NCBI GenBank assembly: GCA_030710605.1
Contig: CP092865.1
Location: 135,425,500-135,489,499, forward strand
DNA from: Cordylochernes scorpioides
Taxonomy: Eukaryota; Arthropoda; Arachnida; Pseudoscorpiones; Chernetidae
Length of the DNA stretch: 64,000 bases
Reading direction: 5' to 3'
Part shown: positions 1-64,000 of the stretch, piece by piece
How positions within the stretch are numbered: the stretch's first letter is position 1
Layout: each line of letters opens with the position of its first letter
Translations under genes and position numbers: made by a program
The notes under the pieces: generated by a model
The model's input: only the letters and a program-made list of their open reading frames with translations
What the model was told of the DNA's origin: nothing
The model's database searches: none

Positions 1-67
1 ATCATTTTTACTATTAAATGACACTTTGGCTCTGCAATTAGGTGTCCTTTACAGGGAGGTTCTACTG
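1..67. mobile_element. MITE, CAGTAGAACCTCC family (right end only)
   Basis: The stretch matches the right half of a MITE found about ten more times in the window. It has the internal 'gacactttggctctgcaatt' block and ends in GGAGGTTCTACTG followed by TA. The left half lies outside the window. From 68 to 288 the sequence is AT-rich intron with no recognised feature. Confidence 0.75.
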
Positions 68-288
68 TATTTAAAAAATGAATTGAAATTTTAAAGGATT
101 TTTTTCTTTAGTTATAAGTAAAATTTTAAAATGTATTTGCAGCACATATTTATTTCCAAGAGTATTTATTGTGTAGTGTTGATTTTCATAATTTATACTT
201 CCATAATCATCGCAGCTTGACTCGTAGCCACAACTAGGCCATATCTTCATGAGGTCTAGAATAGTTTGCTGTCAGGTTTCTCTGAGGT

Positions 289-615
289 ACTTATCTAACA
301 GGATTGGTCGGTGGAAGGATGGTCTAAACTGTTGGTTTTCAACCGCTATGACCCGGGTTTGGTTCCCACATTGATATTAAAAAAATGCTCCAGTGGTCCC
401 CGATTCTTGCAAAAGTCCAACCCCACCAGCGAGTGCAAGTAACCAAACAGGGCTCTGGCACATTTGTAAGTGCAAAGTTGAACTGCTTTTCACATGTGTA
501 GATATGTGGTGCACTTACAGTAAAAGCAGTCGCCTTTTTCTAGCCACCATGATTATCATGGCTTTTAACCACGTGTACTAGGGATAAGCAAAAAAAAACA
601 AACTTATCTAACAGG
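289..615 (+). mobile_element. tRNA-derived SINE with 14-bp target-site duplication
   Basis: The body is 303-601. It has a tRNA-like head with a degenerate B box (gggtttggttccc), a conserved central block shared with six other copies, and an A-rich tail after 'agggataagc'. The flanks 289-302 and 602-615 are the same 14 bases, acttatctaacagg, so the boundaries are firm. The second duplicate lies about 20 bases before the 634 exon, and each duplicate holds a CTAAC branch-point-like motif. Confidence 0.85.
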
Positions 616-633
616 GTTGGTTGGTGTGTCCAG

Positions 634-759
634 GATGCCAATAAGGCCAAGAACATTGCTCAGTCCAACAGGGAAATCAGGTCCAATCAGAGAAGGCTCT
701 TGACCGCCTTTGGTGAGACAGAGGTGATGAGTGACCTCTTCAAGTTCAACCAGCTCAAG
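634..759 (+). CDS. SETD1: SETD1 (Set1) n-SET exon
   Basis: This exon encodes 42 residues, including RSNQRRLL and ending DLFKFNQLK. That is the n-SET stretch just before the catalytic SET domain in SETD1/Set1 proteins, the H3K4 methyltransferases of the nuclear COMPASS complex. It is bounded by an acceptor (gtgtccag) and a donor (AAG then gtgagt). It is 126 nt and in phase 0 at both ends, and joins in frame to the next SET exon at 17389 (FNQLK to [11 protein letters not shown], as in vertebrate SETD1B, which has FNQLKFRKKKLKFARS). Earlier exons of this copy are not in the window. The exon is too short and too spliced to appear as an open frame. Identification is confident; the exact acceptor is less certain because the upstream sequence was disturbed by a SINE. 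Confidence 0.88.
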
Positions 760-1509
760 GTGAGTGTCTGATCGCTAGCAACACAGTCTTAGTTGGCAAG
801 ACACCTTGAAGTCTGCTACCATTTAACTTGAAGTTTTGCTTATCTCTTTCTCAATGATATTTAGATAATTGAGAAGTTTGTAATACCTGTGGTATATAAT
901 AATTATAAGCTCCTTCATTGCCATACAGAATGAGGGTTTATTCCATTTCTGACTGGAGGAAGGATCTGGCTTCTCCTGTGTGTGTTGTCAGCCTTCAAAC
1001 TTCTTGGAAGCACTTGTAGAAATAGTTCATTCTAACCTATACTTTTTTTTTTTTTTTTTACTATGTGGATGTATTTTATATTTTTTCTCACAAGGTTCCA
1101 TCATCCAGAAAGAAATAAAAATAGGGGAAATTGTAAAGGAAAGTTAGACTAGAGAGTTGAAAGATAACCATACATCTGTTTAATAAGGCACAATTTGGAT
1201 TATAGATTATAGTCACAAGGTAATAAGACCAAATCCAAATAAATAAATAGTTTGTGACGTTTCAGTAACAACACTAGTCACACACTATTTATTTATTTGT
1301 ATTTGGTCTTATTACCTTGTGTTCATACATCTGTTTGTAAAATGTGCATGTAAATAATGCTCTCTACCTACCACAATTTTTTCAATGTGGAATTCCATTG
1401 CTGAAATTTCTGTAGGGAGGTGAAAACATTCTATATAACTAGGATTCAGGTCTACAAAACTTTCTTCTCACAAACCCACCAATAGATTGAGCCAAACTAC
1501 AGATTTTTT
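760..1509 (+). other. Start of the 16.6-kb SETD1 intron
   Basis: The intron begins with a GTGAGT donor after FNQLK. The stretch holds an oligo-T run near 1045 and one foldback element at 1183-1326. I see nothing else in it before the 71-bp array. Confidence 0.7.
1183..1326. repeat. Foldback element, hammerhead-family (short copy)
   Basis: It starts ataaggcacaatttggatta and continues with 'cacaaggtaataagacc'. The right arm is the inverse of that block. The central part with the ribozyme-like core is missing, apart from a 'gtgacgtttcagtaacaac' remnant. Confidence 0.7.
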
Positions 1510-1790
1510 GACGCCTGGAAACATTTAATTCCTATTATCAGTGTAGGTTTAGTTGTCTGTTAGGATTAACGATGAGATGGTGTGCAGGTCCTCAAGAAAT
1601 TTTCAAATCTTAGGGTTAGTATGGCCTTTGCTAGATGTTAGAATTTATGATGAGGTGGTGTGCGGTCCCGCAGGAAACATTCAAATCCTACGGTCAGTGT
1701 GAGTTTAGCTGGAATTTAGGATGAGGTGGTGTGCAGTTCCACAGGAAACATTTAAATCCTATGGTCAGTGTGAGTTTTGCTGGAATTTAG

Positions 1791-3310
1791 AATTAAACCC
1801 CCAAAAATCTGAAACCTGTCTTTTTACTACCGATAAGAAACTATACAAAATAAGACCAAAAATTATTCTGAAAGAACAACAATTGCAATATAATAAGCAT
1901 CCTAAATATCTTGGCTACACCCTGGATCCAGAAATTAACTCCAGTAAACATATTGAAGAAGTTATTAGAAAAGGAAGAGACCGACTAAAAATCCTGAAAT
2001 ATATTTCAGGAAGAGAGTGGGGAGCCGATGCAACCACACTAAAATTAACTTACACATCTCTAATTAGACCTATCCTGGAATATGGATATCAAATCTATGG
2101 TACAGCATCTGAAACAAATCTAAAATCACTGGAAAGGATACAACTAAGTGCAGCTAGAATTATTACAGGTCTTCGAAATACCTGCCCTAATGATATTGTA
2201 CTTTACGAGGCAGACATTATGCCCTTAAAGGATAGAAGAAGCTACAATCTGCCAAAATATATAAACCAAATCAAGAGTTATGGAAACAAACACAGAACTT
2301 CCAAGTACATACTTAATTGGGAATCCAATTTAAGGTTCAAAAAAGAAGGCCCTCTATACCTGGCCAAAAGAAATGAATTTTTAAAATATAAAGTGGAAAA
2401 AAATTATTTAGCAGAAAAAATTTCTCCATGCAAACCACTGCAAAATGTTATTTTTAATGCCACTTTAAATGAACCCACCAACAAACAATACCAAAATCCA
2501 GAATACCTAAAACAATTATTATTAGAAATAATTAATAACATTCCTAAAAATGCAATAACTATCTATACCGATGGTAGCAGAGACGAGCTAGGACACACTG
2601 TCAGTGGCTGTCTCATCAAAACCACAAATGGCATTGAGAAAATGAACAGAAGAAACCCAGATTTTTGCTCAGTCTTCAGATCAGAACTTATAGCCATCTA
2701 TGAAGCCTTAAAATCCATCAGAAATTCTAATTATCAAGATATCTGGATTCTTACTGATAGTAGAAGTGCTATACAACACTTGAGTCACACAGGGGAACTC
2801 AGAGACAAAGTAAGCAGGAACATAATTGGTTATCTCCAAAATCTCTCAAAAACCTCAAAAATTCACCTTCAATGGATACCCTCACACTTTGGCATTGAAG
2901 GCAATGAAGCTGCTGATGTGCTAGCGAAAAAAGGCACAAAAGAACCCTTGCCACAGAAAAATAAACTTACTTTTAAAGAAATAGAAACAATAGCCAAAAC
3001 AAAAATAAACAAGAACTGGAGGATCCCACCTAAGCACAGTTGGTACAGTGGAATGAACCCAGGAGGAGCTCTAAACATCAGAAATAGACAGCATCAAACA
3101 ACACTAACAAGATTTAGAACAGGCCATCTCAAGCCATTGAAGATAGAAAATAATAACAAAATTTATCCCACTTGCCCAAAATGTAGTTTGGTACCTGCAG
3201 CTCCAGAACACATTTTGGCTTGCATTAGATGCACTAAACAGGACCTTTGGGAGAGGCCGCTGCTCATCATAAAACAGCTCGAGGAGCATGAACTCATGGA
3301 ATTCGTGTAA
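1791..3310 (+). CDS. Retrotransposon polyprotein, C-terminal part: RT thumb, RNase H, zinc knuckle
   Basis: This is the last 506 codons of a non-LTR (I/jockey-like, RNase H-bearing) retrotransposon ORF2. The open frame begins in the satellite at 1721, giving 529 codons; the first 23 are repeat-encoded, so the ATG at 1721 is not the element's own. The C-terminal part of reverse transcriptase comes first (KYLGYTLD..., GADATTLKLTYTSLIRPILEYG). An RNase H domain follows, with its catalytic residues present, numbered in that frame: D284 (YTDGS), E322 (SELIAIYEAL), D346 (LTDSRSA) and D399 (NEAADVLAKKG), plus the SHFGIEGNE loop. It ends in a CPKC...EHILAC zinc-knuckle-like motif. The endonuclease and RT catalytic core are missing, so it cannot move by itself. 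The open frame suggests a fairly recent insertion. Family assignment is by motif recognition only. Confidence 0.85.
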
Positions 3311-3340
3311 TCTTTACACAGGGGATAAGAAACAACAACA
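1791..3340 (+). mobile_element. 5'-truncated non-LTR retrotransposon inserted in the array
   Basis: The insertion begins after a monomer's ggaatttag and ends just before ggatgaggtgg, where the array resumes. It keeps the 3' end of the coding region, a stop codon, and a short tail ending in aagaaacaacaaca. No poly-A tail or clear target-site duplication is visible. Two further copies of the same 3' end lie on the minus strand at 40774-41043 and 60356-60412. Confidence 0.85.
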
Positions 3341-6300
3341 GGATGAGGTGGTGTGCAGTTCCGCAGGAAACATTCAAATCCTATGGTCAGTGTGAGTTTA
3401 GCTGGAATTTAGGATGAGGTTGTGTGCAGTTCCGCAGGAAACATTTAAATCCTATGGTCAGTGTGAGTTTAGCTGGAATTTAGGATGAGGTGGTGTGCAG
3501 TTCCGCAGGAAACATTTAAATCCTATGGTCAGTGTGAGTTTAGCTAGAATTTAGGATGAGTTGGTGTGCAGTTCTGCAGGAAACATTCAAATCCTATGGT
3601 CAGTGTGAGTTTAGCTGGATTTAGGATGAGGTGGTGTGCAGTTCCGTAGGAAACATTTAAATCCTATGGTTAGTGTGAGTTTAGCTGGAATTTAGGATGA
3701 GGTGGTGTGCAGTTCCGCAGGAAACATTTAAATCCTATGGTCAGTGTGAGTTTAGCTGGAATTTAGGATGAGGTGGTGTGCAGTTCCGCAGGAAACATTT
3801 AAATCCTATGGTCAGTGTGAGTTTTGCTGGAATTTAGGATGAGGGGGTGTACAGTTCCGCAGGAAACATTCAAATCCTATGGTCAGTGTGAGTTTAGGTT
3901 GAAGTTAAGATGAGGTGGTGTACAGTTCCGCAGGAAACATTCAAATCCTATGGTCAGTGTGAGTTTAGCTGGAATTTAGAAGGTGGTGTGCAGTTCCGTA
4001 GGAAACATTTAAATCCTATAGTCAGTGTGAGTTTAGCTTGAATTTAGAAGGAGGTGGTGTGCAGTTCCTAAGGAAACATTCAAATCCTATGGTCAGCGTG
4101 AGTTTTGCTGGAACTTAGGAGGAGGTGGTGTGCGGTTCTGCAGGAAACATTCAAATCCTATGGTCAATGTGAGTTTTGCTGGAATTTAGGATGAGGTGGT
4201 GTGCAGTTCCGCAGGAAACATTTAAATCCTATGGTCAGTGTGAGTTTAGCTGGAATTTAGGATGAGATGGTGTGCAGTTCCGCAGGAAACATTTAAATCC
4301 TATGGTCAGTGTGAGTTTAGCTTGAAGTTAAGATGAGGTGGGGTGCAGTTCCGCAGGAAACATTTAAATCCTATGGTCAGTGTGAGTTTTGCTGGAATTC
4401 AGGATGAGGTGGTGTGCAGTTCCGCAGGAAACATTTAAATCCTATGGTCAGTGTGAGTTTAGCTTGAAGTTAAGATGAGGTGGGGTGCAGTTCCACAGGA
4501 AACATTTAAATCCTATGGTCAGTGTGAGTTTAGCTGGAATTTAGGATGAGGTGGTGTACAGTTCTGCAGGAAACATTCAAATCCTATGGTCAATGTGAGT
4601 TTAGCTGGAATTTAGGATGAGGTGGTGTGGAGTTCCGCAGGAAACATTTGAATCCTATGGTCAGTGTGAGTTTTTTTGGAATTTAAGATGTGGTATTGTG
4701 CATTTCCGCAGGAAACATTCAAATCCTATGGTCAGTGTTAGTTTAGTTGGAAGTTAAGATGAGATGGTGTGCATTTCAGCAGGAAACATTCGAATCCTAT
4801 GGTAAGTGTGAGTTTTGTTGGAATTTAGGATGTGGTGGTGTGCAGTTGCGAAGGAAAAATTTAAATCCTATGGTCAGTTGGAAGTTAGGATGAGATGGTG
4901 TGCATTTCCGCAGGAAACATTCAAATCCTATGGTCAGTGTGAGTTTTGCTGGAATTTTGGATGAGGGGGTGTACAGTTCAGCAGGAAACATTCAAATCCT
5001 ATGGTCAGTGAGTTTAGCTTGAAGTTAAGATGAGGTGTTGTACAGTTCCGCAGGAAACATTCAAATCCTATGGTCAGTGTTAGCTTTTCTGGAATTTAGG
5101 ATGTGGTAGTGTGCAGTTGCGAAGGAAATATTTAAATCCTATGGTCAGTTGGAAGTTAAGATGAGATGGTGTGCATTTCCGCAGGAAACATTTGAATCCT
5201 ATGGTCAGTGTGAGTTTAGCTTGAAGTTAAAATGAGGTGGTGTGCAGTTCTGCAGGAAACATTCAAATTTATGGTCAGTGTGAGTTTAGCTGGAATTTAA
5301 GATGAGGTGGTGTGCAGTTCCGCAGGAAACATTTAAATCCTATTGTCAGTGTGAGTATAGCTGGAATTTAGGATGAGGTGGTGTGCAGTTCCGAAGGAAA
5401 CATTTAAATCCTATGGTCAGTGTGAGTTTAGCTTGAAGTTAAAATGAGGTGGTGTACAGTTCCGCAGGAAACATTTAAATCCTATTGTCAGTGTGAGTAT
5501 AGCTGGAATTTAGGATGAGGTGGTGTGCAGTTCCGAAGGAAACATTTAAATCCTATGGTCAGTGTGAGTTTAGCTGGAATTTAGGAGGAGGTGGTGTGCA
5601 GTTCCGCAGGAAACATTTAAATCCTATGGTCAGTGTGAGTTTAGCTAGAATTTAGGATGAGTTGGTGTGCAGTTCTGCAGGAAACATTCAAATCCTATGG
5701 TCAGTGTGAGTTTAGCTGGATTTAGGATGAGGTGGTGTGCAGTTCCGTAGGAAACATTTAAATCCTATGGTTAGTGTGAGTTTAGCTGGAATTTAGGATG
5801 AGGTGGTGTGCAGTTCCGGAGGAAACATTTAAATCCTATGGTCAGTGTGAGTTTAGCTGGAATTTAGGATGAGGTGGTGTGCAGTTCCGCAGGAAACATT
5901 TAAATCCTATGGTCAGTGTGAGTTTAGCTGGAATTTAGGATGAGGTGGTGTACAGTTCCGCAGGAAACATTCAAGTCCTATGGTCAGTGTGAGTTTAGCT
6001 GAAATTTAGGATTAAGGTGGTGTGCAGTTCCATAGGAAACTTTCAAATCCTATGGTCAGTGTGAGTTTAGCTTGAAGTTAAAATGAGGTGGTGTACAGTT
6101 CCGCAGGAAACATTCAAGTCCTATGGTCAGTGTGAGTTTAGCTGGAATTTAGGATAAGGTGGTGTGCAGTTCCATAGGAAACACTCAAATCCTGTGGTCA
6201 GTGTGAGTTTAGCTTGAAGTTAAAATGAGGTGGTGTACAGTTCCTCAGGAAACATTCAAGTCCTATGGTCAGTGTGAGTTTAGCTGGAATTTAGGATAAG

Positions 6301-9300
6301 GTGGTGTGCTGTTCCATAGGAAACATTCAAATCCTATGGTCAGTGTGAGTTTAGCTGGAATTTAGGATGAGGTGGTGTGCATTTCCGCAGGAAACATTCA
6401 AATCCTATGGTCAGTGTGAGTTTAGCTGGAATTTAGAAGGAAGTGGTGGGCAGTTCCGCAGGAAACATTCAAATCCTATGGTCAGCGTGAGTTTTGCTGG
6501 AATTTAGGAGGAGGTGGAGTGCAGTTCCGCAGGAAACATTCAAATCCTATGGTCAATGTGAGTTTTGCTGGAATTTAGGATGAGGTGGTGTGCAATTCCG
6601 AAGGAAAGATTTAAATCCTATGGTCAGTGTGAGTTTAGCTGGAATTTAGGATGAGATGGTGTGCAGTTCCGCAGGAAACATTTAAATCCTATGGTCAGTG
6701 TGAGTTTAGCTTGAAGTTAAGATGAGGTGGGGTGCAGTTCCGCAGGAAACATTTAAATCCTATGGTCAGTGTGAGTTTAGCTTGAAGTTAAGATGAGGTG
6801 GGGTGCAGTTCCGCAGGAAACATTTAAATCCTATGGTCAGTGTGAGGTTAGCTGGAATTTAGGATGAGGTGGGGTGGAGTTCCGCAGGAAACATTTGAAT
6901 CCTATGGTCAGTGTGAGTTTAGCTGGAATTTAGGATGAGGTAGTGTACAGTTCCGCAGGAAACATTCAAATCCTATGGTCAGTGTGAGTTTAGCTGGAAT
7001 TTAGGATGAGGTGGTGTGCAGTTCCGCAGGAAACATTTAAATCCTATGGTCAGTGTGAGTTTAGCTTGAAGTTAAGATGAGGTGGTGTACAGTTCCGCAG
7101 GAAACATTCAAATCCTATGGTGAGTGTGAGTTTTGCTGGAATTTAGGATGAGATGGTGTGCAGTTCCGCAGGAAACATTTAAATCCTATGGTCAATGTGA
7201 GTTTTGCTGGAATTTAGGATGAGGTGGTGTGCAGTTCCTCAGGAAACATTCAAATCCTATGGTCAGTGTTAGTTTAGTTGGAAGTTAAGATGAGATGATG
7301 TGCATTTCCGCAGGAAACATTCGAATCCTATGGTCAGTGTGGGTTTTGTTAGAATTTAGGATGTGGTGGTGTGCAGTTCCGCAGGAAACATTCAAATCCT
7401 ATGTTCAGTGTTAGTTTAGTTGGAAGTTAAGATGAGATGGTGTGCATTTCCGCAGGAAACATTCGAATCCTATGGTCAGTGTGAGTTTTGTTGGAATTTA
7501 GGATGTGGTATTGTGCATTTCCGCAGGAAACATTCAAATCCTATGGTCAGTGTTAGTTTAGTTGGAAGTTATGATGAGATGGTGTGCATTTCCGCAGGAA
7601 ACATTCGAATCCTATGGTCAGTGTGAGTTTTGTTGGAATTTAGGATGTGGTGGTGTGCAGTTCCGCAGGAAACATTCAAATCCTATGGTCAGGGTGAGTT
7701 TAGCTGCAATTTAGGATGTGGTAGTGTGCAGTTGCGAAGGAAAAATTTAAAGCCTATGGTCAGTTGGAAGTTAAGATGAGATGGTGTGCATTTCCGCAGG
7801 AAACATTTGAATCCTATGGTCAGTGTGAGTTTTGCTGGAATTTAGGATGAGGGGGTGTACAGTTCCGCAGGAAACATTCAAATCCTATGGTCAGTGTGAG
7901 TTTAGCTTGAAATTAAGATGAGGTGGTGTACAGTTCCGCAGGAAACATTCAAATCCTATGGTCAGTGTGAGTTTAGCTGGAATTTAGGACGAGGTGCTGT
8001 GCAGTTCCGTAGGAAACATTTAAATCCTATGGTCAGTGTGAGTTTAGCTTGAAGTTAAAATGAGGTGGTGTACAGTTTTGCAGGAAACATTCAAGTCCTA
8101 TGGTCAGTGTGAGTTTAGCTGGAATTTAGAAGGTGGTGTGCAGTTCTGTAGGAAACATTTAAATCCTATAGTCAGTGTGAGTTTAGCTTGAATTTAGAAG
8201 GAGGTGGTGTGCAGTTCCTAAGGAAACATTCAAATCCTATGGTCAGCGTGAGTTTTGCTGGAACTTAGGAGGAGGTGGTGTGCGGTTCTGCAGGAAACAT
8301 TCAAATCCTATGGTCAATGTGAGTTTTGCTGGAATTTAGGATGAGGTGGTGTGCAGTTCCGCAGGAAACATTTAAATCCAATGGTCAGTGTGAGTTTAGC
8401 TGGAATTTAGGATGAGATGGTGTGCAGTTCCGCAGGAAACATTTAAATCCTATGGTCAGTGTGAGTTTAGCTTGAAGTTAAGATGAGGTGGTGTGCATTT
8501 CCGTAGGAAACATTCGAATCCTATGGTCAGTGTGAGTTTTTTTGGAATTTAAGATGTGGTATTGTGCATTTCCGCAGGAAACATTCAAATCCTATGGTCA
8601 GTGTTAGTTTAGTTGGAAGTTAAGATGAGATGGTGTGCATTTCAGCAGGAAACATTCGAATCCTATGGTAAGTGTGAGTTTTGTTGGAATTTAGGATGTG
8701 GTGGTGTGCAGTTGCGAAGGAAAAATTTAAATCCTATGGTCAGTTGGAAGTTAGGATGAGATGGTGTGCATTTCCGCAGGAAACATTCAAATCCTATGGT
8801 CAGTGTGAGTTTTGCTGGAATTTTGGATGAGGGGGTGTACAGTTCAGCAGGAAACATTCAAATCCTATGGTCAGTGAGTTTAGCTTGAAGTTAAGATGAG
8901 GTGGTGTACAGTTCCGCAGGAAACATTCAAATCCTATGGTCAGTGTTAGCTTTTCTGGAATTTAGGATGTGGTAGTGTGCAGTTGCGAAGGAAATATTTA
9001 AATCCTATGGTCAGTTGGAAGTTAAGATGAGATTGTGTGCATTTCCGCAGGAAACATTTGAATCCTATGGTCAGTGTGAGTTTAGCTTGAAGTTAAAATG
9101 AGGTGGTGTGCAGTTCTGCAGGAAACATTCAAATTTATGGTCAGTGTGAGTTTAGCTGGAATTTAAGATGAGGTGGTGTGCAGTTCCGCAGGAAACATTT
9201 AAATCCTATTGTCAGTGTGAGTATAGCTGGAATTTAGGATGAGGTGGTGTGCAGTTCCGAAGGAAACATTTAAATCCTATGGTCAGTGTGAGTTTAGCTT

Positions 9301-12300
9301 GAAGTTAAAATGAGGTGGTGTACAGTTCCGCAGGAAACATTTAAATCCTATTGTCAGTGTGAGTATAGCTGGAATTTAGGATGAGGTGGTGTGCAGTTCC
9401 GAAGGAAACATTTAAATCCTATGGTCAGTGTGAGTTTAGCTGGAATTTAGGAGGAGGTGGTGTGCAGTTCCGCAGGAAACATTTAAATCCTATGGTCAGT
9501 GTGAGTTTAGCTAGAATTTAGGATGAGTTGGTGTGCAGTTCTGCAGGAAACATTCAAATCCTATGGTCAGTGTGAGTTTAGCTGGATTTAGGATGAGGTG
9601 GTGTGCAGTTCCGTAGGAAACATTTAAATCCTATGGTTAGTGTGAGTTTAGCTGGAATTTAGGATGAGGTGGTGTGCAGTTCCGGAGGAAACATTTAAAT
9701 CCTATGGTCAGTGTGAGTTTAGCTGGAATTTAGGATGAGGTGGTGTGCAGTTCCGCAGGAAACATTTAAATCCTATGGTCAGTGTGAGTTTAGCTGGAAT
9801 TTAGGATGAGGTGGTGTACAGTTCCGCAGGAAACATTCAAGTCCTATGGTCAGTGTGAGTTTAGCTGAAATTTAGGATTAAGGTGGTGTGCAGTTCCATA
9901 GGAAACTTTCAAATCCTATGGTCAGTGTGAGTTTAGCTTGAAGTTAAAATGAGGTGGTGTACAGTTCCGCAGGAAACATTCAAGTCCTATGGTCAGTGTG
10001 AGTTTAGCTGGAATTTAGGATAAGGTGGTGTGCAGTTCCATAGGAAACACTCAAATCCTGTGGTCAGTGTGAGTTTAGCTTGAAGTTAAAATGAGGTGGT
10101 GTACAGTTCCTCAGGAAACATTCAAGTCCTATGGTCAGTGTGAGTTTAGCTGGAATTTAGGATAAGGTGGTGTGCAGTTCCATAGGAAACATTCAAATCC
10201 TATGGTCAGTGTGAGTTTAGCTGGAATTTAGGATGAGGTGGTGTGCATTTCCGCAGGAAACATTCAAATCCTATGGTCAGTGTGAGTTTAGCTGGAATTT
10301 AGAAGGAAGTGGTGGGCAGTTCCGCAGGAAACATTCAAATCCTATGGTCAGCGTGAGTTTTGCTGGAATTTAGGAGGAGGTGGAGTGCGGTTCCGCAGGA
10401 AACATTCAAATCCTATGGTCAATGTGAGTTTTGCTGGAATTTAGGATGAGGTGGTGTGCAATTCCGAAGGAAACATTTAAATCCTATGGTCAGTGTGAGT
10501 TTAGCTGGAATTTAGGAGGAGGTGGTGTGCAGTTCCGCAGGAAACATTTAAATCCTATGGTCAGTGTGAGTTTAGCTAGAATTTAGGATGAGTTGGTGTG
10601 CAGTTCTGCAGGAAACATTCAAATCCTATGGTCAGTGTGAGTTTAGCTGGATTTAGGATGAGGTGGTGTGCAGTTCCGTAGGAAACATTTAAATCCTATG
10701 GTTAGTGTGAGTTTAGCTGGAATTTAGGATGAGGTGGTGTGCAGTTCCGGAGGAAACATTTAAATCCTATGGTCAGTGTGAGTTTAGCTGGAATTTAGGA
10801 TGAGGTGGTGTGCAGTTCCGCAGGAAACATTTAAATCCTATGGTCAGTGTGAGTTTAGCTGGAATTTAGGATGAGGTGGTGTACAGTTCCGCAGGAAACA
10901 TTCAAGTCCTATGGTCAGTGTGAGTTTAGCTGAAATTTAGGATTAAGGTGGTGTGCAGTTCCATAGGAAACTTTCAAATCCTATGGTCAGTGTGAGTTTA
11001 GCTTGAAGTTAAAATGAGGTGGTGTACAGTTCCGCAGGAAACATTCAAGTCCTATGGTCAGTGTGAGTTTAGCTGGAATTTAGGATAAGGTGGTGTGCAG
11101 TTCCATAGGAAACACTCAAATCCTGTGGTCAGTGTGAGTTTAGCTTGAAGTTAAAATGAGGTGGTGTACAGTTCCTCAGGAAACATTCAAGTCCTATGGT
11201 CAGTGTGAGTTTAGCTGGAATTTAGGATAAGGTGGTGTGCAGTTCCATAGGAAACATTCAAATCCTATGGTCAGTGTGAGTTTAGCTGGAATTTAGGATG
11301 AGGTGGTGTGCATTTCCGCAGGAAACATTCAAATCCTATGGTCAGTGTGAGTTTAGCTGGAATTTAGAAGGAAGTGGTGGGCAGTTCCGCAGGAAACATT
11401 CAAATCCTATGGTCAGCGTGAGTTTTGCTGGAATTTAGGAGGAGGTGGAGTGCGGTTCCGCAGGAAACATTCAAATCCTATGGTCAATGTGAGTTTTGCT
11501 GGAATTTAGGATGAGGTGGTGTGCAATTCCGAAGGAAACATTTAAATCCTATGGTCAGTGTGAGTTTAGCTGGAATTTAGGATGAGATGGTGTGCAGTTC
11601 CGAAGGAAACATTTAAATCCTATGGTCAGTGTGAGTTTAGCTTGAAGTTAAAATGAGGTGGTGTACAGTTCCGCAGGAAACATTTAAATCCTATTGTCAG
11701 TGTGAGTATAGCTGGAATTTAGGATGAGGTGGTGTGCAGTTCCGAAGGAAACATTTAAATCCTATGGTCAGTGTGAGTTTAGCTGGAATTTAGGAGGAGG
11801 TGGTGTGCAGTTCCGCAGGAAACATTTAAATCCTATGGTCAGTGTGAGTTTAGCTAGAATTTAGGATGAGTTGGTGTGCAGTTCTGCAGGAAACATTCAA
11901 ATCCTATGGTCAGTGTGAGTTTAGCTGGATTTAGGATGAGGTGGTGTGCAGTTCCGTAGGAAACATTTAAATCCTATGGTTAGTGTGAGTTTAGCTGGAA
12001 TTTAGGATGAGGTGGTGTGCAGTTCCGGAGGAAACATTTAAATCCTATGGTCAGTGTGAGTTTAGCTGGAATTTAGGATGAGGTGGTGTGCAGTTCCGCA
12101 GGAAACATTTAAATCCTATGGTCAGTGTGAGTTTAGCTGGAATTTAGGATGAGGTGGTGTACAGTTCCGCAGGAAACATTCAAGTCCTATGGTCAGTGTG
12201 AGTTTAGCTGAAATTTAGGATTAAGGTGGTGTGCAGTTCCATAGGAAACTTTCAAATCCTATGGTCAGTGTGAGTTTAGCTTGAAGTTAAAATGAGGTGG

Positions 12301-15300
12301 TGTACAGTTCCGCAGGAAACATTCAAGTCCTATGGTCAGTGTGAGTTTAGCTGGAATTTAGGATAAGGTGGTGTGCAGTTCCATAGGAAACACTCAAATC
12401 CTGTGGTCAGTGTGAGTTTAGCTTGAAGTTAAAATGAGGTGGTGTACAGTTCCTCAGGAAACATTCAAGTCCTATGGTCAGTGTGAGTTTAGCTGGAATT
12501 TAGGATAAGGTGGTGTGCAGTTCCATAGGAAACATTCAAATCCTATGGTCAGTGTGAGTTTAGCTGGAATTTAGGATGAGGTGGTGTGCATTTCCGCAGG
12601 AAACATTCAAATCCTATGGTCAGTGTGAGTTTAGCTGGAATTTAGAAGGAAGTGGTGGGCAGTTCCGCAGGAAACATTCAAATCCTATGGTCAGCGTGAG
12701 TTTTGCTGGAATTTAGGAGGAGGTGGAGTGCGGTTCCGCAGGAAACATTCAAATCCTATGGTCAATGTGAGTTTTGCTGGAATTTAGGATGAGGTGGTGT
12801 GCAATTCCGAAGGAAACATTTAAATCCTATGGTCAGTGTGAGTTTAGCTGGAATTTAGGAGGAGGTGGTGTGCAGTTCCGCAGGAAACATTTAAATCCTA
12901 TGGTCAGTGTGAGTTTAGCTAGAATTTAGGATGAGTTGGTGTGCAGTTCTGCAGGAAACATTCAAATCCTATGGTCAGTGTGAGTTTAGCTGGATTTAGG
13001 ATGAGGTGGTGTGCAGTTCCGTAGGAAACATTTAAATCCTATGGTTAGTGTGAGTTTAGCTGGAATTTAGGATGAGGTGGTGTGCAGTTCCGGAGGAAAC
13101 ATTTAAATCCTATGGTCAGTGTGAGTTTAGCTGGAATTTAGGATGAGGTGGTGTGCAGTTCCGCAGGAAACATTTAAATCCTATGGTCAGTGTGAGTTTA
13201 GCTGGAATTTAGGATGAGGTGGTGTACAGTTCCGCAGGAAACATTCAAGTCCTATGGTCAGTGTGAGTTTAGCTGAAATTTAGGATTAAGGTGGTGTGCA
13301 GTTCCATAGGAAACTTTCAAATCCTATGGTCAGTGTGAGTTTAGCTTGAAGTTAAAATGAGGTGGTGTACAGTTCCGCAGGAAACATTCAAGTCCTATGG
13401 TCAGTGTGAGTTTAGCTGGAATTTAGGATAAGGTGGTGTGCAGTTCCATAGGAAACACTCAAATCCTGTGGTCAGTGTGAGTTTAGCTTGAAGTTAAAAT
13501 GAGGTGGTGTACAGTTCCTCAGGAAACATTCAAGTCCTATGGTCAGTGTGAGTTTAGCTGGAATTTAGGATAAGGTGGTGTGCAGTTCCATAGGAAACAT
13601 TCAAATCCTATGGTCAGTGTGAGTTTAGCTGGAATTTAGGATGAGGTGGTGTGCATTTCCGCAGGAAACATTCAAATCCTATGGTCAGTGTGAGTTTAGC
13701 TGGAATTTAGAAGGAAGTGGTGGGCAGTTCCGCAGGAAACATTCAAATCCTATGGTCAGCGTGAGTTTTGCTGGAATTTAGGAGGAGGTGGAGTGCGGTT
13801 CCGCAGGAAACATTCAAATCCTATGGTCAATGTGAGTTTTGCTGGAATTTAGGATGAGGTGGTGTGCAATTCCGAAGGAAACATTTAAATCCTATGGTCA
13901 GTGTGAGTTTAGCTGGAATTTAGGATGAGATGGTGTGCAGTTCCGCAGGAAACATTTAAATCCTATGGTCAGTGTGAGTTTAGCTTGAAGTTAAGATGAG
14001 GTGGGGTGCAGTTCCGCAGGAAACATTTAAATCCTATGGTCAGTGTGAGTTTAGCTTGAAGTTAAGATGAGGTGGGGTGCAGTTCCGCAGGAAACATTTA
14101 AATCCTATGGTCAGTGTGAGGTTAGCTGGAATTTAGGATGAGGTGGGGTGGAGTTCCGCAGGAAACATTTGAATCCTATGGTCAGTGTGAGTTTAGCTGG
14201 AATTTAGGATGAGGTAGTGTACAGTTCCGCAGGAAACATTCAAATCCTATGGTCAGTGTGAGTTTAGCTGGAATTTAGGATGAGGTGGTGTGCAGTTCCG
14301 CAGGAAACATTTAAATCCTATGGTCAGTGTGAGTTTAGCTTGAAGTTAAGATGAGGTGGTGTACAGTTCCGCAGGAAACATTCAAATCCTATGGTGAGTG
14401 TGAGTTTTGCTGGAATTTAGGATGAGATGGTGTGCAGTTCCGCAGGAAACATTTAAATCCTATGGTCAATGTGAGTTTTGCTGGAATTTAGGATGAGGTG
14501 GTGTGCAGTTCCTCAGGAAACATTCAAATCCTATGGTCAGTGTTAGTTTAGTTGGAAGTTAAGATGAGATGATGTGCATTTCCGCAGGAAACATTCGAAT
14601 CCTATGGTCAGTGTGGGTTTTGTTAGAATTTAGGATGTGGTGGTGTGCAGTTCCGCAGGAAACATTCAAATCCTATGTTCAGTGTTAGTTTAGTTGGAAG
14701 TTAAGATGAGATGGTGTGCATTTCCGCAGGAAACATTCGAATCCTATGGTCAGTGTGAGTTTTGTTGGAATTTAGGATGTGGTATTGTGCATTTCCGCAG
14801 GAAACATTCAAATCCTATGGTCAGTGTTAGTTTAGTTGGAAGTTATGATGAGATGGTGTGCATTTCCGCAGGAAACATTCGAATCCTATGGTCAGTGTGA
14901 GTTTTGTTGGAATTTAGGATGTGGTGGTGTGCAGTTCCGCAGGAAACATTCAAATCCTATGGTCAGGGTGAGTTTAGCTGCAATTTAGGATGTGGTAGTG
15001 TGCAGTTGCGAAGGAAAAATTTAAATCCTATGGTCAGTTGGAAGTTAAGATGAGATGGTGTGCATTTCCGCAGGAAACATTTGAATCCTATGGTCAGTGT
15101 GAGTTTTGCTGGAATTTAGGATGAGGGGGTGTACAGTTCCGCAGGAAACATTCAAATCCTATGGTCAGTGTGAGTTTAGCTTGAAATTAAGATGAGGTGG
15201 TGTACAGTTCCGCAGGAAACATTCAAATCCTATGGTCAGTGTGAGTTTAGCTGGAATTTAGGACGAGGTGCTGTGCAGTTCCGTAGGAAACATTTAAATC

Positions 15301-17388
15301 CTATGGTCAGTGTGAGATTAGCTTGAAGTTAAAATGAGGTGGTGTACAGTTTTGCAGGAAACATTCAAGTCCTATGGTCAGTGTGAGTTTAGCTGGAATT
15401 TAGAAGGTGGTGTGCAGTTCTGTAGGAAACATTTAAATCCTATAGTCAGTGTGAGTTTAGCTTGAATTTAGAAGGAGGTGGTGTGCAGTTCCTAAGGAAA
15501 CATTCAAATCCTATGGTCAGCGTGAGTTTTGCTGGAACTTAGGAGGAGGTGGTGTGCGGTTCTGCAGGAAACATTCAAATCCTATGGTCAATGTGAGTTT
15601 TGCTGGAATTTAGGATGAGGTGGTGTGCAGTTCCGCAGGAAACATTTAAATCCTATGGTCAGTGTGAGTTTAGCTGGAATTTAGGATGAGATGGTGTGCA
15701 GTTCCGCAGGAAACATTTAAATCCTATGGTCAGTGTGAGTTTAGCTTGAAGTTAAGATGAGGTGGGGTGCAGTTCCGCAGGAAACATTTAAATCCTATGG
15801 TCAGTGTGAGTTTTGCTGGAATTCAGGATGAGGTGGTGTGCAGTTCCGCAGGAAACATTTAAATCCTATGGTCAGTGTGAGTTTAGCTTGAAGTTAAGAT
15901 GAGGTGGGGTGCAGTTCCACAGGAAACATTTAAATCCTATGGTCAGTGTGAGTTTAGCTGGAATTTAGGATGAGGTGGTGTACAGTTCTGCAGGAAACAT
16001 TCAAATCCTATGGTCAATGTGAGTTTAGCTGGAATTTAGGATGAGGTGGTGTGGAGTTCCGCAGGAAACATTTGAATCCTATGGTCAGTGTGAGTTTAGC
16101 TTGAAGTTAAGATGAGGTGGGGTGCAGTGCCGCAGGAAACATTTGAATCCTATGGTCAGTGTGAGGTTAGCTGGAATTTAGGATGAGGTGGTGTGGAGTT
16201 CCGCAGGAAACATTTGAATCCTATGGTCAGTGTGAGTTTTGTTGGAATTTAGGATGTGGTGGTGTGCATTTCAGTAGGAAACATTCGAATCCTATGGTCA
16301 GTGTGAGTTTTTTTGGAATTTAAGATGTGGTATTGTGCATTTCCGCAGGAAACATTCAAATCCTATGGTCAGTGTTAGTTTAGTTGGAAGTTAAGATGAG
16401 ATGGTGTGCATTTCAGCAGGAAACATTCGAATCCTATGGTAAGTGTGAGTTTTGTTGGAATTTAGGATGTGGTGGTGTGCAGTTGCGAAGGAAAAATTTA
16501 TATCCTATGGTCAGTTGGAAGTTAGGATGAGATGGTGTGCATTTCCGCAGGAAACATTCAAATTCTATGGTCAGTGTGAGTTTTGCTGGAATTTTGGATG
16601 AGGGGGGTGTACAGTTCAGCAGGAAACATTCAAATCCTATGGTCAGTGAGTTTAGCTTGAAGTTAAGATGAGGTGGTGTACAGTTCCGCAGGAAACATTC
16701 AAATCCTATGGTCAGTGTTAGCTTTTCTGGAATTTAGGATGTGGTAGTGTGCAGTTGCGAAGGAAATATTTAAATCCTATGGTCAGTTGGAAGTTAAGAT
16801 GAGATGGTGTGCATTTCCGCAGGAAACATTTGAATCCTATGGTCAGTGTGAGTTTAGCTTGAAGTTAAAATGAGGTGGTGTGCAGTTCTGCAGGAAACAT
16901 TCAAATTTATGGTCAGTGTGAGTTTAGCTGGAATTTAAGATGAGGTGGTGTGCAGTTCCGCAGGAAACATTTAAATCCTATTGTCAGTGTGAGTTTAGCT
17001 GGAATTTAGGATGAGGTGGTGTGCAGTTCCGAAGGAAACATTTAAATCCTATGGTCAGTGTGAGTTTAGCTGGAATTTAGGAGGAGGTGGTGTGCAGTTC
17101 CGTAGGAAACATTCAAATCCTATGGTCTGTGTGAGTTTAGCTGGAATTTAGGATGAGGTGGTGTGCAGTTCCGCAGGAAACATTCAAATCCTATGGTCTG
17201 TGTTAGTTTAGCTTGAAGTTAAAATGAGGTGGTGTACAGTTCTGTAGGAAACATTCAAATCCTATGGTCAGTGTTAGTTTAGCTGGAATTTAGGATTGAA
17301 GATGAGATGGTGTGCAGTTCTGCAGCAAACATTGAAATGCTGTGGTCGGTATGAGCTTTGCTGGAAGTTAAGATGAGGTTGTGTGCAG

Positions 17389-17646
17389 TTCCGCAGGAAG
17401 CATCTCAAGTTTGCCAGGAGCAGGATCCACAACTGGGGCCTGTTTGCCCTTGAGCCAATCGCTGCGGATGAGATGGTGATTGAGTATGTCGGCCAGAAGG
17501 TCCGCCAGGTTATTGGAGATGTCCGGGAGGAGAAATACACCAAGATGGGCATTGGCTCGAGCTACCTGTTCCGCCTGGACCACGACACAGTTATTGATGC
17601 CACCACCATGGGCAACTTCTCTCGCTTCATCAACCACAGCTGCAAT
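17389..17646 (+). CDS. SETD1: SETD1 catalytic SET exon
   Basis: This exon encodes 86 residues of the SET domain, which transfers methyl groups from S-adenosylmethionine to histone H3 lysine 4. Recognisable motifs are [18 protein letters not shown] at the start, [28 protein letters not shown] and [11 protein letters not shown] at the end. NHSC takes part in the cofactor-binding pseudoknot. The acceptor is gtgtgcag, the last of about 200 near-identical acceptors in the preceding array. The donor is gtgagt at 17647. The exon is 258 nt, in phase 0 at both ends, and joins directly to PNCYAKV in the next exon. The conserved sequence leaves little doubt about identity. A GTG at 17383 lies in the intron and is not a start. 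Confidence 0.96.
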
Positions 17647-18177
17647 GTGAGTATCTACTGCTTCCATACTACATGCCTTTTTACTATCTATTTTAGCATG
17701 GCATCAGGTTGTACCATAAATAATGGCCGTTTGGAAGCGACCAATTGAAGACATCATATCTAAGCTAAAAATGAGTTTTATTTAAACAAAATAGGCACCA
17801 TTAGAATCACAGTACCTTTACCAACGTGCTGGTAAAACCTTTATGCAGTTTTCATAAAAGTCTGGTTGTTTTGAGACCAAATAATCCAAAAAGGCGTTTT
17901 TCCCATTTCTCCGGTTGATCAAATGTGCCAGAGCCCCGTTTGGTTACCTGCACTCACTGGTGGGGTTGAACTTTTGCAAGAATCAGGGGACCACTGGAGC
18001 AATGCCCAATGCGAGAATCGAACCCGGGTCATAATGGTTGAAAACCAACGGTTTAGACTATCATTCAACCAACCCCCTGTGTCATCCTTACTACCTTCAA
18101 CACCACTTGTCTCAGTTTTTTTTCTCCCCTGACTTGAATGTTTCCAAGTGGTGACAACAACCATCGGTGGTGTGCAG
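17647..18177 (+). other. Intron between the two SET exons
   Basis: It runs from GTGAGT to TGTGCAG, 531 nt. It contains a truncated minus-strand SINE. A short pyrimidine stretch (tttttttctcccctg) lies about 50 nt before the acceptor. Confidence 0.85.
17921..18072 (-). mobile_element. SINE fragment (tRNA head and middle)
   Basis: The reverse complement matches the SINE from its tRNA-like head (gaatcgaacccgggtc on the + strand, an intact B box) through the central gcaagaatc/ccagagccccgtttgg block. The 3' part and A tail are missing. Confidence 0.8.
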
Positions 18178-18351
18178 CCCAACTGCTACGCCAAGGTGAT
18201 CACAGTGGAGGGCCAGAAGAAAATAGTGATCTACTCCAAACAACAGATCAACGTGAACGAGGAAATCACCTACGACTACAAGTTCCCTCTGGAAGATGAC
18301 AAGATCCCCTGTCTGTGTTATACCCCTCAATGTCGACGGTACCTCAACTAG
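18178..18351 (+). CDS. SETD1: SETD1 last exon: end of SET and post-SET
   Basis: This exon encodes [20 protein letters not shown], then the [13 protein letters not shown] segment with the catalytic-site tyrosine, and ends [15 protein letters not shown] before a TAG stop. These are the last 57 residues of a SETD1/Set1 protein. The three post-SET cysteines that bind zinc with NHSC are kept (CLC....C). Two glycines usual at this site in SETD1 (CGS..CRG) are replaced by Tyr and Arg. The acceptor tgtgcag is followed in phase 0 by CCC AAC. The stop falls at the usual C-terminus, so the protein end is full length. Confidence 0.95.
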
Positions 18352-18960
18352 AAACAGCAGCAGTCTCCTGTGTAAATAAATTCATAGAATGTGTACATAT
18401 GTACATACTCCCTGCTTGTACAAACTTGCCCTCCCCTCCTCCCTCACTCTTGTGTGATGTCTTTCTTTCTCTCCTTCTCTCTAATTTTTCTATGTAATAT
18501 ATACAATAATAACTGTATTTATATATAAAGTCAGACTATTTTAAATAAATCTTCCCCAATTTTTTACTTCCATCCTCCTCCCTCCCTTTTTTTCTTCTTT
18601 TTAAAAAGCCAAATCTATTTTATTTAATTATAAGGCTTTTTTTTTCTCTCTTTGTATATCCTTTTTTAGAATGAATTTTTTTCTTATTTCTTCTCTTTCC
18701 CCTCCTTTTATTTTTATTGAGAAAGTTGTGAAGGGTTCAAATTGCATTTTTACCTATAATGTTTTTGTATCAAATTTTCAACTTTCCCGGAACCTCCCCC
18801 ATATAGATCAAAGCCGCCACATAAATTATTTTTAACTCTTCCTCTCATTAACTTGTAAAATGGCAATCTCATATTAATTAATAAAAAGCACAATGTAAAT
18901 AGATTTGTAAAAAATAAAATATATAAAAAAAATCATCCTTCAAACTTGTTAATAGGCATC
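18352..18960 (+). other. SETD1 3' UTR and polyadenylation region
   Basis: This is T- and pyrimidine-rich non-coding sequence after the stop. AATAAA signals lie at 18544-18549, 18880-18885 and 18913-18918. I cannot tell which is used. From 18961 to 19345 I see only AT-rich sequence. Confidence 0.5.
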
Positions 18961-19348
18961 TTTAATAAATATGTATTTTTTAGCTTTTTGTTTGGTGTTG
19001 TTGTTTTTATATAGAATAATAACAATGTGGCTAATCTTCTCACCTTTTGTTAACTTTTTTTTATTTTTGTAAAATCACACCAACATTAAAAAAACTGATT
19101 AAAATCAAATTCATTCTATTGTAAAACATTTTATGTACAAAAAACAATGGATTAAACCATTTATGGAAAACAAATTGAAATTTTTCCATGATGAAATGAT
19201 CTATGAAATAAATTATTTTTCATATATATACATAGTCTCTTGGCTTTCTTTAACTAAATTCCACAACCATGATAATATCATGCTACTAATCCACATTATA
19301 AACTCAGCAATTCTTTTTCCTCCCATGGAATAATAGATTAACTATTTT

Positions 19349-19559
19349 TTAAAATTTTTTATCCCTAGTACATGTGGTACAGGCCATGATATTCATGGTG
19401 GGTAGAAGTAGATGACTGCTTTTACCACATGTCTACACATGTGAAAAGCAGTTCAACTTTGCACTTACAAATCTGCCAGAGCACCCCCCAAGGTTACTTG
19501 CACTCGCTGGTGGGTTTGTTGGACTTTTGCAAAAATCGGGGGCCATTGGAGCATTTTTT
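19349..19559 (-). mobile_element. SINE fragment (3' part)
   Basis: The minus-strand copy has its A tail as oligo-T, then 'atccctagtacatgtggtac'. It is complete through the 'gcaaaaatcgggggccattggagca' block but lacks the tRNA-like head. Confidence 0.8.
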
Positions 19560-19583
19560 TTTTTTAATTATAAAATTTTTTAT

Positions 19584-19690
19584 ATACCTTGTAGTTTTAA
19601 TCTATAATACAAATTGTTCTAATCATATATTTATATGATTAGGCACAATTGGTATTATAGATTAAAACTACAAGGTATAAAACCAAATCC
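19584..19690. repeat. Foldback element, hammerhead-family (core deleted)
   Basis: Inverted arms (taccttgtagttttaatctat and its inverse) flank a short AT spacer. The ribozyme-like core is absent. Confidence 0.65.
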
Positions 19691-19893
19691 ATAAATTTTA
19701 TTTTATAAATGAACAATCACCTGTAAATAATTTACTCATCTTTTCTAAGCAATAATGCACCAGAGTGAATCCTGTGTAGGGCATAGGTCCCCAATAAAAG
19801 GCTTGTTGTTGTTATTCTTATTATTTTAGAGTTCTTAGGAATTTTTTTTTCTTTATCTGCTTTCTTCTACAAAGTAATATGACTCATTACTCT

Positions 19894-19981
19894 CAGTCTT
19901 TTGTCTGATGATGGTAACAATGCTGTTACAAAAACGTCGCATACTATTAACTTATTTGGATATGGTCCTATTATCTTGTAG
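19894..19981 (+). repeat. Half foldback element with damaged hammerhead-like core
   Basis: It contains CTGATGA and a stem II hairpin. The position normally G in GAAAC is A (acaaaaacgtc), so a hammerhead would be inactive. The right arm ends in the usual tattatcttgtag. A nearby segment (ggaaaattaggaaagac, 20001-20075) has a relative near 63140. Confidence 0.6.
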
Positions 19982-20262
19982 TTCAAATATATTGCCATGT
20001 GGAAAATTAGGAAAGACCAACTTCGGGATGAGACAACAATATATTTCAGGCAAGAACAAACTATGAGTGATAAACAAAAGATAAGAAAAAGAGGGATGGG
20101 TACAGAGTAGCAAAATATAAACATAAAAATAATACTCTGCTAATAAAATAATAAATACTTTGTTACAATATAATCCTAATTGTTTCTTATCATATCTGCT
20201 ATCTTGTTTACATACTTGATAACAGTAAGTATATTTTAAAAAATGCTGAATATTTTTCTTCT

Positions 20263-20344
20263 TCAGTACTTTTGTCTGATGATGGTGATAACAATGTTAC
20301 CGAAACATCATACACTATTTATTTGATCTTATTACCTAGTAGTT
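20263..20344 (+). repeat. Half foldback element with hammerhead-like core
   Basis: CTGATGA, a hairpin and GAAAC are present. The cleavage triplet is ATC instead of GTC, which breaks the C-G pair of the short stem III. Confidence 0.55.
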
Positions 20345-20400
20345 CTTAACTGTATAATAGTGTAAGAAATGTAATTTAAAATGACACTCAGATCCAATGT

Positions 20401-20588
20401 ACAGTAGTATCTCTAAAGGACAACAACACCTAGTTGTTGCAGAGCCAAAATATCCTTTATAGAGAGAGAGAGGTCTTGCTGGAGAGATGTTAATTATTAA
20501 AAATGGCACTTTTGACAATAAAAACTAGCCTTTGTATAGAAGTGGCCTTTAATGAGAGAGAGTGCCCTCTTATATATGATTCTCTACT
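20401..20588. mobile_element. MITE, CAGTAGAACCTCC family (diverged)
   Basis: The left end is cagtagtatctctaaagg, the right end attctctactata. The internal order of blocks matches the better copies at 41782 and 42584. Confidence 0.6.
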
Positions 20589-20810
20589 ATATTACATTTT
20601 TAAAATGGTAAATGAAGAACGCATTGACATAATTCTACTTCCCAAAGTCTTCACCCAGTTTAACAGTGAAAGTTTGGCCTAACAAACCTTGTTTTAACAA
20701 CCTATATTATTATTATTATAAAAAGGTAAAGATCACCTCTCCGTCAAAGACAGAAGCCATCTATATTCTCCTGTGGAAAAATTATCATCTATATATGTAT
20801 ATTAGTATAT

Positions 20811-20897
20811 GATAAAGCACAATTTGGATTATAGATACAAGAAAATAAGACCTAATCCATGGAGAGGGATTATGGATTAGGTCTTATTTTCTTGTAT
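20811..20897. repeat. Short foldback of the 'agaaaataagacctaatcc' subfamily
   Basis: A near-perfect palindrome of acaagaaaataagacctaat around 'ggagagg'. It has no ribozyme-like core. From 20898 to 22020 the sequence is AT-rich, with a small palindromic 'gaccaaatttttggtc' at about 21440-21456 and 'agatggcgc' near 21602; no gene is seen. Confidence 0.6.
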
Positions 20898-22019
20898 TAT
20901 TATTAGTGGTTTACTACTATTGTTAGTGTCATCGAGTCAACCTTTGGCAACTATGGACAAATATGCAAATTTGAATCTGTTGGTGTAACGCTCTATCTAG
21001 TGACCTTCCTGTAGCTTCTTTGACCCTTTCCAGCCAGCTCATTAGAGATCTTCTTTTCTTCCTTCAATTTTTTTATAGCAAATCAACATATTTTCTATTT
21101 CATTTGTTTCATTTGGTGTCTGAAATGTTTAATTTACATATTAGTAGGGCTTCTATGGATCTACCAGAATTAACTTTATGGAAAACTTTTAGTATTTATT
21201 ATTAGCAGTAGAAGGAATGTATTAATTCACTATCATTTCATCTACCCCAAAATATGCAAATTGGTTAATTTGAATAGGTTTTGAATATTAAGTTAAAACC
21301 ATATATTTATCTACCTTTTAATTAAATTGATGAATTTTTAATTCATTAGTTTTGATGAAAAAAAGGAGTGAAAATATCCTTTGAAGTTTCCATCATATAT
21401 ACATATCTACCCATTTCTTGATTTCTCAGGAAGCCTCTGGGACCAAATTTTTGGTCGTAGAGGTACAGCCTGTACCACACTGACGAGGGCCAACAGCCTG
21501 CAACACGTTAGTGGATGGCTTTTCTTGATTATTCAAGAAAATGGGTTGGCCAAATATCACGGAACAAGTTAAATCAATGTTTAGTTGATTTTTCTTCCAC
21601 TAGATGGCGCTCTGCCATCTAAAATGCTCATGGGAGCGATCAGGATATGCCTTTTTTGTTTTTAATATCAACACCTGACCTTTTTTCTTATTTTTTCCCA
21701 TATATATTGCAAAAACATTGGAAAGGATGGTATTCATGTACTGAAAGTGACACCCCTCCCTTTAAAACCCCCCCCTCCCATTGAAACAATGCATTTCATC
21801 TTTTGATATTTCAACCCAATGCATTATTCTAATCGTACAAATATCCTTCTCATCATTCTAGAAAAATGTGCTCATATTGAATATACAATGTTCAATTATT
21901 TCAAAAGGAGGAGAGTGACAGCGAGCCATTAAAACGTCGAGAATTAAATAAATTATTCCAAACCAACCAACATATGATCTTCAAAAAAAAATGCATTTCA
22001 TCTTCCCAGTACATAATGT

Positions 22020-22262
22020 AATGGTGGTAATAAAGAATGAACTACAACACCAATTTTGTCAAATTCAGGCAAAAGTCAACAACCTGTATACCATGGTTTC
22101 AGGCTATTGCCTTCTTCAGTACAAGGGCAGCTTCAATTTCATAACATCCTATAAGAGTAGCCATGAAAAGCCACCCCCGTACTGATGAGGGCCATAGCTC
22201 GAAGCCTTGGTATTCAGTTTGGCTTTTGTCTGAATTTGTTAAAACTGGTGTTGTGGTTCATT
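22020..22262. repeat. Dispersed repeat ('acctgtataccatggtt' family)
   Basis: It shares the order aagaatgaactacaacacc, caacaacctgtataccatgg, cttcagtaca with a second copy at 26645-26800. The inner part also folds back on itself. The element type is not recognised. Confidence 0.55.
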
Positions 22263-22299
22263 CTTCATCACATTCTATACTGGGGTGATATAATCATAA

Positions 22300-23453
22300 G
22301 GAATTATTGTTGTTGTTGTGTCCAATGAAGAGCCTCTGATGTCTCCATGCATCTCTATCACAGCAGCAGCAATGTCCACTATCATAAGGAATTATTGTTG
22401 TTGTTGTGTCCAATGAAGAGCCTCAGATGTCTCCATGCATCTCTATCACAGCAGCAGCAATGTCCACTATCATAAGGAATTATTGTTGTTGTTGTGTCCA
22501 ATGTAGAGCCTCAGATGTCTCCATGCATCTCTATCACAGCAGCAGCAATGTCCACTATCATAAGGAATTATTGTTGTTGTCGTGTCCAATGAAGAGCCTC
22601 AGATGTCTCCATGCATCTCTATCACAGCAGCAGCAATGTCCACTATCATAAGGAATTATTGTTGTTGTTGTGTCCAATGAAGAGCCTCAGATGTCTCCAT
22701 GCATCTCTATCACAGCAGCAGCAATATCCACTATCATAAGGAATTATTGTTGTTGTCGTGTCCAATGTAGAGCCTCAGATGTCTCCATGCATCTCTATCA
22801 CAGCAGCAGCACTATCCACTATCATAAGGAATTATTGTTGTTGCCATGTCCAATGAAGAGCCTCAGATGTCTCCATGCATCTCTATCACAGCAGCAGCAC
22901 TATCCACTATCATAAGGAATATTTTTGTTGCCATGTCCAATGAAGAGCCTCAGATGTCTCCATGCATCTCTATCACAGCAGCAGCAATATCCACTATCAT
23001 AAGGAATTATTGTTGTTGCCATGTCCAATGAAGAGCCTCAGATGTCTCCATGCATCTCTATCACAGCAGCAGCAATGTCCACTATCATAAGGAATTATTG
23101 TTGTTGCCATGTCCAATGAAGAGCCTCAGATGTCTCCATGCATCTCTATCACAGCAGCAGCAATGTCCACTATCATAAGGAATTATTATTGTTGCCATGT
23201 CCAATGAAGAGCCTCAGATGTCTCCATGCATCTCTATCACAGCAGCAGCAATGTCCACTATCATAAGGAATTATTGTTGTTGTCGTGTCCAATGAAGAGC
23301 CTCAGATGTTTCCATGCATCTCTATCACAGCAGCAGCAATGTCCACTATCATAAGGAATTATTGTTGTTGTCATGTCCAATGAAGAGCCTCAGATGTCTC
23401 CATGCATCTCTATCACAGCAGCAGCAATGTCCACTATCATAAAGAATTATTGT
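22300..23453 (+). repeat. 88-bp tandem array (about 13 copies)
   Basis: Units start ggaattattgttgttg and contain agagcctcagatgtctcc and tcacagcagcagcaatgtcc. Starts at 22300 and 22388 give the 88-bp period. Units are over 95 percent alike by eye. The period is not a multiple of three, so open frames cycle through the repeat and look like low-complexity proteins. I see no evidence that they are genes. Confidence 0.95.
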
Positions 23454-23834
23454 AATGCATTTTTGAAGGGAGAGGTGCCTCTTTAGGTACATATATATGA
23501 TCTGCCTTCATCTACATTCTGCTCAGTAAATATTGCTTTGCACATCAAACATGATGCAACAATAACATCATTAATTTCTTACCCCAAAATAAGTTTGTTA
23601 TTTAGCCAATGTGCAAATATGAAGGTCTAAAGCTGTGACGTCTTACATTCAAATATAATTCTAATCTGTTCAAATTTCAACCAAATATTGTGGAAACATC
23701 ATTTTATTTATTTCAGATGACATTTTTGTTTTACTGGCAATGGGTTTCTTTTCAATAATATCATCAAATATTATCTTTACAGACTAAACATTTGCTTTAC
23801 ATTAAATATAATTAGAATTTCATGATAATAAAAT

Positions 23835-24094
23835 CAAGGTAATAAGACCAAATACAAATAAATAAATAGTGTGTGATGTTTCGGTAACAGCGTTGTTATC
23901 ATCTTCAGACAAAAGTACTGAATGAGAAATTTTACCACAGCATGTTTTAAAATGTGGTAAAATTTCTCATTCAGTACTTTTGTCTGAAGATGGTAACAAC
24001 ACTGTTACTGAAACGTCATACACTATTTATTTATTTATTTGGATTTGGTCTTATTACCTTGTGTTTATAATCTATAATCCAAATTGTGCATTAT
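23835..24094. repeat. Complete foldback element with two hammerhead-like cores
   Basis: Long inverted arms start caaggtaataagaccaaat on the left and end in the inverse plus 'ataatccaaattgtgc' on the right. Each arm holds one ribozyme-like core pointing inward-to-outward on its own strand. The plus-strand core at 23977-24023 has CTGAAGA, a stem II, GAAAC and GTC. The minus-strand core has ATC at the cleavage triplet. Confidence 0.8.
23977..24023 (+). ncRNA. Hammerhead ribozyme-like motif
   Basis: In order: TGT, CTGAAGA (the fifth core base is free to vary), stem II (ggtaaca/tgttact), GAA, AC-GT, C, then ATACAC. Stem I pairs TGT with ACA only weakly here (ATA). Stem III is only AC/GT without a loop, so cleavage would need two RNAs to pair. 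Confidence 0.4.
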
Positions 24095-24434
24095 CAATTT
24101 CATGATAAATTACTCAGCTGTTTGCTATAAATCTGATTAATGGTGATACTAAAAGTATTACTTTTTCTCCCTTATAATGCAGTTTTAATAAAATTGTCCT
24201 TTGAGTTTTAAAATTTATTTACCTCTTCTTAGTTTCTCTCTAGATATTTATATTGGGCTATATTCTCTTATCAGTAAAAAATCCAGATGAATTATCAGTT
24301 TTATCTACTTGCTCAATCATGATGACAATGCTATAATTTTTAGCACGTTTTTTTTGTTAGATATCTCTCTCAACATATTTTTATTTCTATTTGCTTACTC
24401 ATAATGACTGGGTTAATTAGCACTCCTATAAATT

Positions 24435-24776
24435 AGATTCATTAGGGGGTGTCGGTGGAAGGCTGGTTAAACCGTTTGGTTTCCGACCACTACGACCCGG
24501 GTTCGATTCCCGCATTGGACACTTTTTTCTGTTTAAAAAAAAAAGAAAAAATGCTCCAATGGCCCCCGATTCTTGCAAAAGTCCAACCCCACCAGCGAGT
24601 GCAAGTAACCAAACGGGGCTCTGGCACATTTGTAAGTGCAAAGTCGAATTGCTTTTCACATGTGTAGACATGTGGTGCGCTTACAGAAAAAGCAGTCGCT
24701 AACTACCCACCATGATTATCATAGCCTGTACCACCACGTGTACTAGGGATAAGCAAAAAAAAAAAAAAAGATTCAT
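24435..24776 (+). mobile_element. Full-length tRNA-derived SINE
   Basis: The body 24443-24768 lies between 8-bp duplications (agattcat). The tRNA-like head has a perfect B box (gggttcgattcc near 24499). A T-rich/A-rich linker, the conserved middle, the palindromic 'cacatgtgtagacatgtgg' and a poly-A tail after 'agggataagc' follow. This is the best reference copy in the window. Confidence 0.9.
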
Positions 24777-25945
24777 GCATTCTTTTGTGTACTCTCAAAA
24801 TTTATTTAATACTTTTCTCCATTTTATTTTTATATATTTTTATTTTAGCTTCTCAAAAATTTTCTTTGTTTCTTTATTTTATATCATTTGTTTGCTTTAT
24901 TTAGTTATTTTTATCCTCTTTCGTTTGATATACTTTTAATTATATTTAATCAAAATGTTTCCTTTTTTTTCAATTTCCTATTAGGTTTCTGTTTTTTTTT
25001 TAAAAATTAACATACTTATCAAAAAGAATGTTACGCCTTTGAAATAGTTTCTAATTTTGATAACAGATGGCGCACTAGTGCATCATACTTATCAATTACC
25101 TGGAAGTCTTGAAATTGATTAAAAAACTTATGAGCACGAAACAAAATTAGCAAGTTAAATAAATTTTTTTTTTTCAGAATGTAACAAAAGGCTTGAGAGA
25201 ATAAGTTATGTAAAAGCTTTTAAAAGGGTTAAATTGATTCATATGGTTTTATATATATATTTTTTTATTGAAAATGACAAATTCATTTGTTAGAGTTCTA
25301 GAGCATGCAGATAATATGATAGCTGGATAAATTCGGAACTTACAGTTAAAAAAATTAACAGTGAAAAATTATAGAATATAAGAGTATTTGTAATTATGGC
25401 TCCTGTAGCACTAGTTCAAAGTGGCATAAATTCCCATTGGTATCAAATAAAAATATAGGAAATTTGAGCTATAAAATAGTTCACATTCCTAAAACAGATG
25501 GCGCGCTAATGCATTGTATAAATATGTTAATATAAAACATAATCTGTTAAATATCAATAAAATAAACTTTAAGTTTTAAAATACGTATAAATTAAATGTC
25601 ATCAAACATTATGAAACAAAATCATCATCATTTTGTGATCACAAAATATGCAAATTAATCTCTTATTATACTAATTTGCATCGGGTAGTTGGCGATCTAA
25701 GGATACACTCGATTAGCTTGGTTTACCAAGATGTTATACTACTTGCTAATTTGCATATTCGGGGGCTAAAACTATGTCTAATTACTTGAAGATCTAAATA
25801 TTCCTAGTAAAATGTCACACAGATAGTTTGAATAAATTTAGTTTAAAATTATTTATATAAATAGCTTAAAGTTTTAGGAGAATATTCATGCATTAAAAGA
25901 GGCATCTCTCCTTTTAAAAATGTATTTTAGTCTACTACCCTAGAC
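24777..25945. other. AT-rich intergenic sequence with octamer motifs
   Basis: No gene is seen. Short 'acagatggcgc' motifs lie near 25065 and 25494. Three octamer motifs (ATGCAAAT or ATTTGCAT) lie at 25648-25655, 25674-25681 and 25749-25756. Confidence 0.5.
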
Positions 25946-26634
25946 CAGGGGTCGGCAAACTGTGGCTCTTTGGATGTGAATCTGCGGCTCTTTATATAGT
26001 TCCAAAAAGAAAAATGGTGCATTCCAGAAGAGAATGTTTTAGAACGTTCTAGAAAAATGTAGAAAAATCGGAGAACAACGGATTGGCCAATCAGTAGCGA
26101 TTGCGCAATGCTAAAGCCGGGCGGCTTTGTGATTGGCTAACCAACCATGACCGTTCTGGAAAGATCTACTCCGGTATATATAGGGATGAGGAACTCATGG
26201 AAGGGAAGTCGAAGAACGAAGCTACGTGGTGTACTCCAAGCAAGCTGCTGTCTCAAGAGGTCGGACTGCTGCCTACCGCCGACGCCGGTGTACTTCCTGG
26301 AAGATTCTAGAAGGTTCTACGAACTTCTGTCTCCTGTTCTGCTCCTGCTTTCCCTCACCGTGCTGCAGTTGGTGAGTTTGTAACTGCTGTGTTCTTTATT
26401 GTTGTTTTATTTTTGCACTCTTCTGTAATTATTTTATTGATTAGGCTTAAATAAAGTCCTAAAGATCCTTTGTACCCACGGAAGTTATTCTTTGTTAACC
26501 AACAACGCAACATTATTATTTATACGAGTACTATTTATTGTTGGCAGGAATAAAATGTGTGGCTCTTCAAAAACTTTGAAATTTAGTAAATTGTAATTTT
26601 TGACTCTTCCGACTCAAAAGTTTGCCAACCCCTG
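25946..26634 (+). mobile_element. hAT-like non-autonomous element carrying promoter-like sequence
   Basis: Terminal inverted repeats are CAGGGGTCGGCAAACT at the left and the inverse of AGTTTGCCAACCCCTG at the right, a pattern typical of hAT elements. The flanking 8-mers ccctagac and cactagaa agree at 6 of 8 bases, consistent with an old 8-bp target duplication. The ends carry 'gtggctctt' repeats. The inside (26030-26510) is unlike the ends: it has heat-shock elements, CCAAT boxes, a TATA box, a possible 5' UTR and splice donor, and an AATAAA. No transposase is present. Confidence 0.7.
26030..26182 (+). promoter_or_regulatory. Heat-shock-type promoter inside the hAT-like element
   Basis: A perfect heat-shock element (GAAcgTTCtaGAA) lies at 26042-26054. 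Inverted and direct CCAAT boxes (attggccaat) lie at 26082-26091, another ATTGG at 26132-26136, TTCtgGAA at 26154-26161 and TATATATA at 26175-26182. A second perfect heat-shock element (TTCtaGAAggTTC) lies downstream at 26305-26317. The arrangement resembles an hsp70-type promoter and leader, or the LTR of a stress-responsive retroelement. Activity is inferred. Confidence 0.45.
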
Positions 26635-26644
26635 CACTAGAACA

Positions 26645-26800
26645 ACGTAAAGAATGAGCCACAACACCAGTTTTGGCAAATTTAGACAAATAGCCAACAA
26701 CCTGTATACCGTGGTTTTAGGGCTTTGGCCCTCATCAGTACAGGTGCGGCTTCGATATTTCACAGCATCTTGCGAGTGGAGTTATGACATTGGCCGAATT
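26645..26800. repeat. Dispersed repeat ('acctgtataccgtggtt' family), second copy
   Basis: It is homologous to 22020-22262 and includes 'ggctttggccctcatcagtac'. It begins right after the hAT-like element. From 26801 to 27180 nothing is recognised. Confidence 0.55.
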
Positions 26801-27189
26801 TTCCAAGAAGATGTTTAAGCTGGTTAAGTGACGGGGCCTGGCCTAGAAACCTACATAGAGTTGAGGTAGGTGGTATTCATAGTGTATTTTTGGTACACAC
26901 ACATTCATTATATATATTTTCTATTCTATTATTCATTATTATTCACATCTTTTCTATTCTATTCCCCTTGAATTATAATAAAGAGGCAGTGATCACTGTG
27001 GTGAGATACTAACGTACACCTGACATCACGAGGGAAAACAACCAGAAGCGCGTTTATTTCCTGAAAGACCGCCATCATGATATTCATATCGCTGCTACTG
27101 ATTCATCATATCTCACCCCAGCTAATAAAACTCCTTATGTTACCTTTTTTACCCAACCTCAACTTCTGATAGAAAAGGTCCCGTCTTTT

Positions 27190-27860
27190 CTAGGACTTTC
27201 TTAAACGCTCCGAACACATGTAAGGAAGGTCTATTGGAGAGTTCTGGACTGTATGGAGAGTAGTGTCTCCAGAATTTCCAATATAATCCGTTTTGGGCGC
27301 CTCAGCGTTATGAGGACGGGCATGCAGAAGACAGACCTTTCGTGACAAACATCTAAGTCTTCTGTAGTCCCACACGGATGGTAGTTCCACGAAAGGCAAA
27401 AAAATATGTGCGATGAATTCCTCGTAATTAACGAATGCAACTGCAAAATATCTTTCAAACCAGACAAAAAGAAGCGATATTTCCTACACCTGAGGCATTG
27501 CTTGCTTTGTCCTTTCTAGGACGTATCAGTCACCAATCATTAAGCGTTCCAAGCGATTCTTAATAACTGTTGAGAATCTCTGAACTTGTGTCTCGCTGAA
27601 CGATTTTCTACTGGCTTGTTGTACGGACATGACAGGACATTCTAGATCTCTGCTAAGACAACAGTTCGTATTGAGTCACATACGGTAATTTGGTGAACCT
27701 CCGGATGGATGGTTTCTTACAGTATCTCCTCCTCAATGGTGAATAGTATCGTTCGGCCCAATCAAACCATTCTGTACAATGTGCCTTCCTTGACATATCA
27801 TCATATAGGGTTTCCAGACTGGTAAACTGAGGTGTTGGTTCTCTCAGCAACTAGGAATCG
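27190..27860 (-). pseudogene. Degraded mariner-type transposase
   Basis: Read in two or three frames on the minus strand, the order fits a mariner transposase. A helix-turn-helix end comes first (MSRKAHCTEWF, like MSRTQ..EWF), at 27650-27850. A catalytic segment follows (SRKVCLLHARPHNAEAPK, like the usual LLHDNARPH), at about 27290-27340, and then a 'SP.DLP' block. Frameshifts and stops break the frame, and the D-N before ARPH is lost. It has no function. Terminal repeats were not identified. Confidence 0.6.
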
Positions 27861-28109
27861 TATATTTGGACGGTGTTTGATTACTAGAGTATAACTGTAT
27901 CGGCACGTCTCTCGTGTGATGAATTTAGCTCTATGTGTTGTGGAAAATGTAATCACTTGTTACTCACACTTACTGTTACTTTATTTTATATCGAAATATA
28001 ATTGTTGTTTTATATATTTTTTAACTCTATCTTTTAAATAAATATCCCCTTTTACATTCCCAATACATATTCACAACAGGCTTTCTATACACATACAATT
28101 TCACAATTA

Positions 28110-28186
28110 CACACCACTATACCACTCACAACACACACCACTATACCACTCACAACACACACCACTAAACCACTTATAACACACAC
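28110..28186. repeat. 24-bp tandem repeat (about 3 copies)
   Basis: The unit is acacaccactataccactcacaac. Around it, 27861-28811 is sequence in which I recognise no gene; 28230-28500 is less AT-rich and may be old element sequence. Confidence 0.7.
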
Positions 28187-28811
28187 ATAATTGATATCGT
28201 AGAATTCTATTTTTTATTAAAAATTTGGGGAAGCCATTTTACCTCTGGCGATCTAATCAACCCCTGACGTCATGAGTCCTGCCAAGACGACCAACAGTAG
28301 ATATGCCTAAGACCAATCGCCAGCTCGGCTAAAAAATGACCTATAGTCAAATCGTCATCGCTAAACCATGGCCTATGGTGGCATACCTATGGCCAGTTGT
28401 CGTGACAGGACAAGTTTTCACCAGGAGGTAGTCAGACCCGAGGTTCATAGAGGCTTCCCCGGCGGGCGCTGGGCCGGCAATGGCAACAATGGGTCGTTTC
28501 TAGGAATTCTTTAGACTTTCTAATTCTCTATCTATCGAAGAATGAAGCAATTCATATGAGATACATTAATTATGAATTTTGGATCAAACTTATTTATTGA
28601 TATCTTCCAGTATTTCGACCTTGTTGCCTCTGCTAGGAACATCCACTACAAACACTTGGAATTCTATCCAGACCACGGATTATTGGAAGAATAAATAGTT
28701 TGAGCCAAGATATAGGCAATCTCTTCTTAATTTATATATAAGAATGTTAAAATGGATAAATTGTAATGAAATAATATTTAGAATAATAAAAAAAAAATTG
28801 ACTTAATAATA

Positions 28812-29038
28812 CAGGGTGGCCAATAAGTCCTGAACCCTTTCATATTTTAAAATAAAAAATTAAGAAGAGAGAGGCGAATATTTTAGGTAATTTTAATTCT
28901 TTCTTCAATATCGAGGGATGACATTTTCTGAATTAAACTTGATGGAACCTGAACACACATATTAATTAGACAAATATTATAAATAATTTATTAGTTTAAA
29001 TATTTTAAAAATGGTATCGGTACTTGTGGGCCGCCCTG
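28812..29038. mobile_element. Short mariner-like MITE
   Basis: The left end is CAGGGTGGCCAATAAGTCC after TA. The right end is the inverse of CAGGGCGGCCCACAAGTAC. These are typical mariner-like ends. The 227-bp body has no coding capacity. Confidence 0.65.
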
Positions 29039-29126
29039 GAATTATATAATGCCAGTTTAGCGCAAGCTCAAATTTAACTATTAAATTACGATTTATTATA
29101 TTTATATATTTTATATTTATAATTAA

Positions 29127-29481
29127 CTAGACGAATGGCCCGGGCAACGCCCGGGTTTTACCCGAGTGCGTATATATTTTAAAAATGTTTTAATTAAAAT
29201 ACTATTCGTTACAATTATAAATTGGCGCCGTGGATGTCTCTCTTGTGAAACGTCCCGCCCCAAACTGTGTGTGTCTTGAAAATATAAAAATAAAAATGTG
29301 AACGGAAAAATATGTCCAGGGTAGCCTAGTGGTCATGGCATCTGCCCGGTAAGCGGAAGGTCGTGGGTTCGATTCCCATCCCTTGACACTTTTTTTATTT
29401 TTTTCATTCTGACCAAAATCTATCCGTGAACTTCACACAGTGAACTTCACACAGAGAGAATAAGGCAATTATATAAGTAGA
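29127..29481 (-). mobile_element. Non-autonomous Helitron carrying a tRNA-like sequence
   Basis: On the minus strand it starts TCTACTTATATAATTGCC and ends with a CCCGGGCGTTGCCCGGG hairpin, then CTAG, then T. The TC start, 3' hairpin, CTAG end and A|T insertion are Helitron hallmarks. The left flank (in element orientation) is ggatta from a foldback element, the remainder of which continues at 29482-29550. It encloses a tRNA-Thr-like gene remnant. Confidence 0.75.
29315..29387 (+). tRNA. tRNA-Thr(GGT)-like sequence or SINE head, probable pseudogene
   Basis: It folds as a cloverleaf. The 7-bp acceptor tccaggg/cccttga has one mismatch. The A box TAGCCTAGTGG and B box GGTTCGATTCC are both perfect. 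The anticodon stem is tctgc/gcgga. The loop ccggtaa gives anticodon GGT (Thr). Position 33 is C instead of the near-universal T, so a functional tRNA is unlikely. An oligo-T terminator follows. It differs from the window's main SINE. Confidence 0.6.
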
Positions 29482-29550
29482 TAATCCAAATTGTGCCTTA
29501 TCACACACTATTTTTTTATTTGGCCTTATTACCTTGTGTTTATAATCTAT
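29482..29550. repeat. Foldback element fragment
   Basis: It contains 'taatccaaattgtgccttatc' and then 'cacactatttttttatttggccttattaccttgtg', the terminal arm of the foldback family. It is the target of the adjacent Helitron. Confidence 0.65.
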
Positions 29551-29680
29551 GACGTAATGCCGGCGGCGCGCGCCCGTTGGCTGCCGGCGAGCACGTGACC
29601 TCCCTGTGCGCGCGCATCCGTGACAGAACCGGCCGGCCCATGACGGTCGTGACTATATATATAATGGATGGATAATAATA

Positions 29681-29711
<31 letters not shown>

Positions 29712-29820
29712 TATTATTATTATTATTATCATTAGGAAATGATAATGATCATAATGATGATGCGCGCATCCGTGACAGAACCGGCCGGCCGGCCCATGAC
29801 GGTCGTGACTATATATGTTG
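29551..29820. repeat. GC-rich segment with TAA microsatellite
   Basis: A GC-rich block at 29556-29650 contains ATTGG/CCAAT-like and CACGTGAC motifs. It is followed by (TAA)n/(TTA)n from 29674 to 29735. A second copy of 'gcgcgcatccgtgacagaacc' lies at 29761-29810. A related GC-rich block lies in the Helitron at 38557-39303. Confidence 0.6.
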
Positions 29821-30139
29821 ATAATACAATTAAAGCTTAATTTGTAATGGGCACATCAACAAATTCTTTCTGCGTTCGAGTTAAAAAAAAAAGAAAATAT
29901 TAAGTACCAATCAAAAAGAGCAACTTAGCTTATGTTATTTACAAGGAATAATATAGTTACAGGTTCTTTACACATATATAAAAAAAGTGTACAATGCAGG
30001 ATTCAATCCCGGTTCGTGACTGTAGGAACTCGACGGTTTATACCTCTCGTCTGCCGACATTGCTGGTCCTGTTCAGTTCAAAGGTGACTTTATTAGATTC
30101 CGCTCTCTCAAACCTAGCTTATGACATTTACAATGGAGA

Positions 30140-30350
30140 GTGTGTACACAGGTTCTTCACATTTACATTGTATTCAAACTCTGCCTTTGCCGGTCCCAAG
30201 CCCGGATGAAAAAGGAGGAGGAGGAACAGTAACAAGCTCACTAAAAAACCTGGGCTCAGTTGGCCCGGCTGATAGTATTCTGTAAGAGCTACTAATCCAG
30301 GGATACAGGATGAGCAGCGTCTGTACTCCATGTTAGGAGCTGCTGTACAT
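30140..30350 (+). repeat. Dispersed repeat, probably from a non-LTR retrotransposon
   Basis: It contains 'gccggtcccaagcccgg' and 'aaaaaggaggaggagg'. An inverted relative lies at 62025-62190. It precedes the endonuclease fragment. From 29821 to 30139 nothing is recognised. Confidence 0.55.
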
Positions 30351-30476
30351 GACGTCTGTTAGGACATTCATAGCAACTTAGTCCTTTAGGCAGCGTGAAT
30401 AAGTTGGTGGCGAGCAGTTTTGCCCCCTGTCCATGTCCATCTTTCTCATAACTCTCACGAGCGGCTTGAGTAACTA

Positions 30477-30723
30477 GAGCTTATTGCGGCAGCTGCCATC
30501 CAAGAGGAAGCATTGGTCCTCGGCGACTTTAACATCAGGGAAGAAAGGGAAATCTCTTCGGCCTCCCTGGATGCCCTCACCTCTCTACAGGATCTGGCTA
30601 CGCTGGTCGACGCAGCCACCCTGTTCGACGCCGCCCACCTGCACACCAGGGTCGCTAGTCACGACGAGCGCATTGAGAGCAGCCGACTGGACAGAATCCT
30701 AGTTCTTGCGGGCTTCCTGGATC
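30477..30723 (+). pseudogene. Non-LTR retrotransposon endonuclease fragment, cut by the gap
   Basis: The frame reads ALVLGDFNIREERE, then HLHTRVASHDERIESSRLDRILV. GDFN and SRLDRI are signature motifs of the APE-type endonuclease of non-LTR retrotransposons. The reading frame stays open to the assembly gap, so the missing part may lie inside it. The N-terminal part of the endonuclease is not visible. Confidence 0.7.
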
Positions 30724-30823
30724 NNNNNNNNNNNNNNNNNNNNNNNNNNNNNNNNNNNNNNNNNNNNNNNNNNNNNNNNNNNNNNNNNNNNNNNNNNNNN
30801 NNNNNNNNNNNNNNNNNNNNNNN
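30724..30823. other. Assembly gap, exactly 100 N
   Basis: A run of exactly 100 N is the usual placeholder for a scaffold join of unknown length. Different retroelements flank it, so the true distance and order of the two sides are not supported by sequence. Confidence 0.95.
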
Positions 30824-30944
30824 GACCTTCGAAGTTGAACCTGTGGACCAACCAACCAGGAGACGCCAAACAAGAGACCTGGTCCATGTACTGAGAATGA
30901 AACCCTACCATGACCCTGAGGACCAAGCTGATCTGTTCAAGTGA
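30824..30944 (+). pseudogene. Gypsy-type retroelement, end of the integrase region
   Basis: The frame reads TFEVEPVDQPTRRR, then LVHVLRMKPYHDPEDQADLF before a stop. VHV.RMKPYHD is typical of the C-terminal end of Ty3/Gypsy polyproteins. Everything upstream is lost in the gap. A frame running through the Ns into the left flank is an artefact. Confidence 0.65.
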
Positions 30945-30970
30945 TAATTACAGCGGGACGCTGTTCATCT

Positions 30971-31166
30971 AGGAAGGGGGCAATATCACTGAATAATTAT
31001 TTTAAATATTCTGTGGTATATCATCATAAATATTTGCATAGTCATCACCCCTTACCATTCTTGTATATTATTACTTGTAAATAAATTCTTAGCAATAGTT
31101 TGCATTTTATAAATAAATTATTTTTACTTAAACTTTTGTTATACTCGTTATCACTACCGTGACAAT
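30971..31166 (+). mobile_element. Polypurine tract and probable short 3' LTR of the Gypsy-type element
   Basis: A polypurine tract (aggaaggggg, 30971-30980) follows the stop codon, as expected just before a 3' LTR. AT-rich sequence with AATAAA follows, ending near 'ccgtgaca'. The left LTR lies outside the contig, so the ends are guesses. Confidence 0.4.
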
Positions 31167-31711
31167 ACTATATGTTCTATTTTGATGGGAGAGGCCTGGG
31201 GCGTCTATGAAATTGTATACTGGAGCCGTTGGCCATTTTGATTGGTGTTTCTTTCGGCGAATGACGGAGAGAGACAAGAATAAAAGAGGGTTTCTTTGCG
31301 AAAAGGCAGATTGAATCTGAGTCGCTCAGTGAGAGGACAGTCTTCAGACGGGAGACCAGACCTTTGCCGGCACTTTCGAGAAAAGGTAAGCCATTTGTCA
31401 TTATGACTTAGCGCCCCCCCCTTTTTTGTGTAGTAGCCAACCTAGATTTCGCATGGGCCCTAAAGGGCTATAAAGTAACTTCAGGTCACCTCTATCTAAA
31501 TTTTACTATGTAAATAGCATATCTTGTCAGTATAGACATGTTCCCAAATTTTAATTTATTTAAATAAATATCTAGAGAAAATTTCTTGTTTCCTCATACA
31601 TATTTCATTCCTTTTTGCTTTATGGTACTACCCCCCACACCTTAATTTCACAAATTGTACTATATCTTTGCTATGATATATTGACACAGCAACAGTTGCA
31701 AATTACGACTT
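31167..31711. other. Unassigned sequence with a possible splice donor
   Basis: A less AT-rich stretch (31180-31400) contains ataaaagagg near 31281 and ends with gagaaaag-gtaagc near 31386. It could be a non-coding first exon or an LTR leader. No protein is evident. Confidence 0.25.
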
Positions 31712-32172
31712 TATCAGGGCTACTTTGAAGGTATCTATCTGTGAGGTTTTAGTAATGTTTGTACTTTTATGTGTTTCAGTGCGTTATTCCATCATATTTA
31801 CCATTATACCATATTTTCTGATTCCTCGGGCTATTGTTACGCTGTTAGGAGGGTACGGCATGATGCAAACAGATTTGTATGTTTGACTATTGTTTGTGTT
31901 ATTTGGGCTATAAAAATGCCTTAATAATGAATCTATTTACAGTATCAGGGCTACTTTGAGGGTATCTATCTGTCAGGTTTTAGTAATGTTTGTACTTTTA
32001 TGTGTTTCAGTGCGTTATTCCATCATATTTACCATTATACCATATTTTCTGATTCCTCGGGCTATTGTTACGCTGTTAGGAGGGTACGGCATGATGCAAA
32101 CAGATTTGTATGTTTGACTATTGTTTGTGTTATTTGGGCTATAAAAATGCCTTAATATGAATCTATTTACAG
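31712..32172 (+). repeat. Direct tandem duplication of 231 bp
   Basis: Copies at 31712-31942 and 31943-32172 both start tatcagggctacttt and end atgaatctatttacag. They differ by a few bases, including a one-base indel, so the duplication is recent. Confidence 0.9.
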
Positions 32173-32659
32173 TTGATCTGTAGAAATTATAGAGATCTGT
32201 TGCTATAATTTTCCTCTATGAAATAGCTCCCAGCGTCTTCAGTGGGTTGCTAAACCTCCAGAAGGAGTCTTTTATAGATTGCCCAATTTAATAACGATTT
32301 CATGGGTTGTCTGATGAAATTGTATACTAGTGTCGTGGCTGTTTCCATCTTTAGACCTTTGTTCTGACAATATTATATGCTCGATCCCTGCTTTAACTCA
32401 ACTCTTAATCAATTACAGAGTTTTCCCCCCCCTTTTTTTTTTTTTTTTTACTTTATTTATCCTGTTTGCACAAATTGCATTACATGTGATGATGTAAAGA
32501 CATATGTCGATAGTGCATCATTGACAGCTGTGCTTCTATTATACAACATTGAGGTCTTGCTGCGGGTTATATACATGGGGTTGTTGGCCTAAATTGCTAT
32601 ATATATATATACTTAAGTAAGGAAACTTTAATGGGTCACATCGTGTATCCTCCCTTTTC

Positions 32660-32780
32660 ATCTATCCAAACCGGGAACGCAACAGAGCCAAGCCCTCCCA
32701 ATATATTTTTCATCGCAGTAAGGACAGTAGAAGTTCGTTTTATGTATAAAAGAAACATTCGCGCTTTTAAAATCCTTTTA
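32660..32780. repeat. Fragment of a second foldback family
   Basis: It contains 'gccctcccaatatat', 'cagtaaggacagtagaag' and 'aaagaaacattcg', the order seen at 44815-45245. From 32173 to 32659 I see only AT-rich sequence. Confidence 0.55.
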
Positions 32781-32933
32781 TTTTATACAAAAGTAATTGC
32801 CCTTTGAAGAGCAAAATTTGCTCGAAAGCTTGAATAAATCTAATATAAAAGAGGCTTTTTACCCAAATTCTATTTTCCCTTTTCAAACTTTGCATTTATT
32901 AGCATTGAATTTGTATCAAGAGAGAAAATATCT

Positions 32934-33287
32934 TCAGGTGAGTGCAAGAAAAATCATCGCACTTTCCTTCATGAAAATAAGCTCTCTTTTTATTCCACAT
33001 TCTTCAATAGCAACATCAGCGATTTCTATAAAAATTAATGTGCTATTGGACAATCCATTTACATCTGCATCTTCATATCTTACGAGTTGATTTCTCTGCT
33101 TCACAATACTTTGGGGAAGGTCTTCAATCAGGGTTGAAAAACCCAAATCTTGAATCCATGTCTGCAATGTTTTACTGAACCCTGGTCTACAAACTAGTCT
33201 AATTACAAGGGCTTGTTTGTAATGTTTGGTCTTAAACGACAAGCCTAAGCTGTACATATTATTGGAATGGGTCAATAGTTTTCGCAC
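32934..33287 (-). CDS. Unrecognised 117-codon open frame
   Basis: Starting MRKLLTHSNN, it encodes a mixed-composition protein without low complexity, with motifs such as WIQDLGFSTLIEDLP and VIRLVCRPGF. I do not recognise a family. It has no clear splice sites or neighbours that explain it. In DNA this AT-rich, a 117-codon frame with balanced composition is more than expected by chance, but it may be a decayed element or an exon of an unknown gene. Confidence 0.25.
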   Translation of the reverse strand: MRKLLTHSNNMYSLGLSFKTKHYKQALVIRLVCRPGFSKTLQTWIQDLGFSTLIEDLPQSIVKQRNQLVRYEDADVNGLSNSTLIFIEIADVAIEECGIKRELIFMKESAMIFLALT

Positions 33288-33290
33288 AGA

Positions 33291-35691
33291 AAAAGTGAAT
33301 TGAGCAAGTCAAGGTTCAATTCATAGTTCCAGATCCAGTCTCAACATATTTTCAACAATTTCCTTGCCATTACATATCTGCTCTGCATAGTGAACCAATA
33401 GCAACGCATACTAACTGTTCTCTTTTCCTGGCTATCCATCATTTTGTACCCAAGGACAAATCTATATTTTTGGCGAATTGAAGTTTTTGGGAATTGTATT
33501 TACATTACAGGATTCCTTCCCGCTGACTACTTCCATACTCATCTAGTTTGGATTATGGCTGGCAGGACCTCAAGTTTTGGCCAGCACACCCACTCTTTGT
33601 CAGTACCTATGTTTAACCATTGTATTCAGAAGAAGTATGAGATATAGGTGGGGTCACGAGGATGTTTTGAGAACTTAAAAAATCTGTTGCAGTTGATGAG
33701 GTTTGATGAAAGTCTTTGATACTGTAAATATGTCATAAGCCTTATTATTTTAAATTCACCAGAACCATCATTTCTGAAGGCGTGACAATACTTACTGTTT
33801 CTGAAAGCAGATCATCCCTTAAACCTACTCAGAACTAGTAGGAGACATTACACGCTAGGTCAAAGAGGCCTCATACGCTGCATGGGCCCACTAAGACATT
33901 CAGAACACAAATTGGGCTTATGTTGTCTGTGTCTCCTCACTATGATACTCCAGTATACAATCTCTAGGGTTATGATAATATCAGACAATATCCTTTTGTG
34001 TGTTTATGTTGCCATCATTATATTTCTTAATTTTCTAATAGTTGATATATGCAACACGATGACAATAAATCTTGTCTATACTCTGTTCACTAATGAAATA
34101 TATTCAGTCTCAACTCTGTTTCCAATAGAAGTTAGGTTTTGTCTTTAGCCTGTTACATTTGCACTTTTATGTTACAGAAGTTGTTCAATCAATTTACTAT
34201 AATAAAATTCTTAATCCAAGGTTAAGATTTATGTGTCTCACATTCATAAATGAAATTAGAAGTTTATTTCTTTCTGTGTGTATATATATAACCATTTTTG
34301 TGGGCTTACTTTCAAAAGATTAATTTAGATGTTAAAACCATCTTTCAACCTGGAAAGGATGTTCAAAATTAATTTTTAAGTTTAATTATTTTTTATTAAC
34401 TGCGGTCCAGGAAGCTCTGAATAGTTTATAATATTTCTACAAAAGATGGGCTAGTGCCTTTTATATATTTTTATACTAAGCAATAACGCGCCATCTATAC
34501 ATATAAAATGAAAGGATTTAAAAGCACGAATATTTCTTTTATACACAATACAAACTTCTACTGTCTTCACTGCGATGAAAAAATATACTATATATTTTTA
34601 TGTTGCTTGTGAGGATTTTTTTCTTCTTTTAAAAATAAAATTTTGATTGAAGAAACTTTAAAGAACTAATTTTGTTTGTCGCTCTAAAGATGGAGTAGAT
34701 TGATCAATTTTCTTGAATTAATGGAGATAAAGTCATAATAGAAAAGTATATATTTCAACAAAAATAGATTTAAACCCTTATGGTTTGAAAGGGTTAAATT
34801 AAAGTTTGATAAAAAATAATTATGCGTAGTTTAGGAGTTTGAGGCAAAAGAGATTGACAAATCTGATCTTTTATATAGATAGAGTTAATAATGGTTCTTA
34901 AATATAAAATTTGATTATTCAATATCAATGCAAGCATGTTCTCAAAATTGATTTTTAAAATTCAAATCATTATTATGAATTTGAAAGTTCAATTTCGAAA
35001 TTTAAAATTTATCATATCATTTTTCAACTAAAAGTTGCCTTTAAAGTTTATATGCTCCTTTTAAAGCCTTCAAGTAATCTGTGTAATAATTATATATTTC
35101 TCTAAAATGGCTTACATATTTGAGTTATTTTTTGTCCATTTAGAAATAGACAAAGTTTTTTTTTTAAATATAATTTGCGGGAATATTTTATTTTTGAAAG
35201 TAGATATATAATAGAATATTTACGCACTAAGACACTTGATGAATTTTTAATATCATAACTATATTTTACCATTGTAATATCCAGTTTCCACCTATCATTG
35301 ATTTACCATTAAAAAATTTACCACACTGTTCATTGAAATAATTTGTTTTTATATGCGTTTTAAAATTTGACCAAATCTCAATATTTTGCTTTGGTTGATT
35401 GGATTGTTACCGCGCTATGTATTATATATGACTGAGAATCGGCCAAACGAAGCCTTAGTTTTATTGTTATCTTTATAATTTTCTAATTTAGGCCTCTGTA
35501 ATGCAAAGAAACTTCTTGTTTGTTTATAGGGAAAGACTTTGGTGTTTTGTTGACTTATAATAGTCACATTATCTCTAGGCCTAAATTTAAGTTTATAAAC
35601 AATAATATTTGTAAAGATAGATGGAAATATTTTTTTCATATTTAAGCCGTATTATTTACTAGCTATTGAAACGATATTCTCCGATATTAAA
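33291..35691. other. AT-rich upstream region of the downstream SETD1 gene
   Basis: No gene is recognised. A second-family foldback fragment lies near 34470-34580 (gcaataacgcgccatc, cttctactgtcttcactgcgatg). No TATA box or other promoter signal can be assigned; the transcription start of SETD1 is unknown. Confidence 0.4.
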
Positions 35692-35826
35692 ATGAATGGT
35701 GTAAAGCCATTTTCAAATGATCCTAATTTTGAAGAAAAGAAGAAGAAAGGCTACAAACTGATTGCTGATCCAATTCTTCATAAAAAAGATCAAAAGACGT
35801 ACCGATGTAAAGCGATTATTCCTGCG
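35692..35826 (+). CDS. SETD1: SETD1 first coding exon (N-terminus)
   Basis: This exon encodes 45 residues starting MNGVKPFSNDPNFEEKKKKG, then YKLIADPILHKKDQKTYRC. That matches the N-terminus of animal SETD1 proteins (YKL.[IV]DP.L...K.YRYDG), which precedes the RRM. The donor gtaagt at 35827 leaves phase 0, and the next exon (58676) continues in frame with DPVPASVPVKDPR. The ATG is chosen because it is the first one and gives the usual short leader before YKL. It is the start of a SETD1 gene whose 3' part is not downstream in the window. A SETD1 3' end instead lies upstream, across the gap. Confidence 0.85.
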
Positions 35827-37074
35827 GTAAGTATTTCTCATTTGTCTTTTACTTTTGTAGTTTATTTACCTTTGAAATTTTTTGTACATTTATAAAAATA
35901 GATTTTGACAATTTTGGTTTTGGACATTTAAACTTTTTTATATACTTTTAATACAATATATTTAGGTATTCATTCATTAAATATATATTCTTTTCAAATA
36001 TATTTCCGTTTGATTATTTATGAAACTACAAAACTTTTTGTTGTTGTTTACATTAGACATTTTTGAAAAAAAGTATGTTCAAAGTTTGAAAATTTTCACT
36101 TTTTAATTTCACTCAGTACTTTTAAAATGTTATATTTTAAATTTTATTTTCAAAATGAAGGATTTTTAAAATTTTTACCATCAATGACATTTCACTTGAA
36201 GAACTCTCAACATAGGCCTTTGCTACCATAAGTTTACATTTTCGATATCATTATTCTTTAAGAGAGACTTTTTTACACAAATAAATAAAAAATAAATATA
36301 GGAATATTTTATTTAAACTCAAAATCTTGAAACAAAAGACTTGATACGTATTATCAAACGATTTTGAGTGTATCAAAAGTCATAAAGTTGGCAATAACTT
36401 GGTGATATGGTGAAACATGATCATATTTCAGGGGAGAAAAAGAAAAATGTTGATAATTGTTGAATTTAGCAAACATTTCCATCAGAAACAACCAGGAGAG
36501 ATATTGGTAGCAAAACAGTTTCTTATATTTCATTCAAATCTTCCATATTGGTTTAAATAAAGCCCTCAACACTTGGTTTTTAGAAAAAGCTCATATAATT
36601 AGTTTAAAAACCCATTCTTCTATTTAATATAAAACATTTGTATATTAGTTGTCAAATCCTGTTTAAAATTGACAGGTAATTTTGAAATTTTTTTAAAATT
36701 CTCTTTTTCAAAATAAAATTTCAACTGTCCTTTTTGTGATGATCAAATTATCAGTAGGGCTTGGGTCATCAGTCCGATCTTCCGCAATAATTTTTTCATC
36801 ACAGAATTTACTGTTCTTTCAATACTAGAAAAAATTTAGAAAAAAGAAAATTTTCACTACGCTATTTTGAAATTGAGTAACAGATGACATGCTATGCCTT
36901 TGTATTGAGTATCCTTTATTTTAAAAAGATAACACCTTTAAATGTATTTTTTGACAATTTTTCTATTAATTCATTATTTGGCATTAGTGATAGTTGGGGT
37001 AATTTGTGTTTTGCCTTTTGAGTCCACCAAGTTAATGAAAAATGACTTTAGTGTTTAAAAAAAAAAGGTTGACA

Positions 37075-37288
37075 ACACAAGGTAATAAGACCAAATAAAT
37101 AGTGTGTGGAATTAATAGAGATTAAAAACACAAATTATAAGACTAAATCCAAATAGTGTGTGTGTCCATTCAGTACTTTTGTCTGATGATGGTAACAACA
37201 CCTACTGAAATGTCACCCACTAGTTATTTATTTGGATTTGACTTTTTACCGTGTGTTTTTTTTTATTCTATATAATCCAAATTGTATA
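37075..37288. repeat. Foldback element, degraded hammerhead-like core
   Basis: The arms are recognisable (cacaaggtaataagacc, and ataatccaaattgta). CTGATGA is present, but stem II is broken (caacacctactgaaatgtc). Confidence 0.65.
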
Positions 37289-37389
37289 CCTAATAATCAT
37301 TAAAAAGGTATTAATGACATATACGATTTTTCTCTCCACTCCTCCATCTGAAATATTTAACCTCGATATCTATTCCATTGACAATATAT

Positions 37390-37568
37390 ATAGTAGAACT
37401 ACCAGCCTGTAAAAAACACCTAATTGCAGAGCAAAAGTGTCCTTTATGAAAAGGTGTCCTCTTACTGGAGAGTTGTTACATAGTAAAAATGGTAATTTCG
37501 ACAATCAAGACTATCCTTTGTAGAGAGGTGCCCTCTAGCTGGAGTGTCCTCTCATGGAGGTTTTACTG
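37390..37568. mobile_element. MITE, CAGTAGAACCTCC family
   Basis: From 'agtagaactaccagcc' to 'ggaggttttactg' then TA, with the standard internal blocks. 37569-38079 holds nothing recognised. Confidence 0.75.
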
Positions 37569-38079
37569 TATATATTGTTGCACCAGGCTGCGATTTGGCA
37601 GATTCTTCAGTCTTGATTCTCTCCTCAGACGCGTCTTTGCATCTTTTCAGAACGTGTCTCAACCATCCTACAAGGTTAAACCAGTCAATAATAAGACAAC
37701 TATATTTTTAGGTAGCATCTAGAATCTCTCTTTATTTATCACATCACAGTTTAAAGCAGGTGGTGTATTCAGTGTATCAAAATACAAATGTTTTATAGTA
37801 CATACTATTTTTTAGTAATAATCTGTTCTATAAAAATAAATAAATATATAATTTAAATATATTAAAAATAATATTATAAATAATTTTAAAAATACGTGCA
37901 TTAATCATGATGCAACAATATACAGTCTTTAATTCAACACCTCAAAGGATCCGAGCTTTCAGTTGAATTAGAGTCTGTTAGATCATCAGCTTATCAACTA
38001 ACTCATTAAAATAATATTTCTAGGTGAAATAATTTTGTGATATTAACACCATGAATTGTGATTCTATATTGGACCTTAG

Positions 38080-38369
38080 AAACACAAAGACCAAATCTCC
38101 CAATAACTATATAGTGTGTGACATTTTGGTAACAGCGTTGTCACATACTATTTATTTGGTCTTATTACTTCTTCTTTCTTATCTCCACTCAATCATATTA
38201 GGGTATCAAGCTTGTAAAGCTTGAGACTTTTGATGGTGTTTGCCGGGGAAGAGTAGAGCTCATCAATGGATGAGTCAATACAGTCAATAATGTGTTTTGG
38301 GGTTGCAGGCCGAAAATTGCACCTTATTCCCTTGTGTTTCTAATCTATAATCCAAATTGTGCCTTATCA
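38080..38369. repeat. Foldback fragments split by an insertion
   Basis: 38080-38168 and 38320-38369 are the two ends of a foldback copy. Between them lies 'cttctttcttatctccactcaatcat', a repeat found inverted at 41050-41090 and related to 61880-61905. Confidence 0.5.
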
Positions 38370-38556
38370 TATATTGGACCTTTTTAAAATTTCATTTTTA
38401 CAGTATAACTTCTCTTTAATTAAATACCTCAAAGGTTCAGAGCTTTTAGTTGAATTAAATTTGGTGTTGAATTATAGACAGTTAGATGTCAGCTGCTAGT
38501 TAGCAGACATTTTCCTAGGACATCCAAATATTAAATCAATTTATGGTAATATTGAA

Positions 38557-39303
38557 AATATATAAAAATGAATGTTTGTATGTTTGTATGTTTGTTTGTC
38601 TGTGTCTTTGTTTGTATGACTCCTATACAAATTCGCAGTAGATCACTAATTCAAACCAAAATTTCCATACATAGGTAAAAAATAACGAGGATGACGATAG
38701 GCTATTTTAAAATATATATAAATCATTTATTAAAACTATATATTCAAATTATTCAACTTAGCTCACGAGCAGCGCCCTCTAAAACTCAGGCGGGCGATGG
38801 CGGCGCGCGACGATTGGCTGCCGGCGCAGCACGTGACTTCCCTTCCCCCTGCTTCCCCCCGCCGAGTAAATGAGATCTCCCGGCTGACGGCCGGAGCAGC
38901 GCCCTCTAGAACGCGTGATGATTTTGACGGCGCGGGGCCCTCCCAGTTGGACAGTTGCGCGGGGGCAGAGTGACCTCGCGGGTGCCCTCCGGGAACTACG
39001 TCCATCTCTTCCATATGTAATATACATTTAATCGTGTAAACCCGGGCGTTGCCCGCGGGTCATTCATCTACAAATTCTCAGTAGTTCACTAATTCAAACC
39101 AAAATTTCCATACATAGGTAAAAGAATACTGGTAAGACGATAGGCTATTTTAAAAATTTTGCTTTTTAAAAATTTTGCTGTATCATGTTTGATTATCAGA
39201 TACAAAATTATATCGGGAAAAATTCCAAAAAACAGAGACCACGGGTGAAACAGGGTACATTTAATAGGGTAAAACCCGGGCGTTGCCCGGGTCATTCGGC
39301 TAG
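38557..39303 (+). mobile_element. Helitron-like non-autonomous element(s) with GC-rich insert
   Basis: It begins near atatataaaaatgaatgttt, has the typical 'tttgtatgactcctatac' lead, and ends CCCGGGCGTTGCCCGGG hairpin, then CTAG, then TT. A near-repeat of 38629-38710 at 39070-39150, and an internal hairpin at 39042, suggest two nested or tandem copies. The GC-rich block 38800-39000 contrasts sharply with its surroundings. Confidence 0.65.
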
Positions 39304-39523
39304 TTGAAAATAAAATATTCTTGTGATATTATATTTAATTATTGATATATGAATTGAAACCATTGCACCTTTTTTATATTTCATTTATAAAATATTTCAT
39401 GATTTTTTAGAGAGGAACAAAAGTGCTCAACTACACTTTTCCAAACATGAAGTATTACAAAAACTATTTTATATAAGTGAATATAATTATAGTGGGAATA
39501 AAAAGGGAATAACTTTGAGAATT

Positions 39524-39617
39524 TTTTTGTCTGATGATGTTAATAACACTGTTAATTTATTTAGATTTGGACTTATTACCTTGTAGTTCTAATCTTTAAT
39601 CCAAATTAAGCCGTATC
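39524..39617 (+). repeat. Half foldback element, core damaged
   Basis: CTGATGA is followed by a broken stem and no GAAAC. The right arm is 'gatttggacttattaccttgtag'. From 39618 to 40444 nothing else is recognised. Confidence 0.55.
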
Positions 39618-40444
39618 AATATTGTTAAAGCAATTTTGGAACTTTAAACTTGTGTTTTTAGAATAGTGATGTTATAACCAAGTTGTACTGTCATAACAAG
39701 GTTCCACTGTAGGTATGGGATTAAATAAGTTTCAATGGGATCAACATCAGAGTAGCTGTGCATTATGCCATTGCCGCTGCAGCCTCCAAGAGAGATCAAT
39801 ATGATCTGGTTTGGTTTGGTTAGCCAACAATGTAAGTGTGGTTCACTTTATCACAGCTCTGGGTACTCGGACACTAAAATCATAGTCATCCCATTTTGGT
39901 TAATTCTTTACCAAAACTTAACTGAGAAATGTACCTTTTAAATACAACTGATAATCCAAAATATGGAATTAAAAAGTAGTGTACGTTGTTTAAGAACCGA
40001 TTCGGATTAGAAAAAAAAAGAACAGATTTTATTATTAAATATGACATATTGGCTTTTTTTTTAAAATTAAAAGGACACAAGCTGCACCCAGATAATCGAA
40101 TCTGGGAATGTCTCTCTGTTGTGTTCAACTGACCAGGCTTTGATCTACCAGCTTGTTGTTGTCACCTGAAGTAGCAAGTTTGCTCTGTAACAGATATGTT
40201 GAGTAGTTTACACTAACTCAGTCTAGTAGTTAGACTCTTGTGTAGGCATATAGAGCATTCTTTCCTTTGAGGGAATTTTGGGTTGGTGAATGTCTTCTGA
40301 CTGAAGTATGTGTCCTTTGTTCTAAAGAAATATGAAAGCTGTCCAGGCAATCTCAACAGTTATTTAATCCCATCAATATAACCTACAAAGGCAGGCAGAC
40401 ATGGTCAAAATAAATATCTCAATAAAATATACACCGGTGTATGT

Positions 40445-40618
40445 GATAAGGCATAATTTGGATTATAGATTATAAACACAAGGTAAAAAGACCAAATCCA
40501 GATAAATAAATAGTGTGTGACGTTTCAGTAACAGCGTTGTTACCATCATCAGACAAAAGTACTGAACGTCACACACTAATTATTTATTTGGATTTGATCT
40601 TATTACCTTGTGTTTATA
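40445..40618. repeat. Foldback element with intact minus-strand hammerhead-like core
   Basis: The left arm is gataaggcataatttgg and 'cacaaggtaaaaagacc'; the right arm ends 'cttattaccttgtgt'. The core is described separately. Confidence 0.8.
40513..40560 (-). ncRNA. Hammerhead ribozyme-like motif (intact core)
   Basis: On the minus strand the order is TTTTGT, CTGATGA, stem II ggtaaca/tgttact with loop acgc, GAA, AC-GT, C, ACACAC. Stem I pairs TGT with ACA next to the core. All invariant core bases are present. Stem III is AC/GT with no loop; ACGT is self-complementary, so a dimer could form it. Confidence 0.5.
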
Positions 40619-40773
40619 CACCGGTTTAATTTTTATATTTCAATTTAGGATGAGATTACGTCTAATTAATATATATCTTCAACCTGCCACTGAGTAGTGC
40701 TCCAAGTCTACCGCATTCAACTTCACCCAGTCATGATGGTTGGTCAAGTTTCAAGCTTTACAAGCTTGATACT

Positions 40774-41043
40774 CTGTTGTTGTTTCTTATCCCTTGTGTA
40801 AAGATTACACAAATTCCATGAGTTCATGCTCCTCGAGCTGTTTTATGATAAGCAGTGATTTCTCCCAAAGGTCCTGTTTTAGTGCATCTAATGCAAGCCA
40901 AAATTGTGTTCTGGAGCTGCAGGTGCCAAGCTACATTTCGGGAAAGTGGGGTAGATTTTGTTATTATTTTCTATCTTCAATGGCTTGAGATGGCCTGTTC
41001 TAAATCTTGTTAGAGTTGTTTGATGCTGTCTATTTCTGATGTA
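40774..41043 (-). mobile_element. 3' end of the RNase H retrotransposon
   Basis: It matches the last part of the element at 1791-3340, encoding RNRQHQTTLTRFRTGHLKP and then the zinc-knuckle region with a frameshift and a C-to-F change. It ends in the same aagaaacaacaac tail. 41044-41466 holds only AT-rich sequence and a small 'gagataagaaagaagaag' repeat. Confidence 0.8.
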
Positions 41044-41466
41044 GCTTGATACTGTAATATGATTGAGTGGAGATAAGAAAGAAGAAGAGTATGTCTCTTT
41101 CCCTTCACTCAATGTTTATAGTGATGTTTCAAATTAAATACATAAGTACCAAGAACCTTTTTGCATAACATTCCTAACTTGAATATCATTCACATCATCT
41201 TCACAAATAATTCACAATTATTGAAACTCTAAATAATAAAACTGAAGAACACTTACAATAAATAAACAAGTATTACCCTCACACAGTAACCTGGCAACAG
41301 AGTAAATAAATGGTGTATAATAACAGAATAAATAACATTTTCATAGAATACTTTTTTCATTCCAAATATATATTGACTAAATAAAATACAAATCTATTTT
41401 AAATATAATAAACACTGGATTATATAAGTTATTTAGTTATATATATTTAAAATTAGGGAAACAATA

Positions 41467-41553
41467 CAGTTAAACCTTTCTATAGCGCCCCCCTCTTGGG
41501 ACTCACCAAAACAGGGTGCTATAGAGAGGGGGTGCTATAGGCAGGTTTAACTG
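41467..41553. mobile_element. 87-bp MITE with TA duplication
   Basis: The ends CAGTTAAACCT and AGGTTTAACTG are inverse of each other and lie between TA dinucleotides. The body forms a hairpin (tatagcgccccc and gggggtgctata). Confidence 0.75.
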
Positions 41554-41781
41554 TATATCGAAATTAATATTCATTGTGAAAATAAAATGTAATCTAACCT
41601 CATTTATTCTACACTTGCGATAATTTGATCTTTTTTTTTTTTTCTTGTCCCAACCTCCAACCAATCAAATAGCCAAAGTTAATTTGAACCAATGATAATT
41701 TGACCATTTCCTTAATCAAATTTTGACAATAACATTAGACAATTGTGATTTAAATACAATTTTACTGTTAAAAATGCAATA

Positions 41782-41956
41782 CAGTAGAACCTCCCTATAA
41801 AGGACACCTAATTGCAGAGCTAAAGTCTCTTTTAGGGAGAGGTGTCCTCTTACCGGAGAGTTACTAAATATTAAAAATGGTAATTTTGCAAATGAAAACT
41901 GTCCTTTGTAGAGAGGTGTCCTCTAGCCAGAGTGTCCTCTCATGGAGGTTCTACTG
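41782..41956. mobile_element. MITE, CAGTAGAACCTCC family (reference copy)
   Basis: It runs from CAGTAGAACCTCC to GGAGGTTCTACTG between TA dinucleotides, 175 bp. The two halves are partly inverse of each other. The TA target suggests mobilisation by a Tc1/mariner transposase. Confidence 0.85.
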
Positions 41957-42100
41957 TACTTTGACACATGGCGGAACTTGCAGAGAAGTCATGTCTTTTG
42001 AAGATTGATCAGCTAGCATGTACACTGGATAAGGCTCTATCCTAAAAGCAAACAAAAGATTTTAGAAGATCATAATTTTAAAAAATTAAATTTTTAGGTT

Positions 42101-42243
42101 ATAAGGAACAATTTGGATTATGGATTATAAACATAAAGTAACAAGACTAAATCCAAATTAATAAAATGTTTGTGATGTTTCAGTAACAATGCTTTTACCG
42201 AAACATAACAAATATTTAATCAATTTTGATTTGTTCTTGTTAG
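42101..42243. repeat. Foldback element, core deleted
   Basis: From ataaggaacaatttggatt. The arms are separated by 'gtttcagtaacaatgc' and its partial inverse without CTGATGA. 42244-42583 holds nothing recognised. Confidence 0.6.
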
Positions 42244-42583
42244 TTCATAAAATTTTTAGCTTTTCTTGATTTACCAAATTTATTCACTGCAATTATATAA
42301 CTTATATAAAAGTAATATTTGCAATTTTTCATGTTTAAAAATGTGCGTATATTAAAGCAATTGTATCCTTCACTAAAAGTTAATAATGAAATATTCTAAA
42401 TAAATAAGGCTCAGTGGTTTCAATTCATATATATAATTAATTGAATATATATTATAAAGGGTATTTTTTCCAAAAATATTATTTTAATGAGTTAATATTT
42501 GGATGTTGTAGAAAAATGTCCACTAGCTGTGAATGTTGCAATGAAATCATCTAACTGACTTTAATTCAACACCTACTTTAATA

Positions 42584-42758
42584 CAGTAGAACCTCCATGA
42601 GAGGACACTCGCATTAGAGGACACCTCTCTACAAAGGACAGTTTTCATTTTCATAATTACCATTTTTACTACATAGCAACTCTCCAGTAAGAGGACACCT
42701 CTCCCTAAAGGACACTTTGGCTCTGCAATTAGCTGTCCTTTAAAAGGAGGTTCTACTG
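42584..42758. mobile_element. MITE, CAGTAGAACCTCC family
   Basis: Complete copy between TA dinucleotides, in the opposite internal orientation to the 41782 copy. Confidence 0.85.
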
Positions 42759-42925
42759 TACAACCGAAAGTTCTGATCACTTGGGATGTTGAATTAGAGG
42801 TTAGACTGTATCTTTTGGGATTTATAAGGACCAGGGGTTCAATAAGATAGTAGCAGCAGAAGGTAGAAAGTCAAGTAGGGGCTGGATAGCCTGTTACCTG
42901 TTCTGTAATATGTTTTGGACTTTTA

Positions 42926-43069
42926 CAAACACAAGGCAAATAAGACCAAATCCGAATAAATAAATAGTGTGTGACATTTCGGTAACAGCGTAGTTACCAT
43001 CTTCAAACAAAAGTACTGGTCCTATTACCTTGTGTTTATACACTCTATAATCCAAATTGTGCCTTATCT
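42926..43069. repeat. Foldback element, mutated hammerhead-like core (minus)
   Basis: The arms are complete. On the minus strand the core reads TTGAAGA instead of CTGAAGA and GAAAT instead of GAAAC, so it should be inactive. Confidence 0.7.
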
Positions 43070-43129
43070 GGACTTTACAAATAAAATACAATTCAATTAA
43101 ATGATCTCTTGTATCAACATTAAGGTGTA

Positions 43130-43285
43130 AATATCAGGCTTCCACAGGGAGAAGTTTCTTTTATAAAAAAAAATTCACAAATTTCTAGATTTCGGCCACG
43201 AAAACCCTTCTCTACAGGAGAAAACAATAAATAAATAAAAAAAAAATTTTTTTAGAGAACCTTATCCCTGGAAGCCTTATATTTT
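43130..43285. repeat. Third foldback family ('ggcttccagggataag')
   Basis: Inverted arms 'atcaggcttccacagggag' and 'cttatccctggaagcctta'. Relatives are at 45463-45530 and 48492-48667. Confidence 0.6.
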
Positions 43286-43636
43286 CACCTTAAAATATGG
43301 CTAAATGAGATGATAATTTTCTAATGAGAAGCAAGAACCTTATCTTCTGAGGCAGTGTGTTGTTGCAATAAAAAGTTTTACACAAACCTTTTTTTAGATA
43401 GAAATTTTTTGATATGGTACAATTTAGTTTATAGAACACACAAGGTGACAAGACCAATAATTAAATTTATTCATTTGGGTTCATGGTCTTTTTTAAAATT
43501 TGTGTGTGTACATATTTTTGGAATTATATAATTTCAGACCCTCTCTCTCTCTAATGGAGAGTGCTCTAAAACATCCTAAATTGAACAATTGACAGCAAAT
43601 ATCAAGTTTTTAGACCAGTAGCACAATAATGATATA

Positions 43637-43796
43637 CAGTAGAACCTCCCGCTAGCAGACACCTCTCCACAAAGGACAGTTTTCATTTACAAAATTACCA
43701 TTTTTACAATTTAGCAACTCTCCAGTAAGAGGACACCTCTCCCTAAAAGACACTTTGGCTCTGCAATTAGGTGTCCTTTACAGGGAGGTTTTACTG
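43637..43796. mobile_element. MITE, CAGTAGAACCTCC family
   Basis: Complete copy, CAGTAGAACCTCC to GGAGGTTTTACTG between TA dinucleotides. 43286-43636 holds only a trace of the foldback family near 43430-43490. Confidence 0.85.
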
Positions 43797-43933
43797 TATT
43801 TTTGGTGAAAATCCACGGATAATGAAAAGAAAATTCCATATGTATTGGAACCCATCATGCCACACTGAATTTCTCTTTGCCTTTGAAATTAATATTTGTT
43901 TTTTACGCAAAATGATCTTGTGGATTTTGAATT

Positions 43934-44272
43934 ACTTGAATTTTTTTTTTTTTTGCTTATCCCTAGTACACGTGGTACAGGCCATGATAATCATGGTGGG
44001 TAGTTAGCGACTGCTTTTTTTACTGTAAGCGCACCACATGTCTACACATGTGAAAGCAGTTCGACATTGCACTTACAAATGTGCCAGAGCCCCGTTTGGT
44101 TACTTGCCCTCGCTGGTGGGGTTGGACTTTTGCAAGAATCGGGGGGCCATTGGAGCATTTTTTTTTTCTTTAAACAGAAAAAAGTGTCCAATGCGGGGAT
44201 CGAACCCGGGTCGTAGTGGTCGTAAACCAAACGGTTTAACCAGCCTTCCACCGACCCCCCACTTGAATTTTT
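43934..44272 (-). mobile_element. Full-length SINE
   Basis: The body is about 43946-44260, flanked by duplications of acttgaattttt. It includes the A tail (as oligo-T), the conserved middle, and a tRNA-like head with B box (gggatcgaacccgggtc on the + strand). Confidence 0.9.
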
Positions 44273-44461
44273 AAATGAATTAAACTAAAATTTGTCTTGA
44301 AAGTCACCCGTCTTGGGAGTTTTCCCGTCTTAAGAGTTGATTTATAGTGGTAACTGTTTATTTCTCATTAATTTAGCTTTTTAAGACCCATCTGGCCATG
44401 TTTTAACTCATCCACTTCTAAAATTTTGAAGCCCTCTATAAAAGCTAAATGTTAATATTAT

Positions 44462-44700
44462 GCGCATTACGCGCTATCTCTGTTATGTGAAATATAAAGT
44501 ATTTTTGACATGTATGATTGATTCTATCTGAAATGAAACAATTTTCAACTGCCCTTACTCCAATGATAAATTATAAAATGGTTGATTAAACTCGTGAAAC
44601 CGCTGGGAGGGTTCACCACTGATGAACCAGGCCCCTCCCATTAATTTATCAATACATTAAGGGCAGTATAAAAGTGTTTCATTTAAAATAATAGTTAAAA
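44462..44700. repeat. Second foldback family, partly palindromic copy
   Basis: 'cattacgcgctatctctg', then 'caactgcccttactcc', 'gaaaccgctgggagggttc', 'ctgatgaacc' and the inverse of the start. Confidence 0.6.
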
Positions 44701-44814
44701 TTTCTCAAAAAGCTAAGTGTGTTGAATATCCTATAGTAAGAGCATTGGAAAAGTATATAACCCTGCATGATCCTTCTCCTCTACTTTTAAACTCTACTGT
44801 AACATGTAACAGCT

Positions 44815-45245
44815 TAATACAAAGCAATAACTCACCATCTATTTATAACAAATTAAAACAAATAAGACACAAATGTTTCTTTTCACTAATAAATCAAACT
44901 TCTCGACTGTCCTTACTACAATGAAAAATATTGGGAGGGCTTGGCTCATCAGTGGTGAACTCTCCCAGCATTTTGCCAATTTAATCTATCAGACAGCTTC
45001 TTAGAGCTCTAATACTTATTAAATTATTGTCAGTGTAGCATATATAGGCAGAATGATCCAATACAGTATTAGAGCTCTAAAGAAGTGGTCTGGTAGATTA
45101 AATTGGCGAAACTGCTGGGAGGGTTCACTACTGATGAGTCAAACCCTCCCAATATTTTTTTATTGCATTAAGGACAGTAGAAGTTTGATTTATTTGTGAA
45201 AAGAAACATTTGAACTTGTTTTCATTTGTTATATGACATCTTGTT
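44815..45245. repeat. Second foldback family, complete copy with about 170-bp arms
   Basis: The left arm (aaagcaataactcaccatc to agagctctaatact) and the right arm (agtattagagctctaaag to ttgttatatgacatc) are inverse of each other around a short unique centre near 45040. Confidence 0.75.
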
Positions 45246-45462
45246 TAGGAACTTACAGCCTTAAATAGCCTTTTTTGTGAAATAAAATGTGAGAGTGAAC
45301 TCTCCATGTTGGGTTGTCAATGTACATCCTTGCACCACTCTGATGAACAGCCCAATGTGGTTGGTTTTACCATGATACTTCAAGAAAGAGGTGTAGGCCA
45401 ACTCTGAAAACAACTGATAGTTGATATTCAATGAAATATTCCTCCTGTTTCTCAATATTAAG

Positions 45463-45530
45463 TTGAAAAAATCAGGCTTCCAGGGATAAGTTTAAAAAAA
45501 AAATTCTTTTTTTTTATCCCTAAAAACCTG
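45463..45530. repeat. Third foldback family, short copy
   Basis: 'tcaggcttccagggataag' and an inverse half 'ttatccctaaaaacctga'. 45531-45925 holds nothing recognised. Confidence 0.5.
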
Positions 45531-45929
45531 ATGTTTCCAACATTGATAGATGGCAGTGTGGGTTATCAGCAAAATTCAGTTTCATGATCAGAAGGTGTCT
45601 TTTTAAAGTAAACTACATAAGTATATATTTGCCTCTGTAAACAGAACAAAAGGTAAATGACACGAAAATGGTGGTCAACGGTCAAATATAATTAATACCT
45701 GTCATCTCTGTGATAAATCTAAAAAAATAAAATAATAAAGAAAAAATATAAATGATTGAAAAAAAAAAAATAGTTTTTCCTGGTCATGTGTTCCATCTGG
45801 TCTATTACTTGGTGTCCAAACAACAATATGTTAACTTGTCAAAATTGTGATTAATGTTTTACACAAATAGAATAAATAATAACAAGCAAATGATTTCAAC
45901 TACACACAGATTAGCTCTTCTTTGGAGGA

Positions 45930-46125
45930 CATTTGGCGTCATTTGTCAAGTGTACCTGCTGGACTTATTGCACACATTTCAGCAATGATATTGTTCTTTA
46001 GCCGTGGGATGGTTTTAAGCTTTTTTTTTTCTAATCCATCAGTTGATTGCTTAAACAGGAGGTCTGTGTGAGTTGGTTTAAGCTATCAACTGATGGATTA
46101 GAAAAAAAAAGGGTAGTTTATGTAG
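45930..46125. repeat. Dispersed palindromic element ('ctaatccatcagttgat')
   Basis: It starts 'catttgtcaagtgtacctgc' and contains 'ttctaatccatcagttgat' and its inverse. A second copy, inverted, sits inside the SINE at 46232. Confidence 0.6.
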
Positions 46126-46231
46126 TTTAGGTAAGTTTTTTTTATAGACCTATAAATATAACCCCACCAATCTTGACTGTGGTTGTTTCTTCTCCCCGTC
46201 AGCACAATGGAGGAATTATTTTAATCATTTT

Positions 46232-46708
46232 AGAAAGCCTTGTCGGTGGAAGGGTGGTCTAAAGCGTTGGTTTTTGACCGCTACAACCCAGGATCAAATC
46301 CCACATTGGGCACTTTTTCATAATAATAAAAAAAAAAAAATGCTCCAATAGCCCCCGATTCTTGCAAAAGCCCAATCCCACCAGCGAGTGCAAGTAACCA
46401 AACGGGGCTCTGGCATATTTGTAAGTGCAAATGTCGAACTGCTTTTCATTTGTGTAGACAAATATACTAGGAGGTCTGTGTGAGTTGGTTTAATAAATCA
46501 ACTGATGGATTAGAAAAAAAAAGAAGCTTAAAACCATCCCACGGCTAAAGAACAATATCATTGCTGAAATGAGTGCAATACGTCCAGCAGGTACACTTGA
46601 CAAATGTGGTATACTTACATTAAAAGCAGTCGCCAACTTCTGCCCACCATGATTATCATGGCTTGTACTACGTGTAATAGGGATAATTAAAAAAAAAAGA
46701 AAGCCTTT
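46232..46708 (+). mobile_element. SINE interrupted by a second element
   Basis: Duplications agaaagcctt lie at 46232-46241 and 46699-46708. The SINE is split at about 46460 by roughly 145 bp (46462-46607) homologous to 45930-46125, between 'gtagaca' and 'tgtgg'. Confidence 0.85.
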
Positions 46709-47175
46709 TCAAAAATTAACTTGCTTCTATGTCTGTCCACAAATCTTGTAATTAATTTTTAATATATACATCCAAAGCACCTAGATGTCTGAAATTTTGT
46801 ACACTTGTCCAAACCTGATAACAATGCAAGTTGATGAGTTTTATGACTTTTGGATTATCAGGGTGGCTGAAAATGGATTTATTCCAACTCTACATTTAAA
46901 TTTTGTAATTTACTTTTAATATGCTTCCAGATGACATATAGAAGTCTGAAGTTTTGAATCACTCAGTCTAATTAATAATGCAAATGTACACTTTTTCAGA
47001 TATCTGTGTGGTCAGGGTGGCCAGGAATGAACCAATTTCTATATTTCCATTTAAATCATATCTATTGCATGATTTCAACTCTGAAACTGTTGGGAGTTAC
47101 GACTTAATTTTTCAAGGCTCCATAAGAGGAAGAAATTCAGTATAACTCTGTTAATTCATCCATATTTTCATGTCC

Positions 47176-47487
47176 TTTTTTTTTTTGCTTATCCCTAGTA
47201 CACGTGGTACAGGTCATGATAATCATGGTGGGCAGTTAGCGACTGCTTTTACTGTAAGCGCACCACATGTCTACACATGTGAAAAGCAGTTCGACTTTGC
47301 ACTTACAAATGTGCCAGAGCCCCGTTTGGTTACTTGCACTCGCTGGTGGGGTTGGACTTTTGCAAGATCGGAGGCCATTGGAGCATTATTTTTTTTTAAA
47401 CAGAAAAAAAGTGTCCAATGCGGGAATCGAACCCGGGTCATAGTGGTCGAAAACCAAACAGTTTAACCAGCCTTCCACGGACTCCCC
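47176..47487 (-). mobile_element. Full-length SINE
   Basis: Minus-strand copy with A tail, conserved middle and tRNA-like head (gaatcgaacccgggtc). Target duplications are not clear. 46709-47175 is AT-rich without features. Confidence 0.85.
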
Positions 47488-47879
47488 GTATAACCTTGAT
47501 AATTTGACACTTTACGTTAATTCAACCTTGTCAATCAAATAACCAACTGTAATTTGAAACTATTGATAATACATCACTTCCGATAATATGACCATTTTAA
47601 AATTCAAATTTTGACAGTTGAATGTTATTTACATACAGCTTTACTGTTAACAATGTATCCCAGCACTAGCGGCCACCGAAAAACTAACTTTAGGATTGCG
47701 CCTGCGCACTTTTGGTTTCTGGTTAGTTTAGGTTTCACTTTGTAGTGCTGTTGCGAATTTCACGAGTGTTATTGATTTTCTATGTGGGAATTTAGGAATC
47801 GTGCACTTTAGATTAATAATATTATTTTCTTTTGATTTTCAACATTGAAATATTTTTGTTATTTTAAAATTTATAAATA

Positions 47880-48011
47880 CAGTAGAACCTCCCTTTAGCG
47901 GACAAAGGATAGTTTTCATTTGCAAAATTACCCCCAGTAAGAGGAAATTTCTCCTTAAAGGACACTTTGGCTCTGCAATTAGGTGTTGTCCTTTACAGCG
48001 AGGTTCTACTG
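47880..48011. mobile_element. MITE, CAGTAGAACCTCC family (internal deletion)
   Basis: Both ends are present between TA dinucleotides; part of the centre is lost. 47488-47879 and 48012-48491 hold no recognised feature. Confidence 0.8.
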
Positions 48012-48491
48012 TATATTCCTTTTTTTTTTAAATAATAAATCTTATAAAATGAAGCCCACAATAATTATGATAACATTTTATATCAATATTCCATTTCTGT
48101 GTTAATTTAAATAAATGAGTGTAGCAAGAATGTTCTGCTAAAAAAGATTGGAAATGTGGTCAGTATCACCAGCTTACTTATGTGGAAAAAACTAAAATTA
48201 TAGAAGAAATAGAACAAGGGAAATCACATAGTCAAGTTACCTGAGAGAGAAATATTCCACGATCCCCTATTACCACAATTAAAAAAAAAATAAATTCGAA
48301 ATAAAATCTACTTTTTCAAAATCCAATTTTTAGCTCTACTTTGAAACATGATTGTGAGGAGGAATTCCCAGAGATTGAAGAAACCCTGTTCAAGTGGATT
48401 ACTGGGTAATATGAAAAAAAAAAAAAAATTAATGGTATCAATTCTCACATTTCAAAAAATAATCCCATGTATCAATATATGGTAAAATATA

Positions 48492-48667
48492 TCAAGCCTC
48501 CAGGGAAAAGTATTTTTTCAAAAACTTTAATCTCCAGCTCTTCGGGCTCGAACACCCTTTCTACAGGAGAAAACATGGGGCAATTCTCCTGTAGATGGGT
48601 GTTTGTGGTTGAAAGCTGGATATTAAAGTTTTTGAAAAGATACTTTTCCCTGGAGACCTGATATTTT
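48492..48667. repeat. Third foldback family, palindromic copy
   Basis: Arms 'caagcctccagggaaaagta' and 'tacttttccctggagacctg', with an inner 'ctacaggagaa' / 'ttctcctgtag' palindrome. Confidence 0.7.
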
Positions 48668-49085
48668 TACTCAATTCTCACATTATTAATAAAAAATATA
48701 ATTGCAATTATGTTTTCTAAACATATCATTATTAATTATATAGTTGTTATATCCAAGATAAATGGCAGTGTATGTTGTGATGAAATCATTCAACTAGCTT
48801 TAATTCAACACCAACTTTAATTCAACCGAAAGCAAGTGGGGTGTTGAGGTTAGCCTGTATCTAGTTACAACTTTCAGATGAAAGTACCAACTGATTCATT
48901 TAGTCTGAAGAACAACACTGTTACTGTGGAAACATTAGGTTTATAGTAGGATACTGTGTGTTGTTTCTGAATATTTAACCTATTTTCAAGTGCTATATTC
49001 AATTATTGATTTTATTGGTGGATTTTTAGAGGAATTTGGCTCTTTTTTATAATGTGAGAAAATATAATCATCACATTTTATATAA

Positions 49086-49323
49086 AAACACAAGGTAATA
49101 AAACCAAACTTAGTGGTACAGTAGAACCTCCTTGTAAAGGACACTTGGTTGCAGAGCCAAGGTGTCCTTTACCGGAAAGTTTCTAAATAGTAAAAATGAC
49201 AATTTTGGTGATGGAAACTGTCCTTTGTAGACAGGTGTCCTATAGTGGGAGTGTCTTCTCTTGGAGGTTCTACATTATTACCATATGTTTCTAATCTATA
49301 ATCCAAATTGTGTGGGCCTTATC
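49086..49323. repeat. Foldback element split by a MITE
   Basis: The left arm 'acacaaggtaataaaacc' and the right arm 'attaccatatgtttctaatc' to 'ccttatc' are separated by the MITE at 49119-49273. The foldback is therefore older than this MITE insertion. Confidence 0.75.
49119..49273. mobile_element. MITE, CAGTAGAACCTCC family, nested
   Basis: CAGTAGAACCTCC to ggaggttcta inside the foldback element. 49324-50111 holds a second-family foldback trace at 49552-49690 and no gene. Confidence 0.8.
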
Positions 49324-50111
49324 ATTTTATATAAAAGTTATAAATTGACTGTTAAAATAGAAAGGCCACCTCTCTCTTGTCATAATAAACACAAACGCTA
49401 TGTGCTATATATTGGTCATCTCTGAAATCTAGAAGACTTGGTTTGGTGAGACACAACTCTGGTAAATACAGAATGCCCATGTGAGACTATGGCTCGTCAA
49501 TCCACAGCAGGCTCTGACTCCATTAGATCTACATGGGGTTCATTTATGATACATTAGCGTACCATCTGTTATGTGAATACGAAACTATTATAGACGCGTA
49601 TGATTTCTTATAAAAATTCAACAACTTTTTACTCTTCCATTGCAGTAAGGATAGTAGATAATTGTTTAATCTTTAAAAGAATCATACGAGTCTGTAATAG
49701 TTTCGTATTCTCATAAGGGATTCGTCAAGTCTCTCAGAATTTGTCAAAGAGGTATTTACCTGACAGAGTCCATATGCCAATTCTAATGCCGAAATATGGA
49801 TGGTGGAAATTTTGGTTGTGGATAATTTATATGAAAATAGAAAAAAGCTACTTTTATCAACCAAATAGATATAAAAACTATGCAATAGGTGTGCTGACTT
49901 AAGATGCAAATGTTTCTTTCACACATTTATGTACCATATCTGCCCATAATTTTCCAAACCACCTTCCACACTGTTGGTCCAAAGCACTATCTTTGTAAAT
50001 AACAAAGCTGCCACCCAATCTAACTTAACCTCTGTCACCAACCAAACCTCAGTGTCGCCTGCTGTAAAAGAAAACAACTTTTCACACAGAAGGTCAATAC
50101 AAATACTATTC

Positions 50112-50383
50112 CAAAGTAATAAGACCAAATAAATAGCGCGTGATGTTTCGGCAAAAGCATTGTTGCCATCATCAGACAAAAGTACTGAATGGCATGTGTT
50201 TGGCTGAAAGTTACTGAAATGGCTCACTTTTGTCTGGTGATGATAACAATGGTGTCACTTAAACATTCATTCAGTACTTTTGTCTGATTGTGGTAACAAC
50301 ACTGATACTGAAATGTCACACACTATTTGGATTTGGTCTTATTACCTCATGTTTCTAATCTATAATCCAAATTGTGCCTGATC
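50112..50383. repeat. Foldback element with several core remnants
   Basis: The minus-strand core at about 50142-50190 has CTGATGA and GAAAC with ATC. Two plus-strand remnants (ctggtga, ctgattg) are mutated. Confidence 0.7.
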
Positions 50384-50852
50384 AAATACTCTTCCACAAA
50401 GACAATTAGGAGATGGTCTTCAAGCCTCCATACCTCAAGTATGGATTCACCAGCCTTCACTAGACATAGACACAGCAGACTCTGCAAAGATATAAAACTA
50501 GAATCAGATTTGCTTCCACTGCCGAGGCTTTGGTCAACATTTCATTAACCCTGTGCCTTTCAATATAAAATCTTGCCTGTAGACCATCTTCCTAGGAACC
50601 CATTTAATGCAAACATTTTCCAAATTTTATTATTTTTTTTTTTGAGTCAAAATATGGATAAAACAGTTGGCTTTTGCCTCAAATTAAATAAGAAAATAGG
50701 ATCAAAATAAGCTGTTAAATGCTGAGATTTTTCAGCAGACAGGAATAGATAATAACGAAGAGAATCAATTAGAAGTAATACTAACTTCTGAACATAGGCA
50801 TTATTGGAATTGATGACATTGATGAAAATATGGATAAATAATAAAAAAGGTT

Positions 50853-51221
50853 AACACAAGGTAATAAGACCAAATTCAAATAAATAAATTGTGTATGACG
50901 TTTTGGTAACAGTGTTGTTACCATCTTCATTCAGTACTTTTGTCTGAAGATGGTAACAATGCTGTTACCAAAACGTCACACACTATTTAAATAAAAGAAA
51001 ATAAGACCTAATCCAAATAATTTATTAGTGTGTGACGTTTCGGCAACAACATTGTCGCCATCATCAGACAAATGTTGTTGCCGAAACGTAACACCTTAAT
51101 AAATTATTTGGATTAGGTCTTATTTTCTTTTATTATAATCTTATAATCCAAATTGTGCCTCATCGTCGCACACTATTTATTCAGTCTTGTGTTTATAATC
51201 TATAATCCAAATTGTGCCTTG
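50853..51221. repeat. Foldback element with a second foldback nested inside
   Basis: The outer copy carries caaggtaataagacc arms. The inner copy (about 50995-51150) belongs to the 'agaaaataagacctaatcc' subfamily and has its own arms. The outer plus-strand core at 50937-50985 has AAAAC for GAAAC. Confidence 0.75.
51028..51073 (-). ncRNA. Hammerhead ribozyme-like motif (intact core)
   Basis: On the minus strand: TTTGT, CTGATGA, stem II ggcgaca/tgttgcc (7 bp including one G-T), GAA, AC-GT, C, ACACAC. Compared with the 40513 copy, stem II keeps pairing with a changed base pair (GC for TA). Confidence 0.5.
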
Positions 51222-51470
51222 TCAATAAAAGGTAGATATCCACTCCCGATGACATTGGACCTTGATTGGACGGAGGAGGAGGTCACTTTCATCAAGTAGT
51301 TTGACGGGTTGTCTGGCTTCAGGGTGGAATTGTGCTCCAGATGTTGGTTACAGTCTGCCATTTGCACATAGTCCAACATGAGCTGGAAGTCAGTGACAGT
51401 TGTTGGTTTATAGATCTGGGAATTCTCCTGAGAAGAGGTTCTATGTGGAGAAACAGGTTTGAAGAATCAC

Positions 51471-51602
51471 CAGGTAATAAGACCAAATACATAAATAGTG
51501 TTTTGGTAACAGCATTATTTCCAAAGTATCACACCCTATTTACTTATTTGGATTTGGTCATAATTTTTACTTTCTAATCTCTAGTCAAAATTGTATCATA
51601 TT
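51471..51602. repeat. Foldback element, core deleted
   Basis: caggtaataagaccaaatac to 'agtcaaaattgtatcat'; no ribozyme-like core. 51222-51470 holds nothing recognised. Confidence 0.6.
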
Positions 51603-51762
51603 AGTTTGAAGGGTGTAAAGAACTTGAGTCAAGGTAGATGAAATGGGAGCAGTATCTATTGCCAATTGTTCTGATTTGTAAACTGAGAGTTAGAAAAGGG
51701 GAAATTTTGAAGGATTTCATTTTTGTAAATAGCAATACCACACTGCCAGACTGACTTGCATT

Positions 51763-52080
51763 GGTGTAAACAGTTTTTTTTTGCTTATCCCTAGTACACG
51801 TGGTACAGGCCATGATAATCATGGTGGGTAGTTAGCGACTGCTTTTACTATTAAGTGCACCACATGTCTACACATGTGAAAAGCAGTTCGACTTTGCACT
51901 TACAAATGTGCCAGAGCCCCTTTTTGTTACTTGCACTTGTTGATGGGGTTGGACTTTTGCAAGAATCGGGGGCCATTTGAGCATTTTTTTTTTTTTTTAA
52001 TCAGAAAAAAAAGTACCCAATGCGGGAATCAAACCCGGGTTGTAGCGGTCGAAAACCAACGACCCCCCGGTGTAAACAGT
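51763..52080 (-). mobile_element. SINE with 12-bp target-site duplication
   Basis: ggtgtaaacagt lies at 51763-51774 and 52069-52080. The tRNA-like head has lost about 15 bp next to its 5' end. 52081-52410 holds nothing recognised. Confidence 0.9.
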
Positions 52081-52410
52081 GATGTCAAAAAGTAAACTAT
52101 TTCCATTGCTACTGATCTGAGGTCAAAAGATTTGATTATCTCTAGAAGACCTTCATGAATTGGTTGGAAGATATGAGGTAGGGAGATGGGTTTAATAAGA
52201 ATTTTGTCTGTGGGTTATAAAGTTTTGTGTTTTCATTTGTGTGCATTACCTTGTTTCAGAAAATTCTTTGTATAATTAGCTGTAAACATAATTGTGAGAG
52301 AAAAAGATTTGTATATTGGTTTTGGTTGGGACTTGTCATCCTCTATATTTCTTCTAGTATTGAGTTGTCTTACTTCTTTCTTCATGGATTACCATATTAT
52401 GCTTATAATA

Positions 52411-52846
52411 CAGTAGAAATACCTCTCTGTATAGGACAACACCTAGTTGCTGAGCTGAAATGTCCTTTAGGGAGAGAGAGGTGTCTTCTTACTGGAGAGT
52501 TGCTAATTAATTAAAAAAAAGAGGTCATTTTGGCTATTAAACCTGTTTGTCGAAATTCAAAACTATTATCAACGCGTAAGATTCTTTTTGAAAATAAACA
52601 ATTTCTACTGCCCTTACTGTAATGGAAAAATTAAAGGGAGGGCCCGGCTCATCAGTGGTGAACCCTCCCAGTGGTTTCGCCAGTTTAATCTACCATACCG
52701 CTGTTATATTGCATTTTTGGAACTTCCTTTTATAGTGATACTGATGCTAGACTCTGGGAATGGGTATTTTAGAAGAACTATGGACATAAGCTGTTTGTAG
52801 AGGGCTGTCCTCAAGCGAGAGTTTTCTCTCACAGGTATTCTACTGT
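52411..52846. mobile_element. MITE, CAGTAGAACCTCC family, with nested second-family foldback
   Basis: cagtagaaatacctc to ggtattctactg between TA dinucleotides. About 52555-52710 is a foldback fragment (ctactgcccttactgtaatgg, gggagggcccggctcatcag). Confidence 0.7.
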
Positions 52847-53062
52847 ATCTTATCTATAAGATAGTTGTAATATAAAGGCTTAATATAATTGCCATTTCTT
52901 TTGTTATTTCATTGATTTACAGGATAGAAATCCAAAGCTTAGTCTTATACCAGTTTCAGCCGGAATAGTTAAAATTTGAGGAAGTATATAAGGAACAAAT
53001 AAATACATGTAGGTATATTTACTAGATACAAGAAAATAAGACTTAATCCAAATAATTTAATA

Positions 53063-53109
53063 GTGTGTGACGTTTCAGTAACAGCATTGTTACCATCATC
53101 AGACAAAAT
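53063..53109 (-). ncRNA. Hammerhead ribozyme-like motif (intact core)
   Basis: Minus strand: TTTTGT, CTGATGA, stem II ggtaaca/tgttact, GAA, AC-GT, C, ACACAC. Confidence 0.5.
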
Positions 53110-53177
53110 ATCCGGAGACTTATTGACTTGTTCAAAAGAATAATTTTATTATTTACTTTTATTTTTTACAATTTATT

Positions 53178-53224
53178 CTTTTGTCTGATGATGGTAACAA
53201 TGCTGTTTCTGAAACGTCACACAC
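53178..53224 (+). ncRNA. Hammerhead ribozyme-like motif
   Basis: Plus strand: TTTTGT, CTGATGA, stem II ggtaaca/tgtttct with one mismatch, GAA, AC-GT, C, ACACAC. Confidence 0.45.
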
Positions 53225-53394
53225 TATTAAATTATTTGGATTAGGTCTTATTTTCTTGTATCTATAATCCAAATTGTACCGTACAAACATTAACTTTATT
53301 TATATAGATATTTTGTTGAAGCCAAATATCAGGTGTGGTGAAGTATGAAACACAAATTTAGCATTTAAAAATAAATTAGAATAATAAAAAATCG

Positions 53395-55420
53395 CCATCG
53401 CCAAATTACCATTTTTACTAATTATCAACTCTTTAGTAAGAGGACACCTCTTCACAAAGGAGTTTTCATCGCCAAATTACCATTTTTACTAATTATCAAC
53501 TCTTTAATAAGAGGACACCTCTTCACAAAGGAGTTTTCATCGCCAAATTACCATTTTTACTAATTATCAACTCTTTAATAAGAGGACACCTCTTCACAAA
53601 GGAGTTTCATCGCCAAATTACCATTTTTACTAATTATCAACTCTTTAATAAGAGGACACCTCTTCACAAAGGAATTTTCATCGCCAAATTACCATTTTTA
53701 CAATTAACAACTCTTTAATAAGAGGACACCTCTTCACAAAGGAGTTTTCATCGCCATATTACCAATTTTACTAATTATTAACTCTTTAGTAAGAGGACAC
53801 CTCTTCACAAAGGAGTTTTCATCGCCAAATTACCATTTTTACTAATTATCAACTCTTTAATAAGAGGACACCTCTTCACAAAGGAGTTCTCATCGCCAAA
53901 TTACCATTTTTACTAATTATCAACTCTTTAATAAGAGGACACCTCTTCACAAAGGAGTTTTCATCGCCAAATTACCATTTTTACTAATTATCAACTCTTT
54001 AATAAGAGGACACCTCTTCACAAAGGAGTTTTCATCGCCAAATTACCATTTTTACTAATTATCAACTCTTTAATAAGAGGACACCTCTTCACAAAGGAGT
54101 TTTCATCGCCAAATTACCATTTTTACTAATTATCAATTCTTTAGTAAGAGGACACCTTCACAAAGGAGTTTTCATCGCCAAATTACCATTTTTACTAATT
54201 ATCAACTCTTTAGTAAGAGAACACCTCTTCACAAAGGAGTTTTCATCGCCATATTACCAATTTTACTAATTATCAATTCTTTAGTAAGAGGACACCTCTT
54301 CACGAAGGAGTTTTCATCGCTAAATTACCATTTTTTACTAATTATCAACTCTTTAGTAAGAGGACACCTCTTCACAAAGGAGTTTTCATCGCCAAATTAC
54401 CATTTTTACTAATTATCAACTCTTTAGTAAGAGGACACCTCTTCACAAAGGAGTTTTCATCGCCAAATTACCATTTTTACTAATTATCAACTCTTTAGTA
54501 AGAGGACACCTCTTCACAAAGGAGTTTTCATCGCAAAATTACCATTTTTACTAATTATCAACTCTTTAGTAAGAGGACACCTCTTCACAAAGGAGTTTTT
54601 CATCGCCAAATTACCATTTTTACTAATTATCAACTCTTTAATAAGAGGACACCTCTTCACAAAGGAGTTTTCATCGCCATATTACCAATTTTACTAATTA
54701 TCAACTCTTTAATAAGAGGACACCTCTTCACAAAGGGTTTTCATCGCCAAATTACCATTTTTACTAATTATCAACTCTTTTGTAAGAGGACACCTCTTCA
54801 CAAAGGAGTTTTCATCGCCAAATTACCTTTTTTACAAATTAACAACTCTCTGGTAAGAGGACACCTCTTCACAAAGGAGTTTTCATCGCCAAATTACCTT
54901 TTTTACAAATTAACAACTCTCTGGTAAGAGGACACCTCTTCACAAAGGAGTTTTCATCGCCAAATTACCATTTTTACTAATTATCAACTCTTTAGTAAGA
55001 GGACACCTCTTCACAAAGGAGTTTTCATCGCCAAATTACCATTTTTACTAATTATCAACTCTTTAGTAAGAGGACACCTCTTCACAAAGGAGTTTTCATC
55101 GCCAAATTACCATTTTTACTAATTATCAACTCTTTAATAAGAGGACACCTCTTCACAAAGGGTTTTCATCGCCAAATTACCATTTTTACAAATTAACAAC
55201 TCTTTAGTAAGAGGACACCTCTTCACAAAGGAGTTTTCATCGCCAAATTACCATTTTTACTTATTATCAACTCTTTAGTAAGAGGACACCTCTTCACAAA
55301 GGAATTTTCATCGCCAAATTACCTTTTTTACAAATTAACAACTCTTTAGTAAGAGGACACCTCTTCACAAAGGACACTTTGGTCCTGCAACTTGGTGTCC
55401 CTTACAGAGAGGTTCTACTG
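53395..55420. repeat. 71-bp tandem array expanded inside a MITE (about 28 copies)
   Basis: The unit tcgccaaattaccattttta, then ctaattatcaactctttagt, then aagaggacacctcttcacaa, then aggagttttca, is the internal part of the CAGTAGAACCTCC MITE. The right end of the MITE (cactttggtcctgcaacttg to GGTTCTACTG) closes the array at 55420. The left end is missing. The period is 71 bp (53469 to 53540). Confidence 0.92.
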
Positions 55421-55829
55421 TATCTTGATGTTTTAATGATCGATTCAAAGTTATTCAAATATAGAAAAAGGGGAAGAGTTTGGCAGATAGTGAATGAAAT
55501 GTAAGATAAAACGTGTGTGCACTGCAAATTTCTAACATTTAAAAAGATATCAAGTTTAAATATTACAAAAATATCAAAATAGCACCAAAAATCCTAAATT
55601 GCAATGGAATATGCTAAATTGAATAATTTATGGTGGAAATAGTTTTGCAATATAATATAATTACTTTTGTTCTTTTTACAATGCCAAAAAAAAAAAAACC
55701 TTATAAAGAGATTTCACTGAAAATAAATAATCTCCCTTATTGTTTAAGGAGTTATATGATGGGGGTACAAGAAAAATATATTCAGAAAATGTAGTGAACA
55801 ATAATCCAGATTTTGTAAATAGCCGCCAT

Positions 55830-56740
55830 CATTGTTGAACTGCGCACCGAAGGAACCGCAACGACATAGTGGACTTTCTTGAGTTACCCAAAACCATTGT
55901 TTTTCACGTCAAGAAGCAGTTTGATGAGGCCGACAGTAACAAAGAGGGAATGGCTGCAAGGAAAAAGCACTCGCTACGATCGGACAGTGTAAGAGATGAA
56001 GAATTTGTCATGGAGAAAATTGATGGGATGAGGGGAAGATCATGAGGGCCATAGCCATGGAAGTGGCTGTTGCCCCTATGACAATCAGAACCATCCATGA
56101 GGACCTTGGTCTCAAGTCCTATGCCCTTAGGAAAGGCCAGTTGCTGACTGGGAATATGCAGGATAACAGAAAAAGAAAGGATGCTGCCCTCATCAACAAC
56201 CTCACTCTGGTGGCATGCTGAGGTTCTTCTGATGAAAAGAAATTAGACGTGGACCAAAAGTTAAATCTCAGGAATGATCGTTGGATCTGTAAAGACCCCC
56301 CAGAACGTACCTGTCGCGAGGCACATGAAATTTCCTGCCTCTGTTCTGGTGGTTGCCATTATCAGCAGTGAAGATGGTGTCATGATTACTCATTTCTTTG
56401 AGATGAACGCTTACACTTACATCAATGACCTGTAGAAAGTTGTTAAGCCTTGAATGGACATGGTGGACCAACAGGGATCAGCTCTAACCCACAAAGCACT
56501 TAACATCCCCAGTCCTGATATTTGGCCCCCTAACTCTCCAGACTACACCCCCTTGACTACTATGTATGGGGTGTTGTTGAAAGAGTTGTCAATATAGCTC
56601 CCCACAAAACCATCCAGCCTGTCAAGAAATGGTTCACAGTGATGACCAAGATGGACAATTTCATCACCAAGGCACTCACCTCAAGACTGTTGTATCTAAT
56701 AATGGAGACTACATAGAATAAATCAAAACTATATCCTTTT
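55830..56740 (+). pseudogene. Degraded Tc1/mariner transposase
   Basis: Fragments in changing frames read as parts of a mariner-like transposase: an N-terminal TIVFHVKKQFDEAD, a later SSEDGVMITHFFEMNAYTYINDL near the first catalytic aspartate region, and IWPPNSPDYTPL followed by the MYGV region (usually WPPNSPDLNPLDYYVWG). Multiple stops and frameshifts make it non-functional. A 'ctgatacaccctg' end lies near 56838, repeated after the next element at about 56988. 55421-55829 is AT-rich without features. Confidence 0.65.
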
Positions 56741-56851
56741 ATTATCTAATCCTGTGCCAAATTTATTTATTTTTTAAAATTTCACTTGCAATAAATATCA
56801 GTAAAAATATTTCATTGTGGTTATTATACCAATTTATCTGATACACCCTGA

Positions 56852-56985
56852 TGATAAATTTGAATTATAGATACAAGAAAATAAGACCTAATACAAATAA
56901 ATTGTGTGTGACGTTTCAGTAACAATGCTGTTACCGAAACATCACACACTAATAAATTATTTGGAATAGGTCTTATTTTCTTGTA
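56852..56985. repeat. Foldback element, core deleted
   Basis: Arms of 'acaagaaaataagacctaat'; the inner part lacks CTGATGA. It sits between two 'ctgatacaccctg' stretches, so it inserted in the terminal repeat of the adjacent mariner-like remnant. Confidence 0.65.
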
Positions 56986-57299
56986 ACTGATACACCCTGT
57001 ATCCTAGCAGAATGTACCCAGCTTTGTCCAGCCACACTTTGCCTTGGGAAGCTTAATCACACAGTTAAATAAATTGAGTTTAAAAAACCTTGTTCATAAA
57101 TAATAGCAACCAATTTCTCAGATTTACCAATGCTACACCTATTTACTTTAAAGTATTCAGCATTTGACTTCACCATCCACCCAGTCTCAAGTCTTCTTAC
57201 AAGGTCTTTTCCAACACTTGCTTAAAAGCATTAATAGGGATTTTGACTGAAATATCAAATCAAATATGTAAATATAACTCTGTGATGTAATTAATAAGT

Positions 57300-57580
57300 A
57301 CACCTATCCCCCCCCCGATTTACACGGTACTTGTTTTACACATTTTCGCTTTTACACGGTTTTTCCAAATATGTTTTTTTTTGTTTTATCGCACTATACT
57401 AAATGCTACTGTGATTGAACACATGCGCTGTGTACACATCTCACAAGGAATCCCGAGCTTATGTGCTGACTACATATTTTAACCTGTTAATGCATTTTAT
57501 TTTTATTTCTGTGTACACCTATCCCCCGATTTACACGTTTTTCTCAAGAACGTATCTACCGTGTAAATCGGGGGATAGGT
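57300..57580. mobile_element. MITE with CACCTATCCCCCGATTTACACGG ends
   Basis: The terminal inverted repeats lie next to TA dinucleotides on both sides. A second internal copy of the left end lies at 57515. The ends resemble pogo/Tigger-type elements. 56986-57299 and 57581-58340 hold nothing recognised except AT-rich sequence. Confidence 0.7.
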
Positions 57581-58337
57581 GTATTGATTCCCATATTATA
57601 CCACATGTTTTATTGTGACTTCATAGTTACATTTTAAACTAAATAGAAGAACATGGAAGTTTTAGTACATATTTAGATTAATTCAGCAAAATATATTGAG
57701 AAAATTATTTTCAGGATTTCCCTTGCATATTTATCCATTTAAAAAAAACCTTAAAAGATTGCCCAGAAATTAGGGGAGTACTGCTACCTATAATAATAAT
57801 TGTAATTGATAATTTATATAATAAAATATTATTACTCAAATATGTTTTATTTGACATTTTTTACTTTAATTTAAAATATACATTCAAATTTTTTTTGGAA
57901 AAAATAATTAAACCCACACACTACATTTTAAAAAATGAACCAAGATCTAAAATTTCAATTCCACATGCAAAAATGGCTCGTATTCCTTTTAGTATAGAGA
58001 GCTCACTGATTAATAATTCTGTGAAATATTTTAAAAACTCACAGCTTCTTTAATATTCTATATAAATATTTCAATTTTTTTGAAAATTTTCTTGAGATTA
58101 ATAGCAATATGTAAATTTTTAATATTCTAATATTAATAAAATGCAATGGGAGGAAAATAATATTGCAAAAGATATATATAGCTAAACATATTTTTCTAAT
58201 TTTTTTTGTTTACTAGAAATTGAAAAAAAAAAAAAAAAAAAACTTTCTTATATATTTACAATTTTTACACTATTAATAAAATATTAATTTTCAAAAAATC
58301 AATATTTTGTTTACTAAATTAATTTTTATATAATTAA

Positions 58338-58430
58338 AAAAATTCAATTATTCAATTTAAAAAAAATTCAATTATTCAATTTAAAAAAAATTCAATTATT
58401 CAATTTAAAAAAATTCAATTATTCAATAAA
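58338..58430. repeat. 24-bp AT-rich tandem repeat (about 4 copies)
   Basis: The unit is about ttcaattattcaatttaaaa. A run of 20 or so A lies just before at 58222-58242. Confidence 0.8.
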
Positions 58431-58675
58431 AAAACAGATTATTTGACTATTGACCACCATATTGAATACATTTATTGTTTGTAAACACAACCATCATAAA
58501 CAAATAGGCAGTAGCTTATATATAGTTAAATAAAAAAAAAAATAATTTTAAAATATTTTTTAGGTTAGTTATAGGTTAAATTATTAATGAGAGGGCATCT
58601 TTTAAATAGAGACAATAGGGTAAGCACTTTTTTATATAGCAAAGTAAGAGCACATGTGCTGACCTTGTTTTGCAG

Positions 58676-58777
58676 GATCCGGTGCCTGCTTCTGTGCCTG
58701 TGAAGGATCCGCGGTCTCAGTTTTCTACCATCTGGCCCCGGACTCCACCAGCAGATCTTCCAGTTCCCAGATTTAAG
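58676..58777 (+). CDS. SETD1: SETD1 exon 2, linker before the RRM
   Basis: This exon encodes 34 residues: DPVPASVPVKDPRSQFSTIW, then PRTPPADLPVPRFK. The DPR and LPVPRFK parts match SETD1 just before the RRM (DPR...LPVPKFK). It is 102 nt, phase 0 at both ends. The acceptor is tgttttgcag, the donor gtgggt. It joins in frame to the first coding exon 22.8 kb upstream and to the RRM exon after a 67-nt intron. Confidence 0.88.
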
Positions 58778-58844
58778 GTGGGTGAGGAGGTCCCTAGTGT
58801 GGTGATGGTATAGCACTATACCTCCTGGCTACTGGTTATTGCAG
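58778..58844 (+). other. 67-nt intron
   Basis: From gtgggt to ttattgcag. It is the only compact intron in either SETD1 piece. Confidence 0.85.
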
Positions 58845-59115
58845 ATTGACCAGCACTACGTGGGATCCCCACCTCCAGTCCAAGTCACCATCACCAACCT
58901 CAACGACAATGTCAACAAGCAGTTCTTGTGGGACATGCTCAAGAAGTTTGGTCAAGTGGAGGAATACGAGATCTACCTCCACCCGGAGAGCAAGAAACAT
59001 CTGGGGTTAGCCCACGTCACCTTCACTTCTGCCAAGTCTGCTCGACTCTTTGTGGAGAAGACCAACAAGACCACAGTGATGGGAAACCAAGTTTCAGTCT
59101 TCCTGGACCCATTTG
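58845..59115 (+). CDS. SETD1: SETD1 RRM exon
   Basis: This exon encodes IDQHYVGSPPP and then an RNA-recognition-motif domain: an RNP2-like VTITNL, the FLWDMLKKFGQVEEYEIYLH segment, an RNP1-like HLGLAHVTF, and the end VMGNQVSVFLDPFG. The arrangement matches SETD1A/B and Set1, whose RRM lies near the N-terminus. Homology to human SETD1B is plain (IDEFYVG; LNDN; EVE.Y...P..KKHLG). The exon is 271 nt and ends after the first base of a Gly codon, with donor gtaagt at 59116. Continuing the frame into the intron gives only a few more residues before a stop. The remaining exons lie beyond the window. Confidence 0.93.
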
Positions 59116-59209
59116 GTAAGTCACATCCCAGCCTTTCACAAGGAGCAGTAGTTTGAACTACTACAAGATTGTCCCAAAAGTTCGTAAACACTTGCAAAAA
59201 ATTGAAATA

Positions 59210-59350
59210 CAGTAAAACCTCCCTGTAAAGGACACCAAATTGCAGAGCCAAAGTGTCCTTTAGGGAGAGGTGTCCTCTTACCAGAGAGTTGCTAAATTGT
59301 AAAAATAATAATTTTGCAAATGAAAACTGTCCTTTGTGGAGAGGAATCTG
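59210..59350. mobile_element. MITE, CAGTAGAACCTCC family (right end lost)
   Basis: Begins cagtaaaacctccctgtaaa and runs through the standard blocks up to 'gtggagaggaatctgc'. Confidence 0.75.
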
Positions 59351-60355
59351 CTAAAGGGTACCAATATTATTCAATGTAATGTATAATGTCTTTGTATTAT
59401 GTATAAAGTAATTGTATTATGTTTCGCCATAATAATATTATTCGCCAAGTAATAAGAAAAACAAAATTTTGGGTCAACCTTATAGAAAAGTCTCACATCC
59501 CAATTTGGCATCAAGGATCAGTAGCTTAAACTACTAGAAGAAATTTGATTCACCTAGCATTGATGTCATGCATACAACTTTGGTCAGAAGAAAAACAAGA
59601 TAAAATTCCTCTGTTAAAATAGAATTTAAAACATTTGTGTAGTTAATGGCAGAGTATACACTTGTCAAACATAAAGCCCAATCTGATCCCCTATTTTGTC
59701 CATGTTCAGCCATATTTACCAGTTTTCTGCTGGATTGCTAGTCAACACATGTGGATGGAGAGACGTTTCTGCACATTTTATAATGAAAACTTTTACCTTT
59801 TCCCCACCCCAGGAACTTTCGCCCCTCTTTTTCTCCTTAATTACAGCTTATTTCAGATAATTAGTTAAGTGCATGCAAGATGTATTTATTGGGTGGTGAT
59901 ATATATTTTGCTCATTTGAATTCACAAACACACTCTATAAGGAAATCTTTTTGAATTTAAGCACATCGTGTTACTCTTTCTCTCTGTATACTTGTTTAAC
60001 TCCTTTATACTTCTCGTGTACTTGCATTCCTCTTGTAAACTTTTTTTTCCTCTGTAAACTACATTTTTGGCTACTTCTTGTCTACTTAACACCTTAATTT
60101 CTCCATTTGAAACATATGAATTTATGTGAAAAAATAGTACAAATGTGATATTGTACTGGGATAAGGTGCATAAAAGAAGGTGCCTTTTTCATAAAATATG
60201 AATTTATGTTAAACTATTTTGAAAGTAATTGCCATGGTGCAATATATTGGAAGGTTTTAAATGGTTGTAGAGATAGCTCCTCTATTACACATTTTCAGGA
60301 TACAACGACATAGGGTTTATGCTGGTTGGTCATCGCAAGAGCTTGTATCAGCAAT

Positions 60356-60412
60356 TTGTTGTTTCTTATCCCCTTGTGTAAAGACTACACAAATTCCATG
60401 AGTTCAATCAAC
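60356..60412 (-). mobile_element. Tail fragment of the RNase H retrotransposon
   Basis: 'ttgttgtttcttatcccctt' to 'attccatgagttca' matches the last codons and tail of the element at 1791-3340 on the minus strand. A short second-family foldback fragment follows at about 60580-60690. Confidence 0.75.
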
Positions 60413-61087
60413 AGTTTATTCATTTAATATGACGAAACTGGGCGCTTCTTGCCTCATTACTTCTAATTACATAATACATTGGAAAAATATAAAACATGTT
60501 TTTTTTACTCTGCCTCACCTTGACTTGTATACTTGTAAGAATAGAAGCAATTTAGCTCTTTTTTTCTTAAGTTAAACAATTTTCCTATAGGACAGTACCA
60601 TTGCAATGATAAAAATATCGGGAGCGCCTCTGGCTCATCAGTGGTGAACTTTCCCTGCAGTATCACCAAATTTATCTCAAAACTGCTCTTCTATTTTATT
60701 GGACTGTTTTCTTATTTAGACTGTGATTTCTTTGTAAGGCATTTTTAGGGATTTATATGTTATGATTTATTAATTTGTTGTTGAAAAAGATAGAATTGGA
60801 GGTGCAGTCGTGAAAAATAAGAAATAAATTATTTACTTATATATATCAAGTAGTTTTTATTTTGAATTACCTGAAGCAAATTACACATAAAATTATTTTT
60901 CACAGTGATATAGAATTTATAAAATGAATTCTATATTCGTGAATTAAAAAATAGGTAGCTTAACTATACATATTTACAACAAATATTCAAAGTGTTCTAA
61001 ATCTATGGTAAAAAAATGTAGAACAGTCAATGAATGAAAATAAAATATATGTTTTTAAAAAATAAAATAATTGCATTTTAGATTATA

Positions 61088-61565
61088 TCTATATTAATAA
61101 AATGCAAATTTCATAAGTGTTGTTCACTAAAAACTTTCGTTACAATGCATCAATTTCGACCAAATTTTCAACATTTATGTAAAACGAGATGGAGCAGGTT
61201 TTGCTTAACATCAAAATATTTTTCCTAACTTTAACATGCGTAACTTCGCTGTTATCGATTAAATACAAAAAAATCAACAGAGTTAATTTTATTTATATAT
61301 AAATACAAAAAAAAAAATCAGCAATTCATTCAACTCAATCTAAAAAAATATTCAAAACAAGCAATTTTAAGATAACACCATATGTAAAACAGTCGGCCAA
61401 GAAACAACAACGATATTACATCTTTCTCACATATTCACACACAATCTTGATTAATAATTAAAACTAATCTTTAACATTGTTTATTATACTTCATAATATA
61501 TAATATTCGTTAGGCAAACTTTCACTCGGATAAAACCCGGGCGAAGCCGGGTACACATCCGCTAG
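61088..61565 (+). mobile_element. Non-autonomous Helitron, 478 bp
   Basis: It starts TCTATATTAATAAAATGC after A. It ends acccgggcgaagccgggt (hairpin), then catccgCTAG before T. No coding sequence. It shares its last 60 bp with the copy ending at 63624. Confidence 0.75.
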
Positions 61566-62024
61566 TAATATATATATATATATATTTGGGCAATCTAAAT
61601 TGACAATTTATTAGTCTATTGTCCCCCCAGTAGGTTGCTGAACTTTTCTATGATGTGAAGTGCTTAGAATAGGTCTGCTCTTTGGTTCTGTACCATCTCA
61701 GATAGGGTCAGTCCAATGTATTTGAGATGGAGTAATGGAGTTTTCCTCATTTCTTACCATACTCAGTAGACAGAGAAATAAACTATTAGCATAAATTTTC
61801 TTTCTCAAATAAAATATACTTTCTGCTTCCCATACTGGGATTCCCATATTGGGATTGCTTGGCTCATTGGTAGTCTTCCTTCTTCTTTCTTATCTCCACA
61901 CTGGGTGAAGTAGAATGCGTCTGCCTTTGTCATTAAGACTGGGAGCATACCAAGTGGCAGGCTGACTTAGCTCCAAAAGAAATGGCCGCCTCTGACACGA
62001 GGAACAGACGCCATGTGCAGCCGC

Positions 62025-62190
62025 TCATAACATGGAGTACAAACACTGCTCATCCTGTATCCCTGGAACATAAGCCCTTACAGGGTACTATCAGCCGGGC
62101 CAGCTGAGCACAGGTTTTTTAGTGAGCTTGTTACTGCTCCCCCTCCTCCTTTTTCATTCGGGCTTGGGACTGGCAAAGGCAGAGTTTCAT
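62025..62190 (-). repeat. Dispersed repeat related to 30140-30350
   Basis: The reverse complement matches 'gccagtcccaagcccg', 'aaaaaggaggaggggg' and 'tccagggatacaggatgagc'. 61566-62024 contains an (AT)n run and unassigned sequence. Confidence 0.6.
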
Positions 62191-62724
62191 TGGTAGTGAG
62201 CCCACCCAGCGGTTTTGCTATTTTATTTTAAAAAGTATCTTACACAACCAAAATAGTTTGAATTTCTTAAAAAAATTATTTAGGTAACCTAGGCTCTTGG
62301 AGCTACCCAATCTTATTTACAACAATTAATCAAACAGGTACATTGAGCATTATCTTCAGTGCGCCTTAAAAGTAATGTAGTACACTCAATAGGTATTTCT
62401 AACTTGCATTATTCTTTTTTTTTTAAACATATTTCAACCATTTCTTGAATTTGATTTTTTTTTTTGTTTTTCCTTGATAGCCATCAAATTTTTATCATTA
62501 TGCAATGAATATTTAATATGAAAATTTCATTTTTTAAAAAATCAGAGTAACTTCTCAAACATGGTGTACATTGTCTCGCAAGATTTCAATAAGCATTTGC
62601 TAGGCCTCAATGGCCAGGATGATCTCACCATTACCTCTTGATGGTGGTTTGCCATTAGGATGATGCTGTATTAGCAAAAGAATTGTAATATTATGGCTAC
62701 AATATAGGCTGGCATACAAATGAT

Positions 62725-63850
62725 AAGGTACAATTTGGATTATAATAAGGCACAATTTGGATTATCTATCTATATATATATATATATAATTGAATGTCTG
62801 TCTGTACTCTATAGATTCAAAAACCATTCATCCAATCGCCGTGAAATTTTGGGATATTATTAGGTATATCCCCGGGAAGGTTTTTGAAAAATAATTTCTT
62901 GAATATCCCGAATATCCTTAGAGTTATTTGCAGATTTGTATATTTAACTCGCAAGCAGCGACGATGATAACAAGTTTTCATCTATACTTTTTATTATCAC
63001 TAAGTTTATTATCTTAAAGATTATTTATCAAAAGTAAGATTTTCTACCTATTAATTGCGCACAAGTCAAAGCTAGTTTTATCATTTATCTACAACATATA
63101 TATTGGGAGAATAGATAAAATGATGATTTTGTAATGTAGAAAATTAGGAAAGACAAAATTCAGGATGACACGTCAATTTATTTGAGACAAGAATAATGAT
63201 AATTAATATTGATTTTATTCAACTTATCGAGTATTTTTCAAGGGACCGGGAAAAAATGTTCACTCTATCGAGAGATTCAAATTTACGAGTTTCAAATTAT
63301 CAAAATATATCTATTATTTTTAACTTATGTTATATTCAAATGACATTTATGTAGGAATAATTTTATTGTTAATTTTCATTTTGATGTATTGTATACATTT
63401 GATCATTAATATATTATTATTTAGGTATTAAAACTGCCTTTTTGTTCAAAGACAGCAACGTTTGAATGGGTACAGCTAGGTGGAGCAGATAATCAAACAT
63501 AAAGTTATCTTGCCAAGTATAGATTCAGTAGGGATTAGGTGTTTTCTAGAATTGTTTTAACTAATGTTCGTTAGGTAAACTCTCACTAGGGTAAAACCCG
63601 GGCGAAGCCGGGTACATCCGCTAGTAGATTACAAACACAAGATAATAAGACCAAATCTAAATAGTAATAAAGCACAATTTGGATTATAGATTATAATACA
63701 AGAAAATAAGACCTAATCCAAATAATTTATTAGTGTGTGACATTTCGGCAACAACATTGTCACCATTCTTTTGTCTGATGATGGTGACAATGTTGTTACC
63801 GAAACGTGACACACTAATAAATTATTTGGATTAGGTCTTATTTTCTTGTA
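62725..63850. repeat. Foldback elements split by a Helitron
   Basis: The left piece ends 'aaggcacaatttggatta' at 62764. The right piece resumes 'tagattacaaacacaagataataagacc' at 63625. A further foldback copy (about 63670-63850) of the 'agaaaataagacctaatcc' subfamily is nested in it; its plus-strand core has GTG in place of GTC, which should block cleavage. Confidence 0.75.
62765..63624 (+). mobile_element. Non-autonomous Helitron, 860 bp, with clear empty site
   Basis: It starts TCTATCTATATATA and ends with the hairpin cccgggcgaagccgggt, then acatccgCTAG. Removing it rejoins ggatta and tagatta into the usual foldback sequence, which fixes both ends and shows A|T insertion without duplication, as Helitrons do. 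The start includes 'tgtctgtctgtactctatag'. No open frame is seen. Confidence 0.8.
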
Positions 63851-64000
63851 TCAAATCTAAATAGATAAATAGTGTGTGACATTTCTGTAACAACGTGTAA
63901 CTAGCTTCCACCAGTTTTATTTTGATTCCTTGGAATCTTGTTATAACAGCAACTTATATAATATTTTTAAAATTATAATTGTCTTAAGTGATGATAGCAA

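Follow-up and report, generated by a model that had tools for sequence, protein, structure and literature searches.

A 71-bp minisatellite carrying the splice acceptor of its own host exon in a SETD1 intron of Cordylochernes scorpioides

Results

The SETD1 gene and its array-bearing intron

The window, that is the whole stretch of 64,000 nucleotides that was analysed, sits on contig C3 of the assembly of the pseudoscorpion Cordylochernes scorpioides (2.62 Gb, 24 contigs). It holds three exons of a SETD1 gene (Table 1), whose joint translation, used as the query in a protein search, retrieved a 235-residue SETD1B of C. scorpioides with 100% identity over the query. A SET domain was assigned by Pfam, and the closest solved structures are those of H3K4-specific methyltransferases. 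A second SETD1 gene, with a SET exon identical at 192 of 258 bases, is carried by contig C17, which by inference weakens the description of the window gene as essential in the initial annotation of this DNA.

Table 1. Positions in the window of the SETD1 exons, the array-bearing intron and the parts of the array
Feature	Position	Strand	Basis and remarks
SETD1 n-SET exon (DANKAK...KFNQLK)	634..759	+	translation; protein match; end AAG/gtgagt, phase 0
Array-bearing SETD1 intron, 16,629 bp, phase 0	760..17388	+	sequence; exon joins of matched protein
5' edge of the array: 3 diverged units and one part unit	1517..1793	+	TRF, alignment
LINE fragment splitting the array; present in the second copy too	1794..3339	+	ends placed by eye
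Main array of 71-bp units: 200, of which 191 are full; gene strand	3340..17388	+	TRF, wrap-around alignment
Final unit; its end is the true acceptor gaggttgtgtgcag	17318..17388	+	sequence, wrap-around alignment
SETD1 SET exon, 258 nt; donor AAT/gtgagt	17389..17646	+	sequence, Pfam, structural relatives
Exon bases in common with the unit consensus: TTCCGCAGGAAGCATCTCAA vs TTCCGCAGGAAACAT-TCAA	17389..17408	+	local alignment
Terminal SETD1 exon (PNCYAK...YLN stop); acceptor ggtggtgtgcag	18178..18351	+	sequence

The roughly 200 tandem 71-bp copies that had been noted ahead of the SET exon were recovered by both methods applied. TRF reported a single array at 3340-17408 with 199.5 copies and 88% matches, and the wrap-around alignment of 3340-17388 yielded the 200 units of Table 1, the first being a 19-base part; a unit was counted as full when it had fewer than 10 gap columns in this alignment. 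The LINE fragment has an open frame at 1709-3310 with an RNase H domain.

The window contains 38 exact occurrences of the 19-base core GTGTGCAGTTCCGCAGGAA, the true junction counted, and 203 with up to three mismatches, compared with 0 in 100 shuffles. The exact 11-mer TTCCGCAGGAA is present in 108 of the 191 full units. An AG end was found in 157 of the full units and in 158 of all 200, both counts including the true acceptor, and the GT at columns 28-29 is retained in 189 of 191. Thus, the statement that every monomer contains the acceptor followed by the first 11 exon bases is overstated. Exon-like columns deviate from the consensus in 6.3% and the remaining columns in 6.1% of cases in the window copy, with 6.2% and 6.5% in the second copy of the gene described below. 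The acceptor G (column 71) is the 12th most variable of the 71 columns, and the 9th in the second copy; this high variability could hint at a loss of decoys.

Confinement of the probe matches to two copies of SETD1

The genome was searched with a 25-base probe at up to two mismatches, which more diverged copies would escape. All 241 matches lie on the gene strand, with 0 on the opposite strand; 172 of them are located in the window and 69 in a second copy of this SETD1 gene about 80 kb downstream of the window copy, while the other genome stretches compared had 0. Bulk presence of the repeat elsewhere in the genome, which would have spoken against a relation to SETD1, was therefore not found within the reach of the probe. 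In the second copy, the main array measures 5,641 bp and consists of 81 units (76 full); the intron around it is 8,214 bp long. The edge units pair one-to-one between the two copies, the first six with 0-1 differences each and the last 23 with 0-3, whereas the interiors of the arrays differ. The long array also holds exact self-copies of up to 2358 bp at a lag of 2343 bp (33 units). Both features suggest that the array grew through unequal exchange or the copying of blocks.

In these exons both copies encode the same protein, with differences at 1 of 258 bases in the SET exon and 2 of 126 bases in the n-SET exon. The first contig, which measures 69,349 bp from gap to gap (assuming no gap within 3 kb outside the comparison), aligns colinearly inside the next contig over 65,159 of the 66,349 bases compared, the array included. 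Piecewise identity ranges from 89% to 99.8%, the lowest divergence being 1 mismatch in 10 kb. The SET-gene matches fell into 14 groupings (our own grouping), seven of which are near-equal pairs 31-203 kb apart, the SETD1 pair included and one pair inverted; the other seven are single, so that pairs are frequent without being universal. Judged from these sequence comparisons, the two SETD1 copies are most likely haplotypes that were left unmerged by the assembly and differ in having 200 and 81 units. Alternatively, the second copy may be a true tandem duplication.

With head-to-tail units of 71 bp and all 241 probe matches in two SETD1 copies, the array is of the minisatellite or VNTR kind; the lengths of 200 and 81 units, in copies that resemble haplotypes, would add variation between alleles if these copies are alleles. 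It is no classical satellite, being found by the 25-base probe (up to two mismatches) in one gene only, where it spans 14 and 5.6 kb.

The match between unit and exon and the origin of the array

The register of the array is maintained up to the exon, so that a unit following the last one would begin precisely at exon base 17389. The final monomer does merge into the exon as had been claimed, with 14 of 15 bases identical. Without gaps, the SET exon and the unit consensus are identical at 11/11, 14/15, 16/20 and 17/27 bases, and by our own arithmetic, with equal base frequencies, at least 14/15 at one given position would arise by chance with a probability near 4 in 10^8. The gapped local alignment spans 20 exon bases, of which 18 are identical, one is mismatched and one falls opposite a gap. 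Its score of 28 compares with a best score of 23 among 2000 shuffles; the monomers thus align to the junction better than random sequence does. In positions 1-1500 and 17405-64000, both strands taken together, the first 15 bases of the exon had 0 matches at up to two mismatches and one match, on the minus strand, at three. Position 12 is A in 191/191 and 76/76 full units of the two copies and G in the exon, which points to a single founder unit.

The exon start encodes FRKK or FRRK in most animals aligned, within a conserved protein, and the units encode FR(R/K)K in frame, i.e. the exon's own conserved codons. FRRKH was absent from the sequences of other species among 121 proteins compared (the best 120 of 1160 matches plus P0001, a piece from the window itself), where the motif used for this check failed to match 8 of the 121, P0001 included. 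H alone or R alone at those positions was found in other proteins. Since 8 of 19 homologues examined start at the first residue of the SET exon or turn unrelated there, the exon boundary at this place looks old. These eight are two ticks in one set and two birds, a turtle, two fish and a sponge in another, the latter set having been chosen mainly for short coverage.

The SET exon of the C17 paralog starts with TTCCGGAAGAAGCAG, the same exon start as in the window gene, and the intron before it ends in GAGGTGTGTACAG, or in GTGGTGTGTACAG in the second copy on C17. TTCCG does not recur in the 459 bases of this intron that were read. Over the last 20 nt the C17 intron end resembles the unit (p 0.001-0.003 with CAG held fixed); over 45 nt the resemblance is not above chance (p 0.05 and 0.10). 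Because the units hold the exon's conserved codons and the C17 paralog has the junction once, arrayless in the 459 intron bases read, the derivation of the array from the SETD1 intron-exon junction, rather than the reverse, is well supported. The duplication of this junction proposed in the initial annotation is thus upheld by the conserved exon start, the old-looking intron position and the arrayless C17 junction (in the stretch read).

Two other sources of the unit were considered and rejected. As a copy of the first 90 nt of the exon, the unit gave a global alignment no better than middle-shuffled sequence (p 0.69), and neither the n-SET exon nor its donor region showed a signal (p 0.57 and 0.83). 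Exon bases 78-90 (GGATGAGATGGTG) are identical to the unit at 12 of 13 positions (p 0.09). The acceptor end GGTGGTGTGCAG may link the unit with the next intron, as both have it at 12 of 12 positions, with p 0.01 within 58 nt (CAG free) and p 0.26 when the intron is taken in full; however, many acceptor ends in the two SETD1 genes are GT-rich.

Splice signals in the decoys and at the true acceptor

Splice sites were scored with crude matrices. Scoring of the monomers, a check named in the initial annotation, was applied to the units with an AG end; among these, 21 of the 157 others outscore the true acceptor. No property scored within the final 20-50 bases distinguishes the true acceptor from the decoys. 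Outside the array, 66% of 2476 AGs score at least as high as the true acceptor. Acceptor ends are GT-rich in five of the six read for this SETD1 gene pair, and because such ends are usual here, the decoys may be better acceptors in this gene than standard matrices indicate. The consensus unit contains no yTnAy branch-site consensus; the 14-kb array has 4 of them compared with a mean of 224 in shuffles, although with the same unit repeated throughout this amounts to a single observation. At most 10 pyrimidines are found in any 15 bases of the array. A branch-site desert as a designed feature was rejected, the same unit being counted many times and the chance being about one in three per 71-mer by our own estimate.

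If a decoy is read as a plain acceptor, an in-frame stop follows in 157 of 157 cases, starting at most 142 nt downstream and within 54 nt in 149. When the AG is taken together with 27 nt and a GT, the piece is stop-free and in phase 0 in 151 of 154 units (after AG, ungapped columns 1-29). The 33-nt version, with the GT at column 34, is stop-free in 142 of the 143 units that are ungapped in columns 1-35, and in the second copy of the gene 0 stops were found among 74 pieces of 27 nt. FRRKHLNPM or FRRKHSNPM is encoded by 117 of the 188 units read. The units therefore have the layout of a recursive exon or microexon (AG, short in-phase exon, GT), with donors of ordinary quality: ATG/GTCAGT scores 6.3 bits and AGT/GTGAGT (column 34) 6.6 bits, compared with 8.2 bits for the donor of the SET exon. 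Since 32% of shuffled 71-mers hold a donor as good as ATG/GTCAGT, the donor of the unit need not be meaningful, and GTCAGT was discarded as a designed feature.

Discussion

Proposed origin and splicing of the array

We consider it probable that the array is a single-locus minisatellite which was born in SETD1 and is an ordinary intron in the RNA, the last acceptor being picked by what follows it. The founding step would have been a tandem duplication of about 71 bp astride the 3' splice site, comprising about 51 bases of the intron and about 20 of the exon. The duplicate would then have drifted, and unequal exchange together with block copying would have brought the number of units to 200 in one copy and 81 in the other. 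In the RNA the array would be treated as ordinary intron and removed by splicing, as suggested by the final acceptor alone heading a real exon. The decoys have much the same last bases as the true site, and the correct choice should therefore not come from the acceptor itself. Instead, the final acceptor would be singled out by exon definition, i.e. by the SET exon, which is 258 nt long and has a donor of its own, while the decoys would precede 27-33 nt with a fair donor, or a stop. The array is most likely a neutral, length-variable minisatellite; the two copies would be alleles, exon definition would choose the site and the decoys would be mostly silent.

The weak score of the true acceptor counts against a neutral array whose last acceptor is chosen by exon definition. 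So do the possible loss of decoys hinted at by column 71, the chance-level resemblance of the C17 intron end over 45 nt and the prospect that decoys are better acceptors in this gene than the matrices indicate.

A regulatory role, in which array length tunes SETD1 output, appears unlikely. Use of decoys would lead to a stop and transcript destruction, or the SET exon would be skipped, and a longer allele would yield less full-length SETD1. The in-frame stop after all 157 AG decoys, near at hand in the 149 that have it within 54 nt, and the 2.5-fold length difference between the two copies are consistent with such tuning. The same holds for ABCA7, where exon 19 skipping increases with VNTR length according to the available text of the report (PMC5954066). 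However, the exon-like columns are as variable as the others, and the unit lacks the branch-site consensus, the 4 against 224 in the array again amounting to one observation. It is quite improbable that the units form a working splicing system, with GT-rich acceptors used without a pyrimidine tract and many units of acceptor, 27 or 33 nt and donor taking part, so that SETD1 amount or the length of the SET-domain linker follows array length. If this were true, amount or linker length would depend on a feature that differs 2.5-fold between the copies.

We regard it as very improbable that pieces of 27 or 33 nt are spliced in at variable number, adding inserts of 9 or 11 residues between n-SET and SET, or that they serve as recursive splice steps. 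The pieces are stop-free in 151/154 (27 nt) and 142/143 (33 nt) cases and have phase 0, the phase of the intron, and the second copy behaves likewise, none of its 74 pieces of the 27-nt kind containing a stop. Against this, the donors are weaker than that of the SET exon (6.3 and 6.6 versus 8.2 bits) and the first is equalled by 32% of shuffles. Moreover, an exon of 27 nt would be short, and the RKH(S/L)NPM insert is present in 0 of 121 proteins, although all but two of these come from other species. Least credible of all, and close to negligible, is the reading that the array is older than the match and either overwrote the exon start or resembles it by chance. FRRKH occurs only in this species among the proteins compared and the units have identical codons, so conversion of the two changed codons from array to exon could have taken place; on the other hand, the identity of 14/15 bases in a fixed register, the conserved FR(R/K)K encoded in frame by the unit and the C17 paralog junction without an array in the stretch read all argue against an array that came first. 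A minisatellite that arose in SETD1 from its own junction accounts best for the locus in our judgement, and it leaves about 200 near-identical 3' splice sites in register and phase ahead of the real one. With decoys of this kind, two array lengths and a paralog junction that is arrayless in the stretch read, the choice of acceptor becomes testable in nature: the locus is a natural test of how the spliceosome distinguishes the true acceptor from equally good copies.

Comparison with known systems

Introner elements are splice-site-bearing repeats scattered over many introns. The SETD1 array differs from them in having all its probe matches in one gene and, within the probe's reach, is not spread over many unrelated introns. 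A minisatellite in IFI6 (6-16) was reportedly described by Turri et al. in 1995. Repeat units of IFI6 are reported to serve as splice donors (PMC4526556); as far as this text goes, IFI6 is similar in that a minisatellite furnishes multiple splice sites to one transcript, and differs in that these are donor sites, whereas SETD1 has acceptors in about 200 units. Tandem genomic duplication has been described, in the available portion of the source, as a route to intron gain (PMC4974935). Here, too, an in-gene tandem duplication alters intron structure, although in that case a new intron is created and in SETD1 an old intron has been filled with copies of its own end.

The closest relative is the VNTR in intron 18 of human ABCA7, for which the text at hand gives a 25-bp unit containing the splice donor of exon 18 itself, named alleles between 315 bp and 9,711 bp in length and more exon 19 skipping with longer VNTRs (PMC5954066). 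To the extent that this text covers it, both cases are intronic tandem arrays adjoining an exon, with the exon's splice site in the unit and, if the two SETD1 copies are alleles, strong length variation. ABCA7 represents the donor side, with a 25-bp unit and a reported splicing effect; SETD1 represents the acceptor side, with a 71-bp unit that holds the host exon's acceptor, adjoins this exon and additionally contains exon bases and donor-like GTs. The initial annotation knew of no described satellite with such an origin. Judged by the available parts of the two reports, ABCA7 (PMC5954066) and IFI6 (PMC4526556) precede it on the donor side. An acceptor-side array of this kind was not found in the full-text literature searched, among the matches listed (in at least one case 15 of 382), subscription papers being mostly outside the scope of the search. 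With donor-side splice-site VNTRs already known, as far as the available text of these reports shows, the claim to novelty of the SETD1 array is limited to acceptors: it illustrates how an acceptor-side minisatellite can be seeded by the splice junction of its host gene, mirroring the donor VNTR of ABCA7.

Intron ends of the SETD1 genes

Across both paralogs, five of the six SETD1 acceptors read (window 590-633, 17361-17388 and 18130-18177, together with L035, L036 and L038, stretches fetched outside the window) were found to be GT-rich instead of pyrimidine-rich, namely ggttggtgtgtccag, gaggttgtgtgcag, ggtggtgtgcag, gtgatgtgatgtccag and gaggtgtgtacag; the sole exception is the acceptor of the last exon of the SETD1 gene on contig C17. 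For the n-SET acceptor of C17, the first exon base was inferred. A possible additional GT-rich acceptor was seen on contig C8 (stretch L039), where the exon start is provisional. At the exon near L009:8700, a further fetched stretch, the best candidate acceptor is pyrimidine-rich.

Likeness to the 71-bp SETD1 unit was also analyzed in the interior of the SET exon. Exon bases 78-90 (window 17466-17478; GGATGAGATGGTG) and GGATGAGGTGGTG of the unit are alike at 12 of 13 positions (p 0.09), and an exact match to these exon bases is present in 11 of 200 units.

The C17 paralog and further tandem arrays

The SETD1 gene on C17 has its intron at the same position as the gene on C3, the contig of the window, and itself occurs as two near-equal copies with 97 kb between them. 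No junction repeat was detected within the 459 bases of the C17 intron that were read. By eye, the apparent 3' end of one LINE family lies in the same intron of both paralogs (window 1794-3339; L035). On C3 this end directly precedes the main array, and on C17 it is located 60 bases upstream of the SET exon.

Coordinates of the second SETD1 gene and of two further tandem arrays
Feature	Location	Strand	Copies
Second SETD1 gene	G000:C17:30495529-30504542	-	
88-bp tandem array	window 22293-23453		13
Second period-71-bp array	window 53396-55374		28

The second copy of the C3 locus has no colinear match to the larger part of the 88-bp array (22399-23347). The second period-71-bp array, which is found in that copy too, has a longest common run of at most 7 bases with the SETD1 unit.

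Apparent haplotype structure of the assembly

Gaps of 100 N (window 30724-30823 and G000:C3:135386774-135386873) flank the contig to which the window's initial 30.7 kb belong. This contig appears to be a haplotig of the one that follows it, left unpurged in the assembly. Furthermore, near-equal pairs 31-203 kb apart are present in 7 of the 14 SET-gene groupings of the assembly. Given the apparent haplotig and these pairs, gene counts for the C. scorpioides genome may be inflated.
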